DNA of 64,000 bases from Enterococcus wangshanyuanii (lineage in GTDB: Bacteria; Bacillota; Bacilli; Lactobacillales; Enterococcaceae): NCBI RefSeq assembly GCF_002197645.1, contig NZ_CP021874.1, positions 682,001-746,000 of the forward strand, in the 5' to 3' direction. The notes beneath the pieces are model-generated. The model did not search any database and was not told where the DNA came from. It saw nothing but the letters and a program-made list of their open reading frames with translations. Shown here one piece after another: positions 1 through 64,000 of this stretch; position 1 is the stretch's first letter, and each line of letters begins with the position of its first letter. Made by a program: the position numbers and the translations under genes.

Positions 1-948
1 GCAAATAACAAGTTCTTGAGCGACCCGCTCTAGTTTGCGAATTTGCTCATTTGTTAAGCTGGTTCCCATCGAGGCAACCCCGCTAGTGATCCCAGCTTGC
101 CAAGCAGCAAGTACATCCATAAAGCCTTCAAATAAGAAGACAGTATTTTCTTTGCGGATTTCTTTTCGAGCCTTATCAAAGTTAAATAAAGTATCTCTCT
201 TATTGAACAAGATCGTCTCGGGACTATTGAGATATTTCGGCATATCATCGCCCGAAAATTCTTCAGTTTTAAGAAGTCGTCCGGAAAAAGCAATAATATT
301 TCCACGATCATCATTGATCGGAAACATCACACGCTGATAAAAACGATCTAAAAATTCACCGTTATCCCGCTGAATAAACAGACCAGATTCTTTAAATAAT
401 TCTTCAGCTATTTGTTCATTTTGAAAAACCTGACTTAAAAAATCACGTTTTTGCGGAGCAAAACCGATCTTGAACGTTTCAATCAACTCTTTCGTCAAAC
501 CACGTTCGAGCAAATAATTTAAAGCCGGCTCGCCAATTTGTGTATTCATCAATACGTGATGGTACAGATCCGCTGCTTTTTTATGCAGTTCAATCAATTT
601 TCGATTTTGGATACTTTCAGTCGTGTCCCCATCATAAGAAGTATTCCAATCAATGGAAACAGGAATCTGTTCAAGCTCTGCAACTCTTTTGACTGATTCG
701 GGGAAGCTGATCCCTTCGATTTCCTGCAGAAAATTAAAAACAGTTCCACCTTTTCCGCAGCCAAAACAGTGAAATATCTGCTTGTCTTCTGCTACCGAAA
801 ATGAAGGGGAACGTTCTTCGTGGAACGGACATAGACCCATATAGTTCTTGCCGGATTTTTTCAATTGAACATACTGTCCAACAACATCAACAATATTTGT
901 TCGTTGCCTTACTTCCTCGATCACTTCTTGAGGAATTCGTTGTGCCAC
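1..948 (-). CDS. dnaG: DNA primase, N-terminal 316 residues (3' end beyond the window)
   Basis: Primase that lays RNA primers for DnaB-coupled lagging-strand synthesis. I read the product by translating the minus strand. It begins with GTG at 948, preceded by an AGGAGGTG ribosome site, and gives MAQRIPQEVIEEVR. The CHC2 zinc finger is complete (C40, H43, C61, C64, within CPFHEERSPSF and HCFGCGKGG). The Toprim core starts near residue 255 with the EGFMD motif and the window ends inside it, so the helicase-interaction domain is not seen. In Firmicutes the sigma-factor gene rpoD/sigA normally follows, which would lie left of the window. Identification is secure. Confidence 0.97.
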   Translation of the reverse strand, partial: MAQRIPQEVIEEVRQRTNIVDVVGQYVQLKKSGKNYMGLCPFHEERSPSFSVAEDKQIFHCFGCGKGGTVFNFLQEIEGISFPESVKRVAELEQIPVSIDWNTSYDGDTTESIQNRKLIELHKKAADLYHHVLMNTQIGEPALNYLLERGLTKELIETFKIGFAPQKRDFLSQVFQNEQIAEELFKESGLFIQRDNGEFLDRFYQRVMFPINDDRGNIIAFSGRLLKTEEFSGDDMPKYLNSPETILFNKRDTLFNFDKARKEIRKENTVFLFEGFMDVLAAWQAGITSGVASMGTSLTNEQIRKLERVAQELVIC

Positions 949-1004
949 TGTTCTCACCTCCTAAAAAAAGCTAAAAGCTAATTCACGTGATAGTCAGTAA
1001 AAAA

Positions 1005-1023
1005 GCACTGAAGCCTTCAGCGC
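1005..1023 (-). terminator. terminator-like hairpin in the dnaG leader
   Basis: On the minus strand an 8-bp stem (GCGCTGAA / TTCAGTGC, one G-U pair) with a 3-nt loop is followed by six T. It lies between the apparent dnaG promoter and the dnaG start, so it would be transcribed in the leader and could act as an attenuator. Structure seen; function inferred. Confidence 0.55.
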
Positions 1024-1054
1024 GATTTCCAAAAGACACAATTACACATGGTTC

Positions 1055-1082
1055 ATTGTATCACATTCAGCATTATTTTCAA
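1055..1082 (-). promoter_or_regulatory. putative dnaG promoter
   Basis: Minus-strand TTGAAA (1077-1082) and TACAAT (1055-1060) are separated by 16 bp, a good sigma-A match about 105 bp upstream of the dnaG GTG. Confidence 0.55.
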
Positions 1083-1174
1083 GTAAATTGCACTTTTATT
1101 TTCTTCTCGAAAAAATGATATTAATTAGTTTACATAAAATAAATATGGTTATTTGTAATAGTGCATACAAAAGA

Positions 1175-1204
1175 AGAAAACAGATGACGAACCATCTGTT
1201 TTCT
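1175..1204 (-). terminator. terminator after the SPFH gene
   Basis: A 12-bp perfect stem (AGAAAACAGATG / CATCTGTTTTCT) with a 6-nt loop lies just past the SPFH stop codon. On the minus strand it runs into a T-rich stretch. Confidence 0.75.
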
Positions 1205-1233
1205 CTCTCAATTAAACTCGTCGCTTTTTAGAG

Positions 1234-2202
1234 CTATTGATTCACTTGATCTTTATTATCTTGTGCTGTCCACAGTTCTTTGACAACAGGGATATTGCCC
1301 AATTCAGTCATATTGCTTGGTAAAATGACTGTGTTTGTCTCGCTTTTAACCACTTGTTTAAACGCTTCTATGCCCAGATAAGCTAGCGCCTGATCATTTA
1401 AATCGCTGTCTTTGATTGCCTGATTTAGAGCTAAAATTCTTTGTCTCTCAGCTTCAGTTGTAATTCGAATTTTTTCTGCTTCTGCATTTGCATCGATTTT
1501 AGTTCTTTCTGCGCGAGCCTCAGCGTCGATTTTAGTCTGTTTTGCTCGGGCTTCTGCATCGATTTGCATTTGAGATGCATTGGCTTCGGAGTCCAAAATG
1601 ATCGATTGTTTTCGACCTTCCGAAATCGTGATCGTTGATTCTTTATCTCTGCTTGCTGTGATCAATTTATTCATTGAATTAACGATTTCATCAGAAACAG
1701 AGATTTCACCGATATTGATTCGGTCAATCGATAAACCGTACCCGGCAGTAATATCTTTCACACTTTCAAACAGGCTGACATTGATTTCTTCGGTACCGTT
1801 AAGCACCTCATTCAAATCCATTTTCCCGATGATGCCGCGTAGATTTGATTGACAATCTTGAATCATCGATGTAACAGAATCTTCATTGTCATAAACAAAC
1901 GCACGAACATCCGTTACATGATATTTGATTGCTTCATCAACTTCTACGATAACATTATCTCTTGTAATCACGCTTTGAGATTCAATCTCTAAAGGCGTTT
2001 GCTTTAATGACACTCTGCCTCTAACTTTATAGAGCACTGGAATCAAAAAATGAAGACCGGGATCGATTGTTTTAACATATTTTCCGAAACTTTCAACGAT
2101 TTTTACTTCTCCTTGTTGAACAATGATGACCATTTTCGACACAAGAATTAGAATTAAAACTAAAACGATAATAAAAATAAAAATATTAAGGATTATCAAC
2201 AT
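1234..2202 (-). CDS. SPFH/Band 7 (stomatin-like) membrane protein
   Basis: Membrane-microdomain scaffold of the stomatin/prohibitin superfamily, 322 residues. One N-terminal transmembrane helix (about residues 2-22) is followed by the SPFH domain (about 25-190; FGKYVKTIDPGLHFLIPVLY is typical of the QmcA/HflC type). Next comes an Ala/Glu/Arg-rich coiled coil (about 205-265) built of near-repeats of the type DAEARAKQTKI, and a short C-terminal tail. Its start overlaps the end of the NfeD-like gene by 17 bp, so the two are probably translationally coupled. SPFH proteins with NfeD partners oligomerise at the membrane. The specific role here is not predictable. Confidence 0.9.
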   Translation of the reverse strand: MLIILNIFIFIIVLVLILILVSKMVIIVQQGEVKIVESFGKYVKTIDPGLHFLIPVLYKVRGRVSLKQTPLEIESQSVITRDNVIVEVDEAIKYHVTDVRAFVYDNEDSVTSMIQDCQSNLRGIIGKMDLNEVLNGTEEINVSLFESVKDITAGYGLSIDRINIGEISVSDEIVNSMNKLITASRDKESTITISEGRKQSIILDSEANASQMQIDAEARAKQTKIDAEARAERTKIDANAEAEKIRITTEAERQRILALNQAIKDSDLNDQALAYLGIEAFKQVVKSETNTVILPSNMTELGNIPVVKELWTAQDNKDQVNQ

Positions 2203-2419
2203 AATTCACATCACTTTCAAATAAATAATTATTTACAGTTACAAATAATTCAGTACTAGAAAAATCAACGACTTCCAACATTGCACCCTTTTCAGGAATG
2301 CCGTTGATTACACGATACATATAAGGACTACCGTAGATGCGAATCACGCCATTAAAATTATCTGTTGAAGATCGAAAACACTTTCCAATCGTTTTACGCA
2401 TTTGATATTCACCACTCAC
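2186..2419 (-). CDS. small NfeD-like OB-fold protein
   Basis: A 77-residue protein with no transmembrane segment. The centre (NGVIRIYGSPYMYRVINGIP then KGAMLEVVDFSSTELFVTV) fits the NfeD C-terminal OB-fold pattern: a G-x-I/V-x-I strand, an N-G-x-P-x-K-G turn and a terminal L-x-V strand. Such domains are usually encoded immediately upstream of SPFH genes, as here, but most family members also carry membrane helices, so this is a minimal stand-alone form. The start is GTG at 2419 behind AAGGAGGGG. Only 29 bp separate it from the P-type ATPase stop, so the three genes may be one transcript. The family call rests on pattern and context only. Confidence 0.7.
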   Translation of the reverse strand: MSGEYQMRKTIGKCFRSSTDNFNGVIRIYGSPYMYRVINGIPEKGAMLEVVDFSSTELFVTVNNYLFESDVNYVDNP

Positions 2420-2448
2420 AAGTACCCCTCCTTATTTTTCATTCACTT

Positions 2449-4785
2449 TTAAAGCTCTTTGATTGTTTTCCCTGCGCGCTTCATTTGGACAAGCCCAATC
2501 AATAACCGAACAACAATATTAATCACCATCATCACAGCAAAAATCGGTAACGTTTGGCTTGTTAAGAAACCAACTTCTAAAATATGATGGAACAACATCG
2601 CCGCAACATAAATACCGCCAATTGTCGTTACTGCAAGGAAAATCCGCAATGGATTAAACGGTAGACATGCCCTGACAACAGCCATACAGCTAATACCGAT
2701 CAACAGATAATACATCAATGTCGTCGTTTCCATTTGAGCGAACTCTTGTCCTTTACCAATGAGATAAACAGCCACGATATTCAAAACAACTAGAACCGCA
2801 TTTATTGAAGCATTTCGTAACGCTGTAGGTAAAAACTTACCCTTGACCTTGCGTTTATCCCCTTCAAATGAAAGGAAGAACGCTGGATAGCCTTCAATAG
2901 CCAAATCGATCAACGTGATTTGGATCGGAATAAATGGAAATGCAATTGCTGTGAACATACAAATCATCGATAAAATAAATGAATAGATCGTTTTGATGAA
3001 AAAGATACTGGCAACTTTCGTGACATTATTGACCACGCGTCTACCTTCAAATAAAACTTCCGGTAACGTTGTAAAATCAGAATCCAATAAGACCAAATTA
3101 GAAATTTGTCTGGTCGCACCGTCTCCTTCAGCCATCGCGATACTACAATCTGCTTCACGTAAAGCTAGAACATCGTTTACACCGTCTCCTGTCATTGCTA
3201 CAACGTGATCATGATCTTTTAATTCACGAACGATCGTCCGTTTTTGCTGAGGCGTCACTCGGCCGAACACCGTATATTCATGAACTGCTTTGCGAACCTC
3301 TGCTTCTGTTTCCATCGTGGATAAATCAATATATGACTCATATCCAAACAAACCAGCACGACGAGCGATATTAGAAACGGTCACTGGATTATCTCCAGAA
3401 ATGACTTTTAGATCGATTCCTTCTTCACGTAAATAAGCCAACGTTTCATTCGCATTTTGACGAATCGGATCATCGATTTCTAATACAGCTAACGGCTCTA
3501 AATAAGGCATCTCTTGTTCATCTAAACGCGTATTCCCAGCGATTCCAAGCATCAACACTCGATACCCGTTTTCTTGCGCATCCAAAACTTCCTTAGGTAA
3601 GCGCTCCGCAGAAAATAATTTTTCCGGTGCACCAAGGTATACTGTCCCAAGCTCAGTAAAGTCGATTGCTCCCCATTTTCTTTCAGAAGAAAATGGTAAC
3701 GTCTGCTCAGCACCATAACGGTTCGATAATTCAAAATACTCTCGAATCGCTTGCATCGTGATATTGTTATCAGTACTTTCAGCTAAATAACTACCGATTA
3801 CTTGCGGAAAGTTCTCGTGATAATCGGCATGAAGCACAGTCACTTTTTGAACTTTCATTTTCCCTTCGGTAATTGTCCCAGTTTTATCTAAACATAAGGT
3901 ATCTACATGAGCTAATGTTTCGATCGAATACATATCCTGAACTAAGATACGTTTTTTAGCTAGTTTCACGACACCTGTTGTCAACGCAATACTAATTAAC
4001 AGAACCAGCCCTTTTGGCAGCATCCCTAATAAAGCTGCAGCTGAAGCAACCACAGAACCTTTTAATCCAGCATCTCTGATCATGAAGCCTTCTAAAAATA
4101 AAATGACCCCTAAAGGAATAATAACTAAACTTGTAAATTTTGATACTTTTCGAATTGAATTCACTAACTCAGATTGAATAGGTTTATGAACTTTTGCTTC
4201 TGCTGTAATTTTGACTGCATAGTTTTCGGCACCTACATGAATAACTTTTGCATAAGCTTGTCCACTCGCTAAAAAGCTACCAGAAAGAAGGATATCTCCT
4301 TGCACTTTTTCGATCAAATCAGATTCCCCAGTCAGTAAGGCCTCATTTGCTTCAACTTTGCCTTCGATCACTTCTAAATCAGAAGGAACCTGTTCCCCTG
4401 CAGCGATCACAACGATATCGTCCATCACTAATTCTTTGGTGTCGATCTCGATTTCTTTGCCATCACGTACAACATGCACACTTTCTTTAGCAACAATCGA
4501 TAACTTTTGTACTAAATTTCTGGCATGGATCTCTTGATAGATCCCCATTCCCATATTGACCAAAATGATTGCCAGAAAGGCCAAATTAGAATATGCGCCA
4601 ACAAAAAATAAACAAATCGCAATCGCAAAGTTTAAAAAATTAAACAAGGTCATTACATTATCGTAAATAATATCTTTCGTTGATTTAGCTACATTTTCTT
4701 CATAATCATTTTGAAGACCTTGTTTCTTTCGCTCTTCTACCTCCGATTGAGTTAGGCCTTGTTTTATATCAAACTTATTTGTCAT
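2449..4785 (-). CDS. cation-translocating P-type ATPase (CtpE-like)
   Basis: Integral-membrane P-type pump of 778 residues. Actuator motif TGES is at 152-155, the phosphorylation loop DKTGTITEG begins at D300, and the hinge TGDGVNDVLALREAD is in the P domain. Two helices precede the actuator, two follow it, and about six come at the C-terminus. The arrangement and the M4-to-DKTG spacer resemble the CtpE-like bacterial pumps, for which calcium transport has been reported in mycobacteria. The M4 motif reads PKGL (257-260) instead of the usual PEGL of Ca/Na/K pumps, so ion choice is uncertain. It lies 29 bp upstream of the NfeD-like/SPFH pair. The ribosome site is GGGAAAC, 7 nt before the ATG. 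Confidence 0.9.
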   Translation of the reverse strand: MTNKFDIKQGLTQSEVEERKKQGLQNDYEENVAKSTKDIIYDNVMTLFNFLNFAIAICLFFVGAYSNLAFLAIILVNMGMGIYQEIHARNLVQKLSIVAKESVHVVRDGKEIEIDTKELVMDDIVVIAAGEQVPSDLEVIEGKVEANEALLTGESDLIEKVQGDILLSGSFLASGQAYAKVIHVGAENYAVKITAEAKVHKPIQSELVNSIRKVSKFTSLVIIPLGVILFLEGFMIRDAGLKGSVVASAAALLGMLPKGLVLLISIALTTGVVKLAKKRILVQDMYSIETLAHVDTLCLDKTGTITEGKMKVQKVTVLHADYHENFPQVIGSYLAESTDNNITMQAIREYFELSNRYGAEQTLPFSSERKWGAIDFTELGTVYLGAPEKLFSAERLPKEVLDAQENGYRVLMLGIAGNTRLDEQEMPYLEPLAVLEIDDPIRQNANETLAYLREEGIDLKVISGDNPVTVSNIARRAGLFGYESYIDLSTMETEAEVRKAVHEYTVFGRVTPQQKRTIVRELKDHDHVVAMTGDGVNDVLALREADCSIAMAEGDGATRQISNLVLLDSDFTTLPEVLFEGRRVVNNVTKVASIFFIKTIYSFILSMICMFTAIAFPFIPIQITLIDLAIEGYPAFFLSFEGDKRKVKGKFLPTALRNASINAVLVVLNIVAVYLIGKGQEFAQMETTTLMYYLLIGISCMAVVRACLPFNPLRIFLAVTTIGGIYVAAMLFHHILEVGFLTSQTLPIFAVMMVINIVVRLLIGLVQMKRAGKTIKEL

Positions 4786-4862
4786 GAAATTGTTTCCCTA
4801 CTTTCTCCTTGTTAAAGATACACCTTCTCTAGTTTACTTGTTAATAGAAAGAACTTCAAGAA

Positions 4863-4911
4863 AATCCTTGAGAATTCGCATAATTTCAATAGACGATTAT
4901 TCTCAAGGATT
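4863..4911 (-). terminator. terminator after the lysozyme-like gene
   Basis: Inverted repeat AATCCTTGAGAAT / ATTCTCAAGGATT (13 bp, 23-nt loop) begins 7 bp past the stop of the minus-strand gene ending at 4918 and is followed by a TTTTC stretch. Confidence 0.6.
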
Positions 4912-4917
4912 ATTTAC

Positions 4918-5547
4918 TTATTTGAGCCATTTGATAAATTGCAAATTCATCTTAACAATATCTGCATAAAACATGTTTCCACCATTACGATATAAAAAAC
5001 CACCGTTATGAAAAACTGCCTGCGGCCGATAATAACGATACATTTTCTGCTCGTCATTTCCTAATAAAGGAGCCAAAACATCTCTTGAATACTCTTCAGC
5101 TAAACGAACCGTATTTTTGCCTCCGCGTTCTTTAACAAATTCAATATAATCCAAACCAAAATTATAAGCCTGAACCGCAGTCCACTGATCACAGCCTGCT
5201 GCTTCTGCCTTTTCAATGGACTGAGCCAAGTAAGCAACACCAGCGTCGATGCTTTCTTTTGATGTGCCGATCATATGTCGTTGACCATAGACACTCTCAC
5301 TGCTTTGCATCAAGTCATCCGCTCTACCTTTAGATTCTGTGTAGATAATTGCTAAAATAACATCCTTATATTCAGGAATGTGATTCTCTTTTACGGCTTG
5401 TTCTACTTCGTCTTCAAAGGTCATCACATGTTTAACATTTTTACGAATATCATAGCCAAGATAAACCGCTAAAATAATCAATAGTAATAGCATTAATAAT
5501 AATACTCTTTTAAATAATCTCGCCAATTTGCCCATCATATCATCCAA
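4918..5547 (-). CDS. lysozyme-like lytic transglycosylase, membrane-anchored (PvaA type)
   Basis: A 209-residue protein with an N-terminal membrane anchor (about residues 13-30, very Leu-rich) and an extracytoplasmic lysozyme-like domain. The stretch VILAIIYTESKGRADDLMQS carries the probable catalytic glutamate (E in TESKG), followed by a Q-S-S-E-S segment and GVAYLAQSIEKA. This matches the pneumococcal vaccine antigen A / lysozyme_like family that cleaves peptidoglycan glycan strands. The gene stands alone with its own terminator. Substrate and role (cell separation or wall remodelling) are inferred from the family. Confidence 0.85.
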   Translation of the reverse strand: MDDMMGKLARLFKRVLLLMLLLLIILAVYLGYDIRKNVKHVMTFEDEVEQAVKENHIPEYKDVILAIIYTESKGRADDLMQSSESVYGQRHMIGTSKESIDAGVAYLAQSIEKAEAAGCDQWTAVQAYNFGLDYIEFVKERGGKNTVRLAEEYSRDVLAPLLGNDEQKMYRYYRPQAVFHNGGFLYRNGGNMFYADIVKMNLQFIKWLK

Positions 5548-5707
5548 ACTTTTTTAAGTTAGTACTTATCATACGTTATTCTAAAAAAAAAATCTAAATA
5601 AATGCTGATTCTTTATTATTCTTTAATAAAACGTGACTAGATAATTGCCTTTTCGGTTTAAAAACGAGTCAAAAACCGATATACTAAAGACGACAGGTGG
5701 GAATAAA

Positions 5708-6427
5708 ATGAAACGAGAAAAAAGAGTAGTATTAACAGCGGATTACAGTCAAATTTATTACGAAATTTGCGGCACTGGCTTCCCTCTATTCCTTCTTCAC
5801 GGTAATGGCGGAAGCGGAAAATATTTTGAGAAACAATTACCTGAATTCAGTCAGCATTTTAAAGTGATCACCGTAGACAGTCGCGGACATGGACATTCTA
5901 CCAATCAAAGCTCTATCTTGTCATTTGACCAGATGGCGGAAGATTTATACTTGATCATGAAACAGGAGCACATTCAACAAGCGGATTTTGTTGGCTTCAG
6001 CGATGGCGCAAATGTTGCAATGGTCTTCACTAAAAACTACCCCAAAGCCGTTCATCGGCTTGTTTTAAACGCTGGAAACACAACTGTTTCAGGAGTCAAG
6101 CCCTTTTTTAGAGCATTAACGGAATTGGAATATTTGCTAATACGCTTAGCTGCAGTTGCCAGTGAAAAAGCAAAAAACTATTTGCCCATTATTCAGTTGA
6201 TGCGAAAAAATATCGATGTCTCAACAAATGATTTAAGGCGATTTACAGTTAAGACATTAGTCATTGTTGGAAAATACGATGTGATCAAACGGGTTCACTC
6301 GATATATCTGGCAAAAAATATTCCGAATGCTTCATTTGTTTTAGTGCCGAGTCAAGGACACTCTTTTGCAAAAAAGAATCCGGATTTATTTAATCAAGAA
6401 GTGCTCTCATTTTTATTAGAAAAGTAG
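5708..6427 (+). CDS. alpha/beta-fold hydrolase
   Basis: A cytoplasmic hydrolase of 239 residues. Visible motifs are the oxyanion strand FLLHGNGGSG (28-37), the VDSRGHGHS loop (56-64), the nucleophile elbow GFSDG with S98, and the C-terminal histidine in SQGHSF. The start at 5708 is preferred because GGTGGG lies 6-7 nt upstream; an in-frame start at 5645 has no ribosome site. The mprF ribosome site overlaps its stop codon, so the two are coupled. A hydrolase directly upstream of mprF suggests a lipid- or envelope-related substrate, but nothing in the sequence proves it. Confidence 0.88.
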   Translation: MKREKRVVLTADYSQIYYEICGTGFPLFLLHGNGGSGKYFEKQLPEFSQHFKVITVDSRGHGHSTNQSSILSFDQMAEDLYLIMKQEHIQQADFVGFSDGANVAMVFTKNYPKAVHRLVLNAGNTTVSGVKPFFRALTELEYLLIRLAAVASEKAKNYLPIIQLMRKNIDVSTNDLRRFTVKTLVIVGKYDVIKRVHSIYLAKNIPNASFVLVPSQGHSFAKKNPDLFNQEVLSFLLEK

Positions 6428-6436
6428 GTGTATTTA

Positions 6437-9025
6437 GTGAAAAAAATGCTTCAATGGTTCAAAGAACGAACCGGTTATTTTAAAATAATTTTTATTTTTT
6501 CAGTTATTCTGATCATCTTGCGCGAACTTCTTACGATCAGTAAGACTATTTCATTCAATCAATTAGGAGTTATCTTTCAAGACATCCCACTTTGGAAGAT
6601 TGCCTTGATGCTTCTTATTGGATTAATTTCTGTACTGCCGATGCTAGGTTACGATGTAATTCTCAACAGGATCTTAGGGCAACATCCTAAAAAACGCTTT
6701 TTATTTGAAAGTAGCTGGATGATCAATACGATCAATAACATTGCCGGCTTCGGCGGATTGATCAGTATCGGTCTGCGTTCTGAATTCTACGGCAGAGAAA
6801 AAGATGGTAAAAAAGTGGTTCAGGCTCTTTCGAAGATTTTACTTTTTTTGATGTCTGGTCTTTCGATTTATAGTCTTATTTCATTTTTACTAGTGACACT
6901 TGGCCATACAAACGATTATATCCAGCAATACTGGGTTTGGTTAATTGGCGGCAGCTTGTATTTTCCAATTGTACTACTCGTTAGTTTTTTAAAAAAAGAC
7001 AACTATATTGGTGATATCGACAAAAAAACACGTGCTGGTTTGATCCTAACCTCTTTCATGGAATGGACGGGTGTTTTAGGCAGTTTCTTATTGATCGGTC
7101 TTTTGATGGGGGTCAAAATGAATCCATTACAGATCATCCCATTATTTATTGCCGCGTCTGTTATCGGAATCATTTCGATGATCCCAGGTGAACTAGGCAG
7201 TTTTGACCTGCTGATGATTCTTGGTTTGTCTGCTCTTGGTATCTCTCGTGAAGTTGTCGTTGCTTGGATCCTGCTCTATCGACTCTTCTACTATATTATA
7301 CCGTTTCTGATCGGCATGATTTTCTTCATGAACAATTTAAGCTACTCGTTGAATAATCGATATTCTGGTATTCCCAGAGAGCTTTCAACTGAGCTGGCTC
7401 ATAAATTTGTCGTTTTCCTTATGTATTTTTCTGGAATTATGATTGTTTTATCAGCTACGATCCCTGAAGCTTTTGCAGAGTTAACTTGGCTCAAACAGCT
7501 AAACCCGCTCTCTTTTCGCATCATCACACAAGTCCCTGCAATTTTACTAGGTTTTTTACTCTTGATCACTGGCAGAGGCATTGCAGCGCGTGTGAAACGG
7601 GCATATTTCCCTACAATAGGATTGATCGTCATTACACTTGGTTATACCTTTATGAAGGATTTTAGTTGGGGTGTGATTTTATTCTTGAGTTTGCTTTTGC
7701 TTATTATTGTCTTTTCTAAGCGACAGTTATATCGAGAACAACTCGTTTATTCTTGGGAAATGATCACAGTTGATGGCGTAATTTTTCTGACGCTAACAAT
7801 TCTATATATCGTGATCGGTGTCTATAACTTACCGGCTTTCCCTCATCACAAGCACAAATTTATCTCCTTTTTCTTATTCCCGTCTGAAAAAATTTGGCTT
7901 TCAGGCTTTATCGGTATCTTATTAGTCACTTTAGTCAGTTATTTGTTCATTCGTTATCTTGAAGGAAAACGATATAAAATCGGGCTACCTTTGGACGATG
8001 AACGCGCATTATCGCTTTTGATGACCTATGGCGGAAATACAGATAGTCAATTGATTTTTCTTGGTGACAAAGATATGTACATTTATCAGAATAAGGCTCA
8101 AGAAGATACTGTTTTGATCCAATTTAAAACAATCAACAATAAGTGTATCGTCATGGGCGATCCTTCAGGAAATAAAGAGGATTTTTCTGATGCGATCGAG
8201 CAGTTTATCACTGAAGCTGATAGTTGGGGCTATTTACCTGTTTTCTATGAAGTTTCAGAAGAAAGTGTGATGTTTTTACACGAGTTTGGCTATGATTTCA
8301 TTAAAATGGGCGAAGAAGCTCACGTTGATTTACCAAGCTTTACATTATCCGGCAAAAAAATGAAAAGTGCGCGAGCTGTTATGAACCGTTTCACTAAAGA
8401 AAGCTATTCATTTGAAGTCCTGGCCCCTCCCTTTTCAAAAGAGCTGGTATCAGAGCTAAAACAAGTTTCAGATGAATGGCTGGGTAGTCGTAAAGAAAAA
8501 GGGTTTTCTCTCGGCTTTTTTAATGAAGATTACCTATCTCGCAGTCAAATCGCTGTTGCTAAAAATCAATCAGGAAAAATCATTGCTTTTGCAAATATCA
8601 TGCCGACTTATACGAAAGAAGAAGGAACGATCGATTTAATGAGATACAGCAAGGAGGCTCCTTCTGGCGTGATGGACTACCTCTTTATCTCCTTATTCCA
8701 ACATATGCAAGAAGAAGGTCTAGCCTATTTCAACTTGGGGATGGCTCCACTATCAAATGTAGGAACATCGAGAAAAAGCTTTATCCAAGAACGCGTCGCT
8801 TATCTTGTTTATGAATTTGGTTCTCGTTTTTATTCTTTCCAAGGATTACGGGATTACAAAGAAAAATATGCGACTGCCTGGATTCCGCGTTATACCCTTT
8901 ATTCAAGAGAAAGCTTTATTGCTTATGTTATGATCGCACTCTTGATCATCGACAACGCACCTGTCGAAAAACAAAAAAATGTTCACGGTATTCGTCGTAT
9001 TCTTAGAAATAGATCTCAACGTTAA
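6437..9025 (+). CDS. mprF: phosphatidylglycerol lysyltransferase / flippase MprF
   Basis: Transfers an amino acid (usually lysine) from aminoacyl-tRNA to phosphatidylglycerol and flips the product outward, lowering the surface negative charge and sensitivity to cationic peptides. The N-terminal two thirds (to about residue 520) are a polytopic membrane flippase domain. The C-terminal DUF2156 catalytic domain (about 530-845) includes LGMAPLSNVG, the RKSFI segment and an ending of the WIPRYTLY type. GTG at 6437 is preferred (AGGTG 7 nt upstream) over GTG at 6428, giving 862 residues, normal for the family. E. faecalis is known to carry two mprF paralogues; which one this matches I cannot say. 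Confidence 0.95.
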   Translation: MKKMLQWFKERTGYFKIIFIFSVILIILRELLTISKTISFNQLGVIFQDIPLWKIALMLLIGLISVLPMLGYDVILNRILGQHPKKRFLFESSWMINTINNIAGFGGLISIGLRSEFYGREKDGKKVVQALSKILLFLMSGLSIYSLISFLLVTLGHTNDYIQQYWVWLIGGSLYFPIVLLVSFLKKDNYIGDIDKKTRAGLILTSFMEWTGVLGSFLLIGLLMGVKMNPLQIIPLFIAASVIGIISMIPGELGSFDLLMILGLSALGISREVVVAWILLYRLFYYIIPFLIGMIFFMNNLSYSLNNRYSGIPRELSTELAHKFVVFLMYFSGIMIVLSATIPEAFAELTWLKQLNPLSFRIITQVPAILLGFLLLITGRGIAARVKRAYFPTIGLIVITLGYTFMKDFSWGVILFLSLLLLIIVFSKRQLYREQLVYSWEMITVDGVIFLTLTILYIVIGVYNLPAFPHHKHKFISFFLFPSEKIWLSGFIGILLVTLVSYLFIRYLEGKRYKIGLPLDDERALSLLMTYGGNTDSQLIFLGDKDMYIYQNKAQEDTVLIQFKTINNKCIVMGDPSGNKEDFSDAIEQFITEADSWGYLPVFYEVSEESVMFLHEFGYDFIKMGEEAHVDLPSFTLSGKKMKSARAVMNRFTKESYSFEVLAPPFSKELVSELKQVSDEWLGSRKEKGFSLGFFNEDYLSRSQIAVAKNQSGKIIAFANIMPTYTKEEGTIDLMRYSKEAPSGVMDYLFISLFQHMQEEGLAYFNLGMAPLSNVGTSRKSFIQERVAYLVYEFGSRFYSFQGLRDYKEKYATAWIPRYTLYSRESFIAYVMIALLIIDNAPVEKQKNVHGIRRILRNRSQR

Positions 9026-9069
9026 GACTTGGATTGCTGGAGATGCTCTATAAATTGAACTAACATTGG

Positions 9070-9108
9070 AATCAGGGACAAAACTGTTTTATAGTTTTGT
9101 CCCTGATT
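9070..9108. terminator. bidirectional terminator between mprF and the PhzF gene
   Basis: Perfect 16-bp inverted repeat (AATCAGGGACAAAACT and its complement) with a 7-nt loop, then CGTTTTT on the plus strand. It separates convergent genes and belongs to a recurrent ACAAAACT/AGTTTTGT hairpin group in this window. Confidence 0.85.
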
Positions 9109-9114
9109 CGTTTT

Positions 9115-9990
9115 TCACTTATTTAACTTTATTTTTATCTCCTCATTAAAACAAGCTGTGCCAGTTATTCCAACCGAATGTGCCCCCTTTTCCCCTCTAG
9201 TAACATGAACTAAAACCTTTCCTGATCTGTTTACATGCTTCCCTTGGAAAACAGTGATTTCTTTTTTTTGATCTGTAGGATAAACATGATTTAAGGCATA
9301 TGCTCCCATCACGCCAGAAGCTGTACCCGTGACAGAATCTTCATTCGTTCCAGAAAAAGGAGAAGAAAAATGCCTTGCGGACATCACAGCATTTTCTTTT
9401 GAGCGTATAGCAAAAGGATGAATCGACGATTTCGGCATTTCAGTCAATAACTCTGGAAACCGCTGAGCATCTGCAGACATTTTATCTAACACATGTTCAT
9501 TTTTGACCGGCACCAGCAAGGTCCATGAGCCTGTATTTCCATATTGAATCGGCAAAATAGGATCAAGATCTGTCCTATCGATTCCTAAACTATTACAAAG
9601 TGCCTCTTTGTCTCCCATAAAGTCAATGAACTTTGGTTTTGCTTGAGTCATTGTGATTTCACATTGTTCATCATTATAAGTGACCGAAAGAAGCCCCGCT
9701 TTCGTTTCAATGACTCGCTTTTGACTTCCTTTTCCATGATATAAAGCAAAAATACTTCCCATCGTCGCATGTCCACATAATGGTGTTTCGTGTCCCGGTG
9801 TAAAATATCGTAATTTGACATCCGCATGATCACTCGAACAACAAAAAACTGTTTCATTAAAACCAACTTTTTTCGCAATTTCCTGCATTTCTTTTGTACT
9901 ATACTGATCACCATCCAAGACAACACCTGCTGGATTTCCTTGACCAATAACTTTAGTAAATGCATCTATTCTTAAAACCGAACACTCCAT
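9115..9990 (-). CDS. PhzF family isomerase/epimerase
   Basis: A diaminopimelate-epimerase-fold protein of 291 residues. Family marks are the N-terminal DAFT...GNPAGVV (about 8-24), the catalytic glutamate in FNETVFC, RYFTPGHETPLCGHAT, and a second-half SVTGTASGVMGAY segment. The ATG at 9990 sits 8 nt after GGGAG and is preferred to an upstream TTG at 9996. PhzF relatives isomerise or epimerise small metabolites, and most are of unknown substrate outside phenazine producers. There are no phenazine genes nearby, so no phenazine role is implied. It is monocistronic, with terminators on both sides. Confidence 0.88.
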   Translation of the reverse strand: MECSVLRIDAFTKVIGQGNPAGVVLDGDQYSTKEMQEIAKKVGFNETVFCCSSDHADVKLRYFTPGHETPLCGHATMGSIFALYHGKGSQKRVIETKAGLLSVTYNDEQCEITMTQAKPKFIDFMGDKEALCNSLGIDRTDLDPILPIQYGNTGSWTLLVPVKNEHVLDKMSADAQRFPELLTEMPKSSIHPFAIRSKENAVMSARHFSSPFSGTNEDSVTGTASGVMGAYALNHVYPTDQKKEITVFQGKHVNRSGKVLVHVTRGEKGAHSVGITGTACFNEEIKIKLNK

Positions 9991-10034
9991 CAACAACCAC
10001 TCCCTTTTTTAGTCCATATCATATAATAAAAAAA

Positions 10035-10073
10035 CATGTACGTCAAAAACAGACTTTCGTTTTGACGTACATG
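10035..10073 (-). terminator. tuf terminator
   Basis: Perfect 14-bp stem CATGTACGTCAAAA / TTTTGACGTACATG, followed on the minus strand by seven T. It lies 17 bp past the tuf stop. Confidence 0.88.
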
Positions 10074-10089
10074 CTTAGTGTGACTTTTT

Positions 10090-11277
10090 TTATTTTTCTA
10101 TTTCTGTAACAATGCCAGATCCAACTGTGCGGCCGCCTTCACGAATTGAAAAGGTCGTTCCTTTTTCAACGGCAATTGGATGGATCAATTCAACATCGAT
10201 CGTTACATTGTCACCTGGCATAACCATTTCAACATTTTCAGGAAGTTCAACAACTCCCGTTACATCCGTTGTTCGGAAATAAAATTGCGGACGATAATTT
10301 GTAAAGAATGGTGTATGACGTCCACCTTCTTCTTTTGTAAGAACATAGACTTCTGCAACAAATTTTGTATGCGGAGTAATAGAACCAGGTTTGGCGATTA
10401 CTTGTCCACGTTCGATTTCATCACGAGTGATTCCACGTAAAAGCACACCAACATTATCTCCTGCTTCCCCATAATCCAATGTTTTTCTAAACATTTCGAT
10501 TCCGGTTACCACAGCTTTTTGTGTTTCTGGTTTAATACCGACGATTTCAATTTCATCGCCAACGCTCACTTTGCCTCGATCGATACGACCAGAAGCAACA
10601 GTTCCCCGTCCCGTAATTGAAAAGACATCTTCGACCGGTAATAATAATGGTTTGTCCGTATCTCTTTCAGGTGTAGGAATGTATTCATCTACTGTATCCA
10701 TCAATTCCATGATCGCAGCTTCTGCTTCTGGGTCTCCTTGTAGTGCTTTTAATGCAGAGCCTTTGATGATTGGTGTGTCATCACCTGGAAAATTGTACTC
10801 ATTAAGTAATTCACGGACTTCCATCTCAACCAAGTCGATCAACTCTTCATCATCTACCAAGTCTGTTTTATTAAGGAAGACGATCAAATATTTAACACCA
10901 ACTTGACGAGACAATAAAATATGTTCTCTTGTTTGCGGCATTGGACCATCAGTTGCTGAAACGACTAAAATCGCTCCATCCATTTGGGCTGCCCCTGTAA
11001 TCATATTTTTCACGTAATCCGCGTGTCCTGGTGCATCGATATGCGCGTAATGACGAGCCTCTGTTTCATATTCCACATGGGCTGTGTTGATTGTGATCCC
11101 ACGTTCTCTTTCTTCTGGTGCTGCATCAATACTAGCATAGTCCTGCGGGTTTGCTAGGCCTTTTTTTCCTAATACTGTAGTGATCGCAGCTGTCAATGTT
11201 GTTTTCCCATGATCGACATGACCGATCGTGCCGATATTTACATGGGGTTTACTTCTGTCATAATGTTGTTTTGCCAT
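10090..11277 (-). CDS. tuf: elongation factor Tu, free-standing streptococcal-type copy (tufB-like)
   Basis: GTPase that delivers aminoacyl-tRNA to the ribosome, 395 residues. G1 is GHVDHGKT (19-26), G3 is DAPGH and G4 is NKTD; domains 2 and 3 are full length. It is not in a str operon: no rpsL, rpsG or fusA adjoin it. Blocks such as [46 protein letters not shown] and [15 protein letters not shown] read like streptococcal or lactococcal EF-Tu as I recall them, whereas E. faecalis TufA has LLSRNVGVPYIVVF and VATGRVERG. It lacks the RRLPSSVNQ insertion of true streptococcal EF-Tu. This fits the horizontally acquired tufB described in several enterococci. It has its own promoter and terminator. 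Confidence 0.95.
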
Positions 11278-11302
11278 AATTTACAAACCTCCTATTTTCT
11301 TC

Positions 11303-11346
11303 AAAGGTTCAATCAAAGGATTTTAAATTGACCTTTATTGACCTTT
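11303..11346 (-). promoter_or_regulatory. tuf leader with two alternative pairing partners
   Basis: In the tuf 5' UTR the 10-mer AAAGGTCAAT occurs twice in tandem (minus strand, 11337-11346 and 11327-11336). Either copy can pair with ATTGAACCTTT (11303-11313), which lies just before the AGGAGG ribosome site. Two mutually exclusive hairpins are therefore possible. Sequence seen, regulation inferred. Confidence 0.4.
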
Positions 11347-11354
11347 GTAATGCT

Positions 11355-11382
11355 ATTATATACCTATTTAAAAAAAGTACAA
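11355..11382 (-). promoter_or_regulatory. tuf promoter
   Basis: Minus-strand TTGTAC (11377-11382), 16-bp spacer, TATAAT (11355-11360). The spacer is AT-rich and the leader is about 70 nt. Confidence 0.7.
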
Positions 11383-11424
11383 CTTATATGCTTACTAATT
11401 GTAAGTTTAAAATCATAAACAAAA

Positions 11425-11451
11425 AAAGGATGGTCTTGAGTCCCATCCTTT
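11425..11451 (-). terminator. terminator after the 53-residue gene
   Basis: 9-bp stem AAAGGATGG / CCATCCTTT followed on the minus strand by a T7 run. Confidence 0.8.
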
Positions 11452-11457
11452 CATAAA

Positions 11458-11619
11458 TCATTTTTTATAAAATTGATCCATCTTACGTTCGACATTTTCG
11501 CCGCATACATTTGCAAATTCAGCCGATAAGCGGCGTAACTCTATTGCATCATCCAGAGAAAGCTCCTCTGTTTGAAATTTCTCGATCAGTCCCAACAACC
11601 GTTCTGTATTTTCCTTCAT
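11458..11619 (-). CDS. small hypothetical protein (53 aa)
   Basis: Minus-strand ORF starting at ATG 11619 behind GGGAGAAAT and ending TGA at 11458-11460, immediately before a strong terminator. The product begins MKENTERLLGLIEKFQTEEL and ends MDQFYKK. It is charged, predicted helical, with one cysteine and no membrane segment. It follows the 118-residue unknown gene by 12 bp, so the two appear to form one operon. I do not recognise the family. Support comes from the ribosome site, the spacing and the terminator. Confidence 0.7.
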   Translation of the reverse strand: MKENTERLLGLIEKFQTEELSLDDAIELRRLSAEFANVCGENVERKMDQFYKK

Positions 11620-11631
11620 ATTTCTCCCACC

Positions 11632-11988
11632 TTAAATTCTATCAACGACTTGTTCAGCTTCCTTTTCATCATAAACCGTCAAAATAAATTTCTCTTGATA
11701 AGATTTAGTCATTTCTTTAATTGAATCGATCATATGAGTATCACAATCAATATAAAGAATGATTGCTTCAAATCTATTTTTAGTGTCGTTTAAAAAACGT
11801 TTTAAGTCGTCAAGTGTATTATGTTTTGTGATTGTTTCATAGGCCGGCATTTGTTTTGCTCGAATAAAATTATAGGGAATATCTCCAGAATATCCGACAA
11901 TTGCAACTTTCTTACCAGTATGCTCTCGCTTAACTAAATCCCAAACTTTCTCGATTTTTCTTGAATTATTTCCTTTAACAATAATCAT
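11632..11988 (-). CDS. hypothetical protein (118 aa)
   Basis: Start ATG at 11988 follows GGGAG by 9-10 nt (MIIVKGNNSRKIEKVWDLVK); a longer in-frame reading upstream to 12150 lacks a ribosome site. The pattern suggests a small alpha/beta fold: the strand KKVAIVGY, then EAIILYIDCDTHMIDS, then KFILTVYDEKEAEQVVDRI, in a Rossmann/flavodoxin-like order. There is no P-loop, catalytic motif or signal peptide I can name. It is followed by the 53-residue gene and a terminator, so both probably act together. Function unknown. Confidence 0.75.
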   Translation of the reverse strand: MIIVKGNNSRKIEKVWDLVKREHTGKKVAIVGYSGDIPYNFIRAKQMPAYETITKHNTLDDLKRFLNDTKNRFEAIILYIDCDTHMIDSIKEMTKSYQEKFILTVYDEKEAEQVVDRI

Positions 11989-12191
11989 TGATTTATCTCC
12001 CTTTTCTTCATCATATTCAGTCGATATGACACAAAGAAACCATATGATCATCAACTGGCACCTCTTCGTGTCCAGCCCTATTCGCGCAAGATAATCTCCT
12101 CCTAAAAACAAATTACACATTAACCATAGCATAGAAAAAAAATAAAGCAAGGAAAGACAATGATTATTTGATAAAACGTAGTTTAAAAAAA

Positions 12192-12239
12192 ACAGCTGGA
12201 CAAAATCGATTCACATGGAATCTGCCTTTGCCCAACTGT
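12192..12239 (-). terminator. terminator of the sugar PTS gene
   Basis: 13-bp stem pairing TTTGCCCAACTGT with ACAGCTGGACAAA (all pairs allowed as G-U or Watson-Crick in RNA), then eight T on the minus strand, just past the stop at 12252. Confidence 0.8.
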
Positions 12240-12251
12240 AAATAGTATTGA

Positions 12252-14240
12252 CTATTTTACTGTTACTTTACCGATCGTATCGTTGATCGCTGTTACTTGA
12301 CCTGATTTAGCTAGATCATAGTTAGCAACGATGTCTTGATTTGTGAATACAACAATCAAATCAGATTTTTTGCCTGCTGCTTCAAGTGCAGCTAGATCGA
12401 TCGTAGCGATCTTATCACCTTGTTTTACTACTTGACCTTCTTCAACATGAAGTGTAAATGGTGCACCTTTTAACTCGACTGTATCTAAGCCCATGTGTAA
12501 TAGTACTTCAATACCAGAATCTGTTTGAATTCCTAAAGCATGCTTGGTTGGGAAAATACTTGTGATTTTACCAGCGACTGGTGTTGTTACTTCACCGTCC
12601 GTTGGAATAACCGCAAATCCGTCACCCATCATTTTTGCTGAAAAAACATCATCTTGTACTTCAGAAATCGGGATAACTTTTCCGTTTGCTACCGCAAACA
12701 ATTCAGTTTCTTTTGTTGTAGCAACAGGTGTTGCTACTGCTTCTTTCACTTCAGGCTTTTTTACAGGTTCACCTGAAATTGGAGCAGCACCGTTACGGAT
12801 TTTATTCATTTCATCTGCAACGAATTGAACTTCAGTTCCAACGATCACTTGAATATTTGTATCATCAATGACTTTCACGCCTGGAACGCCAGTTGCTTTG
12901 ATTTTACCTTGATCGACTTTACTTGTATCAGCAACCGTTAAACGTAGACGTGTTGTACAGTTATCGATAGAAGTAACATTGGCATCGCCGCCAAGACCTT
13001 GGTAGATTCTGCTTGCTAGTACAGCAAATTTGTTATCTCCGCTAGCAGCAACATCTGGAGTTTCTTCGCCTTCACCTTCTTCACGACCTGGAGTCATCAA
13101 GTTGAATTTCTTGATTGCAAAGTCGAATACTACGAAGTAAAGAACAGCCATTACTAATCCTTGAACGATCAACATATACGGTTGGTTCGCGATTGGATTA
13201 CGTAAGCTTAACACAAAGTCGACTAGTCCAGCACTAAATGCAAAACCTGCTGTCCAGTGGAAAATTGCAGAGATGAATAATGAAATACCTGTCAAAATAG
13301 CATGTAATACATATAATGGCCATGCTACGAACATGAATGAAAATTCTAATGGTTCAGTAATACCTGTGAAGAATGAAGCAAAAGCTGCTGCGATCATCAA
13401 TGAAGCAGTTGCTTTTTTCTTTTCCGGACGAGCGTTACGATAAATCGCGTATGCTCCAGCTGGTAAACCAAACATCATCATTGGGAAGAACCCAGCTTGA
13501 TACATACCAGTGACACCTTTTTCACCAGCACCTGACAAGAAGTTTCCGATATCGTTGATACCAGCTACGTCAAACCAGAATACTGAGTTTAAAGCATGGT
13601 GTAAACCTGTCGGAATCAATAAACGGTTAAAGAATCCGTAAAGACCAGCACCAACAGCACCCAATTTAGAGATAGATTCACCAAAAGTTACTAAACCGGA
13701 GAATACTACTGGCCAAACAAAGAACAATACGCCAGAAGCTACTAACATTGCTAGAGCTGTCATAATTGGTACTAATCGTTTTCCACTAAAGAAGGATAGC
13801 GCCATTGGTAATTTCACCTGACTGAAACGATTATACATTGCTGCAGCAATCAATCCAGATAAAATACCGATAAAGGCATTACCGATTTTTGCAAATGATG
13901 GATCGACTTGCTCAACAGGAATTCCTTTCATTGCGCCAACAGCTGCCGTTGAAAGGAGCGTCGTTACAACTAAGAAGGCTACCAGCCCACTAAGAGCTGC
14001 CGCACCATCTTTATCTTTGGACATTCCCAATGCTAAACCAACCGCGAATAATACAGGCAGGTTATCAATGATCGCGCCCCCTGCTTTTACTAAGAAAACA
14101 GATAAGAAATTCGGATCTCCTAATCCGGTCATTACGTTTGGATCGATCCAGTAGCCAATCCCCATTAAAATCGCTGCTGCCGGTAATACGGCTACAGGAA
14201 GCATCAATGAACGTCCCATTCTTTGCATGTATGCTTTCAT
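12252..14240 (-). CDS. PTS sugar transporter EIICBA, glucose/N-acetylglucosamine family
   Basis: A single-chain phosphotransferase permease of 662 residues that imports and phosphorylates a hexose or amino-hexose. Order: EIIC membrane domain (1-385, with GITEPLEFSF near 293-302), EIIB with active cysteine C428 (DNCTTRLRL) and EIIA with phospho-histidine H582 (LLHMGLDTVEL) and partner H567. The EIIC end KKFNLMTPGRE resembles NagE, so N-acetylglucosamine is my first guess and glucose (PtsG) the alternative. The BglG-type antiterminator gene lies 22 bp upstream in the same direction, a glcT-ptsG-like arrangement. Confidence 0.93.
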   Translation of the reverse strand: MKAYMQRMGRSLMLPVAVLPAAAILMGIGYWIDPNVMTGLGDPNFLSVFLVKAGGAIIDNLPVLFAVGLALGMSKDKDGAAALSGLVAFLVVTTLLSTAAVGAMKGIPVEQVDPSFAKIGNAFIGILSGLIAAAMYNRFSQVKLPMALSFFSGKRLVPIMTALAMLVASGVLFFVWPVVFSGLVTFGESISKLGAVGAGLYGFFNRLLIPTGLHHALNSVFWFDVAGINDIGNFLSGAGEKGVTGMYQAGFFPMMMFGLPAGAYAIYRNARPEKKKATASLMIAAAFASFFTGITEPLEFSFMFVAWPLYVLHAILTGISLFISAIFHWTAGFAFSAGLVDFVLSLRNPIANQPYMLIVQGLVMAVLYFVVFDFAIKKFNLMTPGREEGEGEETPDVAASGDNKFAVLASRIYQGLGGDANVTSIDNCTTRLRLTVADTSKVDQGKIKATGVPGVKVIDDTNIQVIVGTEVQFVADEMNKIRNGAAPISGEPVKKPEVKEAVATPVATTKETELFAVANGKVIPISEVQDDVFSAKMMGDGFAVIPTDGEVTTPVAGKITSIFPTKHALGIQTDSGIEVLLHMGLDTVELKGAPFTLHVEEGQVVKQGDKIATIDLAALEAAGKKSDLIVVFTNQDIVANYDLAKSGQVTAINDTIGKVTVK

Positions 14241-14262
14241 TTTTGTTTCTCCCCTTACACTT

Positions 14263-15096
14263 TTATTTGGTCATCCTCAAGCGTTCGATGTGAATCGCCA
14301 GATAACCTAATTCTTCATTTGGAACTTGATAATGAAAATTCCTCATTAACAAAACCTGGACTTTTTTAGAGATTTCATAGCTCTCCGCATATTTCTTGCG
14401 GACTACATCTAAAATTTCATCATCCAGTACTGCATATTGATTCTGTTGAAAACGGTGAATAAACAAGCGCAAATGATTGACTAGCCTAGAATAACTCAAA
14501 CTCATCTTTTCATCGTGAATATTGATCCCCAATTCTTGCTCGATTAAATGAATAATTTCTGAAACGATTGTGACTTCACGAATACTTTTACTATTATCCG
14601 TCCGCCCGCTGCGAGCACTATGAATATGGATCGCAATATAACCTGCTTCGTCGTAGCTAAATGGAATTTCCAATGTTTGCGTCAAATACTCAACAGCCCA
14701 TTGTGCTATCGAAAATTCTTCACTGTAAAGAATCTCGATCTCATTTAAGAGTTTATTTCGTACAATAATATTGTTTTGAATATTTTCAGCAGCAAAAGCA
14801 ATGTGATCACTTAGCCCGATATTGATATGCTCATTTAGTTTTTCACCTAAAACCATTTCAGCATGTGCAATGATTTCTTCTGTTACAAAGAAATATTTCT
14901 CGTCGATTTGCGATAATAGAACCTGTAGTTTTTTTACACCATCTGGTTCCATCACAAACATCCGCTCCACCTGTTGCGGGAATAACAAGTCATTTTTCTT
15001 CTTGTTAAAGCCCACGCCTTTGCCAACAGCTACCTTTTCCTGCCCGACATCTTCAACAAGTACTGCATTTTGATTTAGCACCTTTTTGATTTTCAT
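14263..15096 (-). CDS. BglG/LicT-family transcriptional antiterminator (PRD)
   Basis: An RNA-binding antiterminator of 277 residues controlled by PTS phosphorylation. It has an N-terminal CAT RNA-binding domain (MKIKKVLNQNAVLVED...GKGVGFNKKKND, 1-55), then PRD1 and PRD2, with conserved histidines visible in SDHIAFA, IAIHIHSARSG, NHLRLFIHRF and LAIHIERL. ATG 15096 with AGAGGA is preferred over an upstream start at 15132. It precedes the EIICBA gene and very likely controls the operon through a RAT-type site in its own leader. Specificity (GlcT- or LicT-like) cannot be settled from sequence alone. Confidence 0.92.
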   Translation of the reverse strand: MKIKKVLNQNAVLVEDVGQEKVAVGKGVGFNKKKNDLLFPQQVERMFVMEPDGVKKLQVLLSQIDEKYFFVTEEIIAHAEMVLGEKLNEHINIGLSDHIAFAAENIQNNIIVRNKLLNEIEILYSEEFSIAQWAVEYLTQTLEIPFSYDEAGYIAIHIHSARSGRTDNSKSIREVTIVSEIIHLIEQELGINIHDEKMSLSYSRLVNHLRLFIHRFQQNQYAVLDDEILDVVRKKYAESYEISKKVQVLLMRNFHYQVPNEELGYLAIHIERLRMTK

Positions 15097-15156
15097 AAAC
15101 ATTCCTCTTCTGCAGAAGTAGATCGTCCGCATTCACGTGCCAGAGCAACAAAAAAA

Positions 15157-15171
15157 GCATAGAACAATCCC
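15157..15171 (-). promoter_or_regulatory. candidate RAT (antiterminator-binding) half-site
   Basis: The minus strand shows GGGATTGTTCTATGC in the leader of the antiterminator gene. It resembles the 5' half of BglG-family RAT sites (GGATTGTTACTG). The 3' half and a clean overlapping terminator are not obvious, so confidence is limited. Confidence 0.35.
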
Positions 15172-15360
15172 GTCAAAATATGAGTATATCATATTTTAAA
15201 GAAATTCTTCCATGCCTAGTATTATCTAGTCACATGAAAACGCTATTCGTTTTGTTAACAGTGATAGTTTACAAAGATATAGACCATTTGTCAATCAATT
15301 TGTATCTTTTTTTTCAAAAAAGTGATCAAAAAGATTTTTAGCTGGAAGATTAAAAAAAAT

Positions 15361-15393
15361 CAACGAATGTTCTTATATAAAAAACATTCGCTG
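15361..15393 (-). terminator. rpoE terminator
   Basis: 11-bp stem CAACGAATGTT / AACATTCGCTG (one G-U pair) followed on the minus strand by TTGATTTTTTTT, just past the rpoE stop. Confidence 0.8.
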
Positions 15394-15401
15394 ATATCCT
15401 C

Positions 15402-16025
15402 TTATTCTTCTTCGTCGGCATACTCGTCTTCATCGTCAAAGTCGTCATTTACATCATCTTCATCAATGATAGTCAAGTCTTCTTCAATACCTGGAAGCTC
15501 TTCTTCTTCATCATCTGAATCAGCACCGATTTCTTGAAGGTCAGAGTTGTATGCTTTGATTTCTTCATCCTCATCGTCATCATCGTCATAAAGAATATCC
15601 TCTTCGTCTTCATCCGTTAATTCTGCATCTTCCGGATCATCGTCGTTGTAGTCGATCACGTCTTCATCATTGGCATCAATAATAAAGGCATTGACTTTCT
15701 TACGTTTTCTACGGCGTGGTTTATCTTCTTCATCATCTTCTAAACCATGTGTTACTTCTTCGTCGATAGAATCGATTGGATACCATGAGCGCAAGCCCCA
15801 ACGGTTATCTCCTAAAGAGATAAAACTGCCATCAATATTTAAGTCAGTATAAAATTGTGCTAAAGAGTCACGAATTTCGCTGTCAGATTTTCCAAGATAA
15901 TTTTGAATTTGGTTTACTAAATCAGAGAAGTTCATCACATCTTCACGTTGTTCTAAAATTGCGTGCGCAACTTCGATCATGGATAATTCATCTTTGTTCA
16001 ACCCGTCAAATACATTAATTTCCAA
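15402..16025 (-). CDS. rpoE: RNA polymerase delta subunit
   Basis: The Firmicutes delta subunit, which raises RNA polymerase recycling and promoter selectivity. The folded N-terminal HARE-HTH domain (1-90, [20 protein letters not shown]) is followed by a long, nearly pure Asp/Glu disordered tail from about 95 to 207, interrupted by the basic patch [10 protein letters not shown] place the start at TTG 16025, because AAAGGA lies 10 nt upstream and the product then matches the usual MxxxVFDG start. A GTG at 16034 would sit almost on the ribosome site. The neighbouring DUF1934 gene is the normal companion. Confidence 0.95.
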
Positions 16026-16100
16026 ACGGTACACGTCCTTTCACAGTCTATTCTTTATCATACAAAAACATGAAGAAAAAATCAATTGATTCTTACATAA

Positions 16101-16535
16101 TTACGCAGTAAATTCTAATTCTAAATGATATTCACCGATTTTTTCTGCCTGAGAATACAAATCATAATCAATTAGAATACTTCCAGCTACTGGCTGATCT
16201 TTTAAACTAAAGCGTAAATTGCGCGTGAATGTCGTGATTTGGAATAGTCCATATGGAGTTCTATAGCTAGTGTCCAAACGCTCCTGATAAGCAAATTTCA
16301 AACGCATCCGCAATCCTCCAGCGCGAATCAGCTGGATTTTCCCATCCGGCTCAACTTTGATCGTAACGGGCACAGGCTCTCCCTCTTCCTGCTCTTCTTT
16401 ATAGCGAATATAAAGTGTATCGCCAATTTTGACGATTTGACCTTCTAAATCAAAATAAAAATTCTTTTTTTCTCCCTCCTGATCGACAATTGTTTTCAAT
16501 TGAATAGATACAGGTGTTCCTTGTGATAAATCCAT
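16101..16535 (-). CDS. DUF1934 (YwiB-like) beta-barrel protein
   Basis: 144 residues, a calycin-like beta-barrel of unknown function. Strands alternate through QLKTIVDQEGEKKNFYFDLE, GDTLYIRYKEEQ, TIKVEPDGKIQLIRAG, LRMRLKFAYQ and GSILIDYDLYSQAEKIGEYH, which fits DUF1934. B. subtilis ywiB likewise lies near rpoE and argS. It precedes rpoE by about 75 bp in the same direction. No catalytic residues can be named. The family assignment is good and the function is open. Confidence 0.85.
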   Translation of the reverse strand: MDLSQGTPVSIQLKTIVDQEGEKKNFYFDLEGQIVKIGDTLYIRYKEEQEEGEPVPVTIKVEPDGKIQLIRAGGLRMRLKFAYQERLDTSYRTPYGLFQITTFTRNLRFSLKDQPVAGSILIDYDLYSQAEKIGEYHLELEFTA

Positions 16536-16557
16536 AATGACACGCTCCTTAATTTTA

Positions 16558-16779
16558 AAGTGGAATGAGCTCGTTCAATTTTGATAGAAAATAGGAAAAT
16601 CAAAAAGTGATGCTCTTTACCACTTTGAGATTTTATCTTTTTCTCGAAAAATTAGCTCATGAAACTAGATAATAAAAGTGGAATGGGCTCGGTTGACTTT
16701 GATAGAAAATAGGAAAATCAGAAGGTGGCGCTCTTTACCACTTTGAGATTTTATCTTTTTCTCGAAAAATTAGCTCATA
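16558..16779. repeat. 118-bp tandem repeat, two copies
   Basis: Unit 1 begins at 16558 and unit 2 at 16676 (period 118); the second is slightly truncated. They are about 90% identical and non-coding. Each unit carries an outer pair (ATGAGCT or ATGGGCT with AGCTCAT) and inner hairpin arms (AAAGTG with CACTTT-type). The stretch 16536-16844 holds no gene. Confidence 0.9.
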
Positions 16780-16808
16780 ACACTAGCTCATAACACTAGC
16801 TCATAAAA
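16771..16808. repeat. 13-bp tandem repeat TAGCTCATAACAC, nearly three copies
   Basis: The 3' end of the second 118-bp unit (TAGCTCATAACAC) is repeated head to tail, ending at TAGCTCATAAAA. It looks like slippage amplification of the repeat's arm. Confidence 0.85.
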
Positions 16809-16844
16809 ATCGTTGTATTTTTAATATAACATTAAGTTCACTGA

Positions 16845-17785
16845 TCAAACCAACGCTTCTGCAATTGTCTGATCGATCACTAATATTGTACAGCATTTAC
16901 CAACCAGCAATGGCAAAATACTTTCTGCTTTTTCCTCGCCATAGGCAATTATCATGACATCTGGCATATGCGCAAGATCCTCTACTTTGACCCCAAGCAT
17001 TCGTTTGCTGATTTCATTGTTGACTGTTTGCCCATTTTTGTCAAATAGTGACGCTACTGCATCTCCTTTAACTTCGGTGCGTTTGATCATCTGTGCTTCC
17101 TCGACATCGATATATCCTAACCTTTTCCAAGTAGAACTCTCATTTGGGTTCCCAACGCCAATAATTGCTAAATCTACATGTTTTGCCTGATCCATAGCAG
17201 TTTTGACTAGCTTGGTCTGATTTAGGACCTCAGCCAGTTCAATGCTTTCTGCAAGTGCAGGCGCATAAAAGTACTGACACCGACTATTCAATTTTTCGGC
17301 TAAACGAAAAACCAAATGGTTCGTATCAAAATACAAATGCTCACTTGAAACACCTCCGACCAAAGGACAAACATTGATTGTTGGAAATGAACAATATGGC
17401 ATTTCATCGATCATATCTGCTAATGTCGTTCCCCACGATAGTCCCACAGACATATCAGGCGACAAATGTTCTTTAAGATACATTGAGGCCGAACTGCTGA
17501 TTTCTCTTTTAATCGCTTCAGGTTGCTTTTGTTCATTTGTAGGAATAACAAGAACATCTCGTAAATCAAACTTTTTTTCCAGACGCAAACCTAATTCTAC
17601 CACATAAGCTGATTCATCTTTAATAGAAATAGATACGATTCCATTATCTTTCGCCTGTTGTAAAATTTTAGAAACCACCGGACGTGAAATGCCATCTTTT
17701 TGGCAATAACTGCTTGTGTCAGACCTTGCTCGTAATACATTGTTACGATTTTCAGCATTTTTCTTCGATTTTCACTAATCTTCAT
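16845..17785 (-). pseudogene. SorC/DeoR-type sugar-responsive regulator, frameshifted
   Basis: Two overlapping frames form one regulator. Bases 17785-17702 encode the helix-turn-helix start (MKISENRRKMLKIVTMYYEQ and LTQAVIAKK). The remainder of the HTH (DGISRPVVSKILQQAK) and the sugar-binding domain, including VGLSWGTTLADMI, the CPLVGG region and AIIGVGNP, continue in another frame to 16845. The break is at a run of five T on the plus strand (17697-17701); six would restore AKKDGISRPVVSK. SorC-family repressors bind phosphorylated sugars. It lies 2 bp downstream of the E1-beta gene and probably belongs to that operon. A sequencing error or phase variation in the homopolymer is possible. Confidence 0.82.
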
Positions 17786-17787
17786 AT

Positions 17788-18777
17788 CTAACCCTCAGTG
17801 TGTGCCATTGCTTGTTCGATCGCTCGAACTAGCGATTCGACTTGAGGCGTTGCTTTCGTTTCAAGTGATTTTTGTGCCGGCATCGGAACAAATTCTCCAC
17901 CTAAACGAATGATTGGTGCAGCAAGCTTAGTTGCTAAATCAGACTCAGCAATAACAGCAGTCAATTCTGCACTGAACCCACTATTTTTAACAGCCTCAGT
18001 AGCCACGATCACTCGTTTTGTTTTCGCAGCGGACTGGAGCAATGTTTGCGTGTCTAAAGGAACCAAAGTTCTCGGGTCGACAACTTCAACGGAGATTTCT
18101 TTTTCTTTGACAATTGCTGCTGCCTGTAATGCTTTATCAACCATAATCCCAGTGGCTATGATCGTAACATCTGTCCCGGCAAGTTTGATATCAGCTTCAC
18201 CAAGAGGTAAATCATACGTATTTTCCGGAACCTCACCACTTGTTCGATATAGCAATTTATGTTCATAAAACATCACTGGATTATTATCTTTGATTGCGGC
18301 ATGTAGTAATCCTTTTGCATCATATGCGTTTGATGGCTGCACAACTTTTAAGCCTGGAATATGCGCCATCCAATTTTCTAAGCTTTGAGAATGCTGGGCA
18401 CCTGCTCCTGTTCCTGATCCTGCCGCAGTCCGCATGACTAATGGAACACTTGCCTTTCCACCATACATATAGTGGATTTTTGCCGCTTGGTTGACTAATT
18501 GATCCATAGCTACAGTGATGAAGTCTGAAAACTGCAACTCCATTATCGGCCGCATACCTGTCATGGCCGCACCTACAGCTGCTCCAGCAATCGCACTTTC
18601 AGAGATAGGCGTATCTCGAACCCGTTGTGTACCATATTTTTCCTGCAGGCCTTGGGTTGCACCAAATCCACCACCATAAATACCAATATCTTCACCTAAA
18701 AGAAACACACGCTCATCTTGAGCTAATGCTTCATCTAGTGCTTCATTGATTGCTTGTAAGTAAGTGATTGTCCTCAT
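17788..18777 (-). CDS. thiamine-diphosphate 2-oxo acid/acetoin dehydrogenase E1 beta subunit
   Basis: The transketolase-like E1-beta, 329 residues (MRTITYLQAINEALDEAL). It shows the LLGEDIGIYGGGFGATQGL loop, the DTPISESAIAGAAVG segment, ELQFSDFITVAMDQLVNQAAK and the C-terminal VVDPRTLVPLD block of PdhB/AcoB-type proteins. Its ATG overlaps the E1-alpha stop (ATGA, 18774-18777). It pairs with E1-alpha to form the ThDP-dependent decarboxylase. No E2 or E3 gene follows, which is unusual. Sequence alone does not separate pyruvate, acetoin or branched-chain substrates. Confidence 0.93.
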   Translation of the reverse strand: MRTITYLQAINEALDEALAQDERVFLLGEDIGIYGGGFGATQGLQEKYGTQRVRDTPISESAIAGAAVGAAMTGMRPIMELQFSDFITVAMDQLVNQAAKIHYMYGGKASVPLVMRTAAGSGTGAGAQHSQSLENWMAHIPGLKVVQPSNAYDAKGLLHAAIKDNNPVMFYEHKLLYRTSGEVPENTYDLPLGEADIKLAGTDVTIIATGIMVDKALQAAAIVKEKEISVEVVDPRTLVPLDTQTLLQSAAKTKRVIVATEAVKNSGFSAELTAVIAESDLATKLAAPIIRLGGEFVPMPAQKSLETKATPQVESLVRAIEQAMAHTEG

Positions 18778-19772
18778 TTATTTTCCTCCGCGTAAACATG
18801 TGTCCAAAGATCAGCACTTGTGGGTTCTTCATCTTGTTTCACTGAAGCGATCAATTCAGCAAATTCGTTTCTGATCGACTCTTCTAATAAACGAATATCC
18901 TCTGGAGTCAGTTGATTTTGCTGAATCAGTTTTGTTTCCAGACGGACGATTGGGTCATTATATTTTTGCCACTGGCGACATTCTGCCTCTGAGCGATACA
19001 TCAGCTTATCCGATTTTGAATGACCTTTATGTCTATAAGTTAAGGCTTCGATAAGTGTGGGACCACCGCCATTTCTTGCCTTTTCAACTGCTTTCCCCAC
19101 AGTTTGAGCAACCTCGTCCAGATCGTTCCCATCGATTGTAATACCTTCGATGCCATAGCTTTTCCCACGTTCAGAAAGTTGATCGATATTGACCATCTGT
19201 TCAATTGAACTACTCATCCCATATTGATTATTTTCAATAAAATAGATTACTGGCAATTGCCAAATAGATGCTAGATTCAGCGCTTCGTGAAAACTGCCTT
19301 CATTCGTTGCGCCATCGCCAGCATAACATAGCACTACTTGATTCGACCCTTGCATTTGCGCACTAAGAGCCGCTCCTGCCGCAATCGGGAAACCAGCTCC
19401 AACGATTCCATTTGAACCTAAGTTACCAACATCCAGATCAGCGATATGCATGCTGCCGCCTTTCCCTTCGTTGGTACCAGTTTTTTTCCCTAACATTTCA
19501 GCGAACATTGCACGGACATCTGTTCCTTTTGCAATACAGTGTCCATGATTTCTATGTGTAGATACAATCCAATCATTTTGATCAAGCATGCCCGCTCCAC
19601 CGACAGCTGTTGCTTCCTGGCCAATACACAGATGCATCGTTCCATAAAGCTCTCCTTCATCAAAAAGCTGCTGGATCATTTCTTCAAATATGCGAATTTC
19701 CCACATTTTTTTTAAGCCAGAAATATTATCGAGTTGCTTATTTGCTTCCGCAAGATCTATCTTCGAATTCAT
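18774..19772 (-). CDS. thiamine-diphosphate 2-oxo acid/acetoin dehydrogenase E1 alpha subunit
   Basis: E1-alpha, 332 residues, with a strong AAGGAG ribosome site. The ThDP motif GDGATNEGSFHEALN (about 167-181) with the following FIENNQYGMSS is intact, as are HRNHGHCIAKG and RHKGHSKSD. The PDH-type phosphorylation loop is short, and overall length and motifs resemble AcoA-type acetoin dehydrogenase as much as PdhA. It heads an operon E1-alpha, E1-beta and the frameshifted SorC regulator. It is divergent from the zinc-ribbon/lipL pair, which makes the lipoylated partner of such complexes possible. Confidence 0.93.
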   Translation of the reverse strand: MNSKIDLAEANKQLDNISGLKKMWEIRIFEEMIQQLFDEGELYGTMHLCIGQEATAVGGAGMLDQNDWIVSTHRNHGHCIAKGTDVRAMFAEMLGKKTGTNEGKGGSMHIADLDVGNLGSNGIVGAGFPIAAGAALSAQMQGSNQVVLCYAGDGATNEGSFHEALNLASIWQLPVIYFIENNQYGMSSSIEQMVNIDQLSERGKSYGIEGITIDGNDLDEVAQTVGKAVEKARNGGGPTLIEALTYRHKGHSKSDKLMYRSEAECRQWQKYNDPIVRLETKLIQQNQLTPEDIRLLEESIRNEFAELIASVKQDEEPTSADLWTHVYAEENK

Positions 19773-19938
19773 GTACTCGCTCCTTTACAATTGTTCCTCT
19801 TCAAATCATATGTAAATATACTATAGTTTTTCTGCTTCAATAGCAAGATTTTCTCCATCTTTTTTTGATTTCTTTAAGATTTTTCAACTTTAGTTATTAT
19901 TTATCCACAATGAGGCATGATTTTTCGCTTAAATCGTA

Positions 19939-19944
19939 TATAAT
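19939..19944 (+). promoter_or_regulatory. -10 element for the zinc-ribbon/lipL operon
   Basis: TATAAT lies 22 bp before the ATG at 19966, inside CGTATATAATAGATAATGG. No convincing -35 element is visible, only AT-rich sequence. Confidence 0.45.
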
Positions 19945-19965
19945 AGATAATGGAGGTGTATAAAG

Positions 19966-20325
19966 ATGTTATTTCACGATGAAAAAGCAATGCTCTTTTG
20001 TATGCATTGCCAAAAAGAAACACTACATGATATTCAGTATATGAATGAAATCATTTCCAGCATCGAGTGTGATGAATGCCACAACCAGATGAGTATCGAC
20101 ATCGATGCAATGAATCAATTTTATCATTATTTATACGAACGCTTAGTCTCAAAGCCCGGTCGCTTAACAGAAGAAGCCCGACAAGATTTCAGCAAATTTC
20201 TCGCAACGATGCCAATGCGTATTATCAGCAAGCCGATGCGGTTTACAAATGAATACAACCAAATGAATAAGGAAGTCAAGGATTATGTCTCTCGAGTGAA
20301 GCAGGATGATGATGCAGATGAATGA
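19966..20325 (+). CDS. zinc-ribbon-containing hypothetical protein
   Basis: 119 residues. Two CxxC pairs (CMHC near 12-15 and CDEC near 35-38) define a probable zinc ribbon. The rest is helical and charged and ends DDDADE. The stop overlaps the lipL start region, so the two genes are translationally coupled. A GGAGG ribosome site supports the start. I recognise no named family; the role may relate to lipL or to RNA/protein binding, but nothing shows it. Confidence 0.8.
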   Translation: MLFHDEKAMLFCMHCQKETLHDIQYMNEIISSIECDECHNQMSIDIDAMNQFYHYLYERLVSKPGRLTEEARQDFSKFLATMPMRIISKPMRFTNEYNQMNKEVKDYVSRVKQDDDADE

Positions 20326-21166
20326 TTTAGAATGGTTCCCTCATTTCGATTCTGTCTATCTATATGATCAACAGTGCTTAACCGAAAAAGATTACTTTTT
20401 GCCCTTTGCATTAACTGATGTTTTAACAACCTTTGCAGGAATCAATCAGCAACCGATCATCCACTTTTGGCAGTTAGATCAAGCGATGATTCTCGGGATG
20501 AAGGATACTCGTGTCACAGATCTTTCTGCAGGTCTAACCTCTTTAAGAAAGGCCGGATATAATTCTATTGTTCGCAATGCTGGCGGCCTAGGCGTTATTG
20601 CTGATAAAGGAGTCTTAAATGTTTCGCTGATTTTACCCAATACCTCCGATAAAAAGCTGAGCATCGATCAAGGCTACACCCTGATGTGGGAATGGATAAA
20701 ACATACATTTGAGAATACTTCTCACAAAATCAACGCTTTTGAAGTAACAGAATCTTATTGTCCAGGCACCTTTGATTTAAGTATTGATGGAAAAAAATTT
20801 GCGGGAATTGCGCAACGCCGCGTCAAAAATGGTATTTCTGTCATGATTTATTTAAGTGTAAATGGGGATCAACAAAAACGCAGCGAAAGTGTTCGTGATT
20901 TTTACAAAGCAAGCCTAGGTACAGACTTCGGCAAAAATGGTTATCCGCCAGTCAATCCAGACGTCATGGCAAATTTGGAAGACTTACTTCAGACCAAACT
21001 CTCTGTTAGTGATGTCAAAAGGCAACTGCTTGGTACACTAATCTCGAAAAACAAGATTACAGTAAATGACCAAGCTCTTTCCGCTTTGTTTCAAACAGAG
21101 TGGTTCATTACTGAAACAGACAAGCAACTCGAGAAAATGAAACAGCGCAATCAACTCTTACGTTGA
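20312..21166 (+). CDS. lipL: octanoyl/lipoyl amidotransferase (LipL-type)
   Basis: A member of the lipoate/biotin ligase fold that transfers octanoyl or lipoyl groups from GcvH to E2 domains. It has the R-N-A-G-G-L-G-V motif (86-93, counting from the methionine at 20318), VLNVSLI, and ESYCPGTFDLSIDGKKFAG with catalytic C148, matching LipL (YwfL) where the cysteine is near 150. True LplA ligases lack that cysteine. Several ATG codons cluster here (20306, 20309, 20312, 20318). AGCAGGA precedes 20312 by 5 nt, so that start is my choice, but it is uncertain by a few codons. It is coupled to the zinc-ribbon gene and divergent from the E1 genes. Confidence 0.87.
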   Translation: MQMNDLEWFPHFDSVYLYDQQCLTEKDYFLPFALTDVLTTFAGINQQPIIHFWQLDQAMILGMKDTRVTDLSAGLTSLRKAGYNSIVRNAGGLGVIADKGVLNVSLILPNTSDKKLSIDQGYTLMWEWIKHTFENTSHKINAFEVTESYCPGTFDLSIDGKKFAGIAQRRVKNGISVMIYLSVNGDQQKRSESVRDFYKASLGTDFGKNGYPPVNPDVMANLEDLLQTKLSVSDVKRQLLGTLISKNKITVNDQALSALFQTEWFITETDKQLEKMKQRNQLLR

Positions 21167-21232
21167 TTTGTTCAAAAATAATTTGAGAGTGTAATAAAGC
21201 TGAAAATAAGTTTTGTTTTGCACTCTAATACT

Positions 21233-21457
21233 CAATAAACGATGGAAGCAGAAGTAGTTCCTTCGAAAATAAGCTGAAATTGCTGTAAAACACAATGAGA
21301 AACGAGTCGATGCTTTCTCGTCAAAAAAACATTGCAGATAAACAGTGTCGTACAGCACAAACTTCACTTTGTTCCGATCACATCAATCTCTAAGTATCAA
21401 TATTACTAAGTATTGACGGATTCGGTTCTCGAAGATCGATACTTCTGTCCCATCCTC
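21233..21457 (-). repeat. dispersed intergenic repeat, long copy
   Basis: The plus strand begins AATAAACGATGGAAGCAGAA and ends ACTTCTGTCCCATCC. It is the inverted form of the shorter element at 29177-29244, with about 150 bp of extra internal sequence. The gap 21167-21474 contains this and a hairpin (GAGTG...CACTC, 21185-21215) that may terminate lipL, and no gene. Confidence 0.65.
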
Positions 21458-21474
21458 ACTAAAGGAGTGAACAG

Positions 21475-22845
21475 ATGCCAACCCCTTATAAATATCAAAT
21501 TTTACCAATCGAAAAAGTTTTTCGTGACCCTGTTCATAACTATATCCATGTTCAACATCAGGTGATCCTAGATCTGATCAATTCTGCAGAAGTCCAACGT
21601 CTACGTCGAATCAAGCAACTTGGTACTTCATCCTTTACGTTTCACGGTGCAGAACATAGTCGTTTTGCTCATTCATTGGGCGTCTATGAGATCACACGCA
21701 GAATCTGTGACATTTTCCAGAGAAATTACTCAGCAGAACGTTTAGGCGATGAAGGTTGGGATGATAATGAACGCTTAGTGGCACTTTGTGCTGCTCTGTT
21801 GCATGATGTCGGCCACGGTCCCTACTCTCATACTTTTGAACATATTTTTAAAACAGATCACGAAGCAATTACCGTAGAAATCATTACTTCACCTGAAACA
21901 GAGGTTTTCCAAATATTGAATCGCGTTTCAGCTGATTTTCCAGATAAGGTTGCTAGTGTCATCAAGAAGACTTATCCTAATCCTCAGGTCGTTCAAATGA
22001 TTTCAAGCCAAATCGACGCTGATCGTATGGATTATCTTCTTCGTGACGCCTATTTTACAGGAACAGAATATGGTACATTTGACTTAACTAGAATTTTACG
22101 CGTGATTCGTCCGTATAAAAATGGTTTAGCCTTTGCAATGAATGGTATGCATGCCGTTGAAGACTATATCGTCAGTCGTTATCAAATGTATGTGCAAGTA
22201 TACTTCCACCCTGTTTCCCGTGGTATGGAAGTAATTTTAGATCACTTACTCAATCGAGCAAAAGAACTATATGAAGAAGCACCAGATGATTACCAGCTAC
22301 ACTCACAGTTACTGGTTCCTTTCTTTAAAGGAAATTACTCATTGCAGGATTATTTAAAATTAGACGATGGAGTTTTAAACACTTACTTTACTCAGTGGAC
22401 ATCATTGCCGGATCCTATTCTGACAGATTTAGCGAATCGATTTTTGATTCGTAAACCACTCAAATCAGCAACTTTTTCGGGAAACCGTGATTCTGTTACA
22501 ATCAGGCACTTAAAGGCATTGATCGAAAAAGTCGGTTATAATCCCAAATATTATACAGCGATCAACTCAAGCTATGATCTACCTTATGATTTTTATCGTC
22601 CGGAAAAACATAGCCATCGCACTCAAATTGAGATTATGCAAAAAGATGGTACTTTAGTCGAGTTATCAAAAGTGAGTCATTTGGTTGCTGCTTTAGCTGG
22701 CCAAACCCAAATCGATGAACGCTTTTTCTTTCCTAAAGAAATGATCGATCCAAAAAGACAGCAACATTTTGATTTATTCGATGATACGTATCGTGAATTT
22801 GCGGCCTACATTCATAACGGCGCATTAGTTGAAGGCAAACAGTAA
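21475..22845 (+). CDS. HD-domain dNTP triphosphohydrolase (EF1143-like)
   Basis: 456 residues. The metal and catalytic residues fall at H66 (HSRFAHS), H110-D111 (LLHDVGHG) and D183 (DADRMDY), exactly the numbering of the structurally studied E. faecalis EF1143 dNTPase. That enzyme is a tetrameric HD protein that hydrolyses dNTPs to the nucleoside and triphosphate and is controlled by nucleotide effectors. The start at 21475 follows AAAGGAG. A HAD phosphatase gene follows by 25 bp, probably the same operon. Confidence 0.93.
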   Translation: MPTPYKYQILPIEKVFRDPVHNYIHVQHQVILDLINSAEVQRLRRIKQLGTSSFTFHGAEHSRFAHSLGVYEITRRICDIFQRNYSAERLGDEGWDDNERLVALCAALLHDVGHGPYSHTFEHIFKTDHEAITVEIITSPETEVFQILNRVSADFPDKVASVIKKTYPNPQVVQMISSQIDADRMDYLLRDAYFTGTEYGTFDLTRILRVIRPYKNGLAFAMNGMHAVEDYIVSRYQMYVQVYFHPVSRGMEVILDHLLNRAKELYEEAPDDYQLHSQLLVPFFKGNYSLQDYLKLDDGVLNTYFTQWTSLPDPILTDLANRFLIRKPLKSATFSGNRDSVTIRHLKALIEKVGYNPKYYTAINSSYDLPYDFYRPEKHSHRTQIEIMQKDGTLVELSKVSHLVAALAGQTQIDERFFFPKEMIDPKRQQHFDLFDDTYREFAAYIHNGALVEGKQ

Positions 22846-22870
22846 AAAAAGATAGATACAGGAGGAAGCT

Positions 22871-23677
22871 ATGTCAGTCAAATTAGTAGCAATAGATATT
22901 GATGGAACATTACTTGATTCAAACAGAAAGATTACACCCAAAGTGAAAGAAACGCTTCAAAAAGCCAATAAAAAAGGCATTTACATTGTTCTTTGTACTG
23001 GTCGTCCCTTGCCTGGTGTAAAGGATCAGTTAACTGAATTAGATTTATATGGTGATAATGATTATGTTATTACTTATAATGGTTCCTTAGTTCAAGCAAC
23101 CAAAACAAATAAAATTATTTCTGAGTATTCCTTAAGTCATGATGACTTTTTAGAAATCGAATTAATGTCTCGAAAAGTTGGTACTCATCTGCATACGATC
23201 GATGATAAAGCGATTTATACTGCAAATCGTGATATCGGAAAATATACTGTTCACGAAGCATATTTAGTTGATATGCCTTTAAAATATCGTACAGTTGAGG
23301 AAATGACTCCTGATTTGTCGATCATTAAAATGATGATGATCGATGAACCGGAGATTCTAGATAAAGCAATCAGTCAGCTGCCAGAAGAATTTTCCAATAA
23401 ATATACAACGGTCAAAAGTACTGACTTTTATTATGAGATTTTAAACAAGGAAGCTAGTAAAGGAAATGCATTAGCGAAATTAGCCGATCATTTAGGAATC
23501 AAACAATCCGAGGTCATGGCGATTGGCGATAATGAAAATGATTTATCTATGATCGAATATGCCGGAATCGGTGTAGCGATGGGTAATGCAACTGAAAATG
23601 TCAAACAAGCAGCAGATGTTCACACCAGCAGTAACGATGAAGATGGTGTTGCTGAAGTATTATTGAAATATTTATAA
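22871..23677 (+). CDS. Cof-type HAD-IIB sugar phosphatase
   Basis: 268 residues. HAD motif I is DIDGTLLDS (8-16), motif II is in CTGRP, and the C-terminal GDNENDLSMIEYAGIGVAMGN gives motif IV. The C2B cap is intermediate between I and IV. The YidA/Cof group dephosphorylates sugar phosphates and similar small substrates, usually broadly. Its AGGAGG ribosome site lies 25 bp after the dNTPase, so it is probably cotranscribed. The substrate cannot be told from the sequence. Confidence 0.9.
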   Translation: MSVKLVAIDIDGTLLDSNRKITPKVKETLQKANKKGIYIVLCTGRPLPGVKDQLTELDLYGDNDYVITYNGSLVQATKTNKIISEYSLSHDDFLEIELMSRKVGTHLHTIDDKAIYTANRDIGKYTVHEAYLVDMPLKYRTVEEMTPDLSIIKMMMIDEPEILDKAISQLPEEFSNKYTTVKSTDFYYEILNKEASKGNALAKLADHLGIKQSEVMAIGDNENDLSMIEYAGIGVAMGNATENVKQAADVHTSSNDEDGVAEVLLKYL

Positions 23678-23683
23678 GAAATA

Positions 23684-23725
23684 AAAGAGCAGGCCGTAAC
23701 TCGTAGAGTTATGTGCCTGCTCTTT
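23684..23725 (+). terminator. terminator after the HAD phosphatase
   Basis: Outer stem AAAGAGCAGGC / GCCTGCTCTTT and inner stem GTAACTC / GAGTTAT, then T-rich. It shares the inner GTAACTC...GAGTTAT arm with the terminator at 29251-29291. Confidence 0.85.
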
Positions 23726-23765
23726 TAAAAACGAATAAATGCTTGAAGACTTTTAAACCAGTCGA

Positions 23766-24215
23766 TTATTTTGACAAATTTTCTTGCCATTTTTTTACTG
23801 CCCATTTATGACTACCGCGTTTCAGTTGAGCGATTCCCTCTTCTACACCGATCCACTGAATCCCATTTGTTTTTTCTAAAGGATCACAAATTTGTTTCCA
23901 AGCATCTGCAACAAAAAAATAGCCAGGATTGTAGTAATCTGTACTGCGATGTCTTGAATGGAAATATTCATCAGCTTGTCCCAAGTATGAACCGATAACA
24001 ACTTCAATCCCCAACTCTTCAATCATCTCACGATCTATCGCCTCTTCTTTGGTTTCCCCTTGTTCAATTTCTCCGCCTGGTAAAAAATAGGCCCCATTTG
24101 GTGCTTGGATTAAAACAATCTCACTATTATTATTTCTGGAAACAATAATATAAGCACCCAACCTTTTTTTATAAACCAATTTTTCCGATTTTTCACCGAA
24201 CGACGGTGTTTTCAT
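23766..24215 (-). CDS. Nudix hydrolase
   Basis: 149 residues; start ATG 24215 (MKTPSFGEKSEKLVYKKRLG) with GGGAG 8 nt upstream, rather than a longer in-frame start at 24272. The Nudix box is intact: GGEIEQGETKEEAIDREMIE followed by ELGIEV, giving the metal-binding REXXEE core. The relatives hydrolyse nucleoside-diphosphate derivatives, commonly as sanitising or signalling enzymes. The substrate is unknown. It is convergent with the HAD phosphatase gene and a solitary unit. Confidence 0.9.
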   Translation of the reverse strand: MKTPSFGEKSEKLVYKKRLGAYIIVSRNNNSEIVLIQAPNGAYFLPGGEIEQGETKEEAIDREMIEELGIEVVIGSYLGQADEYFHSRHRSTDYYNPGYFFVADAWKQICDPLEKTNGIQWIGVEEGIAQLKRGSHKWAVKKWQENLSK

Positions 24216-24379
24216 ACAAACAACTCCCTTTTCGTTTAAGTCAATTTTACATGAGAATTTTCTAATGAACAAGTATTATCTAATCTTTTCAATCACAAAT
24301 CGAGTAATGTTTGTGCTACTATAAGAATGTCAGTAGATTTTTCTACGATAGTTTTATATTTGAAAGGATGATCCCTCAT

Positions 24380-24754
24380 ATGAAAATGGCCCATACTTGT
24401 GTACGTGTCAAAGATTTAGAAGCATCTCTAGAATTTTACCAAAAAGCTTTCAATTTTGAAGAAAGTCGCCGTCGTGATTTTCCAGAAAATAAATTTACAT
24501 TAGTCTACCTAACCCTTCCTGGTGATGGATATGAACTTGAATTAACGTATAATTACGATCACGAAGCATATGATTTAGGCGATGGCTATGGTCATATCGC
24601 TATTAGCACAGATGAAATTGAAAAATTACATGAAGAACAAAAAGATGCTGGTTTTAATGTGACTGACATGAAAGGCTTGCCTGGCACTCCTCCATCGTAT
24701 TATTTTATTACTGATCCAGATGGGTATAAAATCGAAGTCATTCGAGCTCGTTAA
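24380..24754 (+). CDS. gloA: lactoylglutathione lyase (glyoxalase I, VOC fold)
   Basis: 124 residues with two beta-alpha-beta-beta-beta repeats. Likely metal ligands are H5 (MKMAHTCVRV), the glutamate in DGYELELTYN, the histidine in GYGHIAIS and the glutamate in YKIEVI. The family converts the hemithioacetal of methylglyoxal and a thiol into S-lactoyl-thiol. The ATG at 24380 is chosen for its fit to the family start; AAAGGA is about 11 nt upstream. It has a strong terminator of its own. Confidence 0.92.
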   Translation: MKMAHTCVRVKDLEASLEFYQKAFNFEESRRRDFPENKFTLVYLTLPGDGYELELTYNYDHEAYDLGDGYGHIAISTDEIEKLHEEQKDAGFNVTDMKGLPGTPPSYYFITDPDGYKIEVIRAR

Positions 24755-24775
24755 TCAATAAAAAAGATGAAATAA

Positions 24776-24820
24776 CAGTCACTTAGGTTCGATCAGTTGC
24801 TGCAAAATTCACGAAGAACC
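24776..24820 (+). repeat. 3'-UTR structured element (copy 1)
   Basis: Begins CAGTCACTTAGGTTC and ends GAACC, with GGTTC/GAACC pairing. About 29 bases align with 41374-41402, and the second copy pairs AGTTC/GAACT. It lies between gloA and its terminator. Confidence 0.55.
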
Positions 24821-24850
24821 AGACTTTTGGCAACTGTTTATTAAGAGTGA

Positions 24851-24891
24851 GTGTCTGAAACGAAACTGTTCTTTAGTTTTGTCTTGGACAC
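24851..24891 (+). terminator. terminator of gloA
   Basis: 17-nt arms GTGTCTGAAACGAAACT / AGTTTTGTCTTGGACAC followed by TTTTTT. It belongs to the ACAAAACT/AGTTTTGT hairpin group. Confidence 0.85.
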
Positions 24892-24979
24892 TTTTTTAAT
24901 TGTACCTAAAACCGTTTCTATTCTTTTTTTGAGAAAGAATGATAAACTATTGCTACACGATAATAAAGGATGTGTTTAT

Positions 24980-25699
24980 ATGCAACAAATAATAGGCATT
25001 GCCGCTAACCAAATTATTCAACACGTTGATGTATTTCATGGAAATCATGTAACGTATACTCCGCAAGGGTTTGTGACTGCTGTGCAGCAAGCAAACGGAT
25101 TACCGCTAGTATTACCGATTGGATCAAAGGAATCAGCAAAAGTATATATTGAAAAAATCGACAAATTATTATTAGCTGGCGGACAAGACATCTCTCCTGA
25201 CCTGTTTGGTGAAGAACCTCACCCAAAGCTTGAAGAAACTAACCGAAACCGTGATCTTTTTGAACTTGCATTGATCGATGAAGCACTCAAACAACAAAAA
25301 CCAATCTTTGCCGTTTGTCGCGGCATGCAATTACTCAATGTCGCTTTAGGCGGAACGTTGTACCAAGATCTCTCATTATATCCAGATTGGAAAGTCAAGC
25401 ATGTTCAACAACCAACACAACCACAGTTCGCGACGCATGATGTAAACATAGAAAAAGATAGCGCTCTCTATCAACTTTTCGGAGCAAAAGCTCGGGTCAA
25501 TTCTTACCATCATCAAGCGATCCACACATTAGCTGATACATTGAAGGTCAGTGCTACTTCTACTGACGGACTGATAGAAGGCATTGAATCTCTTGATCCT
25601 GTACAACGTATCTTAGGTGTTCAGTGGCATCCTGAGCTACGATTTGAAGCTGAAACAAGCGAGTTTAATTTGTTCAACTATTTTGTCAATAATCTGTAG
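24980..25699 (+). CDS. class I glutamine amidotransferase-like hydrolase (peptidase C26, PuuD-like)
   Basis: 239 residues; start ATG 24980 with AAAGGATG upstream. Nucleophile C113 (FAVCRGMQLLNVALGG) and the later GVQWHPE histidine-glutamate pair complete the triad. LAGGQDISPDLFGEE near 65-79 is typical of gamma-glutamyl-GABA hydrolase (PuuD) and related enzymes. The natural substrate is probably a gamma-glutamyl compound. There are no polyamine genes nearby. The 224-bp gap before it holds the gloA terminator and the structured element. Confidence 0.9.
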   Translation: MQQIIGIAANQIIQHVDVFHGNHVTYTPQGFVTAVQQANGLPLVLPIGSKESAKVYIEKIDKLLLAGGQDISPDLFGEEPHPKLEETNRNRDLFELALIDEALKQQKPIFAVCRGMQLLNVALGGTLYQDLSLYPDWKVKHVQQPTQPQFATHDVNIEKDSALYQLFGAKARVNSYHHQAIHTLADTLKVSATSTDGLIEGIESLDPVQRILGVQWHPELRFEAETSEFNLFNYFVNNL

Positions 25700-25755
25700 A
25701 CTTGAATAGGGACAAGATAGTTTACATCCAAAGGTATTATTTTTCGGATATAAAG

Positions 25756-25790
25756 CACGGAGCAAAACGTATATTACGTTTTGCTCCGTG
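25756..25790 (+). terminator. terminator of the amidotransferase gene
   Basis: Perfect 15-bp stem CACGGAGCAAAACGT / ACGTTTTGCTCCGTG, then TTCTTTT. It lies between convergent genes. Confidence 0.85.
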
Positions 25791-25823
25791 TTCTTTTATC
25801 TTATTGTTAATTTTCGTTGCAAG

Positions 25824-26648
25824 TTAAAAATCAAAATTGTCTGGATCTGGTCCAATTCGCTCATTTGTATTCAACTGATCGATTTGTTCCATTTCATCCT
25901 TGCTTAATTCAAAATCAAAAACATCAAAATTTTGTTTGATTCGATCCTCATGCACTGATTTTGGAATAACGATGATATCATTTTGTAAATGCCAACGAAT
26001 GATAACTTGTGCAGCAGTTTTATTGTGTTTTTTCCCAATTTCGACTAAAACTGGATTCTCAAGAATTTTACCTTGACCTAAAGGCGACCATGCTTCTGCA
26101 GCAATATCATGCTCAGCTAAGAACCGGCGTAAAGGCTCTTGCGTTAATGTTGGGTGAATTTCAACTTGATCGACAACAGGTTTCACCGTTGCATCTTTAA
26201 GAAGATCCTCAAGGTGATGTTCGTGGAAATTAGAGACGCCGATCGCTTTTGCTCGTCCACTATGATAAATTTCTTCCATTGCCCGCCAAGAGTCTTTGTA
26301 CTTCCCTTCGACAGGCCAGTGGATCAAATATAAGTCAACATAGTCTAGCCCTAGTTTCTCTAAGCTCTCATCAAAGGCTTTAAGAGCAGATTCATATCCT
26401 TGATCTGCGTTCCATAATTTAGTTGTAACAAAAATTTCTTCTCTAGGAACTCCAGACTGACGAATTCCTTCACCTACACCTTCTTCATTTTTATAGGCTG
26501 CAGCAGTGTCGATCAAACGATAACCTGTTTCTAGCGCCCATTTCACAGAATTTACAGCTTCTTTTCCATCCTCTACTTTCCAGACACCTAAGCCCAAACG
26601 GGGAATGATAGAACCATTGGCCAATTCTTTTGTTGTTTCAAAAGACAT
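25824..26648 (-). CDS. aldo/keto reductase
   Basis: 274 residues, a TIM-barrel NADPH-dependent reductase. The catalytic tetrad is intact at D47, Y52, K77 and H110 ([22 protein letters not shown]). The conserved GVSNF segment and [13 protein letters not shown], which binds the phosphate of NADPH, are also present. Closest in style to the AKR5 group (2,5-diketo-gluconate reductase/methylglyoxal reductase-like). It is a solitary gene with no context that fixes the substrate. Confidence 0.93.
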
Positions 26649-26971
26649 ACATCGGTCATTCCTTTCTTTATAAAATTTTTTCTTACTTTATTATACTCCT
26701 AAAGTACTCAGATGAAAAACAACTCAACATGTAAGAGGAACTCTTTTGCTCAAATCACTCCTTGATCTAAAAGTGAAATACGTTTAGAAAGAGCTTTGAA
26801 CCTGTTTATATCTATGATGATTCTTTACCAGATACACTTCAATCATTCTGGTTTGGATGCTTCATTTTTTTCAATCTGATTATAACTATTATTTGCTAAA
26901 TCGATGCCTATGGGAACCTTTCATTTTTTACTTTCTATATCTGGACTAGTTCTTTTAAAAATACATCAAAA
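26649..26971. other. gene-free interval between the aldo/keto reductase and the ilvE terminator
   Basis: No convincing gene. A 40-codon stretch at 26777-26903 on the plus strand (contains FEPVYIYDDSLPDTLQSF, then a hydrophobic end) has no start or ribosome site. It might be a gene remnant, but this is weak. Confidence 0.4.
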
Positions 26972-27011
26972 AATCCCGAAAAACACTCTAAACAAGCGGT
27001 TTCTCAGGATT
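26972..27011 (-). terminator. ilvE terminator
   Basis: Arms AATCCCGAAAAAC / GTTTCTCAGGATT pair with a few G-U pairs; a T run follows on the minus strand. It begins 13 bp past the ilvE stop. Confidence 0.75.
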
Positions 27012-27024
27012 TTATTCTACATTT

Positions 27025-28041
27025 CTATATGTTGATATTTCTGATCCAGCCCGACGGTGCCGGAATATCACCAAATTGAATCCCAGTTAACTCGTCATAT
27101 AATTTTTGAGTAACAGGACCAACTTCATTTTCACTATAAAACACATGAAAGTCATCTCCGACTTGGATCCCGCCGATTGGTGAAATGACAGCAGCAGTTC
27201 CACAAGCTCCAGCTTCTTTATATTGATCCAGCGAATCAAGATAAACATCTTCTTCCACCGCTTCCAACCCTAAATGATGTTCCGCAAGATACAAAAGCGA
27301 ATACTTTGTGATACTCGGTAAAATAGATGGAGACAATGGTGTGACGAAGCGATCGTCTTTTGTGATTCCAAAGAAATTAGCTGACCCTACTTCTTCGATT
27401 TTCGTATGCGTTGCTGGATCAAGATAGATACAATCTGAGAAGCTTCGCTCTTTTGCCTCTTCTCCTGGAAGTAAACTTGCAGCATAATTCCCGCCGACTT
27501 TGATTGCTCCTGTTCCATGTGGAGCTGCACGATCATACTCAGACACTACAAAATTTGTTGGTACTAAACCGCCTTTAAAATAGGCTCCAACCGGCATACA
27601 AAACACCGTGAATAAATATTCAGGTGCTGGGTGAACTCCGATTCCCTGGCCTACACCGATCAATAACGGACGAATATATAAAGTTCCGCCACTTCCATAA
27701 GGCGGAACAAATGCTTCATTTGCCTTTACCACCTCTTCAACTGCTTGAATAAATTTCTCTTCTGGGACCTCTGCCATCAATAATCTTTTGGCACTTCGAT
27801 TCATCCGTTTAGAATTCTCATCTACTCTGAACAAATTGATAGAACCATCTTTGCACCGATAAGCTTTAAGCCCTTCAAAACATTGCTGACCATAATGAAG
27901 AGCAGCAGATCCTTCGTGTAAGTGAAGAACATTATCTTCAGTCAACTTTCCTTCATCCCACTGCCCCTCTTTCCACATGGAAATATAGCGAAAAGGTGTT
28001 TTTATATAATCGAAGCCTAAATTATCCCAATCTACTGTCAT
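27025..28041 (-). CDS. ilvE: branched-chain amino acid aminotransferase
   Basis: 338 residues, PLP fold type IV. The PLP lysine lies in GTGAIKVGGNYAASL, the YLDPATHTKIEEVGSANFF block carries the conserved glutamate, and GGTLYIRPLLIGVG is a conserved strand. It interconverts Leu, Ile and Val with their 2-oxo acids. Start ATG 28041 (MTVDWDNLGFDYIK) follows AAGGAG; a longer reading to 28083 has no ribosome site. Divergent from the MscS gene and monocistronic with its own terminator. Confidence 0.95.
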   Translation of the reverse strand: MTVDWDNLGFDYIKTPFRYISMWKEGQWDEGKLTEDNVLHLHEGSAALHYGQQCFEGLKAYRCKDGSINLFRVDENSKRMNRSAKRLLMAEVPEEKFIQAVEEVVKANEAFVPPYGSGGTLYIRPLLIGVGQGIGVHPAPEYLFTVFCMPVGAYFKGGLVPTNFVVSEYDRAAPHGTGAIKVGGNYAASLLPGEEAKERSFSDCIYLDPATHTKIEEVGSANFFGITKDDRFVTPLSPSILPSITKYSLLYLAEHHLGLEAVEEDVYLDSLDQYKEAGACGTAAVISPIGGIQVGDDFHVFYSENEVGPVTQKLYDELTGIQFGDIPAPSGWIRNINI

Positions 28042-28137
28042 ACAATCACTCCTTATTTTCAGAATATTGTAACATATTACCAATCACTTTGTTAACCTTT
28101 TTACAGAAATAATGACATCTTTTTTCATTTTCAAGTA

Positions 28138-28143
28138 TAATAT
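28138..28143 (+). promoter_or_regulatory. -10-like TATAAT ahead of the MscS gene
   Basis: TATAAT ends 11 bp before the candidate ATG at 28155. If used, the mRNA would be almost leaderless, or translation starts at a later codon. A short inverted repeat GGAAGA/TCTTCC (28156-28176) follows. Confidence 0.35.
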
Positions 28144-28154
28144 AAAGAGTACAA

Positions 28155-29141
28155 ATGGAAGATGAATGCACTCTTCCATCAAAACAGTCAAAGAAAGTTG
28201 GGTTATTATTGCTTAGTTTGGGACAATCTATTTCCAGCAGTACATTGGACAGCACGGTAGATTCTACTCTTGATATAAAAGTAGCCACTGAACGAAAAGT
28301 CAATGCGCTGCAACGTTTTTGGAATGATATCAATTGGGATCATATTTTAGCCGTTGTAATCGAAAAAACGATTTATTTATTTTTATTGATTTTACTTTTT
28401 ATCGTTTTGAACCGTATCGGAAAACTATTGATCGATCGAGCGTATAATAATTATAGTAAAAAGCAATCTTTTAGCGAAAGTCGTCTAAAAACATTGCATA
28501 CATTGATCATCAATGCGTTTCAATATACATTATTTTTCTTTTTTATCTATTCTTTATTGACAACTGTGGGGGTCCCTGTAGGCTCCTTACTTGCTGGAGC
28601 TGGGATCGCAGGTGTAGCAATTGGTTTGGGCGCACAAGGATTTATGAATGATATCATCACCGGCTTTTTCATTATTCTGGAACAACAGATGGATGTTGGT
28701 GATTATGTCCGCTTGACCGCGCTGGGTATCGAAGGGACCGTGACTTCCGTTGGTCTTAGAACCATTCAAATGAAAGCTTTGGATGGAACTGTTCACTTTA
28801 TTCCTAATCGTAATATTACAACTATCAGTAACCTCTCACGCTCTAATATGCAGGTTTTGATCGATGTGCGGATCATTCCTGATGAAGGATACGACCAAAT
28901 CGTGGCAATCATCGAGCAGGTAAATGATAAGCTCAAAGAAAAATATTCAGAAAGTATTCAATCAGGACCAACGATTTTTGGAATGGTTGATCTGGGCAAT
29001 GGAAACTTTGCCGTTCGGACGACCATGTATGTGTTAAATGGAAAACAGGCAGTGATCAGAGAAGAATTTTTAGCTCAGTATGTCAAGAAATTATCCGAAG
29101 CAAATTTCTCCATACCAAATACACCGATTACTTTAAAATAG
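28155..29141 (+). CDS. small-conductance mechanosensitive channel (MscS family)
   Basis: 328 residues. Transmembrane helices lie near 62-84, 106-128 and 132-150. The last is the pore-lining TM3 with AGAGIAGVAIGLGAQGFMND, a Gly/Ala-rich TM3 followed by the beta domain (DVGDYV...GTVTSVGLRT...IPNRNI). It releases solutes on hypo-osmotic shock. The start is uncertain: the first ATG has no ribosome site and lies just after a -10-like box, while the soluble N-terminal 55 residues look poorly conserved. Confidence 0.9.
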   Translation: MEDECTLPSKQSKKVGLLLLSLGQSISSSTLDSTVDSTLDIKVATERKVNALQRFWNDINWDHILAVVIEKTIYLFLLILLFIVLNRIGKLLIDRAYNNYSKKQSFSESRLKTLHTLIINAFQYTLFFFFIYSLLTTVGVPVGSLLAGAGIAGVAIGLGAQGFMNDIITGFFIILEQQMDVGDYVRLTALGIEGTVTSVGLRTIQMKALDGTVHFIPNRNITTISNLSRSNMQVLIDVRIIPDEGYDQIVAIIEQVNDKLKEKYSESIQSGPTIFGMVDLGNGNFAVRTTMYVLNGKQAVIREEFLAQYVKKLSEANFSIPNTPITLK

Positions 29142-29176
29142 ATATTTTCGTCTTACTGTTTATTCTTTTTTAAAGG

Positions 29177-29244
29177 AGGCTGGGACAGAAGTGTTCAACT
29201 CCGAGAAATAAGAAGGAATTACTTCTGCTTCCACCGTTTATTCG
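29177..29244 (+). repeat. dispersed intergenic repeat, short copy
   Basis: GAGGCTGGGACAGAAGTG ... CTTCCACCGTTTATT. The reverse complement of its ends matches both ends of the 21233-21457 element. Confidence 0.65.
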
Positions 29245-29250
29245 TTTTAA

Positions 29251-29291
29251 AGGGACTAGTCCGTAACTCATAGAGTTATATCCTAGTCCCT
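29251..29291 (+). terminator. terminator between the MscS gene and dapL
   Basis: Outer AGGGACTAG / CTAGTCCCT with inner GTAACTC / GAGTTAT, then TCTTTTATTT. It serves the plus gene and possibly dapL as well. Confidence 0.8.
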
Positions 29292-29294
29292 CTT

Positions 29295-30422
29295 TTATTT
29301 ATCTAATGATTTTAAAAATGCAGAAATATGCTTGACTGCGAAAGGAATCGCTTCTTCTTTCGGATCGAATTTAGCTGAATGTAGTCCATAAGCACTATCT
29401 ACACCTAACCAAAACATGGTTCCTGGAACCTTTGATAATAAATACCCAAAATCTTCCCCTGTCATTGCTACTCCTGCTTCATGAAACGAAACATCTGCTT
29501 CTTGGTCCATAAAACGCATGAACCGCTCAGTTGTCACTTGATCATTGATGACAGGAACATAGCCTTTTTGATCTAAAAAAACATCTACCTCGCAATTAAA
29601 TGATTTTGCGATGCCCTCTCCAATTTCCCGGATTCTTTTTTGAGTCAATTGATTCATTTCATCTGTAAGCGTCCGAATCGTTCCAGAAATCGTTGCTTTT
29701 CCAGCAATCACGTTTGTAGCACTTCCTGCATTGAATGTCCCAAAAGTCACAACAGCTCCTTCTACTGGATCGACATTGCGACTGACGATTGTTTGAGCCT
29801 GCTGTACAAAACTCATACCAGCAACGATCATATCGTTGGAATCTTGAGGAAATGCTGCATGTCCGCCTTTGCCGATCAATGTAACTTGTACTTCACAAGT
29901 AGCTGCAAACAAAGTACCGACTTTTGTTGTGATCGTTCCTACCGGTAAATCAGGATTGACATGTAGTCCGTAAAATTCATCCGGGAGCCAATCACCAAAG
30001 GCACCTCCGTCATACATCAGCATTCCGCCAGCTTCATTTTCTTCAGCGGGTTGAAAAAGGAATAAATAATTATTTTCCGGCTGGTCATTTGCTAACTGTT
30101 CTAATAGACCTAAAGCAATCGTCATATGAAAATCGTGCCCACAGGCATGCATGAATCCCTCACGCATCGATTTAAAATCAGAAACTACTTCTTCAGTAAT
30201 GGGTAAACCATCGATATCTGTCCGCCAACCGATTGTTTTCTTAGGGGTTTTCCCATGGATAAAAACTAAGATACCTGTCTCCCAAACTTTTACTTCTATA
30301 TAGTCTTTCTCGATTTGATGAATCAGCGTCAATAATTTTTTTTGTGTTTCGACTTCTTCCAAGCCGATTTCAGGTATTTGGTGCAATTGTCTGCGAATCT
30401 CTATCAAACGATCATTAATCAC
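29295..30422 (-). CDS. dapL: N-acetyldiaminopimelate deacetylase (M20 family)
   Basis: 375 residues, a di-metal M20 peptidase-fold amidohydrolase. The metal-binding block [15 protein letters not shown] and the catalytic pair in [12 protein letters not shown] are intact; later, [18 protein letters not shown] residues ([13 protein letters not shown]) are present. The start is GTG at 30422 with AGAGGCAG. It performs the deacetylation step of the acetylated lysine/meso-DAP branch whose acyltransferase dapH lies at 33.8-34.5 kb. An ABC efflux operon separates the two, although they adjoin in B. subtilis (ykuQ-ykuR). Confidence 0.9.
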
Positions 30423-30526
30423 AATCTATCTGCCTCTTTTCTATTTCATAAGACTTATTGTTCAACAAAAAAAAGGATCTGTCAATCGATCTTTTACACG
30501 AACACTGATTTTTTGAGAAAATAAAA

Positions 30527-30563
30527 AAGTAAGACCAAACAAAATTTCTGTTTCATCTTACTT
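30527..30563 (-). terminator. terminator of the ABC efflux operon
   Basis: Stem AAGTAAGA / TCTTACTT with a 21-nt loop. The minus strand after it reads TTTTTTAT. Confidence 0.65.
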
Positions 30564-30572
30564 CGGTAAAAA

Positions 30573-31778
30573 CTATTTCATGATATCGATTAGATCTTTT
30601 TTAGAAGCTGCTGATGCAGGCATGTAACTAAATGCAATCCCGATCAGTGCAGAAATTCCTACAGCTAAGGAAATTGTGAATAAATCCGGACGAACCGCAA
30701 ATGGTAAAAACAAAGAGGTCAATAGCCCTAAAAGCATACCAAGAAGATACCCGATCAAACCGCCTAATAAAGTCAAGGTCAGTCCTTCTGCCAGAAATTG
30801 TTTGCGAATATCTTTTTCTGTTGCTCCCAGTGCACGTCGTATACCGATTTCTTTTGTACGTTCAGAAACAGAAATGTACATCATATTCATCACACCCACA
30901 CCTGCAATAAACAAAGAAATTCCAGCAACTGCTGAGATAAACAACGTTAGATTATCTAAAATTTTGCCCATTTCAGCAATATCTGATTTAGGATTGTATT
31001 GTTCATATTCACCAACATTGCGCAAGCTACCATTAAAATTCAACTGCTTCAACACTTCCGCTGTGATCCGTTCCTTATCGTGAACATTTTCCACTTCTAA
31101 ATTTAAAATTGATTGACTTTCCTTTTTCTTAAAGTAATGATCATAACTATTTATCGGAAAATAAGCTAAAGGTGCTTGATTTGCCATTGATAACGTGCCA
31201 TTTTTGTTAGCAATCACGCCGACGATCGTGAATAATTCATTGCCGACTTCAAATCCTTTGCCGATCGCTTGTTCAGGATCACCATATAATTTTTGCGCTA
31301 AGATCTCATCGATCACAACGACCTTATTCAATGTCTCGCTGTCTTTAGGTTCAAGTTGACGGCCTTTCAATAATTGAAGAGTTGTTTGTTCTACACGTTC
31401 AACCGTTTTTGTCAGCTTCTTTTCTCTGATATGAATTTCCACTTGACGTTCAGTCAATTTTTGCTTTGGCTCGTAAAAATCTACTTTCTTAACGCCTTTT
31501 ACATTTTTTATTAAATCTAAATCACTTTTTTTGAAAACTTCATTTTCAGTAAATGCATTAGCAACATCATAATAATTAAACGTTAAATTATTGACGTTTT
31601 CGTTAGTATTAGTCATAGACATTTTATCGATCATATCTCGTTTGAATCCATTACCGATCGACACGATCGTAATTACTGAAGCAATACCGATGATTATACC
31701 GAACATCGTCAGAAAGCTACGTTTTTTATTTTTTAAAATAGACTTCAATGCTGTCTTCCAAAGAACATAACTTTTCAT
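30573..31778 (-). CDS. MacB/FtsX-type ABC transporter permease
   Basis: 401 residues. One N-terminal transmembrane helix (about 20-42, MFGIIIGIASVITIVSIG) is followed by a large extracytoplasmic MacB_PCD domain. Three C-terminal helices form the FtsX domain, with the characteristic RTKEIGIRRALGATEKDI loop. It works with the ATPase and adaptor encoded upstream in a MacAB-like tripartite efflux system. The start overlaps the ATPase stop by 4 bp. The substrate is unknown; Gram-positive relatives include YknXYZ and peptide- or antimicrobial-export systems. Confidence 0.92.
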   Translation of the reverse strand: MKSYVLWKTALKSILKNKKRSFLTMFGIIIGIASVITIVSIGNGFKRDMIDKMSMTNTNENVNNLTFNYYDVANAFTENEVFKKSDLDLIKNVKGVKKVDFYEPKQKLTERQVEIHIREKKLTKTVERVEQTTLQLLKGRQLEPKDSETLNKVVVIDEILAQKLYGDPEQAIGKGFEVGNELFTIVGVIANKNGTLSMANQAPLAYFPINSYDHYFKKKESQSILNLEVENVHDKERITAEVLKQLNFNGSLRNVGEYEQYNPKSDIAEMGKILDNLTLFISAVAGISLFIAGVGVMNMMYISVSERTKEIGIRRALGATEKDIRKQFLAEGLTLTLLGGLIGYLLGMLLGLLTSLFLPFAVRPDLFTISLAVGISALIGIAFSYMPASAASKKDLIDIMK

Positions 31779-32455
31779 TTGATCAGCTCCTCTTCCAAGA
31801 TCATACCGTCTTTTACACGGATCAAGCGATCACAGTAAGAAACCATTTCTGGATTATGCGTAACTAAAATGATCGTTGCGCCTTCTTTACGATTTAATTC
31901 CTGAAATAACTGCATGATGTCTTCTGAAGTCTTTGAATCTAATGCGCCTGTTGGTTCATCTGCAATAATAAATTTAGGGGAATTGACAATTGCTCTAGCA
32001 ATCGCGACACGCTGCTGCTGACCACCGGAAAGCTGTTTGGGGTATTTATTGCCTTTATCCGGCAAGCCTACCTTTTCAAGAACCTCCTGAACTCTCTCTT
32101 TTGTATTCTCATAAGCTGATCCATTATAGAGCAACGGTAATTCAATGTTTTCAAAAACTGTATTATTTTCAATCAAGCTAAAATTCTGGAAAACAAAGCC
32201 GACAGAACGGTTTCGAATCGCAGAGAGATCTTTATCTGAAAAATCAGTGATTTCTTTTCCTTCAAAAAGATATTTTCCTTCAAACTTCTTATCAATAAAA
32301 CCGATCAAATTGATCAATGTTGATTTACCAGAACCAGATGGCCCCATGACTGCCACAAATTCCTTTTCATTGATTTCAAAGTTGATATCTTTTAGCACAT
32401 GAAGTCGTTCTTCTTCCAGTGAGTAATACTTGTTTATATGTTCCAGTTTAATCAT
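31775..32455 (-). CDS. ABC transporter ATP-binding protein (MacB/LolD type)
   Basis: 226 residues; start ATG 32455 (MIKLEHINKYY) with GGTGG upstream. Walker A is GPSGSGKST, the signature LSGGQQQRVAIARAI, and Walker B FIIADEPTGALD; the D-loop and H-loop (VTHNPE) follow. It powers the adjacent permease. The stop of the adaptor gene overlaps its start by 8 bp and its own stop overlaps the permease start, so the three are translationally coupled. Confidence 0.95.
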   Translation of the reverse strand: MIKLEHINKYYSLEEERLHVLKDINFEINEKEFVAVMGPSGSGKSTLINLIGFIDKKFEGKYLFEGKEITDFSDKDLSAIRNRSVGFVFQNFSLIENNTVFENIELPLLYNGSAYENTKERVQEVLEKVGLPDKGNKYPKQLSGGQQQRVAIARAIVNSPKFIIADEPTGALDSKTSEDIMQLFQELNRKEGATIILVTHNPEMVSYCDRLIRVKDGMILEEELIK

Positions 32456-33605
32456 TTTCGACCACCTGCACTTCTGCATCGTTTTTTAATGATTCATCAG
32501 GATTATCAATGATCGTCATTCCTTTTGAAACACCGGATTCTACAACTTTTGCGTTATTGCTGTCAGAAAGTTTCACTTCAGTTTTTTTAGCTCGGCCATT
32601 CTTATAGATATAAACAAAGGTTTGCTTGCCTTCGGTCACAATTGCACTTTGAGGTAAGATCAATTGAGGCTGCTGCAAAGAAACTTGGGCAGATGAACCA
32701 TAAGGCCAAGGAAAATCACCTTCTACAGTAAACTCATAGGTCGGAATCTCACTTTCTCCTCCAGCGCTTGTTTTAGGTAATTGATTGATCGTTCCAACTT
32801 TCCCTGAAACTTCTTGGTTTGAACCGATAGAAGTAACGCTAACTTCCTGACCCGTTTTTAATTTTGAAAGATCATATTCTGTTACAGTTCCTTTGATTTG
32901 CTTTGATTTGCTTAAAACACGTACCAAAGGAATATCTAATGACTTTTTCCCAGCTTCATTCACGATCGCAATTCCATCTTGGGTAGCTTGGACTGTCGTC
33001 ACGATTTTTCCTTGTTCCGTTTCCAGTGCTGCTGCTTCATCATTCACATCAGTATTCGCTAATTCTAAGGCTTGCTGTGCTTGAATCACTTCACTATTTG
33101 CAGCAGTCAATTCAGTTTGTTGCTGCTCTACTTTACTTTTTAGTGTTTCTTTAATTTCCGGATCGGTTTCACGATCTACTTCTGCTTTACTTTGGTTTAA
33201 TGCTGCTTGTACCTCATTATATTTCGTTTGTGCATTTGATAAGTTTTGTGCAGCTTGTTGAGCTGTCAAACTACTTTTATTTACTGTTCGCTGTTGTTGA
33301 TCGGCGCGAGTCTGAGCATCACTATTTTGATAGTTCAGCACTACTTCTCCAGCTTTGACTTCCTGTTCATTTTTCACTGGAATCGACGCGATCGTTCCTA
33401 AAGCTTGATCATAAAAAATATCTTCGCTTTGAGTGGCGTTGATTTCTCCTTTCAGCACAAGAGGATCTAACGGCTCCAACTTAAACGCACTATAACTTGG
33501 TTCACTAGCTTTATTTGAAGAAGATAAGAAAAAATATCCTCCGATCCCTAAACTAAGAATAACGCCGCCGATCACCCATTTTACTTTTTTGTTCTTTATC
33601 ATCAT
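32448..33605 (-). CDS. efflux periplasmic-adaptor (HlyD/MacA-like) protein
   Basis: 385 residues. A single N-terminal membrane anchor (about 10-27) is followed by a lipoyl/barrel-sandwich half (about 50-95), a long helical hairpin coiled coil (about 98-200, rich in Gln/Ala/Glu) and the returning beta-barrel and MPD domains, ending at 385. It is the membrane-fusion subunit of the MacAB-like exporter encoded downstream. A well-spaced AGGAGGAA precedes the ATG at 33605. Confidence 0.9.
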   Translation of the reverse strand: MMIKNKKVKWVIGGVILSLGIGGYFFLSSSNKASEPSYSAFKLEPLDPLVLKGEINATQSEDIFYDQALGTIASIPVKNEQEVKAGEVVLNYQNSDAQTRADQQQRTVNKSSLTAQQAAQNLSNAQTKYNEVQAALNQSKAEVDRETDPEIKETLKSKVEQQQTELTAANSEVIQAQQALELANTDVNDEAAALETEQGKIVTTVQATQDGIAIVNEAGKKSLDIPLVRVLSKSKQIKGTVTEYDLSKLKTGQEVSVTSIGSNQEVSGKVGTINQLPKTSAGGESEIPTYEFTVEGDFPWPYGSSAQVSLQQPQLILPQSAIVTEGKQTFVYIYKNGRAKKTEVKLSDSNNAKVVESGVSKGMTIIDNPDESLKNDAEVQVVEND

Positions 33606-33705
33606 AATTCCTCCTACAATCTATCTAAATTTGATTATAGATGTTTGTCAAAGGATCAAAAAGCGAATAAACGAACAGTTTTCTTACATATTTGAAAGCT
33701 CAAAA

Positions 33706-33746
33706 AAAGAATAGATGAGACAGCCTAAGCGACCCTCCTATTCTTT
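33706..33746 (-). terminator. dapH terminator
   Basis: Stem AAAGAATAG / CTATTCTTT (9 bp), then seven T on the minus strand. It separates dapH from the ABC operon, so that operon must have its own promoter. Confidence 0.75.
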
Positions 33747-33779
33747 ATTTCATATATCGTCATTATTTAGTGTGAATGA

Positions 33780-34481
33780 TCAAAGCTTTCTTAATTCATC
33801 CAACATCGTTGTTTTACTCTTGGTTTTAGCATCGATATCTTTGATCTTTATAGCAGGAACTCCAGCAACAACTGTGTATGGCGCAACGTCATCGACCACA
33901 ATTGCACCAGCAGCAACCACTGCTCCTTCACATACCCTAACGCCTTCCAAAACAACGGCATTTGCCCCGATCAAGACATTGTCTTCAATTACGACAGGTT
34001 GAGCACTTGGTGGTTCAACAACACCAGCCAATACAGTGCCAGCACCAATATGACAATTCTTTCCGACGGTTGCTCTTCCGCCTAAAATTGCACCCATATC
34101 GATCATAGATGATTCACCGATCACAGCACCAATATTAATAATAGCACCCATCATAATGACCGCTTGATCCCCGATCTCTACTTGATCACGAATGATCGCT
34201 CCAGGTTCGATGCGAGCATTGATTTCTTTGAGATCAAGCATTGGAATTGCTGAATTCCGAGCATCATTTTCAACAACATAATCCTCGATCGATGCGTCAT
34301 TTTCATTTAGAAAAGCTTTAATATCTTCCCATTCTCCAAATAACGTTCCTGTTTTGCAGTTCGTAAAAGCTTGGATCGTTTCTGGAAAAGTAACTTCTTT
34401 TAGCTTTCCTTTCAATGTCACCTTGACCGGCGTTTTCTTTTTGGCGTTGCCAATATAATTGATAATTTCGTATGCGTCCAT
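33780..34481 (-). CDS. dapH: 2,3,4,5-tetrahydrodipicolinate N-acetyltransferase
   Basis: 233 residues, a left-handed beta-helix acyltransferase. The hexapeptide repeats are clear from about residue 90 to 200 ([20 protein letters not shown], then [15 protein letters not shown] and [15 protein letters not shown]). It acetylates tetrahydrodipicolinate from acetyl-CoA in the acetyl branch of DAP/lysine synthesis; dapL deacetylates the later product. darB/cbpB upstream (minus) matches the ykuL...ykuQ-ykuR order of B. subtilis. It ends in its own terminator. Confidence 0.94.
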
Positions 34482-34556
34482 AAAATAACTCCCTTCAAAC
34501 TTTACAGTAAAATAATCATTTTACAGATTTTTAGCTTAACAGAAAAACGAAAAAAA

Positions 34557-35054
34557 TCAAACAACTTTTATTTCTCTATGATCCTCTTCAGATTTTGGTA
34601 AAATGATATTTTTCCGCTCTAGTTCGTGAGCCATATGATTGATTGCTTTAAGTAGCTCTTTGCGCGTAATGATTCCCTTAAAACATTGATTATCATCAAC
34701 AACAGGTAAAAATGCTGCATCTACTAATAAATGTAAGATATCCTCTAATTCCCAATTTTCACCGATCACAGGGACATTGACTTCCATCACATCTGCAACA
34801 GTAAACTCTTTCAATTTATCAAAATCAACCGAAGAGATATCAAACATTTTATCTACAACATCCGATAAGCTGATCAATCCGACAAAACGGTCCCCTTTAT
34901 CCAAAACGGGGATTTTTGAATATTTGACTTGTGATAAAACCAATAATGCATGACTTAGCGGATTCAAACACATCACATTTGCAACGTTTTCCGCAGGTAT
35001 TAAAAATGTATCTTCTTTTTCTAATAATAATTCTTTTACAGCAGATCCAATCAT
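34557..35054 (-). CDS. darB: CBS-domain c-di-AMP-binding protein (DarB/CbpB-like)
   Basis: 165 residues made of two tandem CBS motifs (about 12-70 with YSKIPVLDKGDRFVGLISLS, about 85-140 with FLPVVDDNQCFKGIITRKE). Length and order match B. subtilis DarB (YkuL) and Listeria CbpB, which bind cyclic di-AMP and link it to the Rel (p)ppGpp enzyme or pyruvate carboxylase. The call to c-di-AMP binding is by family and synteny with dapH, not by a proven residue set. Confidence 0.82.
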   Translation of the reverse strand: MIGSAVKELLLEKEDTFLIPAENVANVMCLNPLSHALLVLSQVKYSKIPVLDKGDRFVGLISLSDVVDKMFDISSVDFDKLKEFTVADVMEVNVPVIGENWELEDILHLLVDAAFLPVVDDNQCFKGIITRKELLKAINHMAHELERKNIILPKSEEDHREIKVV

Positions 35055-35192
35055 TGGAGTGCCTCCATTTCATTTTCTTTGCCACAAACTCTATTTTACC
35101 GAAAACGGATGCAAATGTCTTGAAATTCAAACTTTTTTCATAACTCTTAAAAAAAATTAAGCTTTGAACACACTTTCTTCACTTTTGAAAAA

Positions 35193-35230
35193 AGCAAGGT
35201 GAAAACAAATTGATTGTTCAACACCCTGCT
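35193..35230 (-). terminator. terminator of the phosphodiesterase gene
   Basis: Stem AGCAAGGTG / CACCCTGCT (one G-U) and a T6 run on the minus strand, after the stop at 35240. Confidence 0.7.
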
Positions 35231-35239
35231 GTTAAATGA

Positions 35240-35755
35240 TTAATTTTTACTAAAGCTGAACGACAGCTCTTTAAACGGTTGATGATCCCGTCCAAAATAT
35301 TGAACATGGTAATGATCGGTTGTACTTTCAATGATGGCGTATGATTTTAATTGAATGGGGCCTCTTGGTAGACTGATACTCCCGGGATTCAGATACAAAA
35401 TATTCGCCCTTACTTCACAACCGATTTCATGTGTATGACCAAATAATGCAATATTGGCAGAGACTTTTGACGCTTGTAAAGCAAGTGTCGTTAAATCATA
35501 ACGAACATTTGCCAAATGTCCATGTGTCATAAAAATTGTATCCATTTCAGTTTTTTCAACAATTTTCTCAGGAAATGCCGGATCATAGTCGCAATTACCT
35601 TTCACAACCTTAAAATCATGCCATAATGAATCGGTTGGTTCAAGTTCTGAATCACCACAATGGAACATTCGATCGACTTTGCCACGATAGGTTTCAGCCA
35701 AATCCACTAAAACATCACGGTCTCCATGATTGTCACTCACTACTAAATATTTCAT
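35240..35755 (-). CDS. YfcE/MJ0936-type metallophosphodiesterase
   Basis: 171 residues with a compact calcineurin-like fold: SDNHGDRD (7-14), HCGDSE, KGNCDY, MTHGHLANVR and LFGHTHEIG supply the two-metal ligands. Family members hydrolyse phosphodiesters in vitro with broad specificity. It follows the rph-rdgB gene by 10 bp, and the murI, rph-rdgB, phosphodiesterase order reproduces B. subtilis racE, rph, ysnA, ysnB. It is the last gene of that operon. Confidence 0.9.
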   Translation of the reverse strand: MKYLVVSDNHGDRDVLVDLAETYRGKVDRMFHCGDSELEPTDSLWHDFKVVKGNCDYDPAFPEKIVEKTEMDTIFMTHGHLANVRYDLTTLALQASKVSANIALFGHTHEIGCEVRANILYLNPGSISLPRGPIQLKSYAIIESTTDHYHVQYFGRDHQPFKELSFSFSKN

Positions 35756-35765
35756 TGATTTCCTC

Positions 35766-37112
35766 CTACTTTTTCAGCCAATCTTCCCATTGATCTTTTA
35801 ATTTTGAGACTGCCTTAGCTCTATGGCTGATCTCATTTTTGCGTTCATCAGACAATTCTGCGGCAGTTTTTTGTTCTTCTGGTACGAAGAATAATGGATC
35901 ATAACCAAAGCCATGTTCTCCTCTTGGAATCGTGCCGACGATACCAGACCAATCCCCTTCAACGACTAGACTTTTCTTATTTGGTGCTGCAAAAACAAGC
36001 GTGCAATGAAACGTTGCTGTTCTTTTTTCCGATGGTACCCCAGTCAGTTCATGAAGCAATTTAGCATTGTTCGCAGCATTATTCGTTGGTTCGCCTGCAT
36101 ATCTTGCGGAAAAAATCCCTGGTCGTCCGCCTAAAGCATCGACGATCAACCCAGAATCATCAGCCAAGACCGGCTGCTGTAAAATTTCAGCAATCGTTTC
36201 AGCCTTCAAACGGGCATTTTCTTCAAATGTCTTTCCTGTCTCTTCCACATCAGGAAGCTCTGGATAATCCAATAATGTTTTTACTTGATAGCCTTTTTCA
36301 GCAAAGATTTTCGTGAATTCTTTCGCTTTGCCAGGATTTCTAGTTGCGATAACGATCGTGTTTTTTTCTACAGAATGATTTTTTAGGTCAGGTGCTAAAA
36401 GGGCTTCTTTTTGATATGCAATCAGCTCTTCTATTCCAGTTTTCCCATAAAAGAGCAGTGCATTCAATTCATCACCTGAAAATGTCGACTCTTCTCCTGT
36501 TCCTTGAAGCTCCACAAAATTTCCAGATTCTGTCATCACTAAATTCATGTCGACCGCAGCCGCTGAGTCTTCTTCATAATCTAAATCCAAGACGCAATAG
36601 CCATCTTTCAATATCCCTGCGCTGACAGCTGCCAAATATTCTTTGATCGGATCTTCTTTTAGCTCTCCATTTTTCATCAATTTATCTACCGCTAACTTCA
36701 TTGCTACGAAGGCTCCTGTAATACTTGCTGTACGTGTCCCCCCATCTGCTTGGATCACATCACAATCAACGATGATGCTCCGTTCACCAAGTTTAGCCAG
36801 ATCAACAACTGCTCGTAAAGATCGACCAATCAACCGTTGGATTTCCATTGTTCTACCTGTCAATTTTCCTTTAGCGCTTTTGCGAATATTTCGTGTATTG
36901 GTTGCACGCGGCAACATACTGTATTCAGCAGTGACCCAGCCTGTTCCCTGATCTCTTAAAAATGGTGGAACCTTTTCTTCCACTGTTGCTGAGCAGATAA
37001 CTTTTGTGTCACCAAATGAAATCACTACGGAACCTTCTGGATGCTTATAGACATTTGTCTCAATAATGATTTTTCTCAGTTCTTTTGCTTGTCTACCATC
37101 GTGTCTATTCAT
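35766..37112 (-). CDS. rph: RNase PH fused to RdgB/Ham1 dITP/XTP pyrophosphatase
   Basis: 448 residues with two enzymes in one chain. Residues 1-240 are RNase PH (tRNA 3'-end trimming by phosphorolysis; [17 protein letters not shown] and the [14 protein letters not shown] block). Residues 251-448 are a complete Ham1 non-canonical purine NTP pyrophosphatase ([47 protein letters not shown]). The junction is the short linker around 242-250. In B. subtilis they are separate (rph, ysnA). The fusion is, to my knowledge, annotated in E. faecalis. ATG at 37112 with AGGAGGAA. Confidence 0.95.
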
Positions 37113-37116
37113 TCTT

Positions 37117-37929
37117 TTACTTTCCTCCTAATCGAATCTGTTTTACAGCAAGATCGTCTAAACCTAACCATTCGTCTGCAATTTCTTTGAACATTTTTGC
37201 AGAACCTGTCGTATAAAATTCATGAGGGGCTTTTTCTGAAAAGGGAGTATTGGCAAGATCAAAATAATCCAAAAGCATACTAACTTCTCCCACTGTCTCA
37301 GCACCTGAATCGATCAGCTTTACTTGATTGCCCATGACATTTTGGATCAATGGACGCAATAATGGGTAATGCGTACATCCCAAAATCAGTGTATCCAACT
37401 TTTTAAGTAATAATGGATTCAATGTTTCAGATACTACCTTTTTGGCAACTGAAGAATGTGTTTCGTTACTTTCGACGATCGGAACAAATTTCGGACAAGC
37501 TAAACTGCTGACAAATGTTTTTGGGGCTTTTCCTTTTAACGCCTGTTCGTAAGCTCCACTTTGGATCGTACCAGCCGTCCCTATGACTCCGATCCGATTA
37601 TTTTTTGTTGCTTTCAAAGCTGCTCTAGTGCCTGGGAGAATCACACCAACTACGGGAATATCCAACTGTGTCTTGATGGACTCTAATGCTACTGCAGTTG
37701 CAGTATTACAAGCTATTACTAGCATTTTTATATTTTTATCTAATAGAAAATTAGTCATTTCCCAAGAAAACTGGATAACTTGTTCAGCCGGTCTAGGTCC
37801 ATATGGGCAGCGTGCTGTATCTCCTATATAAATCAACTGCTCATTCGGAAGCTGCTTTAACGCTTCCTTAACAACCGTAAGTCCTCCGACTCCAGAATCC
37901 ATAAAACCTATCGCTCCATGATTATTCAA
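37117..37929 (-). CDS. murI: glutamate racemase
   Basis: 270 residues from TTG 37929. It converts L-Glu to D-Glu for peptidoglycan. [10 protein letters not shown], the first catalytic cysteine in VIACNTATA and the second in LGCTHYPLL are all present, and [12 protein letters not shown] is typical. An upstream in-frame TTG at 37938 lies 1 nt from AAAGG and is too close, while 37929 has a spacing of about 10 nt and gives the usual MNNxxIGFxDSG start. It is the first gene of the murI, rph-rdgB, phosphodiesterase operon. Confidence 0.94.
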
Positions 37930-37938
37930 ATCGATCAA

Positions 37939-38367
37939 ACCTTTACAATATATTTCAACACTTTTATTTTCTACTTTTTATTGTTTTATTTCAAGTTTAA
38001 TTATCAAAGCTCCTTTATTATACCATTCTTCTTGATGTTTTTTTATTGTTTGTTATCCATCAACAAAAAAAACTAGCAATCTCTTTTTTCATATGTTATA
38101 ATTTCTAACATTAACAAACGAATAGAATTATGATTATTAGATTAGATTAAAAAGATAAATGTGTTTAGAAAAAGAATATTCTTTTGGAGTAAAAAAACGA
38201 TGAATCTGTCAACGAAAGACGATAAAACGTTTTTTTACAAAATTCTATTTTGCTTCTTTTCATTGAAAGCAATCACCTTTCTTTTTTTCTAGCACCATTC
38301 TTTTATTCTATTCGCTCATAATCTTTTGATATTCATGTGATAAATCTATACATAAAGGAGACTTGCT
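37939..38367. other. 429-bp divergent regulatory region (murI / amino-acid ABC operon)
   Basis: AT-rich. It contains TATAAT-like boxes for both directions, a 16-bp palindrome AAAAGAATATTCTTTT (38170-38185) and a 30-codon ORF with a ribosome site (38200-38292). I see no riboswitch or T-box. Confidence 0.5.
38200..38292 (+). CDS. small ORF, possible leader peptide (30 aa)
   Basis: ATG at 38200 follows TTTGGAG by about 11 nt and the reading frame ends TAG at 38290-38292. The product MNLSTKDDKTFFYKILFCFF plus ten more residues has a charged start and hydrophobic end. It lies 75 bp ahead of the ABC ATPase gene and has no recognisable relatives to me. It could be a leader peptide or chance; the AT-rich context lowers confidence. 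Confidence 0.3.
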   Translation: MNLSTKDDKTFFYKILFCFFSLKAITFLFF

Positions 38368-39096
38368 ATGATTTCGTTGGAGCATGTAAATAAGTATTTT
38401 GGAGAACATCATGTCTTGAAGGATGTTTCTTTGAATGTCAACGAAGGGGAAAAAATCGTGATCATCGGACCTTCAGGTTCGGGAAAAAGTACCTTGATCC
38501 GATGCATCAACCGTTTAGAAAAAGTTAGTGATGGACATATTTTGGTTGATGGGATCGATATAACGGAACCAAAAGCGCCTGTGCAGAAAGTTCGCCAAAA
38601 AGTAGCGATGGTCTTTCAAAATTTCAATCTCTACGCTCATAAAACAATTATTCAGAACTTGACCCTTGCCCCTATCAAAGTAAAAGGTGTCAGCAAAGAA
38701 GAGGCAACCAAAACTGGTATGGAATATTTAGAAAGAGTCGGACTTGCTGACAAAGCAAATGCATACCCTTCACAACTTTCAGGTGGACAACAACAACGGG
38801 TCGCCATTGCTAGGGCATTGAATATGCATCCTGAGATCATTCTTTTTGATGAACCAACCTCAGCGCTTGACCCTGAAATGATCCAAGAAGTATTGGATGT
38901 AATGATCGATTTGTCTAAACAAAATATTACGATGATCTGTGTTACTCATGAAATGGGATTTGCCCGTCAAGTGGCAGATAAAGTGATTTTTATGGATGAT
39001 GGTCAAATTATTGAGACTGGGACTCCTGAACATTTCTTTACAAATACACAAAACGAACGTGCAAAAGAATTTTTAAGTAAAATCATTCATAACTAA
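38368..39096 (+). CDS. glnQ: amino acid ABC transporter ATPase
   Basis: 242 residues with Walker A GPSGSGKST, signature LSGGQQQRVAIARAL, Walker B IILFDEPTSALDPE and H-loop VTHEMGF, a textbook polar amino acid importer ATPase. It heads the order ATPase, binding protein, permease, permease, the same as B. subtilis glnQHMP. Glutamine, glutamate or aspartate is the probable substrate. AAAGGAG precedes the start by 9 nt. Confidence 0.94.
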   Translation: MISLEHVNKYFGEHHVLKDVSLNVNEGEKIVIIGPSGSGKSTLIRCINRLEKVSDGHILVDGIDITEPKAPVQKVRQKVAMVFQNFNLYAHKTIIQNLTLAPIKVKGVSKEEATKTGMEYLERVGLADKANAYPSQLSGGQQQRVAIARALNMHPEIILFDEPTSALDPEMIQEVLDVMIDLSKQNITMICVTHEMGFARQVADKVIFMDDGQIIETGTPEHFFTNTQNERAKEFLSKIIHN

Positions 39097-39122
39097 TAAT
39101 CAAAAATAGGAGGAAATAAAAT

Positions 39123-39941
39123 ATGAAAAAGATGAAAAAAATTGTAGGCGCTCTTTCCCTTGCTTTATTACTTGGTTTGGTTGTAGGTTGTAGCGGCGGA
39201 GATGATACAAAATCAGCTGATTCATCAGGTAAAACGACAGATCTTCAGAAAATAAAAGATGCGGGTGTTATCAAAGTCGGTGTAAAAGAAGATGTGCCTA
39301 ATTTTGGTTATATGAATCCTGATACGAATAAAAACGAAGGAATGGAACCTGATATTGCCCGTTTGCTTGCAAAAGAATTGACTGGCAGCGAAGATAATGT
39401 GGAATTTGTTGGTGTAACGGCTAAAACGCGTGGTCCTCTTTTAGATAATGGTGAGTTAGATATGGTCATCGCAACCTTTACGATCACCGATGAGCGAAAA
39501 GAAACATACAACTTCACTACTCCTTACTATAAAGATGAAGTAGGCTTCCTTGTAAGAAAAGCTGATAAATTTACAGATACCAAGAGTCTTGATGGAAAAA
39601 CAATCGGCGTTGTTCAGTCTTCAACAACAAAAGATGCGATCGAGAAGCAAGCAAAAGAATTGGGTGTCACATTTAAATACCAAGAGCTAGGCTCTTATCC
39701 AGAATTAAAAACTGCATTAACATCAAAACGTATCGATGCTTTTTCTGTCGATAAATCGATTTTAACTGGTTATGTAGATGATAATACTGAAATTCTCAAG
39801 GATGGTTTCTCACCACAAGAATATGGAATTGCGACTAAAAAATCCAATACCGAATTAAATGATTTCTTGAATGAATCAATCGAAAAATGGGAAAAAGATG
39901 GAACATTAGATAAAATCTACAAAACATGGAATCTAAACTAA
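39123..39941 (+). CDS. glnH: amino acid ABC transporter substrate-binding lipoprotein
   Basis: 272 residues. A signal peptide ends with the lipobox LVVGC (C at about 23, GCSGG follows). The mature protein is a periplasmic-binding-type II domain with two lobes, including KVGVKEDVPNFGYMNPD, ATFTITDERKETYNFTTPYY and DGKTIGVVQSSTTKDAI. It captures the substrate at the cell surface for the adjacent permeases. Glu/Gln/Asp specificity is inferred from its resemblance to GlnH/PEB1-type proteins. AGGAGG precedes ATG. Confidence 0.94.
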   Translation: MKKMKKIVGALSLALLLGLVVGCSGGDDTKSADSSGKTTDLQKIKDAGVIKVGVKEDVPNFGYMNPDTNKNEGMEPDIARLLAKELTGSEDNVEFVGVTAKTRGPLLDNGELDMVIATFTITDERKETYNFTTPYYKDEVGFLVRKADKFTDTKSLDGKTIGVVQSSTTKDAIEKQAKELGVTFKYQELGSYPELKTALTSKRIDAFSVDKSILTGYVDDNTEILKDGFSPQEYGIATKKSNTELNDFLNESIEKWEKDGTLDKIYKTWNLN

Positions 39942-39988
39942 ATCCCAGTCGATTTTATTTAGTTTTTCTGGACTTGGGAGGGAATTAG

Positions 39989-40687
39989 ATGTTGATTATA
40001 TTAAATGCCAGCCCTTTTGCTCTTTTCCGTTGGGAAGCTTTGCTTAAGGACTGGAAACTGTTTGGCGACGCCTTTCTTTATACAATTCTTCTGGCTGTCG
40101 GCTCTCTAATTGTTGCAATGATTCTTGGCATTATTTTCGGCAGTTTATCTTCGATGCATAATAAACTGCCGAAAATAATCAGCAGAATTTATGTTGAGTT
40201 TTTTCAAAATACACCACTCTTGATTCAATTTATCGTCGTTTATTATGGATTTCCTTTGATCAGCCCCGCATTGACCTTTCCAACAACATTTATTGCCATT
40301 CTATGTGTTGGTCTATATCATGGTGCTTATATTTCTGAAGTTGTTCGCTCTGGGATCGGTGCTGTTCCAAAAGGACAATTCGAAGCGGCTTATTCTCAAG
40401 GATTTTCCTACGGCGAAACGATGCGTTATGTTATTTTACCTCAGGCTTGGCGAATCATGTTACCACCATTAACCAATCAAGTGGTCAACTTGATTAAAAA
40501 TACATCGACGGTTGCTATCATTTCGGGAGCAGATGTCATGTTCACAGCAAATAGTTGGTCTTCCATCAACTTGAATTATATTCCAGCTTTTGCTTTAGCA
40601 GGGTTTTTATATTTCATTCTGTGCTTCCCGTTAGCTAAACTAGCACGAAGATTAGAAGAAAATAATAAGAAAGCTTATACCAGATAG
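39989..40687 (+). CDS. glnM: amino acid ABC transporter permease (first)
   Basis: 232 residues, a His/Glu/Gln/Arg/opine-type permease. Several membrane helices follow WKLFGDAFLYTILL, and the EAA loop reads GQFEAAYSQGFSYGETMRYV. It pairs with the second permease to form the membrane channel driven by GlnQ. ATG at 39989 follows GGGAGGGAA. The gap to the second permease is only 12 bp, so they are translated together. Confidence 0.92.
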   Translation: MLIILNASPFALFRWEALLKDWKLFGDAFLYTILLAVGSLIVAMILGIIFGSLSSMHNKLPKIISRIYVEFFQNTPLLIQFIVVYYGFPLISPALTFPTTFIAILCVGLYHGAYISEVVRSGIGAVPKGQFEAAYSQGFSYGETMRYVILPQAWRIMLPPLTNQVVNLIKNTSTVAIISGADVMFTANSWSSINLNYIPAFALAGFLYFILCFPLAKLARRLEENNKKAYTR

Positions 40688-40699
40688 GAGAGTGCATAA

Positions 40700-41356
40700 A
40701 TGTCTTTTTCAGAACAAATGAGTCAACTTTTGACGGGGAATAATTTGCGCTTTTTATTCGATGGATTGAAGCTCACTCTTTATATTTCTTTTATTTCGAT
40801 CGTTTTAAGTACGATTTTTGGAACTATTTTAGCTGTACTTCGAAATCAGAAAAAAGGACCTTTAAAATTTTTAGCTAGTCTTTACATCGAAATCGTCCGC
40901 AACATTCCTAATTTACTATGGATTTATGTAATTTTTTTGATCTTTAAGATCCGATCGACACCAGCTGGAATCGTCAGTTTTACCGTATTCACTACAGCTG
41001 CTTTAGCTGAAATTATTCGCGGTGGTTTAAATGGTGTTGATAAAGGACAAAAAGAAGCCGCACGCTCACAAGGCTTCAATAATTTTCAGATCATCTTGTA
41101 CATCGTCTTACCGCAAGCAATCAGAAATGTCCTGCCAGCGATCGTGTCACAGTTTGTTACAGTGATCAAGGACACGAGTTTCTTGTATTCAGTTATTGCA
41201 TTACAAGAGTTGTTTGGAAAGTCCTATATCTTAATGGGACGATACGCTCAGACAGAGCAAGTCTTTATGATATACGCTCTCGTTGCCTTGATGTATTTTG
41301 TTATCAATTTTTCTATTTCTCAGTTTTCAAGATGGTTGTCTCGAAACTGGGTCTAA
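40700..41356 (+). CDS. glnP: amino acid ABC transporter permease (second)
   Basis: 218 residues, second permease of the same type; the EAA loop is GQKEAARSQGFNNFQIILY, and RNIPNLLWIYVIF marks the first membrane section. It completes the importer with the first permease and GlnQ. ATG at 40700 follows AGGAGAG. The downstream region carries the structured element and a strong terminator, so the operon ends here. Confidence 0.92.
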   Translation: MSFSEQMSQLLTGNNLRFLFDGLKLTLYISFISIVLSTIFGTILAVLRNQKKGPLKFLASLYIEIVRNIPNLLWIYVIFLIFKIRSTPAGIVSFTVFTTAALAEIIRGGLNGVDKGQKEAARSQGFNNFQIILYIVLPQAIRNVLPAIVSQFVTVIKDTSFLYSVIALQELFGKSYILMGRYAQTEQVFMIYALVALMYFVINFSISQFSRWLSRNWV

Positions 41357-41373
41357 AAAAGAACCAAGCAAAA

Positions 41374-41411
41374 AGTCACTTGAGTTCAATTGATTGGTGC
41401 AAAATCGAACT
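41374..41411 (+). repeat. 3'-UTR structured element (copy 2)
   Basis: Begins AGTCACTTGAGTTC and ends CGAACT, with AGTTC/GAACT pairing. Counterpart of 24776-24820, where the pairing is GGTTC/GAACC. It lies between the permease gene and its terminator. Confidence 0.55.
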
Positions 41412-41468
41412 ATACGATTTTTACAAAATTACAAAAAATCTAATTTTTTGAGCATCTTTTATAAAAAA

Positions 41469-41507
41469 AGCCCCAGACAAAACTATTTTCTAGTTTTGTC
41501 TGGGGCT
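41469..41507. terminator. bidirectional terminator, glnP / pheT
   Basis: Perfect 17-bp stem AGCCCCAGACAAAACTA and its complement, loop of 5, then TTTTTTTATTT on the plus strand and TTTTTTTAT on the minus strand. It belongs to the ACAAAACT/AGTTTTGT group. Confidence 0.9.
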
Positions 41508-41515
41508 TTTTTTAT

Positions 41516-43939
41516 TTATCTAATGCTTACATCAAATTGTTCCACTAACGCTTTTTCCACTTTTGTCAGCGATTGGTTGATTTCTTCATCTACTAACGTT
41601 GCTTCCGGGTTAACAAATGTCAGGCTATACGCCATTGATTTTTTTCCATCTGCAATGTTCGCGCCTTGATACACATCGAACAAATGAACAGATTGCAAGT
41701 ATTTTCCAGCATTCGTTGTAATGGTTTCGACTAACGCTTGATTTGTGACACTTTCATCTACTAAAAGAGCAATATCTCTTGAAATTGCGGGGAATTTCGT
41801 TACCTGTTGGTAAACAAATGAATGTCCGCTTGCTTCAATTATTGCTTGCAAATTCAATTCCGCAACATAGGTTTCTGGAATATCATAGTCTTTTGCAATT
41901 GTTGGATGAACTTGTCCAACAAAACCAATGACCTTCTCATTGATTTTTACTAGTGCTGTTCTTCCTGGATGCAGTTCAGAATAACCATTAACAGCTTCGT
42001 ATGTCACAACATCTTTTAGGCCAATTGAATCAAACATGACTTCTAAAATTCCTTTAACTGTATAAAAATCAACCGGAATTTCTTTCGTTTGCCAATCTTT
42101 TACCGTTTGATTTCCCGAAATAGCTACTGCTAAATGATTTTCTTCATAAGGTAATTCTTGAGTCATATCTTCATTTTTATAAAAAACTCGTCCGATTTCA
42201 TATAAGCCAACATTTGAATTCTTACGCGCTGTGTTATAAGCAACGTCATCCAATAAACCTGAAATCAGATTCATCCTTAACGTAGAACGCTCTTCACTCA
42301 TTGGCCATTGTAGTCTTGTTGCTTCGCTTTCTTTCATCATAAACTGACTGGATTTTTCTTCCGTTGTCAATGCATAGCTAATTGCTTCACTTAGTCCGCC
42401 GCCTTCTAACAACCCTTTGATCTTACGAACTAGCTGTTGAGCACCAGTTAAACTTCCCGCAACTGTTTCTCCTTTTGGTAATGTTGAGGGTAAATTGTCA
42501 TAACCATAAATTCTAGCTACCTCTTCGATCAAATCAGCCTCGATCGAAATGTCCCAACGTCTAGGCGGTACAGTCACTGTATATTCTCCATCAGTGAATG
42601 AATAGCCAAAGCCTAACGTTTCAAAGATCTCGCTGACTGTCGCTTCATCTAAAGCTGTTCCAAGATATTCATTGATACGATCGATCGTCACACAAACATT
42701 GACTTCTTCAAGAGTAACTTGTGAACCTACACTCTTTCCTGAAACAACCGTTCCTCCAGCAAGTTTCGCGATCATCGCAGCCGCTACATCCCCTGCTTCT
42801 CCCACAGTTGACTGATTGATCCCTTTTTCAAAACGACTTGATGACTCACTGCGTAAATTGAATTCCTTTGACGTTCTACGGATAGACAATGAATCAAATA
42901 ATGCAGATTCTAATGCCACCGTTGTTGTGGTATCTGTAATCTCTGAATCAGCACCACCCATAACACCAGCAAGAGCAACTGGAACGTCACCATTTGTAAT
43001 AACGATATTTTCGGTTGACAGTTCTCTTTTTTCTCCGTCTAAAGTTACTAGCTCTTCGCCTTTATTTGCTCTTCTAACAAGGATTTTCTTGCTATTTAAT
43101 TTATCATAATCAAACGCATGCAATGGTTGACCAAAAAGCAATAAAATGTAATTTGTTACATCAACGACATTATTGATTGGACGAATCCCTTCATTCATCA
43201 AACGATTTTGCAGCCAAAGCGGGCTGTCTGCAATTTTTACATCTTTGATGATTCTAATTTGATACGCTGGTGCATCTTTTGGATCCGTTACTTCAACATC
43301 GATGTAATCAGAAGCTTTTTCGCTCGTATCCTCTTTTAACGGTTCATCATTGAAAGAAGGCGTTTGACGATAGATCGCCCCGACTTCATAGGCTACACCA
43401 CGCATGCTTAGCGCATCCGCACGATTTGGCGTAATCGATAATTCGATGATATGATCATCCATATCTAAATAAGGGAAAACGTCACTACCGTTCACAGCAT
43501 CTTGCGGTAAGTAGTATATGCCATCTGAATAAGCTTTAGGAATCACATTATCAGAATAACCAAGTTCTTGAAGAGAGCAAATCATTCCGTTGGAAACTTC
43601 TCCACGCATTTTCCCTTTTTTTATTTTTTGGTTTCCTGTAATACGAGAACCAGGCAGAGCCACGATCACTTTGATCCCAGCTTTAACATTTGGCGCACCA
43701 CAGACGATCTGAGACAATTCTTCTTCACCGATATCCACTTGGCAAATCGATAAATGATCTGAATTGGGATGAGGAATGCATTCTTTGACCTCGCCCACGA
43801 CAATCTTTTTCAATCCATCTTCTGGTACTTCCACACCTTCGACTTCGATCCCTGTCACAGACATTTTATCAGATAATTCTTTAGCAGAAATTTTAGAAAG
43901 ATCTAAATACTCACTTAACCATTTATAAGAAACTAACAT
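41516..43939 (-). CDS. pheT: phenylalanyl-tRNA synthetase beta subunit
   Basis: 807 residues. Domains in order: EMAP/tRNA-binding-like fold (about 40-150, with [20 protein letters not shown]), B3/B4 editing domain (about 210-390), B5 (about 405-475), catalytic-like core, and the C-terminal FDX-ACB anticodon-binding domain (about 715-807, with [14 protein letters not shown]). It assembles with pheS as an alpha2-beta2 enzyme that charges tRNA-Phe. It starts 6 bp after the pheS stop with AAAGGAG. Confidence 0.97.
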
Positions 43940-43945
43940 TGTCGA

Positions 43946-44992
43946 CTACTCCTTTACCTTGAACTGATTTAAGAAACGCAAATCATTTTGATAGAAATTC
44001 CGAATATCATTGACGCCATAACGTAACATCGCAACGCGATCAGGTCCTAAGCCAAAAGCAAATCCTGTATATTCAGCTGGATCGATCCCAGACATCTTTA
44101 ATACATCCGGATGAACCATACCCGCACCTAGAATTTCGATCCAACCAGTATGCTTACACACATTACAGCCTGCTCCGCCGCATTTGAAGCAGCTAACATC
44201 TACCTCAACAGAAGGTTCTGTAAATGGAAAATAACTAGGACGCAGACGAATACTGCGGTCTTCACCAAACATTTTTTTCATTACAACTTCTAGTGTTCCT
44301 TTAAGGTCACCCATTGTAATATTTTTATCGATCACCAGACCTTCGATTTGATGAAATTGATGACTATGGGTCGCATCATCTGTATCTCTACGGAAAACTT
44401 TTCCTGGAGAGATCATCCGAAGTGCACCTTTAGAAAAATCATGTTTTTCCATTGTGCGTGCTTGAACTGGTGAAGTATGTGTGCGGATCAATGTTTCATC
44501 TGTGATGTAAAATGTATCCTGCATATCACGTGCTGGGTGATCTTTCGGTAAGTTCATACGCTCAAAATTGTAATGATCTGACTCGACTTCATACCCTTCA
44601 ACTACTTGGTAACCCATCCCGACAAAAATATCTTCGATTTCTTCCATTACTTGAGATAAGACATGGCGCGTGCCGTGTGTCATTTGTTTTCCTGGAAGAG
44701 TAACGTCGATCGTTTCTTGCTCTAATGCAGCATTCAAAGCAGATAGTTCCAAAACTTCTTTACGCTTTTCCAGTGTTTCTGTCAATAAATCTCGGATTTC
44801 ATTTGCAAAACTCCCCACGACTGGACGTTCTTCTGCAGATAAATCTTTCATGCCTCTCAATACTTCTGTAATAGGCCCCTTTTTCCCTAATGTTTCCACT
44901 CTGATTTGGTTTAACGCATTAAGGTCATCAACTTGTTTAATTTTAATCAATGTTTCATCTCTTAATGCTTCTAACTGAGCTTTCAATGTCAT
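43946..44992 (-). CDS. pheS: phenylalanyl-tRNA synthetase alpha subunit
   Basis: 348 residues; start ATG 44992 ([20 protein letters not shown]) behind AAAGGGA. An N-terminal coiled coil is followed by a class II synthetase core with [12 protein letters not shown] (motif 1/2 region), [14 protein letters not shown] and [17 protein letters not shown] (motif 3). It carries the phenylalanine-binding pocket. Expression is governed by a T-box leader directly upstream, as in many Firmicutes. Confidence 0.97.
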
Positions 44993-45051
44993 TTTTTCTA
45001 TCCCTTTCTTTTGTTTAATGATCAAATGTTCATCTATCGGTAAAACAAAAA

Positions 45052-45245
45052 ACGATAGCCCGCTCCTAATAAGGAACGAGCTATCGTGTTACCATCCTAC
45101 TTCATGACAAATAGTCATGCACTCAATTTTAATAACGGCTTTCACCGGCCTGCTTTTATGGAGCAGACAAACTCCGGAAGTGAACTTCATTTCTCGATAA
45201 CGTAATCTGCTTTCAGTCTATGACAGATTTTCCCTTGAACGTATC
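45052..45245 (-). promoter_or_regulatory. T-box riboswitch of pheST (phenylalanine)
   Basis: The minus-strand leader contains the T-box core AGGATGGTAACACG (45085-45098) and the terminator stem ACGATAG...CTATCGT (45052-45087) followed by TTTTTTG. A long Stem-I region precedes it, with GAAGTTCACTTCCGGAG as a plausible specifier section holding a TTC codon. Uncharged tRNA-Phe should stabilise the antiterminator. The exact specifier pairing is inferred. Confidence 0.88.
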
Positions 45246-45293
45246 AGCAAAAACTACTCTTTTCCATCTACATCTTTTTATTCAATTGAATAC

Positions 45294-45322
45294 AGTTTAC
45301 AAGAAGTTTGGTGTTTGGTCAA
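45294..45322 (-). promoter_or_regulatory. pheST leader promoter
   Basis: Minus-strand TTGACC (45317-45322), 17-bp spacer and TAAACT (45294-45299). The -35 overlaps the stop codon of the HxlR gene. Confidence 0.6.
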
Positions 45323-45663
45323 CTGCATTCTTCAGCTGTGACCCATTTTTCTGCCCATTCTTGAATTTGTTCCATTGCTTGCTGCAGATCCTTACCTTTA
45401 TTTGTAAGGAAATATTCTAAGCGACTACTTTCATCACAACGAACAGCTTTTGCAATAACGCCTTCTGCTTCAAGCTCTTTTAGCCTCTCAACTAACACAC
45501 GATCACTTAATTCAGGAATTTTTTGGCGCAGTTCGCCAAATCGCTGGGGACCATTTTCTAATAACACATCAATGATCAAACCGTTCCATTTTTTTCCTAG
45601 AATCGCAAAGGCCTTTTCAAACTTGGGGCATAGTGTAAATTCGGTTGTTTTTACTTGCTCCAT
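45319..45663 (-). CDS. HxlR family transcriptional regulator
   Basis: 114 residues; start ATG 45663 (MEQVKTTEFTLCPKFEKAFA) behind GAGGTGAGG. The winged helix-turn-helix reads QRFGELRQKIPELSDRVLVERLKELEAEGVI. A cysteine at position 12, in the position used by redox- or electrophile-sensing HxlR proteins (YodB/HypR type), stands just before the helix. The family often autoregulates, and a palindromic site overlies its own promoter. No obvious target gene is adjacent: addA lies upstream with pheST downstream. Confidence 0.9.
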   Translation of the reverse strand: MEQVKTTEFTLCPKFEKAFAILGKKWNGLIIDVLLENGPQRFGELRQKIPELSDRVLVERLKELEAEGVIAKAVRCDESSRLEYFLTNKGKDLQQAMEQIQEWAEKWVTAEECS

Positions 45664-45683
45664 TTTCCTCACCTCGTGAACTG

Positions 45684-45713
45684 AGTATAGCACACAACTT
45701 ACAATTTGTAAGT
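45684..45713 (-). promoter_or_regulatory. HxlR promoter with overlapping palindromic operator
   Basis: TTACAA (45706-45711), 16-bp spacer and TATACT (45684-45689) on the minus strand. The -35 is inside a perfect 17-bp palindrome ACTTACAATTTGTAAGT (45697-45713), which resembles the sites used by HxlR proteins and is probably autoregulatory. Confidence 0.65.
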
Positions 45714-45722
45714 ACATCTGCT

Positions 45723-48700
45723 TCAATTCTTATTGATTTCTTCAATTATTTCTTCATTATCTAGATCAATGATGATCCCTGCGGATAACAAGACTAACAG
45801 TACTTGACTCACCGGTTTATTCGTTGCTTCTGCTAATGCTTTTTTATAGAGATTCAATTGTCCTTTGTAGCGTTGGATGATTTTTGACACTTCAGCTGGA
45901 TTTTGATAATCATTAACAAAATCCGTTTTATAATCGTATAAAATACAGGATTCTTCCTGTTCAATATACCCGTCGATCATCCCGTGAATCAAAAGGTCAT
46001 CTTCTGTTTCTCTTGGATAGTCCTTGATCAGCTCTTCTGCTTTCAACAACATAGAAAATGGTTGTTCACGAACGACATTCTCAGGTTCAGCTAACAGTTG
46101 TTTTCCTAAATTTGTTTGATAAAACGCTAGGATTTGTTCACTATTGATTTCCCTCGCTACATTTTCCTGAATAATCTTTGTTTTTACCAGTTCATTCTTT
46201 AGTCGTTCAATTGTTTCTTTTGTCGGTTCTTGCTTTAAATCTAAAAGCTGTAGTAAATAATGCGTTGCTGTACCGATTTCCATAGAAGAGGCTCGCTGGA
46301 TTTTTTCAATAAACCTCGGCTTTCCTAATTCTCCCTCTGTCATTCGATGAACGATCAATGGCGTCGGCTGAAAGGTATTTTTATCACTTACTTCGATTTT
46401 CGCAATCTCTTTATTATCAGGATCTTCAAAGATGCGCTTGATTTCTGAAACAGATTGATAATTAGTCGTTTGGGTCGATAATTGATACGGGTAACGATAA
46501 TCTAAACGATGAAGAGCCTGCTTTATACTAGTTTGTTCAGCCGTTTGATTAGCTTGAATCGTCCCGATAGCTGTATCCACAAATTGAAGAGCAGCAAATT
46601 GGTCTTGTATTTCTTTTTCTGTCATAAATGAAAGAGTAAAATCAGCCGCATGTGTTGTGATTCCAGCTACTTTTTCTGTCACAAATTCAGTTTGAAACTT
46701 CGCCATACTTTCATGACGGATCAGACTCATCCCTACCCAATTCATCAAGCTGCTTTTCCCTTGAAGACGATTTTCACTAGGCAGCACTTTTGTTCTAACG
46801 TCGCCGACTTTTAGCCATTCTTTCCAGAGGGCAGCTTGATCATTATACGAACCAACCAAATAAAGTTTTTGCTCAGCTCGGGTCAATGCAACATAAAGCT
46901 TCCGCATTTCTTCTGATAATAATTTTTTCAATTTTGCTTGCTTGATTGCTAAAAATGGTAATGTATCATACAGCATCCGCTCTGTCTGATCAAGATAACG
47001 AATTCCTACACCCAGACGATCATCAAAGATGTATCGTTCATTTAAATCCCCTAAATTGAATTCTTTGGTCATGTCTAAAATAAAGACGATCGGAAATTCA
47101 AGCCCTTTACTAGCATGGATCGTCATGACACGAACCGCATTTTCCTCACTCAAAATAACAGGTTCAGCTAAATCTTTGTCTTTCTCCTGCATTTTTTCAA
47201 TAAACCGTACAAATTGAAATAACCCGCGGAAACTTGTTTGTTCGTAAGCTGCAGCACGATCGACCAGCGCATATAGATTGGCTTGACGCTGTTTACCAGC
47301 AGGCAGTCCGCCAACATAATCTAAATAAGCAGTATCTTGATAGATCATCCAAATCAAAGAAGCCAATTGATTGCGTCTGGCCATTTCCCGCCATTTTGCC
47401 AATAATTGTGCAAAGGCCATAGTTTTTATTTGCACTGTTCGTTGCTCTTTGTTCAACTCAACTTTTTGGTTGAACGCTAAAAAAGCATCATAATACATAC
47501 TTTTTTTCGCTGCTAGGCGAATTTCGACTAAATCATTTTCCTTCAAACCCACAATCGGTGAACGCAGTACTGCAGCGAGTGGAATATCTTGGTATGGGTT
47601 ATCAATGATCTGCAGAAGAGCAACCATCGTTTGTACTTCCGTTGCTTGAAAATAATTCTGTGCATCATTGACTTGAATCGGAATACCAGCTGTCTTAAAA
47701 ATCTCTAAGATCGTCAAATTGTTTTTCTTCGTTGGTGTCAACAGCACAATATCTTTGTATGTTACAGGACGATTGATTTTATTTGCTTTATCATAAATCA
47801 TAAAGTTTTGATCTACTAGCTCTCTGATTTTCAAAGCAGTCATATGCAATTCGCCTTCTGTTTTATCTTCTAAAACTAGCTGACTTTCATCTACTATTGA
47901 TGCTTCTCCATCAGTTTTTCCAGCTTTTTTTTCATAAATCAATAGTTCTGTGTTATAATTTTCGGCTTCTTCAAATTGATCAAACCCATGAACCAATCGA
48001 GCAGCTTCATCATAGGCAATTTGACCGACTCGTTCATCCATCAACTGTTCAAAAACCAAATTAGTAAAATCTAGTACATTTTTTCTCGAACGGAAGTTTT
48101 CTGCTAAGACGATTCTTTTTCCTTCTTTGTTTTGTCCGTACTGGTTATACTTCTCAATAAATAACGTAGGATCTGCTAAACGGAATGAATAGATTGATTG
48201 TTTCACGTCACCCACCATGAACAAATTTCCTTCAGATGCACTAGGTCGTCTCAACCAGTATAGAATTGTTTCCTGCAGCCGATTGATATCTTGGTATTCA
48301 TCGACAAGTACTTCATCAAATTTATCCCGATAATAAGTTGATGCTTCTGTGGCGTGCCAGCCATCCGCATTCTTTTTCGCTAAAATAGCTAAGGTAAAAT
48401 GCTCAAGATCATTAAAATCAACCAAGCCTTTGGCTAATTTTTGTCTACCATATGCTTCGATAAAAGATTGCTCGACTCTTGCCATTTCATCCACAACCGG
48501 AAAAGCCTGAGCCATGACCTCTTTCATTTGCTGCGGTGATAAAGTAAACAAATCAGCAATAACTGTAGTGATCGCCTTTTTATTTTGCTCACGTAAGCCC
48601 TTTGCCTGACTAGCGGTTTCTTTTAATTCCTCAACTCTGACTGTTGGATAGCGTTCAAAAGTCACTGTTTTAGAAATCTCAAAACCTGATTCTAAATCAT

Positions 48701-49529
48701 CATCTGCTAATTGACTGCTGAATGTTTCGACAAACTCCTTCTCATTGCGGGCAAGCGCAGCAATTTTTTCAAGCTTTTCTTCTCCTTCAGTCAGCTGTAT
48801 CATTTCCTCGTAACGTTCCACACAACGTAGTAGAGTTTCCATCACTTGAGGTTTTATAAACTCTTGAAATAAAATTGAATCACCAAGTTTACCATCTGCT
48901 CGATAACTATCCGCCAAATGAGTAAGCCATTGTTCAGGGTCAGGATTCGCTTTAGCAAATTCATACAGCGAGAAGACTAGCCGAGTCAGCCCCTCATCAC
49001 TTCGGTCATTGGAAAAATTCCCTGTCAATTGATAGAAAGGTTCGCGATTTTCAGCATAAAAGGTTTCTCTTAGCTCATCCCAAACATCTTCTTTTAACAA
49101 AAGCATTTCTGTTTCATCCGTTAACAGACGAAACACAGGATCCATATCGATCAAATAGTAAAACCGACGAATCACCGTCAAACAAAAGGCATGTAAGGTA
49201 CTAATATTGGCAGTAGGAAGCAATGTCAACTGACGAATAAAATGTTGTTTCTTTTCAGCATCACTTTCATTAGTGATTGCTTTTTGCAAAGCAAGTTGAA
49301 TTCGTTCTTTCATTTCTTTTGCGGCAGCTTCCGTATAAGTAACGATCAGCAGTCGATCGATATCTGTTCCGCTTTTTAGCTTTTCGATCACTCGACGGAC
49401 AAGGACTGTCGTTTTTCCAGATCCTGCCGATGCAGAAACCAAAATATTTTCATCCCCGTCAAACACTGCTTGCCACTGATTATCAGTGAATTGTTCATTC
49501 TCCGGACGCAAAGGAATCATCTTACTCAT
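45723..49529 (-). CDS. addA: ATP-dependent helicase/nuclease subunit A
   Basis: 1268 residues, the helicase-nuclease that processes double-strand breaks for recombination. Walker A is SAGSGKTTVLVRR near the start, followed by UvrD-like motifs including VDEYQDINRLQ and EENAVRVMTIHASKGLEFP. The C-terminal RecB-type nuclease has DYPRETEDDLLIHGMIDGYI then YDYKTDF. Start ATG 49529 is preferred (AGGAGG 8 nt upstream) over 49556. It overlaps the end of addB by 8 bp (ATGAGTAA type), hence translational coupling. Confidence 0.96.
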   Translation of the reverse strand: MSKMIPLRPENEQFTDNQWQAVFDGDENILVSASAGSGKTTVLVRRVIEKLKSGTDIDRLLIVTYTEAAAKEMKERIQLALQKAITNESDAEKKQHFIRQLTLLPTANISTLHAFCLTVIRRFYYLIDMDPVFRLLTDETEMLLLKEDVWDELRETFYAENREPFYQLTGNFSNDRSDEGLTRLVFSLYEFAKANPDPEQWLTHLADSYRADGKLGDSILFQEFIKPQVMETLLRCVERYEEMIQLTEGEEKLEKIAALARNEKEFVETFSSQLADDDLESGFEISKTVTFERYPTVRVEELKETASQAKGLREQNKKAITTVIADLFTLSPQQMKEVMAQAFPVVDEMARVEQSFIEAYGRQKLAKGLVDFNDLEHFTLAILAKKNADGWHATEASTYYRDKFDEVLVDEYQDINRLQETILYWLRRPSASEGNLFMVGDVKQSIYSFRLADPTLFIEKYNQYGQNKEGKRIVLAENFRSRKNVLDFTNLVFEQLMDERVGQIAYDEAARLVHGFDQFEEAENYNTELLIYEKKAGKTDGEASIVDESQLVLEDKTEGELHMTALKIRELVDQNFMIYDKANKINRPVTYKDIVLLTPTKKNNLTILEIFKTAGIPIQVNDAQNYFQATEVQTMVALLQIIDNPYQDIPLAAVLRSPIVGLKENDLVEIRLAAKKSMYYDAFLAFNQKVELNKEQRTVQIKTMAFAQLLAKWREMARRNQLASLIWMIYQDTAYLDYVGGLPAGKQRQANLYALVDRAAAYEQTSFRGLFQFVRFIEKMQEKDKDLAEPVILSEENAVRVMTIHASKGLEFPIVFILDMTKEFNLGDLNERYIFDDRLGVGIRYLDQTERMLYDTLPFLAIKQAKLKKLLSEEMRKLYVALTRAEQKLYLVGSYNDQAALWKEWLKVGDVRTKVLPSENRLQGKSSLMNWVGMSLIRHESMAKFQTEFVTEKVAGITTHAADFTLSFMTEKEIQDQFAALQFVDTAIGTIQANQTAEQTSIKQALHRLDYRYPYQLSTQTTNYQSVSEIKRIFEDPDNKEIAKIEVSDKNTFQPTPLIVHRMTEGELGKPRFIEKIQRASSMEIGTATHYLLQLLDLKQEPTKETIERLKNELVKTKIIQENVAREINSEQILAFYQTNLGKQLLAEPENVVREQPFSMLLKAEELIKDYPRETEDDLLIHGMIDGYIEQEESCILYDYKTDFVNDYQNPAEVSKIIQRYKGQLNLYKKALAEATNKPVSQVLLVLLSAGIIIDLDNEEIIEEINKN

Positions 49530-52500
49530 CACTTTCTCCTCCTTCCTGCTCATCAAGTATCAATCGTTCCATTACTTCTTTTTTGGATAATGTTTCAATT
49601 CGGTTGTAGTTATTTTCTTTTAGCATCACATCAAAATTACAGACGCTTCTAAATGGACAGAACTTACAAGCAATTCTTTCTTTGCCCTGATAAGCAGGAT
49701 TCAAGTCGATCTCACCACTTGTGATCTTATTTCCAGCTTTGATAAATTTACTGCGGTTATGCGTCAATAATGCATCTAACTCAGGTTCCGTTACAAATTT
49801 ATCTTCCTGACGGCGGCCAGGTTTGATCAACTCTTTAGCGGACTCTTCGATTGGGTAAAGTAGAGAGCTCTTTTTTGGTTCCAAACTTTTGTCTAGATTT
49901 TCTAATAGAACTGGATCATTTAATAATAAACCATCAAATTGAAATTTCTTAAGTAACTGCTGCTCTTTTTTATCTTCAACCTCGTATGGAAGAATCGGGT
50001 TATGGACATGGAGATACAAAGATCCCGCCGGCTTAGCCGTTCGACCTACCAAGCTTACCGCATCCATCAACGCAACGTCTAGATACGTCAGCATCTGCAT
50101 AGCCAAGCCATAGTATGCTTCTGTGATATTGAATTTTTTATGACTGGATTTATAATCTACTACGCCTAAATAAAGGGCATCTGGCGTAACTAATTGATCC
50201 AATCGGTCGATTTTTCCGCGTACACTGATATTTCCGCCATTTTTAAGTGGTAATTCTAGTCCCTTGATGCCTTTTTGGCTCGCTAACTGCCCAAATAAAA
50301 TTTCTGTTTGAACTGTGCTCATTCCACTCCGTTCACTTTGACGCTTTAATGCCCAACTGACTTTTTTAATCGTTTGACCGAGTTGGTAGCGGATGTAATT
50401 CATTCGACTTGAGGAATCCAAAATCGAAAATTTGATTTCGCCAAAAACAGTATTCAAAATTTTCTCTGTAAACGCATTTACTTCTTGATCTGTCAAATCA
50501 GTCAGTTGTTTCTTTTCCATGATCAATAACTTGAAAAACTGATCCAATGCTTCATGGAAGAAATCCCCCGTAGCTGCTGGAGATAGTCCAAAAACGTCCC
50601 GCTCTTTTAAGCCTAAACCAAAACGGGAGAAATACTGATACTGACAACGATAGAAACTTTCCATTCTCGAAACAGAGGTATAAATTTGTTTACTATATAA
50701 ATTCTCAGCCAGCTGCTCCTGTAGATTTTCAGGAATATTTTTATGCGCCAAACTTTCAAAAACGCGCTGCGCCAACTCACTTTGTTCGTTTTTCATCAAG
50801 GTCTTTTCTAATCTATCCCAAAATGGTAAGTACGGTTCCTGACTTTCTTTTTTCTGCCGTTTTAGATTAGTTAGATCACTGATCAATGTTCGATAAGTAC
50901 CAATATGCGCTAAGCTTTCCTGCTGATCATCAGAAATCAGCAGTGCTCTCTTTTCTATGATAGACAGATTTAAATCTTTTTGGATATTCAATAAATAAGG
51001 AGACATTTTAACGTCTTTGACTGTATCTTTTACACTAGGATATGATAGATATAAACGTTCTCTAGCTGAACTAAGCATGATATAAGCAATAAATGGCTCT
51101 TTAGCGATATTTTTTCTTGTATCATTTACCAAATATTGTCCTTCATCAAGACGTTCACTCATAAATTGCCGTTCCTCATCCGAAAGCAATGTTTTATTTT
51201 CGATTTTTTGTGGCAAAACTTGATCAGTCAAGCCAATCACAAAAACAACCTTTGCTTGACCTGGATGCGCTAAATCAATGGCTCTTACTTGAACTTGATC
51301 GATAGCTGTAGGCACCTTATTATAACGTAATCCTTCTAAACCGCTTGAAAAAATTGTTTCAAATGTAGGCAGATCAAACGCATCTTCACCATAAATCGTC
51401 ACATATTCATCCATCAACGTCATCAAAGCTTCCCATGTTTGCTCATGATTTCTAGCAGCTTCAAGCTCACCTTTAGCAACCGCCTGATTTCGCCACATGA
51501 TCAATTGCTTTTCAACACCACTGTGCACTAAAAAACGATAAAAGCAATCAGCTGCCTCAATCCCTGTTTTCGCTTTTTGAATGGTTTTAAAAAAAGCCGG
51601 AATGGTTTGCTGGATCATTTTACGAACGACATTTGAGTCCTCTTCAATTTGTTCAGTATCATCTTGTTGATCTGATTCAAAATCGTAGCGGATAAAGCGC
51701 CAGTCTTTATTTTGTTCCCAATGATAGCCTTCATAACCATAAGCAAGCACAACATTCTCAGTCACATCGATTTTCCTGCGCCATTCATCTCGTTGCTGTT
51801 GCCATTCTTCACTGGAAATCTCATCTTCAATAGGAAAGAATAATTCTGTCCGCAAAAATCGTAAAACATCCCGATACCTGTAGCGATAAGCATTTATTGC
51901 AAATAGAGATTGAATGAATTCAACCAACGGATGCTGCTCCATCGCCATATCTCGATCCAAATAAATTGGAATATCGTTGAGTGAAAAAAGTGGTTCAAGA
52001 AGTGTCTCATAGCTATCCAGATCACGAGTCAACACTTGAATATCTTTATAACGATAGTTTTCTTCGGCAACTAATCTTCTAATTTCTTTAGTGATATGGT
52101 TGATTTCTTCTTTTGGTGTTTCTGCTTGCCATATCTGTACATGTTCATTATTGAGGCTGACTTTACTTTTTTTGGTTGCTTTTTCTTGTGAGTCGATCCA
52201 ATATCTGCCAAGAGTTTGAAGCTCTGTTTCTGTGACCAACGGCTTATCATTTTCGACAATATCCGGTAAAACAGCGACATTTGATTTTCTAGCTAACTGA
52301 TACAATTGTTGGTACGTTGTTCCAGTTTCATAAAACAAATCCATTGTGGATGGTATCTCCACAGCAAATTTTTTATCTACAATCAGAGAAATCTTTACTT
52401 CTCCACTTTGACGTAATAAAACCTCGATCAGTTTTAATTCTCTCGCAGAAAAATGATGATACCCTGTGATCACAAACAAAACATGTTTCAGCTCTTTTGT

Positions 52501-53100
52501 TTCCAGATATTCTGCCAAATAATTGATAATCTCAGCTGACTTGATGCCATAATGACTCATAGTCTCCTCAAATCGTGAAAAGATCAATTGAATATCTTGA
52601 ATCTTTAATTGTAGATCCTGTTCTTTCCCGCCCAATTTAGTTTCTTTCAGAAAATCAGAGAGTTGTTGGATTTCAATATTCCCCTCTTTCATCTCTTGAT
52701 AGAGGTCAAATAACTGTTGAATAAAGCCGGCTTTGTTGATTTCTCCACGAAAAACACTCAGCTCTTCTTCATTTTCAGACAATATCTTTCTAAAAACCAT
52801 AGCGGCTCCAGCCTCAGATAGCACTTCTGAGCTATAATATTGTGTATTTTGTAGATAGTACCAAGCCAAACGGTAAAAACTGAAGACTTGCAAACGCATT
52901 GTCGCAATCGAATCTTTAGACTTATTTCCAAACGATTGGATTCGTTTCAACGTATTGATTTCTTGTTCAAATTTCATATGATTGGGTACTAGATAAAAAA
53001 CTTCATTTCTTTTATCCTTCGAAAGCCAATCCAATGAAGCGTGTATCAATTCTTCTTCTAAATCCCTATCAGCTGTTCCACGTACAAATTGCAGACTCAT
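49522..53100 (-). CDS. addB: ATP-dependent helicase/nuclease subunit B (AddB/RexB)
   Basis: 1192 residues. It has an inactive helicase-like front, a RecB-type nuclease and an iron-sulfur cluster: C-terminal KFCPFRSVCNFD with an upstream cysteine (near residue 805) completing four ligands. The N-terminal segment FVRGTADRDLEEELIHASL shows no Walker A lysine, as in RexB of lactic acid bacteria rather than in AddB of Bacillus. It pairs with AddA. ATG at 53100 follows AAAGGATG. Confidence 0.93.
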   Translation of the reverse strand: MSLQFVRGTADRDLEEELIHASLDWLSKDKRNEVFYLVPNHMKFEQEINTLKRIQSFGNKSKDSIATMRLQVFSFYRLAWYYLQNTQYYSSEVLSEAGAAMVFRKILSENEEELSVFRGEINKAGFIQQLFDLYQEMKEGNIEIQQLSDFLKETKLGGKEQDLQLKIQDIQLIFSRFEETMSHYGIKSAEIINYLAEYLETKELKHVLFVITGYHHFSARELKLIEVLLRQSGEVKISLIVDKKFAVEIPSTMDLFYETGTTYQQLYQLARKSNVAVLPDIVENDKPLVTETELQTLGRYWIDSQEKATKKSKVSLNNEHVQIWQAETPKEEINHITKEIRRLVAEENYRYKDIQVLTRDLDSYETLLEPLFSLNDIPIYLDRDMAMEQHPLVEFIQSLFAINAYRYRYRDVLRFLRTELFFPIEDEISSEEWQQQRDEWRRKIDVTENVVLAYGYEGYHWEQNKDWRFIRYDFESDQQDDTEQIEEDSNVVRKMIQQTIPAFFKTIQKAKTGIEAADCFYRFLVHSGVEKQLIMWRNQAVAKGELEAARNHEQTWEALMTLMDEYVTIYGEDAFDLPTFETIFSSGLEGLRYNKVPTAIDQVQVRAIDLAHPGQAKVVFVIGLTDQVLPQKIENKTLLSDEERQFMSERLDEGQYLVNDTRKNIAKEPFIAYIMLSSARERLYLSYPSVKDTVKDVKMSPYLLNIQKDLNLSIIEKRALLISDDQQESLAHIGTYRTLISDLTNLKRQKKESQEPYLPFWDRLEKTLMKNEQSELAQRVFESLAHKNIPENLQEQLAENLYSKQIYTSVSRMESFYRCQYQYFSRFGLGLKERDVFGLSPAATGDFFHEALDQFFKLLIMEKKQLTDLTDQEVNAFTEKILNTVFGEIKFSILDSSSRMNYIRYQLGQTIKKVSWALKRQSERSGMSTVQTEILFGQLASQKGIKGLELPLKNGGNISVRGKIDRLDQLVTPDALYLGVVDYKSSHKKFNITEAYYGLAMQMLTYLDVALMDAVSLVGRTAKPAGSLYLHVHNPILPYEVEDKKEQQLLKKFQFDGLLLNDPVLLENLDKSLEPKKSSLLYPIEESAKELIKPGRRQEDKFVTEPELDALLTHNRSKFIKAGNKITSGEIDLNPAYQGKERIACKFCPFRSVCNFDVMLKENNYNRIETLSKKEVMERLILDEQEGGESDE

Positions 53101-53183
53101 TTTATCACATCCTTTATAGCTGTTGATTCTTTTCTAGTGTAGCATATAATCTTTAATACTATCATGGATATTATCTAACAAAA

Positions 53184-53210
53184 AAAGCCTCTTAATTAAA
53201 AGAGAGCTTT
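53184..53210 (-). terminator. lepB terminator
   Basis: Stem AAAGCCTCTT / AAGAGAGCTTT with one bulge; the minus strand after it is TTTTTTTG. It lies 26 bp past the lepB stop. Confidence 0.65.
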
Positions 53211-53235
53211 CTATTTTCTTGTAAGTGTGTCTTAT

Positions 53236-53796
53236 CTATTGTTCAACTTTTGAAAGAGTTCCAAAACGATTGAACGGCCATAAAACAAATTTAACATCTC
53301 CAGAAATATCCTTTTCATTGATGAAACCGATCATTCTTCCATCTTTAGAATTTCTTCGATTGTCTCCCATCACGAAATATTCACCCGCTGGAACTTTATC
53401 CTTACCTGTGACCTCTTTCAAGGTAAAATCAAAGGTAAATGGCATTCCATCTGTCAGTTCACTTTTAAATTCATCCAAATAAGGCTCTTTTGTTTCTTTC
53501 CCATTGATATATAAAGCATCATCTTTATACTCGATAGAATCTCCTGGAAGTCCGATCACTCGCTTGATATAGCTCTTTTTAGGTTCATCCGGCGCTGGAA
53601 ACGTCACAATGTCATATCGCTTGATCTCAGTGTTTTTTAGTGCAATCACTCGTTCGCCATCAGCCAATGTCGGATCCATCGAATGACCTTTAACGACCAC
53701 AGGAGTGAAGACAAACTGTCTTAGTAAAAACAAGATCAGCGCGAACGCTGCAAAATATAATACTGTATGTAATAGCTCTTTTGATTTCAATTTCAT
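53236..53796 (-). CDS. lepB: type I signal peptidase
   Basis: 186 residues; membrane-anchored Ser/Lys peptidase that removes signal peptides. A single transmembrane helix (about 10-28) is followed by the catalytic Ser39 in GHSMDPT and Lys78 in YIKRVIGLPGD, then the MGDNRRNSKDGR box. ATG 53796 is taken, although GGAGG lies only 2 nt upstream; an in-frame TTG at 53790 has better spacing, so the start may be 2 codons later. It stands alone. Confidence 0.94.
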   Translation of the reverse strand: MKLKSKELLHTVLYFAAFALILFLLRQFVFTPVVVKGHSMDPTLADGERVIALKNTEIKRYDIVTFPAPDEPKKSYIKRVIGLPGDSIEYKDDALYINGKETKEPYLDEFKSELTDGMPFTFDFTLKEVTGKDKVPAGEYFVMGDNRRNSKDGRMIGFINEKDISGDVKFVLWPFNRFGTLSKVEQ

Positions 53797-53930
53797 TCCT
53801 CCAAAAACTTGCTTCCTATAGTTTACCACAAAGGAGCAAATTCCTACACAATTCTTTCCTTTTTATGCAAATTATATTAATCCTTCTTAAGAAAAAGACA
53901 ATAGTTGACCATAAACAGATGACGATAGCG

Positions 53931-53961
53931 TTAACATTTGATACACTATAACATGTTAACA
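53931..53961 (+). promoter_or_regulatory. inverted repeat over the promoter of the 114-aa membrane protein gene
   Basis: GTTAACAT and ATGTTAAC, perfect 8-bp arms 15 bp apart, flank the -10-like TACACTATAA. The arms are candidate operator halves. TTGACC is seen further upstream (53905). Regulator not identified. Confidence 0.4.
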
Positions 53962-53985
53962 ATGGATAAAGGAGGTTAAATCATT

Positions 53986-54330
53986 ATGTTTATCTCATTT
54001 GGTATGTTTATTGCTTTGATCATCGCAACGATCATCATGATTTTATTGATCATTTATTTAACATTTACCAGTGGAAAAGGTCAGACGACTAAACACGACA
54101 ATCAAATCAAAGCTGAAGAAGAAGCCAAGGCTCGCTTAGCGCAAAATAATCCTGAACAGTCAGAAACGCTCCATTCAACAATGAATACCAATGATTTTCC
54201 GAAAGAAACACAACACAGCTTTCAGCAAAACACCTATTCACAACCTGAGGTAGATAATGTAGATGAACCCGTAGAAGATGATGACTATCTTCACGTCCTG
54301 CCTTATCCGAAAGATGATGAATATAAATAA
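53986..54330 (+). CDS. single-pass membrane protein with a long acidic tail (unknown)
   Basis: 114 residues. A very hydrophobic N-terminal helix (about 2-28) is followed by a charged tail rich in Glu, Asp, Gln and Asn, and ends YPKDDEYK. A Glu/Ala/Lys-rich segment (QIKAEEEAKARLAQ) suggests a short helix. There is no signal-peptidase site and I do not recognise the family. It begins behind AAAGGAGG. The hairpin just downstream is in the wrong sense to be its terminator. Confidence 0.8.
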   Translation: MFISFGMFIALIIATIIMILLIIYLTFTSGKGQTTKHDNQIKAEEEAKARLAQNNPEQSETLHSTMNTNDFPKETQHSFQQNTYSQPEVDNVDEPVEDDDYLHVLPYPKDDEYK

Positions 54331-54360
54331 CGACTAACTAAAAATCGATCCATAAAAAAA

Positions 54361-54388
54361 GCTCTGTTATGCTGACACATAACGGAGC
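54361..54388 (-). terminator. hairpin with minus-strand terminator character
   Basis: Stem GCTCTGTTATG / CATAACGGAGC. The minus strand reads a T7 run after it, but both flanking genes are on the plus strand. Confidence 0.5.
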
Positions 54389-54445
54389 AACCAAACAGAA
54401 TTTCTCTTAGCAAAATTATTATATCACAAAGTGAGGAATTCGAAA

Positions 54446-55036
54446 ATGAAAAAAACAAGTATTATGTTTATGGGTGGTATACTTTTATTCGCACTTATGG
54501 GTTGCGGATCAACTGATTCTGGAAGCAAAGAGTCAAAAGCCAGTGAGACCAGTTCAACTACAAAAAAAGAGGAAAAGACTGAATCAACGGGCGATTTCGT
54601 CTCTACAGCCGCTGACTCAACTTTTGACGGGACTACACTTAAAGGCAACTCATACACTATCAAAATCACAAGCAACAAAGTGATTCAACCGGGTGAACCT
54701 GGCAATGAATATGGGGAAAAACCAGTACTAGCCTTTTGGTTTGATACATTAGTTTCACCTGATTACAAAGATGATGCTGAAATCAGTCCGAATATGGCAT
54801 GGATCATGAGTTTCAAAGCTGTTCAAGATAATGATCCAAATAAAGTGAACAAGTTAAATGTTTCAAGTCTACCAGATAATCAATTTTTAGATTCTCAAAT
54901 GGCAGAAATCAAACCTGGCGGAACTGTATCAAGTGCAATGGGTTATGAATTGACTGATACTGAGACACCTGTTACTTTAATCGCACAAAACATATTAGGA
55001 ACGGAATATGGAAAAGCTGATTTTCCAGTTAACTAA
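54446..55036 (+). CDS. DUF5067-type lipoprotein
   Basis: 196 residues; start ATG 54446, GTGAGGA 8 nt upstream. The signal peptide ends in the lipobox FALMGC, with the cysteine anchored, then a Ser/Lys/Glu-rich linker (about 22-50) and a beta-rich domain. LKGNSYTIKITSNKV is its typical opening and VLAFWFDT its second strand, consistent with DUF5067 (a DUF4352-like immunoglobulin fold). Surface-exposed by prediction; function unknown. It ends in a strong terminator shared with pgi. Confidence 0.85.
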   Translation: MKKTSIMFMGGILLFALMGCGSTDSGSKESKASETSSTTKKEEKTESTGDFVSTAADSTFDGTTLKGNSYTIKITSNKVIQPGEPGNEYGEKPVLAFWFDTLVSPDYKDDAEISPNMAWIMSFKAVQDNDPNKVNKLNVSSLPDNQFLDSQMAEIKPGGTVSSAMGYELTDTETPVTLIAQNILGTEYGKADFPVN

Positions 55037-55051
55037 TTATTTATACTTAGA

Positions 55052-55086
55052 AAAAAGGAACGCTCAATTCGTGAGCGTTCCTTTTT
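55052..55086. terminator. bidirectional terminator, lipoprotein gene / pgi
   Basis: Stem AAAAAGGAACGCTCA / TGAGCGTTCCTTTTT (15 bp) with a 5-nt loop. The plus strand continues in T and the minus strand in T. Confidence 0.85.
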
Positions 55087-55106
55087 CAACTAAATAACAA
55101 GCAAAA

Positions 55107-56456
55107 TTATAAACGATCGTTCAATTCTTTCGCTAATTCTTCAAAGCCCGGTTTACCAAGTAAAGCGAACATGTTGCGTTTGTAAGCTTCCACGCCTTCT
55201 TGGTCAAATGGATTTACACCATTCAAGTATCCTGAAATCCCAACTGCGATTTCAAAGAAGTACATTACATAACCTAATGAATAAGCATCCATTGCAGGAA
55301 TTTTTACTACCATATTTGGCACACCGCCATCTGTGTGAGCAAGCAATGTTCCTTGGAATGCTTTTGTATTTACAAAGTCGATTTCTTTACCTTGCAAGTA
55401 GCCAAGCCCATCTAAATCCTCTTCTAATTCAGGAATTGAAACGACATGGCGCGGTGTGTCAACTTTCACGACTGTTTCAAATAAGTTACGCATACCGTCT
55501 TGTACATATTGACCCATTGAATGTAAGTCAGTAGAAAAATCAGCTGCAGCTGGGAAAATACCTTTTTGGTCCTTTCCTTCTGATTCGCCGAATAATTGTT
55601 TCCACCATTCAGAGAAATAGTGCATACCTGGTTCATAGTTGATCAACATTTCAGTTGTTTTCCCTTTACGGTATAAAATATTTCTTAATGCTGCATATTG
55701 ATAGGCTTCATTTTTGCTTAAATCTGTCGTTGAAGCATATTCTTTACGAGCATCATTTGCTCCATTCATCAAACTATCAATATCCGCTCCGCTAACAGCG
55801 ATCGGTAACAAACCTACTGGTGTCAATACAGTGAAACGTCCGCCAACATCATCAGGAATTACAAATGTTTCCCAACCCTCAGCATCCGCTTCAACTTTTA
55901 CAGCACCTTTCGCGCGGTCAGTTGTCGCATAGATACGCTTGTTTGCTTCTTCTTTACCATATTTTTTAACTAATAATTCTTTGAATACTCTAAACGCAAT
56001 AGCAGGCTCTGTCGTTGTACCAGATTTTGAAATCACGTTCACTGAGAAGTCACGATCACCAATAACATTGATCAAATCTGCTAAATAAGTTGAGCTGATG
56101 CTATTTCCAGCGAAGAAAATTTGTGGGGCTTTTCTTTCATCTGCTGGTAATAAGTTGTTAAATGAATGGTGTAAAAATTCAATTGCTGCTCTAGCACCTA
56201 AATAAGAACCACCGATCCCAATAACAACTAAAACCTCAGAATCAGACTGGATTTTTTCAGCCGCTTTTTTGATACGGGCAAATTCTTCTTTATCATAATT
56301 TTCCGGTAAATCGATCCAGCCAGTAAAATCACTGCCTGCCCCAGTTCCTTCTCGTAATGCTTTGTCTACTGCAGTCACTTGTGTCTGCATGTATTCCAAT
56401 TCATGATCAGCGATAAATGGTGTCAAATTGGAATAATCAAATTGAATGTGTGACAT
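55107..56456 (-). CDS. pgi: glucose-6-phosphate isomerase
   Basis: 449 residues, glycolytic isomerase interconverting glucose-6-P and fructose-6-P. SIS-domain motifs are clear: [27 protein letters not shown] and [10 protein letters not shown]. Two signature segments of the family are intact, including the base glutamate in [15 protein letters not shown] context (here [12 protein letters not shown]). Length is typical of the short Gram-positive form. The start at 56456 follows AGGAGGAGA. Confidence 0.97.
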
Positions 56457-56619
56457 TCCTTCTCCTCCTTGAATTTAAACTTACTACATTAACTACTTTA
56501 CGTTCTTTTCCTGTATTTTTCAAGCAAATTATGATCGTCTGTACCAATTTTATGTTAATTCAATTAAAATGACGAAATTATCCAGTAAAATAATGGCTCT
56601 ATCTCTAATTACAGGAAAA

Positions 56620-56653
56620 GAGAACGACAATGACCAAGCATTCGATCGTTCTC
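56620..56653 (-). terminator. probable gdhA terminator
   Basis: Stem GAGAACGA / TCGTTCTC with an 18-nt loop. The minus strand after it is CTTTTCC, so it is weak. Confidence 0.45.
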
Positions 56654-56684
56654 TCATAAATTTATTTAACGTTTAGATTTTTTC

Positions 56685-58031
<1,347 letters not shown>

Positions 58032-58168
58032 TTAATCACCCTCTCATAGTTGTAATCCTATTTTAACCTAAATTCAGAAAATTTCCACAATTTTTTACTG
58101 TAAATTGCAAGAAAGTGAGAAAAAAGTTGAAAATTGTGTTAAACTACCATTGAATTGGAGGCAAATTT

Positions 58169-59455
58169 ATGAAACTTTTTGATGTTATTGTTGTTGGTGC
58201 CGGCACTAGCGGTATGATGGCTGCAATCGCCGCAGCTCAATCGGGCAGTAATGTTTTATTACTAGAAAAGAATAAACGCGTTGGAAAAAAATTATTGATG
58301 ACTGGCGGCGGACGTTGTAATGTGACCAATAATCGACCAGCCGAGGAGATCATTGCTCATATTCCGGGAAATGGTAAATTTTTATATAGTGCGTTCTCTC
58401 AATTTAATAACTATGACATTATGGAGTTCTTCGAATCGAATGGTACTCATCTAAAAGAGGAAGATCACGGACGAATGTTTCCTGTCACTGACCGTTCAAA
58501 AACGATTGTAGAAACTCTTTTTGATCAGCTGCAGAACGATGGAGTTACTATTTATACGGAAGTCAAAGTAGAAAAACTTCTACATAAAGAAGGTCAAATC
58601 ATCGGCGTTGCGTTAGCCGACCAAAAACTATATGCACCTTGTGTTATTCTGACGACTGGCGGAAGAACCTATCCTTCTACTGGTTCTACTGGAGACGGAT
58701 ACAAATTGGCAAAAAGAGTGGGACATACAATTACACCCCTTTATGCAACTGAATCTCCCATTGTATCAAATGACTCCTTTATCCAGAAAAAAACACTCCA
58801 AGGCCTTTCTCTGCAGGATGTTTCACTTTCTGTGTTAAATCAAAAAGGCAAGATCATTGTTTCCCATCAAATGGATCTGCTTTTCACACATTTTGGCATT
58901 TCTGGACCCGCAGCTTTGAGATGCTCTAGTTTTGTCAATCAGGAGTTAGCTAAAAATCCTGCCCACGCTGTCTCATTACGTTTGGACATTTTCCCTGAGC
59001 ATACACAAGCGGAACTAAATAAGAATGTCCAATCAATGATTTTGGAGCAACCCGAAAAGTCTTTTAAAAATGCGTTGAAAAATTTGATTCCTGAGCGTCT
59101 TTTAGATTATCTATTGACCGAACTTGAGCTGACCGATATTACAGCTAAAAAAGTCTCTGAAATACAATTAGAACAATTTACAAATCTATTAAAGTCTTTT
59201 TCAATAACTGCTGAAAAGACCTTGCCGATCGAAAAGTCTTTTGTGACTGGAGGCGGAATTTCTTTAAAAGAGGTCCAACCTAAAACAATGGAAAGTAAAT
59301 TGATCAATGGCTTATTCTTTGCGGGTGAATTATTGGATATCAATGGATACACCGGCGGTTATAATGTGACCGCAGCGTTTGTTACCGGACACGTGGCAGG
59401 AACTCATGCAGCAGAAATAGCTGAGTATACCTATCTTCCTTTAGACGATATTTAA
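58169..59455 (+). CDS. HI0933/YhiN-type FAD flavoprotein
   Basis: 428 residues. The dinucleotide-binding motif is VVGAGTSGMMAAIAAAQSG (8-26), followed by the glycine-rich TGGGRCNVTN (52-61) and C-terminal GGGISLKE and FFAGELLDINGYTGGYNV, which complete the FAD site. The family is often labelled aminoacetone oxidase-like or BaiN-like, but substrates are not established for this clade. It begins behind TTGGAGG, and the next plus-strand gene lies about 100 bp downstream. Confidence 0.9.
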   Translation: MKLFDVIVVGAGTSGMMAAIAAAQSGSNVLLLEKNKRVGKKLLMTGGGRCNVTNNRPAEEIIAHIPGNGKFLYSAFSQFNNYDIMEFFESNGTHLKEEDHGRMFPVTDRSKTIVETLFDQLQNDGVTIYTEVKVEKLLHKEGQIIGVALADQKLYAPCVILTTGGRTYPSTGSTGDGYKLAKRVGHTITPLYATESPIVSNDSFIQKKTLQGLSLQDVSLSVLNQKGKIIVSHQMDLLFTHFGISGPAALRCSSFVNQELAKNPAHAVSLRLDIFPEHTQAELNKNVQSMILEQPEKSFKNALKNLIPERLLDYLLTELELTDITAKKVSEIQLEQFTNLLKSFSITAEKTLPIEKSFVTGGGISLKEVQPKTMESKLINGLFFAGELLDINGYTGGYNVTAAFVTGHVAGTHAAEIAEYTYLPLDDI

Positions 59456-59557
59456 CTTCTAGGACTTAAGCACGATAAAAGTGATAAAAAGAATCGGTCT
59501 TTTGATTGATTCTTTTTTGTTTAAATCATGGGAAAATAGTTACAAGAGGTGATACTA

Positions 59558-59995
59558 ATGAAAATTTTACTAAAAAGACAAACAACTTGGGGATGTGTTC
59601 GTCATTTCTCTGTGTATAAAAATGGTGCTTATCAAGGAAGACTATTCAACAATTTTTCAACTGAGTTGGAGGTTAATGAGGGAGATACTTTAGAGTTTAG
59701 AGAAGGTCTTTTTCGTTTTTCTCAAAAAATCAAAGTCACATCTGATACTAAAGAAGTAACCATCACAAATACCAATCAAATCCAGCAATTATTCGCTCTA
59801 TTTATATTATTATTTTTGGCTATTTCATTGATTTGTCTTTCTATCGATTCTTTGAAGATTTTCTTTTCAGTTGAAATGATTTCTTTTGCAGTATTGAGCC
59901 AACTTTTTCGTTATCGTTCTTACCGATTTAGCGTTGAACCGGAACAACCCATTCGCTCTTTCTTGAAGAACACAATGACAACTAAAATTATTTAA
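59558..59995 (+). CDS. hypothetical membrane protein (145 aa)
   Basis: Start ATG 59558 with AGAGGTG upstream. The N-terminal 70 residues are a soluble beta-type domain (WGCVRHFSVYKNGAYQGRLF), two membrane helices follow near 75-95 and 98-115, and a basic C-terminus ends at residue 145. I recognise no family. The terminator right after it shows it ends a unit; a fit with the flavoprotein gene upstream (about 100 bp) is possible but not shown. Confidence 0.75.
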   Translation: MKILLKRQTTWGCVRHFSVYKNGAYQGRLFNNFSTELEVNEGDTLEFREGLFRFSQKIKVTSDTKEVTITNTNQIQQLFALFILLFLAISLICLSIDSLKIFFSVEMISFAVLSQLFRYRSYRFSVEPEQPIRSFLKNTMTTKII

Positions 59996-60009
59996 CTTAG
60001 ATATAAGCA

Positions 60010-60039
60010 AAAAACTCCGATCATTTCATCGGAGTTTTT
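60010..60039. terminator. bidirectional terminator, hypothetical / GH4 gene
   Basis: Stem AAAAACTCCGA / TCGGAGTTTTT with an 8-nt loop; T-rich on both sides. It separates convergent genes. Confidence 0.85.
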
Positions 60040-60046
60040 TTAGTCA

Positions 60047-61441
60047 TTAATTACTTTTCATCAATTCAGTCACATAAGCAACTGTATCTGGTTGTTCTTT
60101 TTCAATTTTAGCGATCGACTCTGAGAAGTTTGGTAGATGATCCTTATGTGCGATCAACAATTCATCTAAGAGAGTTTTAGCCATTGTTCCACCTGGAACT
60201 AACGGATTCACTGTAAAGGCATGTAAAGCAGCACCGTAATCTCCATCGATGGCAGCACGGATCACTGTTTCTTCCATTCCTTTCATGTTTTGAATGATTC
60301 CTCTAGCAGCTGGTGGGAAAGCCCCCCAGTTGTATGGTTCATGTCCATGAGACGTTACTGGACCAGAAACTTCTACAACACAGTCATATGGTAAATCAGT
60401 GATCGTTCCATTATTTTCTGTTGAAACAACCATATCCGTACGTTTATCATTATAGATCGAAGCAATCATTTCACAAGCAGCATCACTGTAGTGAGTTCCG
60501 CCACGTTGCTCTAATTCTTTTGGCTTGTAATCTAGTTTTGGATCTTTGTATAATTCGAACAAGCGTGCTTCCGTTTCTTTTACGACTTGAGCTCTTGTTT
60601 CACCTTTTTCAAATTCTTCAATCGAGTGTTTCAACATCTCATCTTCAATATAGTAATAACGGTGATAACCACAAGGCAACATGCCCAAATCTTTTAATTG
60701 TTCATAATGGAATGGTGCATCCCAAATGTTTTTCAGATGGCTTTCTTGTTCATTTTGTGGACCATAAATCAAATCGATCAGTTCTTGCGTCCGTTCATTG
60801 CCTTCTTTATCCCATACACGGTGCCAATGGAAATGGTTGATTCCTGCAAATTTGAAGAATAAATCTTCTTCTGCAACACCTAATTTTTCTGCAGCCTGTT
60901 TACGGTGACCGATCGGTACATTACATAACCCAACTGTCTTTTTCCAACCGCCATGTTTGATTGCTGCTTCTGTGACCATCCCAGCTGGGTTCGTGAAGTT
61001 TACTAGCCAAGCATTCGGACATAGTTCTTTCATATCTTCGATGATCCCTAAAATTATTGGGATCGTGCGGAAGGCTTTAAACATACCGCCTGCTCCGTTA
61101 GTTTCTTGACCTAAAACACCATGAGACAACGGAATACGTTCGTCTTTGATTCGAGCGTCTAATAGACCAACACGGAATTGTGTAGAAACAAAATCAGCAT
61201 CTTTCAATGCTTCACGACGGTCTAAAGTCAAATGAACTTCCCAGTCCAAGCCAGCTGCTTTGACCATACGTTTTGCCATTTCGCCAACGATTTCTAATTT
61301 TTCTTTTCCAGCTTCAATATCTACTAACCAAATTTCTTTGATTGGTAATTCATCTTTTCTTTTGATATATCCTTCGATTAATTCTGGTGTGTAGCTAGAA
61401 CCTCCACCAATTGTAGCGATTTTCAATGCATCTCTTGTCAT
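60047..61441 (-). CDS. GH4 6-phospho-glucosidase (NAD-dependent)
   Basis: 464 residues; start ATG 61441 (MTRDALKIATIGGGSSYTPE) with AGGAGGGA. GH4 marks are the N-terminal GGGSSYTPEL nucleotide fold, NFTNPAGMVTEA, the metal-binding cysteine in CNVPIGHR, and GINHFHWH. The family uses NAD+, Mn2+ and an oxidation-elimination mechanism to split phosphorylated beta- or alpha-glucosides (CelF, LicH or MelA types). The substrate is not settled. It is divergent from a LacI regulator; no PTS gene is adjacent, so the sugar enters elsewhere. Confidence 0.92.
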   Translation of the reverse strand: MTRDALKIATIGGGSSYTPELIEGYIKRKDELPIKEIWLVDIEAGKEKLEIVGEMAKRMVKAAGLDWEVHLTLDRREALKDADFVSTQFRVGLLDARIKDERIPLSHGVLGQETNGAGGMFKAFRTIPIILGIIEDMKELCPNAWLVNFTNPAGMVTEAAIKHGGWKKTVGLCNVPIGHRKQAAEKLGVAEEDLFFKFAGINHFHWHRVWDKEGNERTQELIDLIYGPQNEQESHLKNIWDAPFHYEQLKDLGMLPCGYHRYYYIEDEMLKHSIEEFEKGETRAQVVKETEARLFELYKDPKLDYKPKELEQRGGTHYSDAACEMIASIYNDKRTDMVVSTENNGTITDLPYDCVVEVSGPVTSHGHEPYNWGAFPPAARGIIQNMKGMEETVIRAAIDGDYGAALHAFTVNPLVPGGTMAKTLLDELLIAHKDHLPNFSESIAKIEKEQPDTVAYVTELMKSN

Positions 61442-61477
61442 GTGTTTCCCTCCTGATTTTTTGTTCAGAATACGTTC

Positions 61478-61491
61478 TGACATCGTTTACA
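61478..61491 (-). promoter_or_regulatory. CcpA cre site of the GH4 gene
   Basis: The minus strand reads TGTAAACGATGTCA, a full match to the cre consensus TGWAANCGNTNWCA. It lies just downstream of the -10, so CcpA would block initiation or elongation. Confidence 0.75.
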
Positions 61492-61498
61492 TTTATAG

Positions 61499-61527
61499 GA
61501 TAATCTGTGGGAATGTTCCCATGTCAA
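61499..61527 (-). promoter_or_regulatory. GH4 promoter with LacI-type operator
   Basis: Minus strand TTGACA (61522-61527), a spacer of 17 bp and a weak ATTATC at 61499-61504. The spacer holds the palindrome TGGGAA-CA-TTCCCA (61508-61521), the probable operator of the divergent LacI regulator. Confidence 0.65.
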
Positions 61528-61617
61528 GGACTTTTTTAATTTTTTTTATGGTATACTTATTTAGTAAGTGTCGAGGCAATTTCTCTCCTCACCCAATTTA
61601 AACTATGAGGTGTACAT

Positions 61618-62622
61618 ATGACGACTATCATTGATGTAGCAAAACAAGCCAATGTATCAAAATCGACTGTTTCACGCGTTATCTCCGGGAATGGTTACGT
61701 CAGTCAAGAAAGTAGAAAAAAAGTATTGGAAGCAATGGAAACGCTCGCATATTCGCCTAATTTAATTGCACGCAACCTTCAAAGTGGCGAAACCAAAACG
61801 ATTGGCTTTTTAGCACACGGCTCTTTCGGTCCTTTAGGTGTTTTTTTAGAAAGCTTTATTTCAATTGCGAAAACATATAATTATTATGTCACTGTCTATT
61901 TCACTGATGGCGATAAGAAAAAAGAAATTGAAGCACTCAATCAAATGAAATACAAACAACTTGACGGCGTGTTTATCTTAACTAGAGCAAACGATTGGGA
62001 TGTGATAGAATCTTACAGCATTTATGGGCCTATCGCGACTTGGCACCGAATAGACTCTGAACGTATCTATTCTTCTTATATCGATCACTATAAAGGCTAC
62101 TACAAATCATTGGAATATCTTTTCGATCAAGGGTATCGTTCTATTGGTCATGTTTTGGGAAATGTAAAAAACCTAAATACCAAAGCTCGTTTAAAAGCGA
62201 TCGATGATTTTCATGAGGAAAAACATTTACCTATTCGTAAAAACTGGATATTTCATGAAGAAAGTAATAGTAATAACGGACAGGCGATTGCTGATTTATG
62301 GCATGAAATGCCGGAAAAACCGACTGCAATGGCTTTTTATACTGATTTTGTAGCCGCAGGATTTATTTCAAGGCTACAAACATTAGGTTATTCTATTCCG
62401 GAAGACGTCGCGGTGATTGGATTTGACAATAGTGAAATCAGTGATCTAATGCATATTACGACAGTCGACTATTCTATCAATCATCAGGCTGAGAATTCTT
62501 TTATTTACTTGCACAATCAATTAAATAAGACACAGCTTCCTGAACGTGAAATCAAGGTCCGGCTAGTCAAAAGAAATACAGTACCAATATATGAATCAGA
62601 AACAAGCCTGAAACAAAACTAA
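61618..62622 (+). CDS. LacI family transcriptional regulator
   Basis: 334 residues. The N-terminal LacI HTH reads TIIDVAKQANVSKSTVSRVI followed by the hinge, and the effector domain ends with VAVIGFDNSEISDLMHITTV. It is divergent from the GH4 gene and its own -10 (TATACT, 61552-61557) is visible. It very likely represses the GH4 gene through the TGGGAA/TTCCCA palindrome and responds to a sugar. An effector cannot be inferred. It begins behind ATGAGGTG. Confidence 0.93.
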   Translation: MTTIIDVAKQANVSKSTVSRVISGNGYVSQESRKKVLEAMETLAYSPNLIARNLQSGETKTIGFLAHGSFGPLGVFLESFISIAKTYNYYVTVYFTDGDKKKEIEALNQMKYKQLDGVFILTRANDWDVIESYSIYGPIATWHRIDSERIYSSYIDHYKGYYKSLEYLFDQGYRSIGHVLGNVKNLNTKARLKAIDDFHEEKHLPIRKNWIFHEESNSNNGQAIADLWHEMPEKPTAMAFYTDFVAAGFISRLQTLGYSIPEDVAVIGFDNSEISDLMHITTVDYSINHQAENSFIYLHNQLNKTQLPEREIKVRLVKRNTVPIYESETSLKQN

Positions 62623-62647
62623 AAAACAGTTTTGTTTCAGGCTTGTT
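62601..62647. terminator. bidirectional terminator, LacI regulator / ABC-2 permease
   Basis: Perfect 20-bp stem AACAAGCCTGAAACAAAACT and its complement, beginning inside the last codons of the regulator. Fourth member of the ACAAAACT/AGTTTTGT group. Confidence 0.88.
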
Positions 62648-62668
62648 TTCTTTAAATCGATTTTTTAC

Positions 62669-63937
62669 CTACTCAACTACTTTTTTTCGTTCATTTTTTA
62701 AAATAGAAATCGATTGTTTCAATGATTTCCAGACACCACCGTCACTATATACCAGTACATTCGATTTATATAACTTAGCAGAAAATAGTGTCAACAATAT
62801 ACCAAAAACTACTAAAATAACTACAGAAATAACGGCTCCTGATACGCTTACCGTTTCACTTGCTAAACGAATCGGCATAATAAAAGATGAAATCAATGGA
62901 ATGTAAGAAGAAACTTTGATCACAATATTTTGTGGATCAGTTGGTCCCAATGAAATGCCGATAAAGTACCCAATCATTGCGATATAAATAATTGGCTGAA
63001 CAGCTTTTGCAGTATCTTCTGGTTTAGAAACCAGGGAGCCGCATAACGCTGCCAAAACTGAATAGACTAAAACACCCAAGACAAAAAATGCTAATGTGAA
63101 AAACAAGAAGCTGCCAAAGATATTAGCTGCTGAAATCCCATCTAAGAATGTTTTGACTATTTCTAAATTCTTTAACTGTGAATACCCAATTCCGATTGCC
63201 GCAGCATATATCACAATTTGAGTTAATGCAACCAAAATTACCCCTGTCAATTTGCCGTAAAAATGGGTTTGGGCTTTTGTACTGGACAAAATGACTTCCA
63301 TGATCCGTGTCCCCTTTTCCGAAGCAATCTCCTGAGCAATGATCGATGCATAAGTGATGATAATTACCCACAAAATGATCGTGATGACAAACGACAAAAC
63401 AGATTGAATAGCTGTATTATCTTGACCAGTAGTCATCTTACCATTTTCATCAAAACTGACTTTTGTTTTTTCGAAATTTGCGGGCTGACTTAGACTAGAT
63501 ACTTGTTCAGCAGTCAGATTCAGCTTACTTGCATTAAGTGAGGACTGTAATCCATTGAGCATTTGGCTCATCATCAATTCTGTCGTAGTTCCTAGGGAAG
63601 ATTCAACGTATAATTTCCCTTGAATCTGTTCTTCTTTTGTGTCGAGTACAAGAAATGCATCGATATCTTTCTTTTTCAATTGCTTTTCTGCAGCCTTTTG
63701 TGACTCAACAACTTTGAATGTATACTCATCACTTTTAGACTGTGCGAGTTGCTCTGCCAATACTTGGTTATCTGATACAAGTCCAACTTTTGTATCCTCA
63801 GAAAAACCACCAGCAAGTGAGCCGGCAATATAGATGATCCCCATCACTAAAAACGGCACTAAAATCATAATTACAAAAGAAACGGATTTTACATTCTTTT
63901 TATACACATCGCTTGCTATAATCCAAAATTTACTCAT
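62669..63937 (-). CDS. ABC-2 type permease (NatB/YhaP-like)
   Basis: 422 residues; start ATG 63937 (MSKFWIIASDVYKKN) with AGGTG upstream, preferred over a GTG at 63946. An N-terminal helix (about 18-40) is followed by a large extracytoplasmic region and a block of about five further helices from about residue 185 to the end. EIASEKGTRIMEVILSS is the typical cytoplasmic loop. It pairs with the ATPase whose 3' end is at the right edge, forming a NatAB-type exporter; the cargo is unknown. Confidence 0.88.
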   Translation of the reverse strand: MSKFWIIASDVYKKNVKSVSFVIMILVPFLVMGIIYIAGSLAGGFSEDTKVGLVSDNQVLAEQLAQSKSDEYTFKVVESQKAAEKQLKKKDIDAFLVLDTKEEQIQGKLYVESSLGTTTELMMSQMLNGLQSSLNASKLNLTAEQVSSLSQPANFEKTKVSFDENGKMTTGQDNTAIQSVLSFVITIILWVIIITYASIIAQEIASEKGTRIMEVILSSTKAQTHFYGKLTGVILVALTQIVIYAAAIGIGYSQLKNLEIVKTFLDGISAANIFGSFLFFTLAFFVLGVLVYSVLAALCGSLVSKPEDTAKAVQPIIYIAMIGYFIGISLGPTDPQNIVIKVSSYIPLISSFIMPIRLASETVSVSGAVISVVILVVFGILLTLFSAKLYKSNVLVYSDGGVWKSLKQSISILKNERKKVVE

Positions 63938-64000
63938 TTGGTTCACCTGCTTTCATTTTGAAAATCTCCTCTAACGTCGGCGGCTGTTGATTGAACATCG
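63930..64000 (-). CDS. ABC transporter ATPase, C-terminal 22 residues (partial)
   Basis: Reading into the window from the right edge gives MFNQQPPTLEEIFKMKAGEP followed by NE and the stop at 63930-63932. PTLEEIF is the usual C-terminal signature of NatA/CcmA-type ATPases. It overlaps the permease start by 8 bp, so the two are translationally coupled. The rest of the gene lies outside the window. Confidence 0.75.
   Translation of the reverse strand, partial: MFNQQPPTLEEIFKMKAGEPNE

Follow-up and report, generated by a model that had tools for sequence, protein, structure and literature searches.

A second, free-standing EF-Tu gene of Enterococcus wangshanyuanii with a CtsR-type operator at its promoter

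Many enterococci reportedly carry, beside tufA, a second tuf gene that is divergent and streptococcal-like and that is absent from E. faecalis. Under stress, some ribosomal proteins give way to alternative forms that lack the zinc-binding cysteines. EF-Tu is among the most abundant bacterial proteins according to the available part of PMC6822514, where the second tuf of enterococci is treated as known with reference to Ke et al. (2000, J Bacteriol 182:6913), to whom tuf transfer within enterococci is also ascribed. The accessible portion of PMC5727370 gives E. hirae R17 two EF-Tu proteins, the accession of one adjoining that of an MprF. The CtsR regulon of B. subtilis, as given in the available part of PMC6943732, consists of ctsR-mcsA-mcsB-clpC, clpE, clpP and clpX; it is strongly induced by allicin, and B. 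subtilis TufA is S-thioallylated at the conserved Cys83 (PMC6943732, same portion).

The gene described here, tufB, was found in a window of 64,000 nt (the whole stretch of DNA analysed) from Enterococcus wangshanyuanii. It resembles the second tuf of Ke et al. (2000) in being a divergent, streptococcal-like tuf beside tufA, and differs in that it stands in a species group near E. faecalis; in the parts of the second-tuf literature available, neither a CtsR-type operator nor a missing cysteine is mentioned. The single EF-Tu of Streptococcaceae-type and Lactobacillus-type genomes belongs to the same lineage and is likewise cysteine-free (21/21), but a CtsR box was found before none of 18 such genes at 10 bits of the matrix described below. 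The likeness to alternative ribosomal proteins is that of a cysteine-free translation paralog that stress would turn on; theirs answers zinc starvation through Zur, whereas heat or thiol stress and CtsR are proposed here. With the CtsR regulon the locus shares the same heptad repeat at the promoter and an intact CtsR in the genome, but no translation factor stands among the B. subtilis targets named in the available part of PMC6943732, and tufB is proposed as one. The second tuf of enterococci is already in print, and what is new here is the CtsR-type promoter control proposed for it. In the accessible portions of the openly licensed literature we found neither a connection of CtsR to the promoter of a tuf gene (PMC6822514, PMC12844089, PMC6251228, PMC8153452, PMC6943732 and PMC7754856 included) nor a functional account of the two divergent enterococcal EF-Tu forms.

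The tufB reading frame is intact, with 395 codons of EF-Tu, and its product scored 739 bits against NCBIfam TIGR00485 (full-length, curated equivalog; cut-off 522) with GTPase motifs intact. An earlier note on this DNA had rightly described the main points of the gene, a second, free-standing, streptococcal-like tuf. The count of tuf genes in the full genome (4.16 Mb, 5 contigs), which that note had proposed as a check, gave two rather than one: tufB and a tufA of 80% identity to it at C1:2065639-2066823. Since tufA lies 141 nt behind fusA in the str operon and no fusA stands upstream of tufB, the placement of tufB outside a str operon was borne out. G+C was 0.417 in tufB and 0.421 in tufA. 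Streptococcal EF-Tu is 85% identical to tufB, compared with 80% for the genome's own tufA, so the proposed likeness is real. All four protein blocks that had been put forward for it are in the translation and three differ from the genome's own tufA, but the fourth, DRSKPHVN, is also in that tufA. The span 10090..11382 given for the gene is correct as to its gene part, which ends at 11277; position 11382 is the outermost base of the -35 hexamer.

A promoter and a terminator of tufB's own, both claimed earlier, were located (Table 1): the -10 hexamer is perfect and is accompanied by a weak -35, and none of 200 shuffles folded as well as the terminator hairpin, which is followed by a T run. A consensus scan for promoters and terminators listed neither of them, the -35 being weak and the terminator loop long. 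The leader had also been called hairpin-capable, but its fold was not significant (z -1.3; 19 of 200 shuffles did equally well or better). Relatives differ in the stretch from the repeat to the ribosome-binding site, and the conserved part of the leader is the direct repeat. A leader hairpin acting as an RNA regulator was rejected, the fold being weak and not conserved.

Table 1. Positions of tufB, its signals and its flanking genes in the window
Feature	Position	Strand	Basis
Intrinsic terminator of tufB, 14-nt arms then T run	10035..10073	-	Fold z -4.6
tufB, free-standing EF-Tu, 395 aa, cysteine-free	10090..11277	-	ORF; G-domain motifs and SAL readable in translation
Ribosome-binding site AGGAGG	11288..11293	-	Sequence
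CtsR-type heptad direct repeat GGTCAAT-AAA-GGTCAAT, just downstream of -10	11327..11343	-	Comparison with clp boxes
-10 hexamer TATAAT (perfect)	11355..11360	-	Sequence, upstream comparison
Weak -35 hexamer TTGTAC, 16 nt from -10	11377..11382	-	Sequence; not listed by consensus scan
PhzF-family gene	9115..9996		
N-acetylglucosamine-type PTS gene	12252..14240		

The repeat in the tufB leader reads GGTCAATAAAGGTCAAT and matches the boxes before ctsR-clpC, clpP and clpE of the same genome, whose period of 10 it shares. By the CtsR consensus, the repeat is taken to be of the CtsR operator type. Its position is that of the predicted core promoter or the start of transcription, and a direct repeat just after the -10 is common to the upstream sequences of relatives. 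The pattern RGTCARNNNNRGTCAR had a single match in the window, the tufB repeat. A whole-genome scan for RGTCAANNNNRGTCAA gave 10 matches, compared with 3 for the reversed pattern; four lie less than 100 nt from a gene start, those of clpP, a clpP paralog, clpE and tufB. The other six comprise four in long ORFs, one (L293) without a long ORF and one on a small contig (L297, G000:C5:43318-43333), where the repeat GGTCAATAAAAGTCAA lies 192 nt before a 118-aa ORF and could be chance or another CtsR target. The single CtsR encoded in the genome contains both Pfam domains, and its gene is followed by clpC; this operon has a box of the same type, GGTCAGTATTAGTCAAG, immediately following its -10, so ctsR itself uses the GGTCAG form that most tufB of the genus have. 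A box of this kind precedes clpP in every one of the 22 genomes of the genus code, and in four relatives the clpP box is letter-identical to the tufB box of the window, on the opposite strand relative to the gene. A second ClpP-type gene of 195 aa (L289 1592-2179 (+); C1 about 138,146-138,733) scored above the NCBIfam PRK12553 cut-off, and a perfect heptad repeat lies 74 nt before its start. Neither the CtsR-type operator nor the missing cysteine of the product had figured in the earlier account of the locus.

For the comparison across the family a matrix was made from 16 distinct boxes of ctsR, clpP, clpP-paralog and clpE genes, with no tufB in training, and 250 nt upstream of each gene was scanned. 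At 10 bits the box was found before tufB in 49 of 54 rows (53 sources, as G074 was entered twice; the tufB sets exclude G019 with its broken frame) and before 5 of 5 second copies (Isobaculum, G137, G110, G115, G121). The corresponding counts were 0/24 for tufA, 0/18 for single-copy-type tuf (15 counted as single) and 6/682 for control ORFs, after removal of 9 controls that had the tufB box itself as their best match. The Fisher p at this threshold, 9e-64, is overstated, the rows being related. Raising the threshold to 14 bits left 35/54 tufB and 0/682 controls; separation was poorer at 8 bits (tufB 51/54, single-copy-type 2/18, tufA 1/24, controls 33/682). An earlier matrix of 7 distinct boxes, one of them from ctsR, gave 45/54 tufB and 8/682 controls at 10 bits. 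Each of the 18 intact tufB in this genus code reached at least 13 bits, and the misses at 10 bits were one row of the 5 from genus code g3 and every row, four in total, of g10, g12 and g15.

The placement of the box is not uniform. In this genus it lies just after the -10, unlike the arrangement in 8 of the 11 further genus codes with tufB, where it sits exactly between TTGAC and TATAAT in a promoter pointing at tufB; with two arrangements, the box has moved or been gained more than once. A TTGAC-box-TATAAT pattern with two mismatches allowed was matched in 38 of 105 genomes, at one site each, always on the strand of tufB and 62-169 nt ahead of the gene, with zero reversed-control matches and in 0 of 25 genomes without tufB; having been written from known tufB promoters, it is independent only in its uniqueness and in the genomes not used to write it. 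Within g3 it was reached in just 2 of 20 genomes. The box accompanies tufB through different neighbourhoods, and in nine rows the stretch that holds the box is common to tufB and a neighbouring gene, with the -35 and -10 pointing at tufB; the neighbour may be a second target of the putative operator. A CtsR match was obtained in 101 of the 105 family genomes, two of them (G034, G051) matching part of the CtsR domain only. Three of the four genomes in which no CtsR was found carry tufB (G029, G066 and G093; G029 and G066 are rated 99% complete).

Two tuf matches were found in 19 of the 22 genomes of this genus code (one frameshifted, in G019), so the presence of the gene here is not unusual. 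A tufB-type copy (best E below 1e-230, identity 85% or more) is carried by 80 of 105 family genomes, in 12 of 17 genus codes; G093 (76% complete) has the tufB type alone. Of the remaining genomes, 24 have a single tuf, which belongs to the other type, and the last (85% complete) gave no match at the threshold. Named carriers are E. ureasiticus DSM 23328 (98%), Enterococcus sp. MJM16 (93%) and E. gallinarum, and Isobaculum melis has a tufB-type copy (96%) alongside its str-operon tufA. G027, which is E. faecalis by 100% identity over 5,200 nt to a named record, has one tuf, as had been predicted for that species, and the host of the present gene is therefore another species, the first of two possibilities raised earlier. 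The E. gallinarum K205-4a tufB lies, with dnaG and rpoD, in a record called a 484-kb plasmid, and the str operon of an E. faecalis lies in a 748-kb 'plasmid' (NZ_CP143580.1); both records are probably pieces of chromosome.

The genes flanking tufB are entered in Table 1. The PTS gene is of the N-acetylglucosamine IIBC type and adjoins a GlcT/LicT-kind antiterminator (window 12252-15132; below curated cut-offs). Also near tufB are mprF, a hydrolase and a lysozyme-like gene, a neighbourhood that recurs at tufB in several genus codes and continues to dnaG and rpoD; the adjoining accessions in E. hirae R17, as given in the available portion of PMC5727370, fit it. G008 has the flanking PTS and PhzF genes at the same site and no tufB match, and G017 has there a 117-nt match of 67% identity to the 3' end of tufB (E 8.5e-4; L269 about 4308-4424). 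In G019 the tufB frame is broken near the start (L180 7804-8990), which may be a sequencing error. These three look like losses from shared inheritance; the broken frame of G019 and the decayed 3' remnant of G017 have the appearance of loss in progress. The mprF region of E. faecalis has a different arrangement, and that species may represent another such loss. In G013 the mprF ortholog that neighbours tufB elsewhere was not found. The gene is dispensable, since E. faecalis, G008, G017 and G019 lack it or have it in broken form.

A protein tree of 100 rows was built from sequences chosen among those fetched, 15 near-copies having been dropped beforehand. One branch (100/100, length 0.38) parted 52 str-operon from 45 free-standing rows, and three rows at contig edges, their location unscored, fell on the free-standing side; the bootstrap was unsettled (0.985), and no branch separated the chosen outgroup from the rest. 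The free-standing side holds Streptococcaceae-type and Lactobacillus-type EF-Tu, the enterococcal tufB and the second copies of Isobaculum and its relatives (the labels Streptococcus-type, Lactobacillus-type and relatives of Isobaculum were assigned by search centre and tree position). The tree that the earlier note had asked for thus places tufB outside tufA, and holding it with six str-operon tuf of its own genus code and E. faecalis cost 207.6 log units (AU p 5.5e-5).

The same tree bears on the suggestion that enterococci took tufB up from a streptococcus, a statement about origin that is compatible with CtsR control. Streptococcal EF-Tu is nearer to tufB than the genome's own tufA is, and the free-standing lineage is parted from the str-operon lineage by one long, fully supported branch; yet tufB lies beside the Streptococcaceae and not inside them, joining it with the four Streptococcus-type rows alone gave p 0.033 in an exploratory test (T5), and the lineage also holds lactobacillus EF-Tu and the second copies of Isobaculum relatives. 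A simple transfer of this kind is unsupported, and uptake from a streptococcus seems somewhat less likely than not; 'streptococcal-like' is correct as a likeness, and 'from streptococci' is at most a possible origin. The inner groupings (an enterococcal tufB clade; tufB with Streptococcaceae; tufB with the Isobaculum-relative copies) gave p 0.30, 0.34 and 0.31, and like the Streptococcus-type test they were chosen after the first tree was known. Transfer out of a stem lineage is another possible origin, and so is an ancient duplication followed by losses (Lathe and Bork 2001, cited after the available part of PMC6822514).

The Isobaculum tufB groups with the tufB of this genus code, with 81-84% nucleotide identity to the nearest members, which suggests, from sequence, an old exchange between families. 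That of I. melis (L199 995-2179, near the contig start) has 96% amino acid identity and the same operator arrangement; its contig is short and may be contamination. Genes that by eye look like purE-purK-purB precede the second tuf of three Isobaculum relatives, and G196 and Pilibacter termitis have their single tuf in a similar place, a gene order common to the two groups (seen in loci L200-L202, L204 and L013).

Over 45 pairs of 10 genomes, dN/dS was 0.020 for tufB and 0.037 for tufA; the former value shows that the protein is kept under strong purifying selection. Synonymous divergence over the same pairs was 0.95 for tufB against 0.075 for tufA, and higher still than that of tufB in most of its neighbouring genes. 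Codon adaptation was 0.603 for tufB, 0.809 for tufA and 0.511 for the local median (46 ORFs, 9% at or above tufB). In 11 of 11 genomes the tufB value lay below that of tufA and above the local median, so tufB is not a silent gene; its higher synonymous divergence and lower codon adaptation fit a gene expressed less than tufA. By these measures tufB is a used EF-Tu, with probably lower expression than tufA in growth.

Cysteine is absent from all 54 TufB rows (G074 counted twice), and also from the 5 second copies and from the 21 other rows of the free-standing lineage (17 of the 21 genomes were counted and had one tuf each; L011, L012, L015 and L026 were taken as single-copy uncounted). The lack is a trait of the whole free-standing lineage that was not gained for a stress role. 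Cys82 is present in tufA of tufB-bearing genomes in 27 of 27 cases. Of the other str-operon tuf, 8 of 9 from family members lacking tufB have it, as do 28 of 31 from outside the family. In the 396-residue EF-Tu of three Bacilli the first cysteine stands at position 83, in 395-residue ones at position 82.

The operator-like repeat, its company with tufB across the family and the intact ctsR lead us to consider it likely that tufB is a working second EF-Tu, repressed by CtsR and induced by stress through the CtsR-type operator. The gene belongs to the free-standing tuf lineage without cysteine from which streptococci and lactobacilli also have their EF-Tu, and most family genomes keep it beside the str-operon tufA. 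During normal growth CtsR on the box would hold tufB low and tufA would supply EF-Tu; heat or thiol stress would inactivate CtsR, tufB would be induced together with clpC, clpE and clpP, and the induced TufB would supply EF-Tu when the tufA protein is damaged. CtsR binding, repression, induction and benefit are what we infer here from the gene and its lineage, from the sequence, position and distribution of the operator, and from the intact ctsR.

The gene might instead provide an extra dose of EF-Tu expressed in growth, with a repeat bound weakly or not at all by CtsR and of little effect. Codon adaptation above the local median in all 11 genomes, its closeness to that of tufA in G028, G066 and G088, and the strong core promoter elements of other genera (TTGAC and TATAAT) agree with this. 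Such a role would not account for a box that is kept over deep divergence and changed neighbourhoods, that was not found before tufA or single-copy-type tuf, and that lies exactly between -35 and -10; nor does a synonymous divergence far above that of tufA fit it well, and we regard it as unlikely.

A role as a resistance copy against EF-Tu inhibitors (elfamycins) is very improbable: at 14 elfamycin resistance positions in E. coli numbering, mapped by offset and including the kirromycin site 124, tufB and tufA have the same majority residue in 13, position 124 being Q in 33/33 tufB and N in 23/28 tufA, and elfamycin resistance is unsupported by the residues at these sites. A table for E. hirae R17 does list both EF-Tu as kirromycin/elfamycin related (available part of PMC5727370), but with drugs of the kirromycin kind the non-resistant copy is dominant and one resistant copy would not protect, although for drugs that block ternary complex formation it could (available part of PMC6685928).

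With stress induction through CtsR as the preferred reading, the induction of the B. subtilis CtsR regulon by allicin and the S-thioallylation of Cys83 allow the operator and the missing cysteine to be joined in one hypothesis, in which the stress-induced EF-Tu would be out of reach of thiol reagents. The EF-Tu pair of enterococci and some Isobaculum relatives might, tentatively and with more doubt than confidence, consist of a growth form with a reactive Cys82 (DCPGH; the counterpart of B. subtilis Cys83) and a CtsR-induced, cysteine-free form that sustains translation under thiol or heat stress, when the growth form is blocked.

If CtsR control of tufB is true, a translation factor would be added to a regulon known for proteases, and tuf would be unsafe as a reference gene in stress work on tufB-bearing species. 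The second tuf would then be a possible part of enterococcal stress hardiness and not a curiosity of gene transfer.
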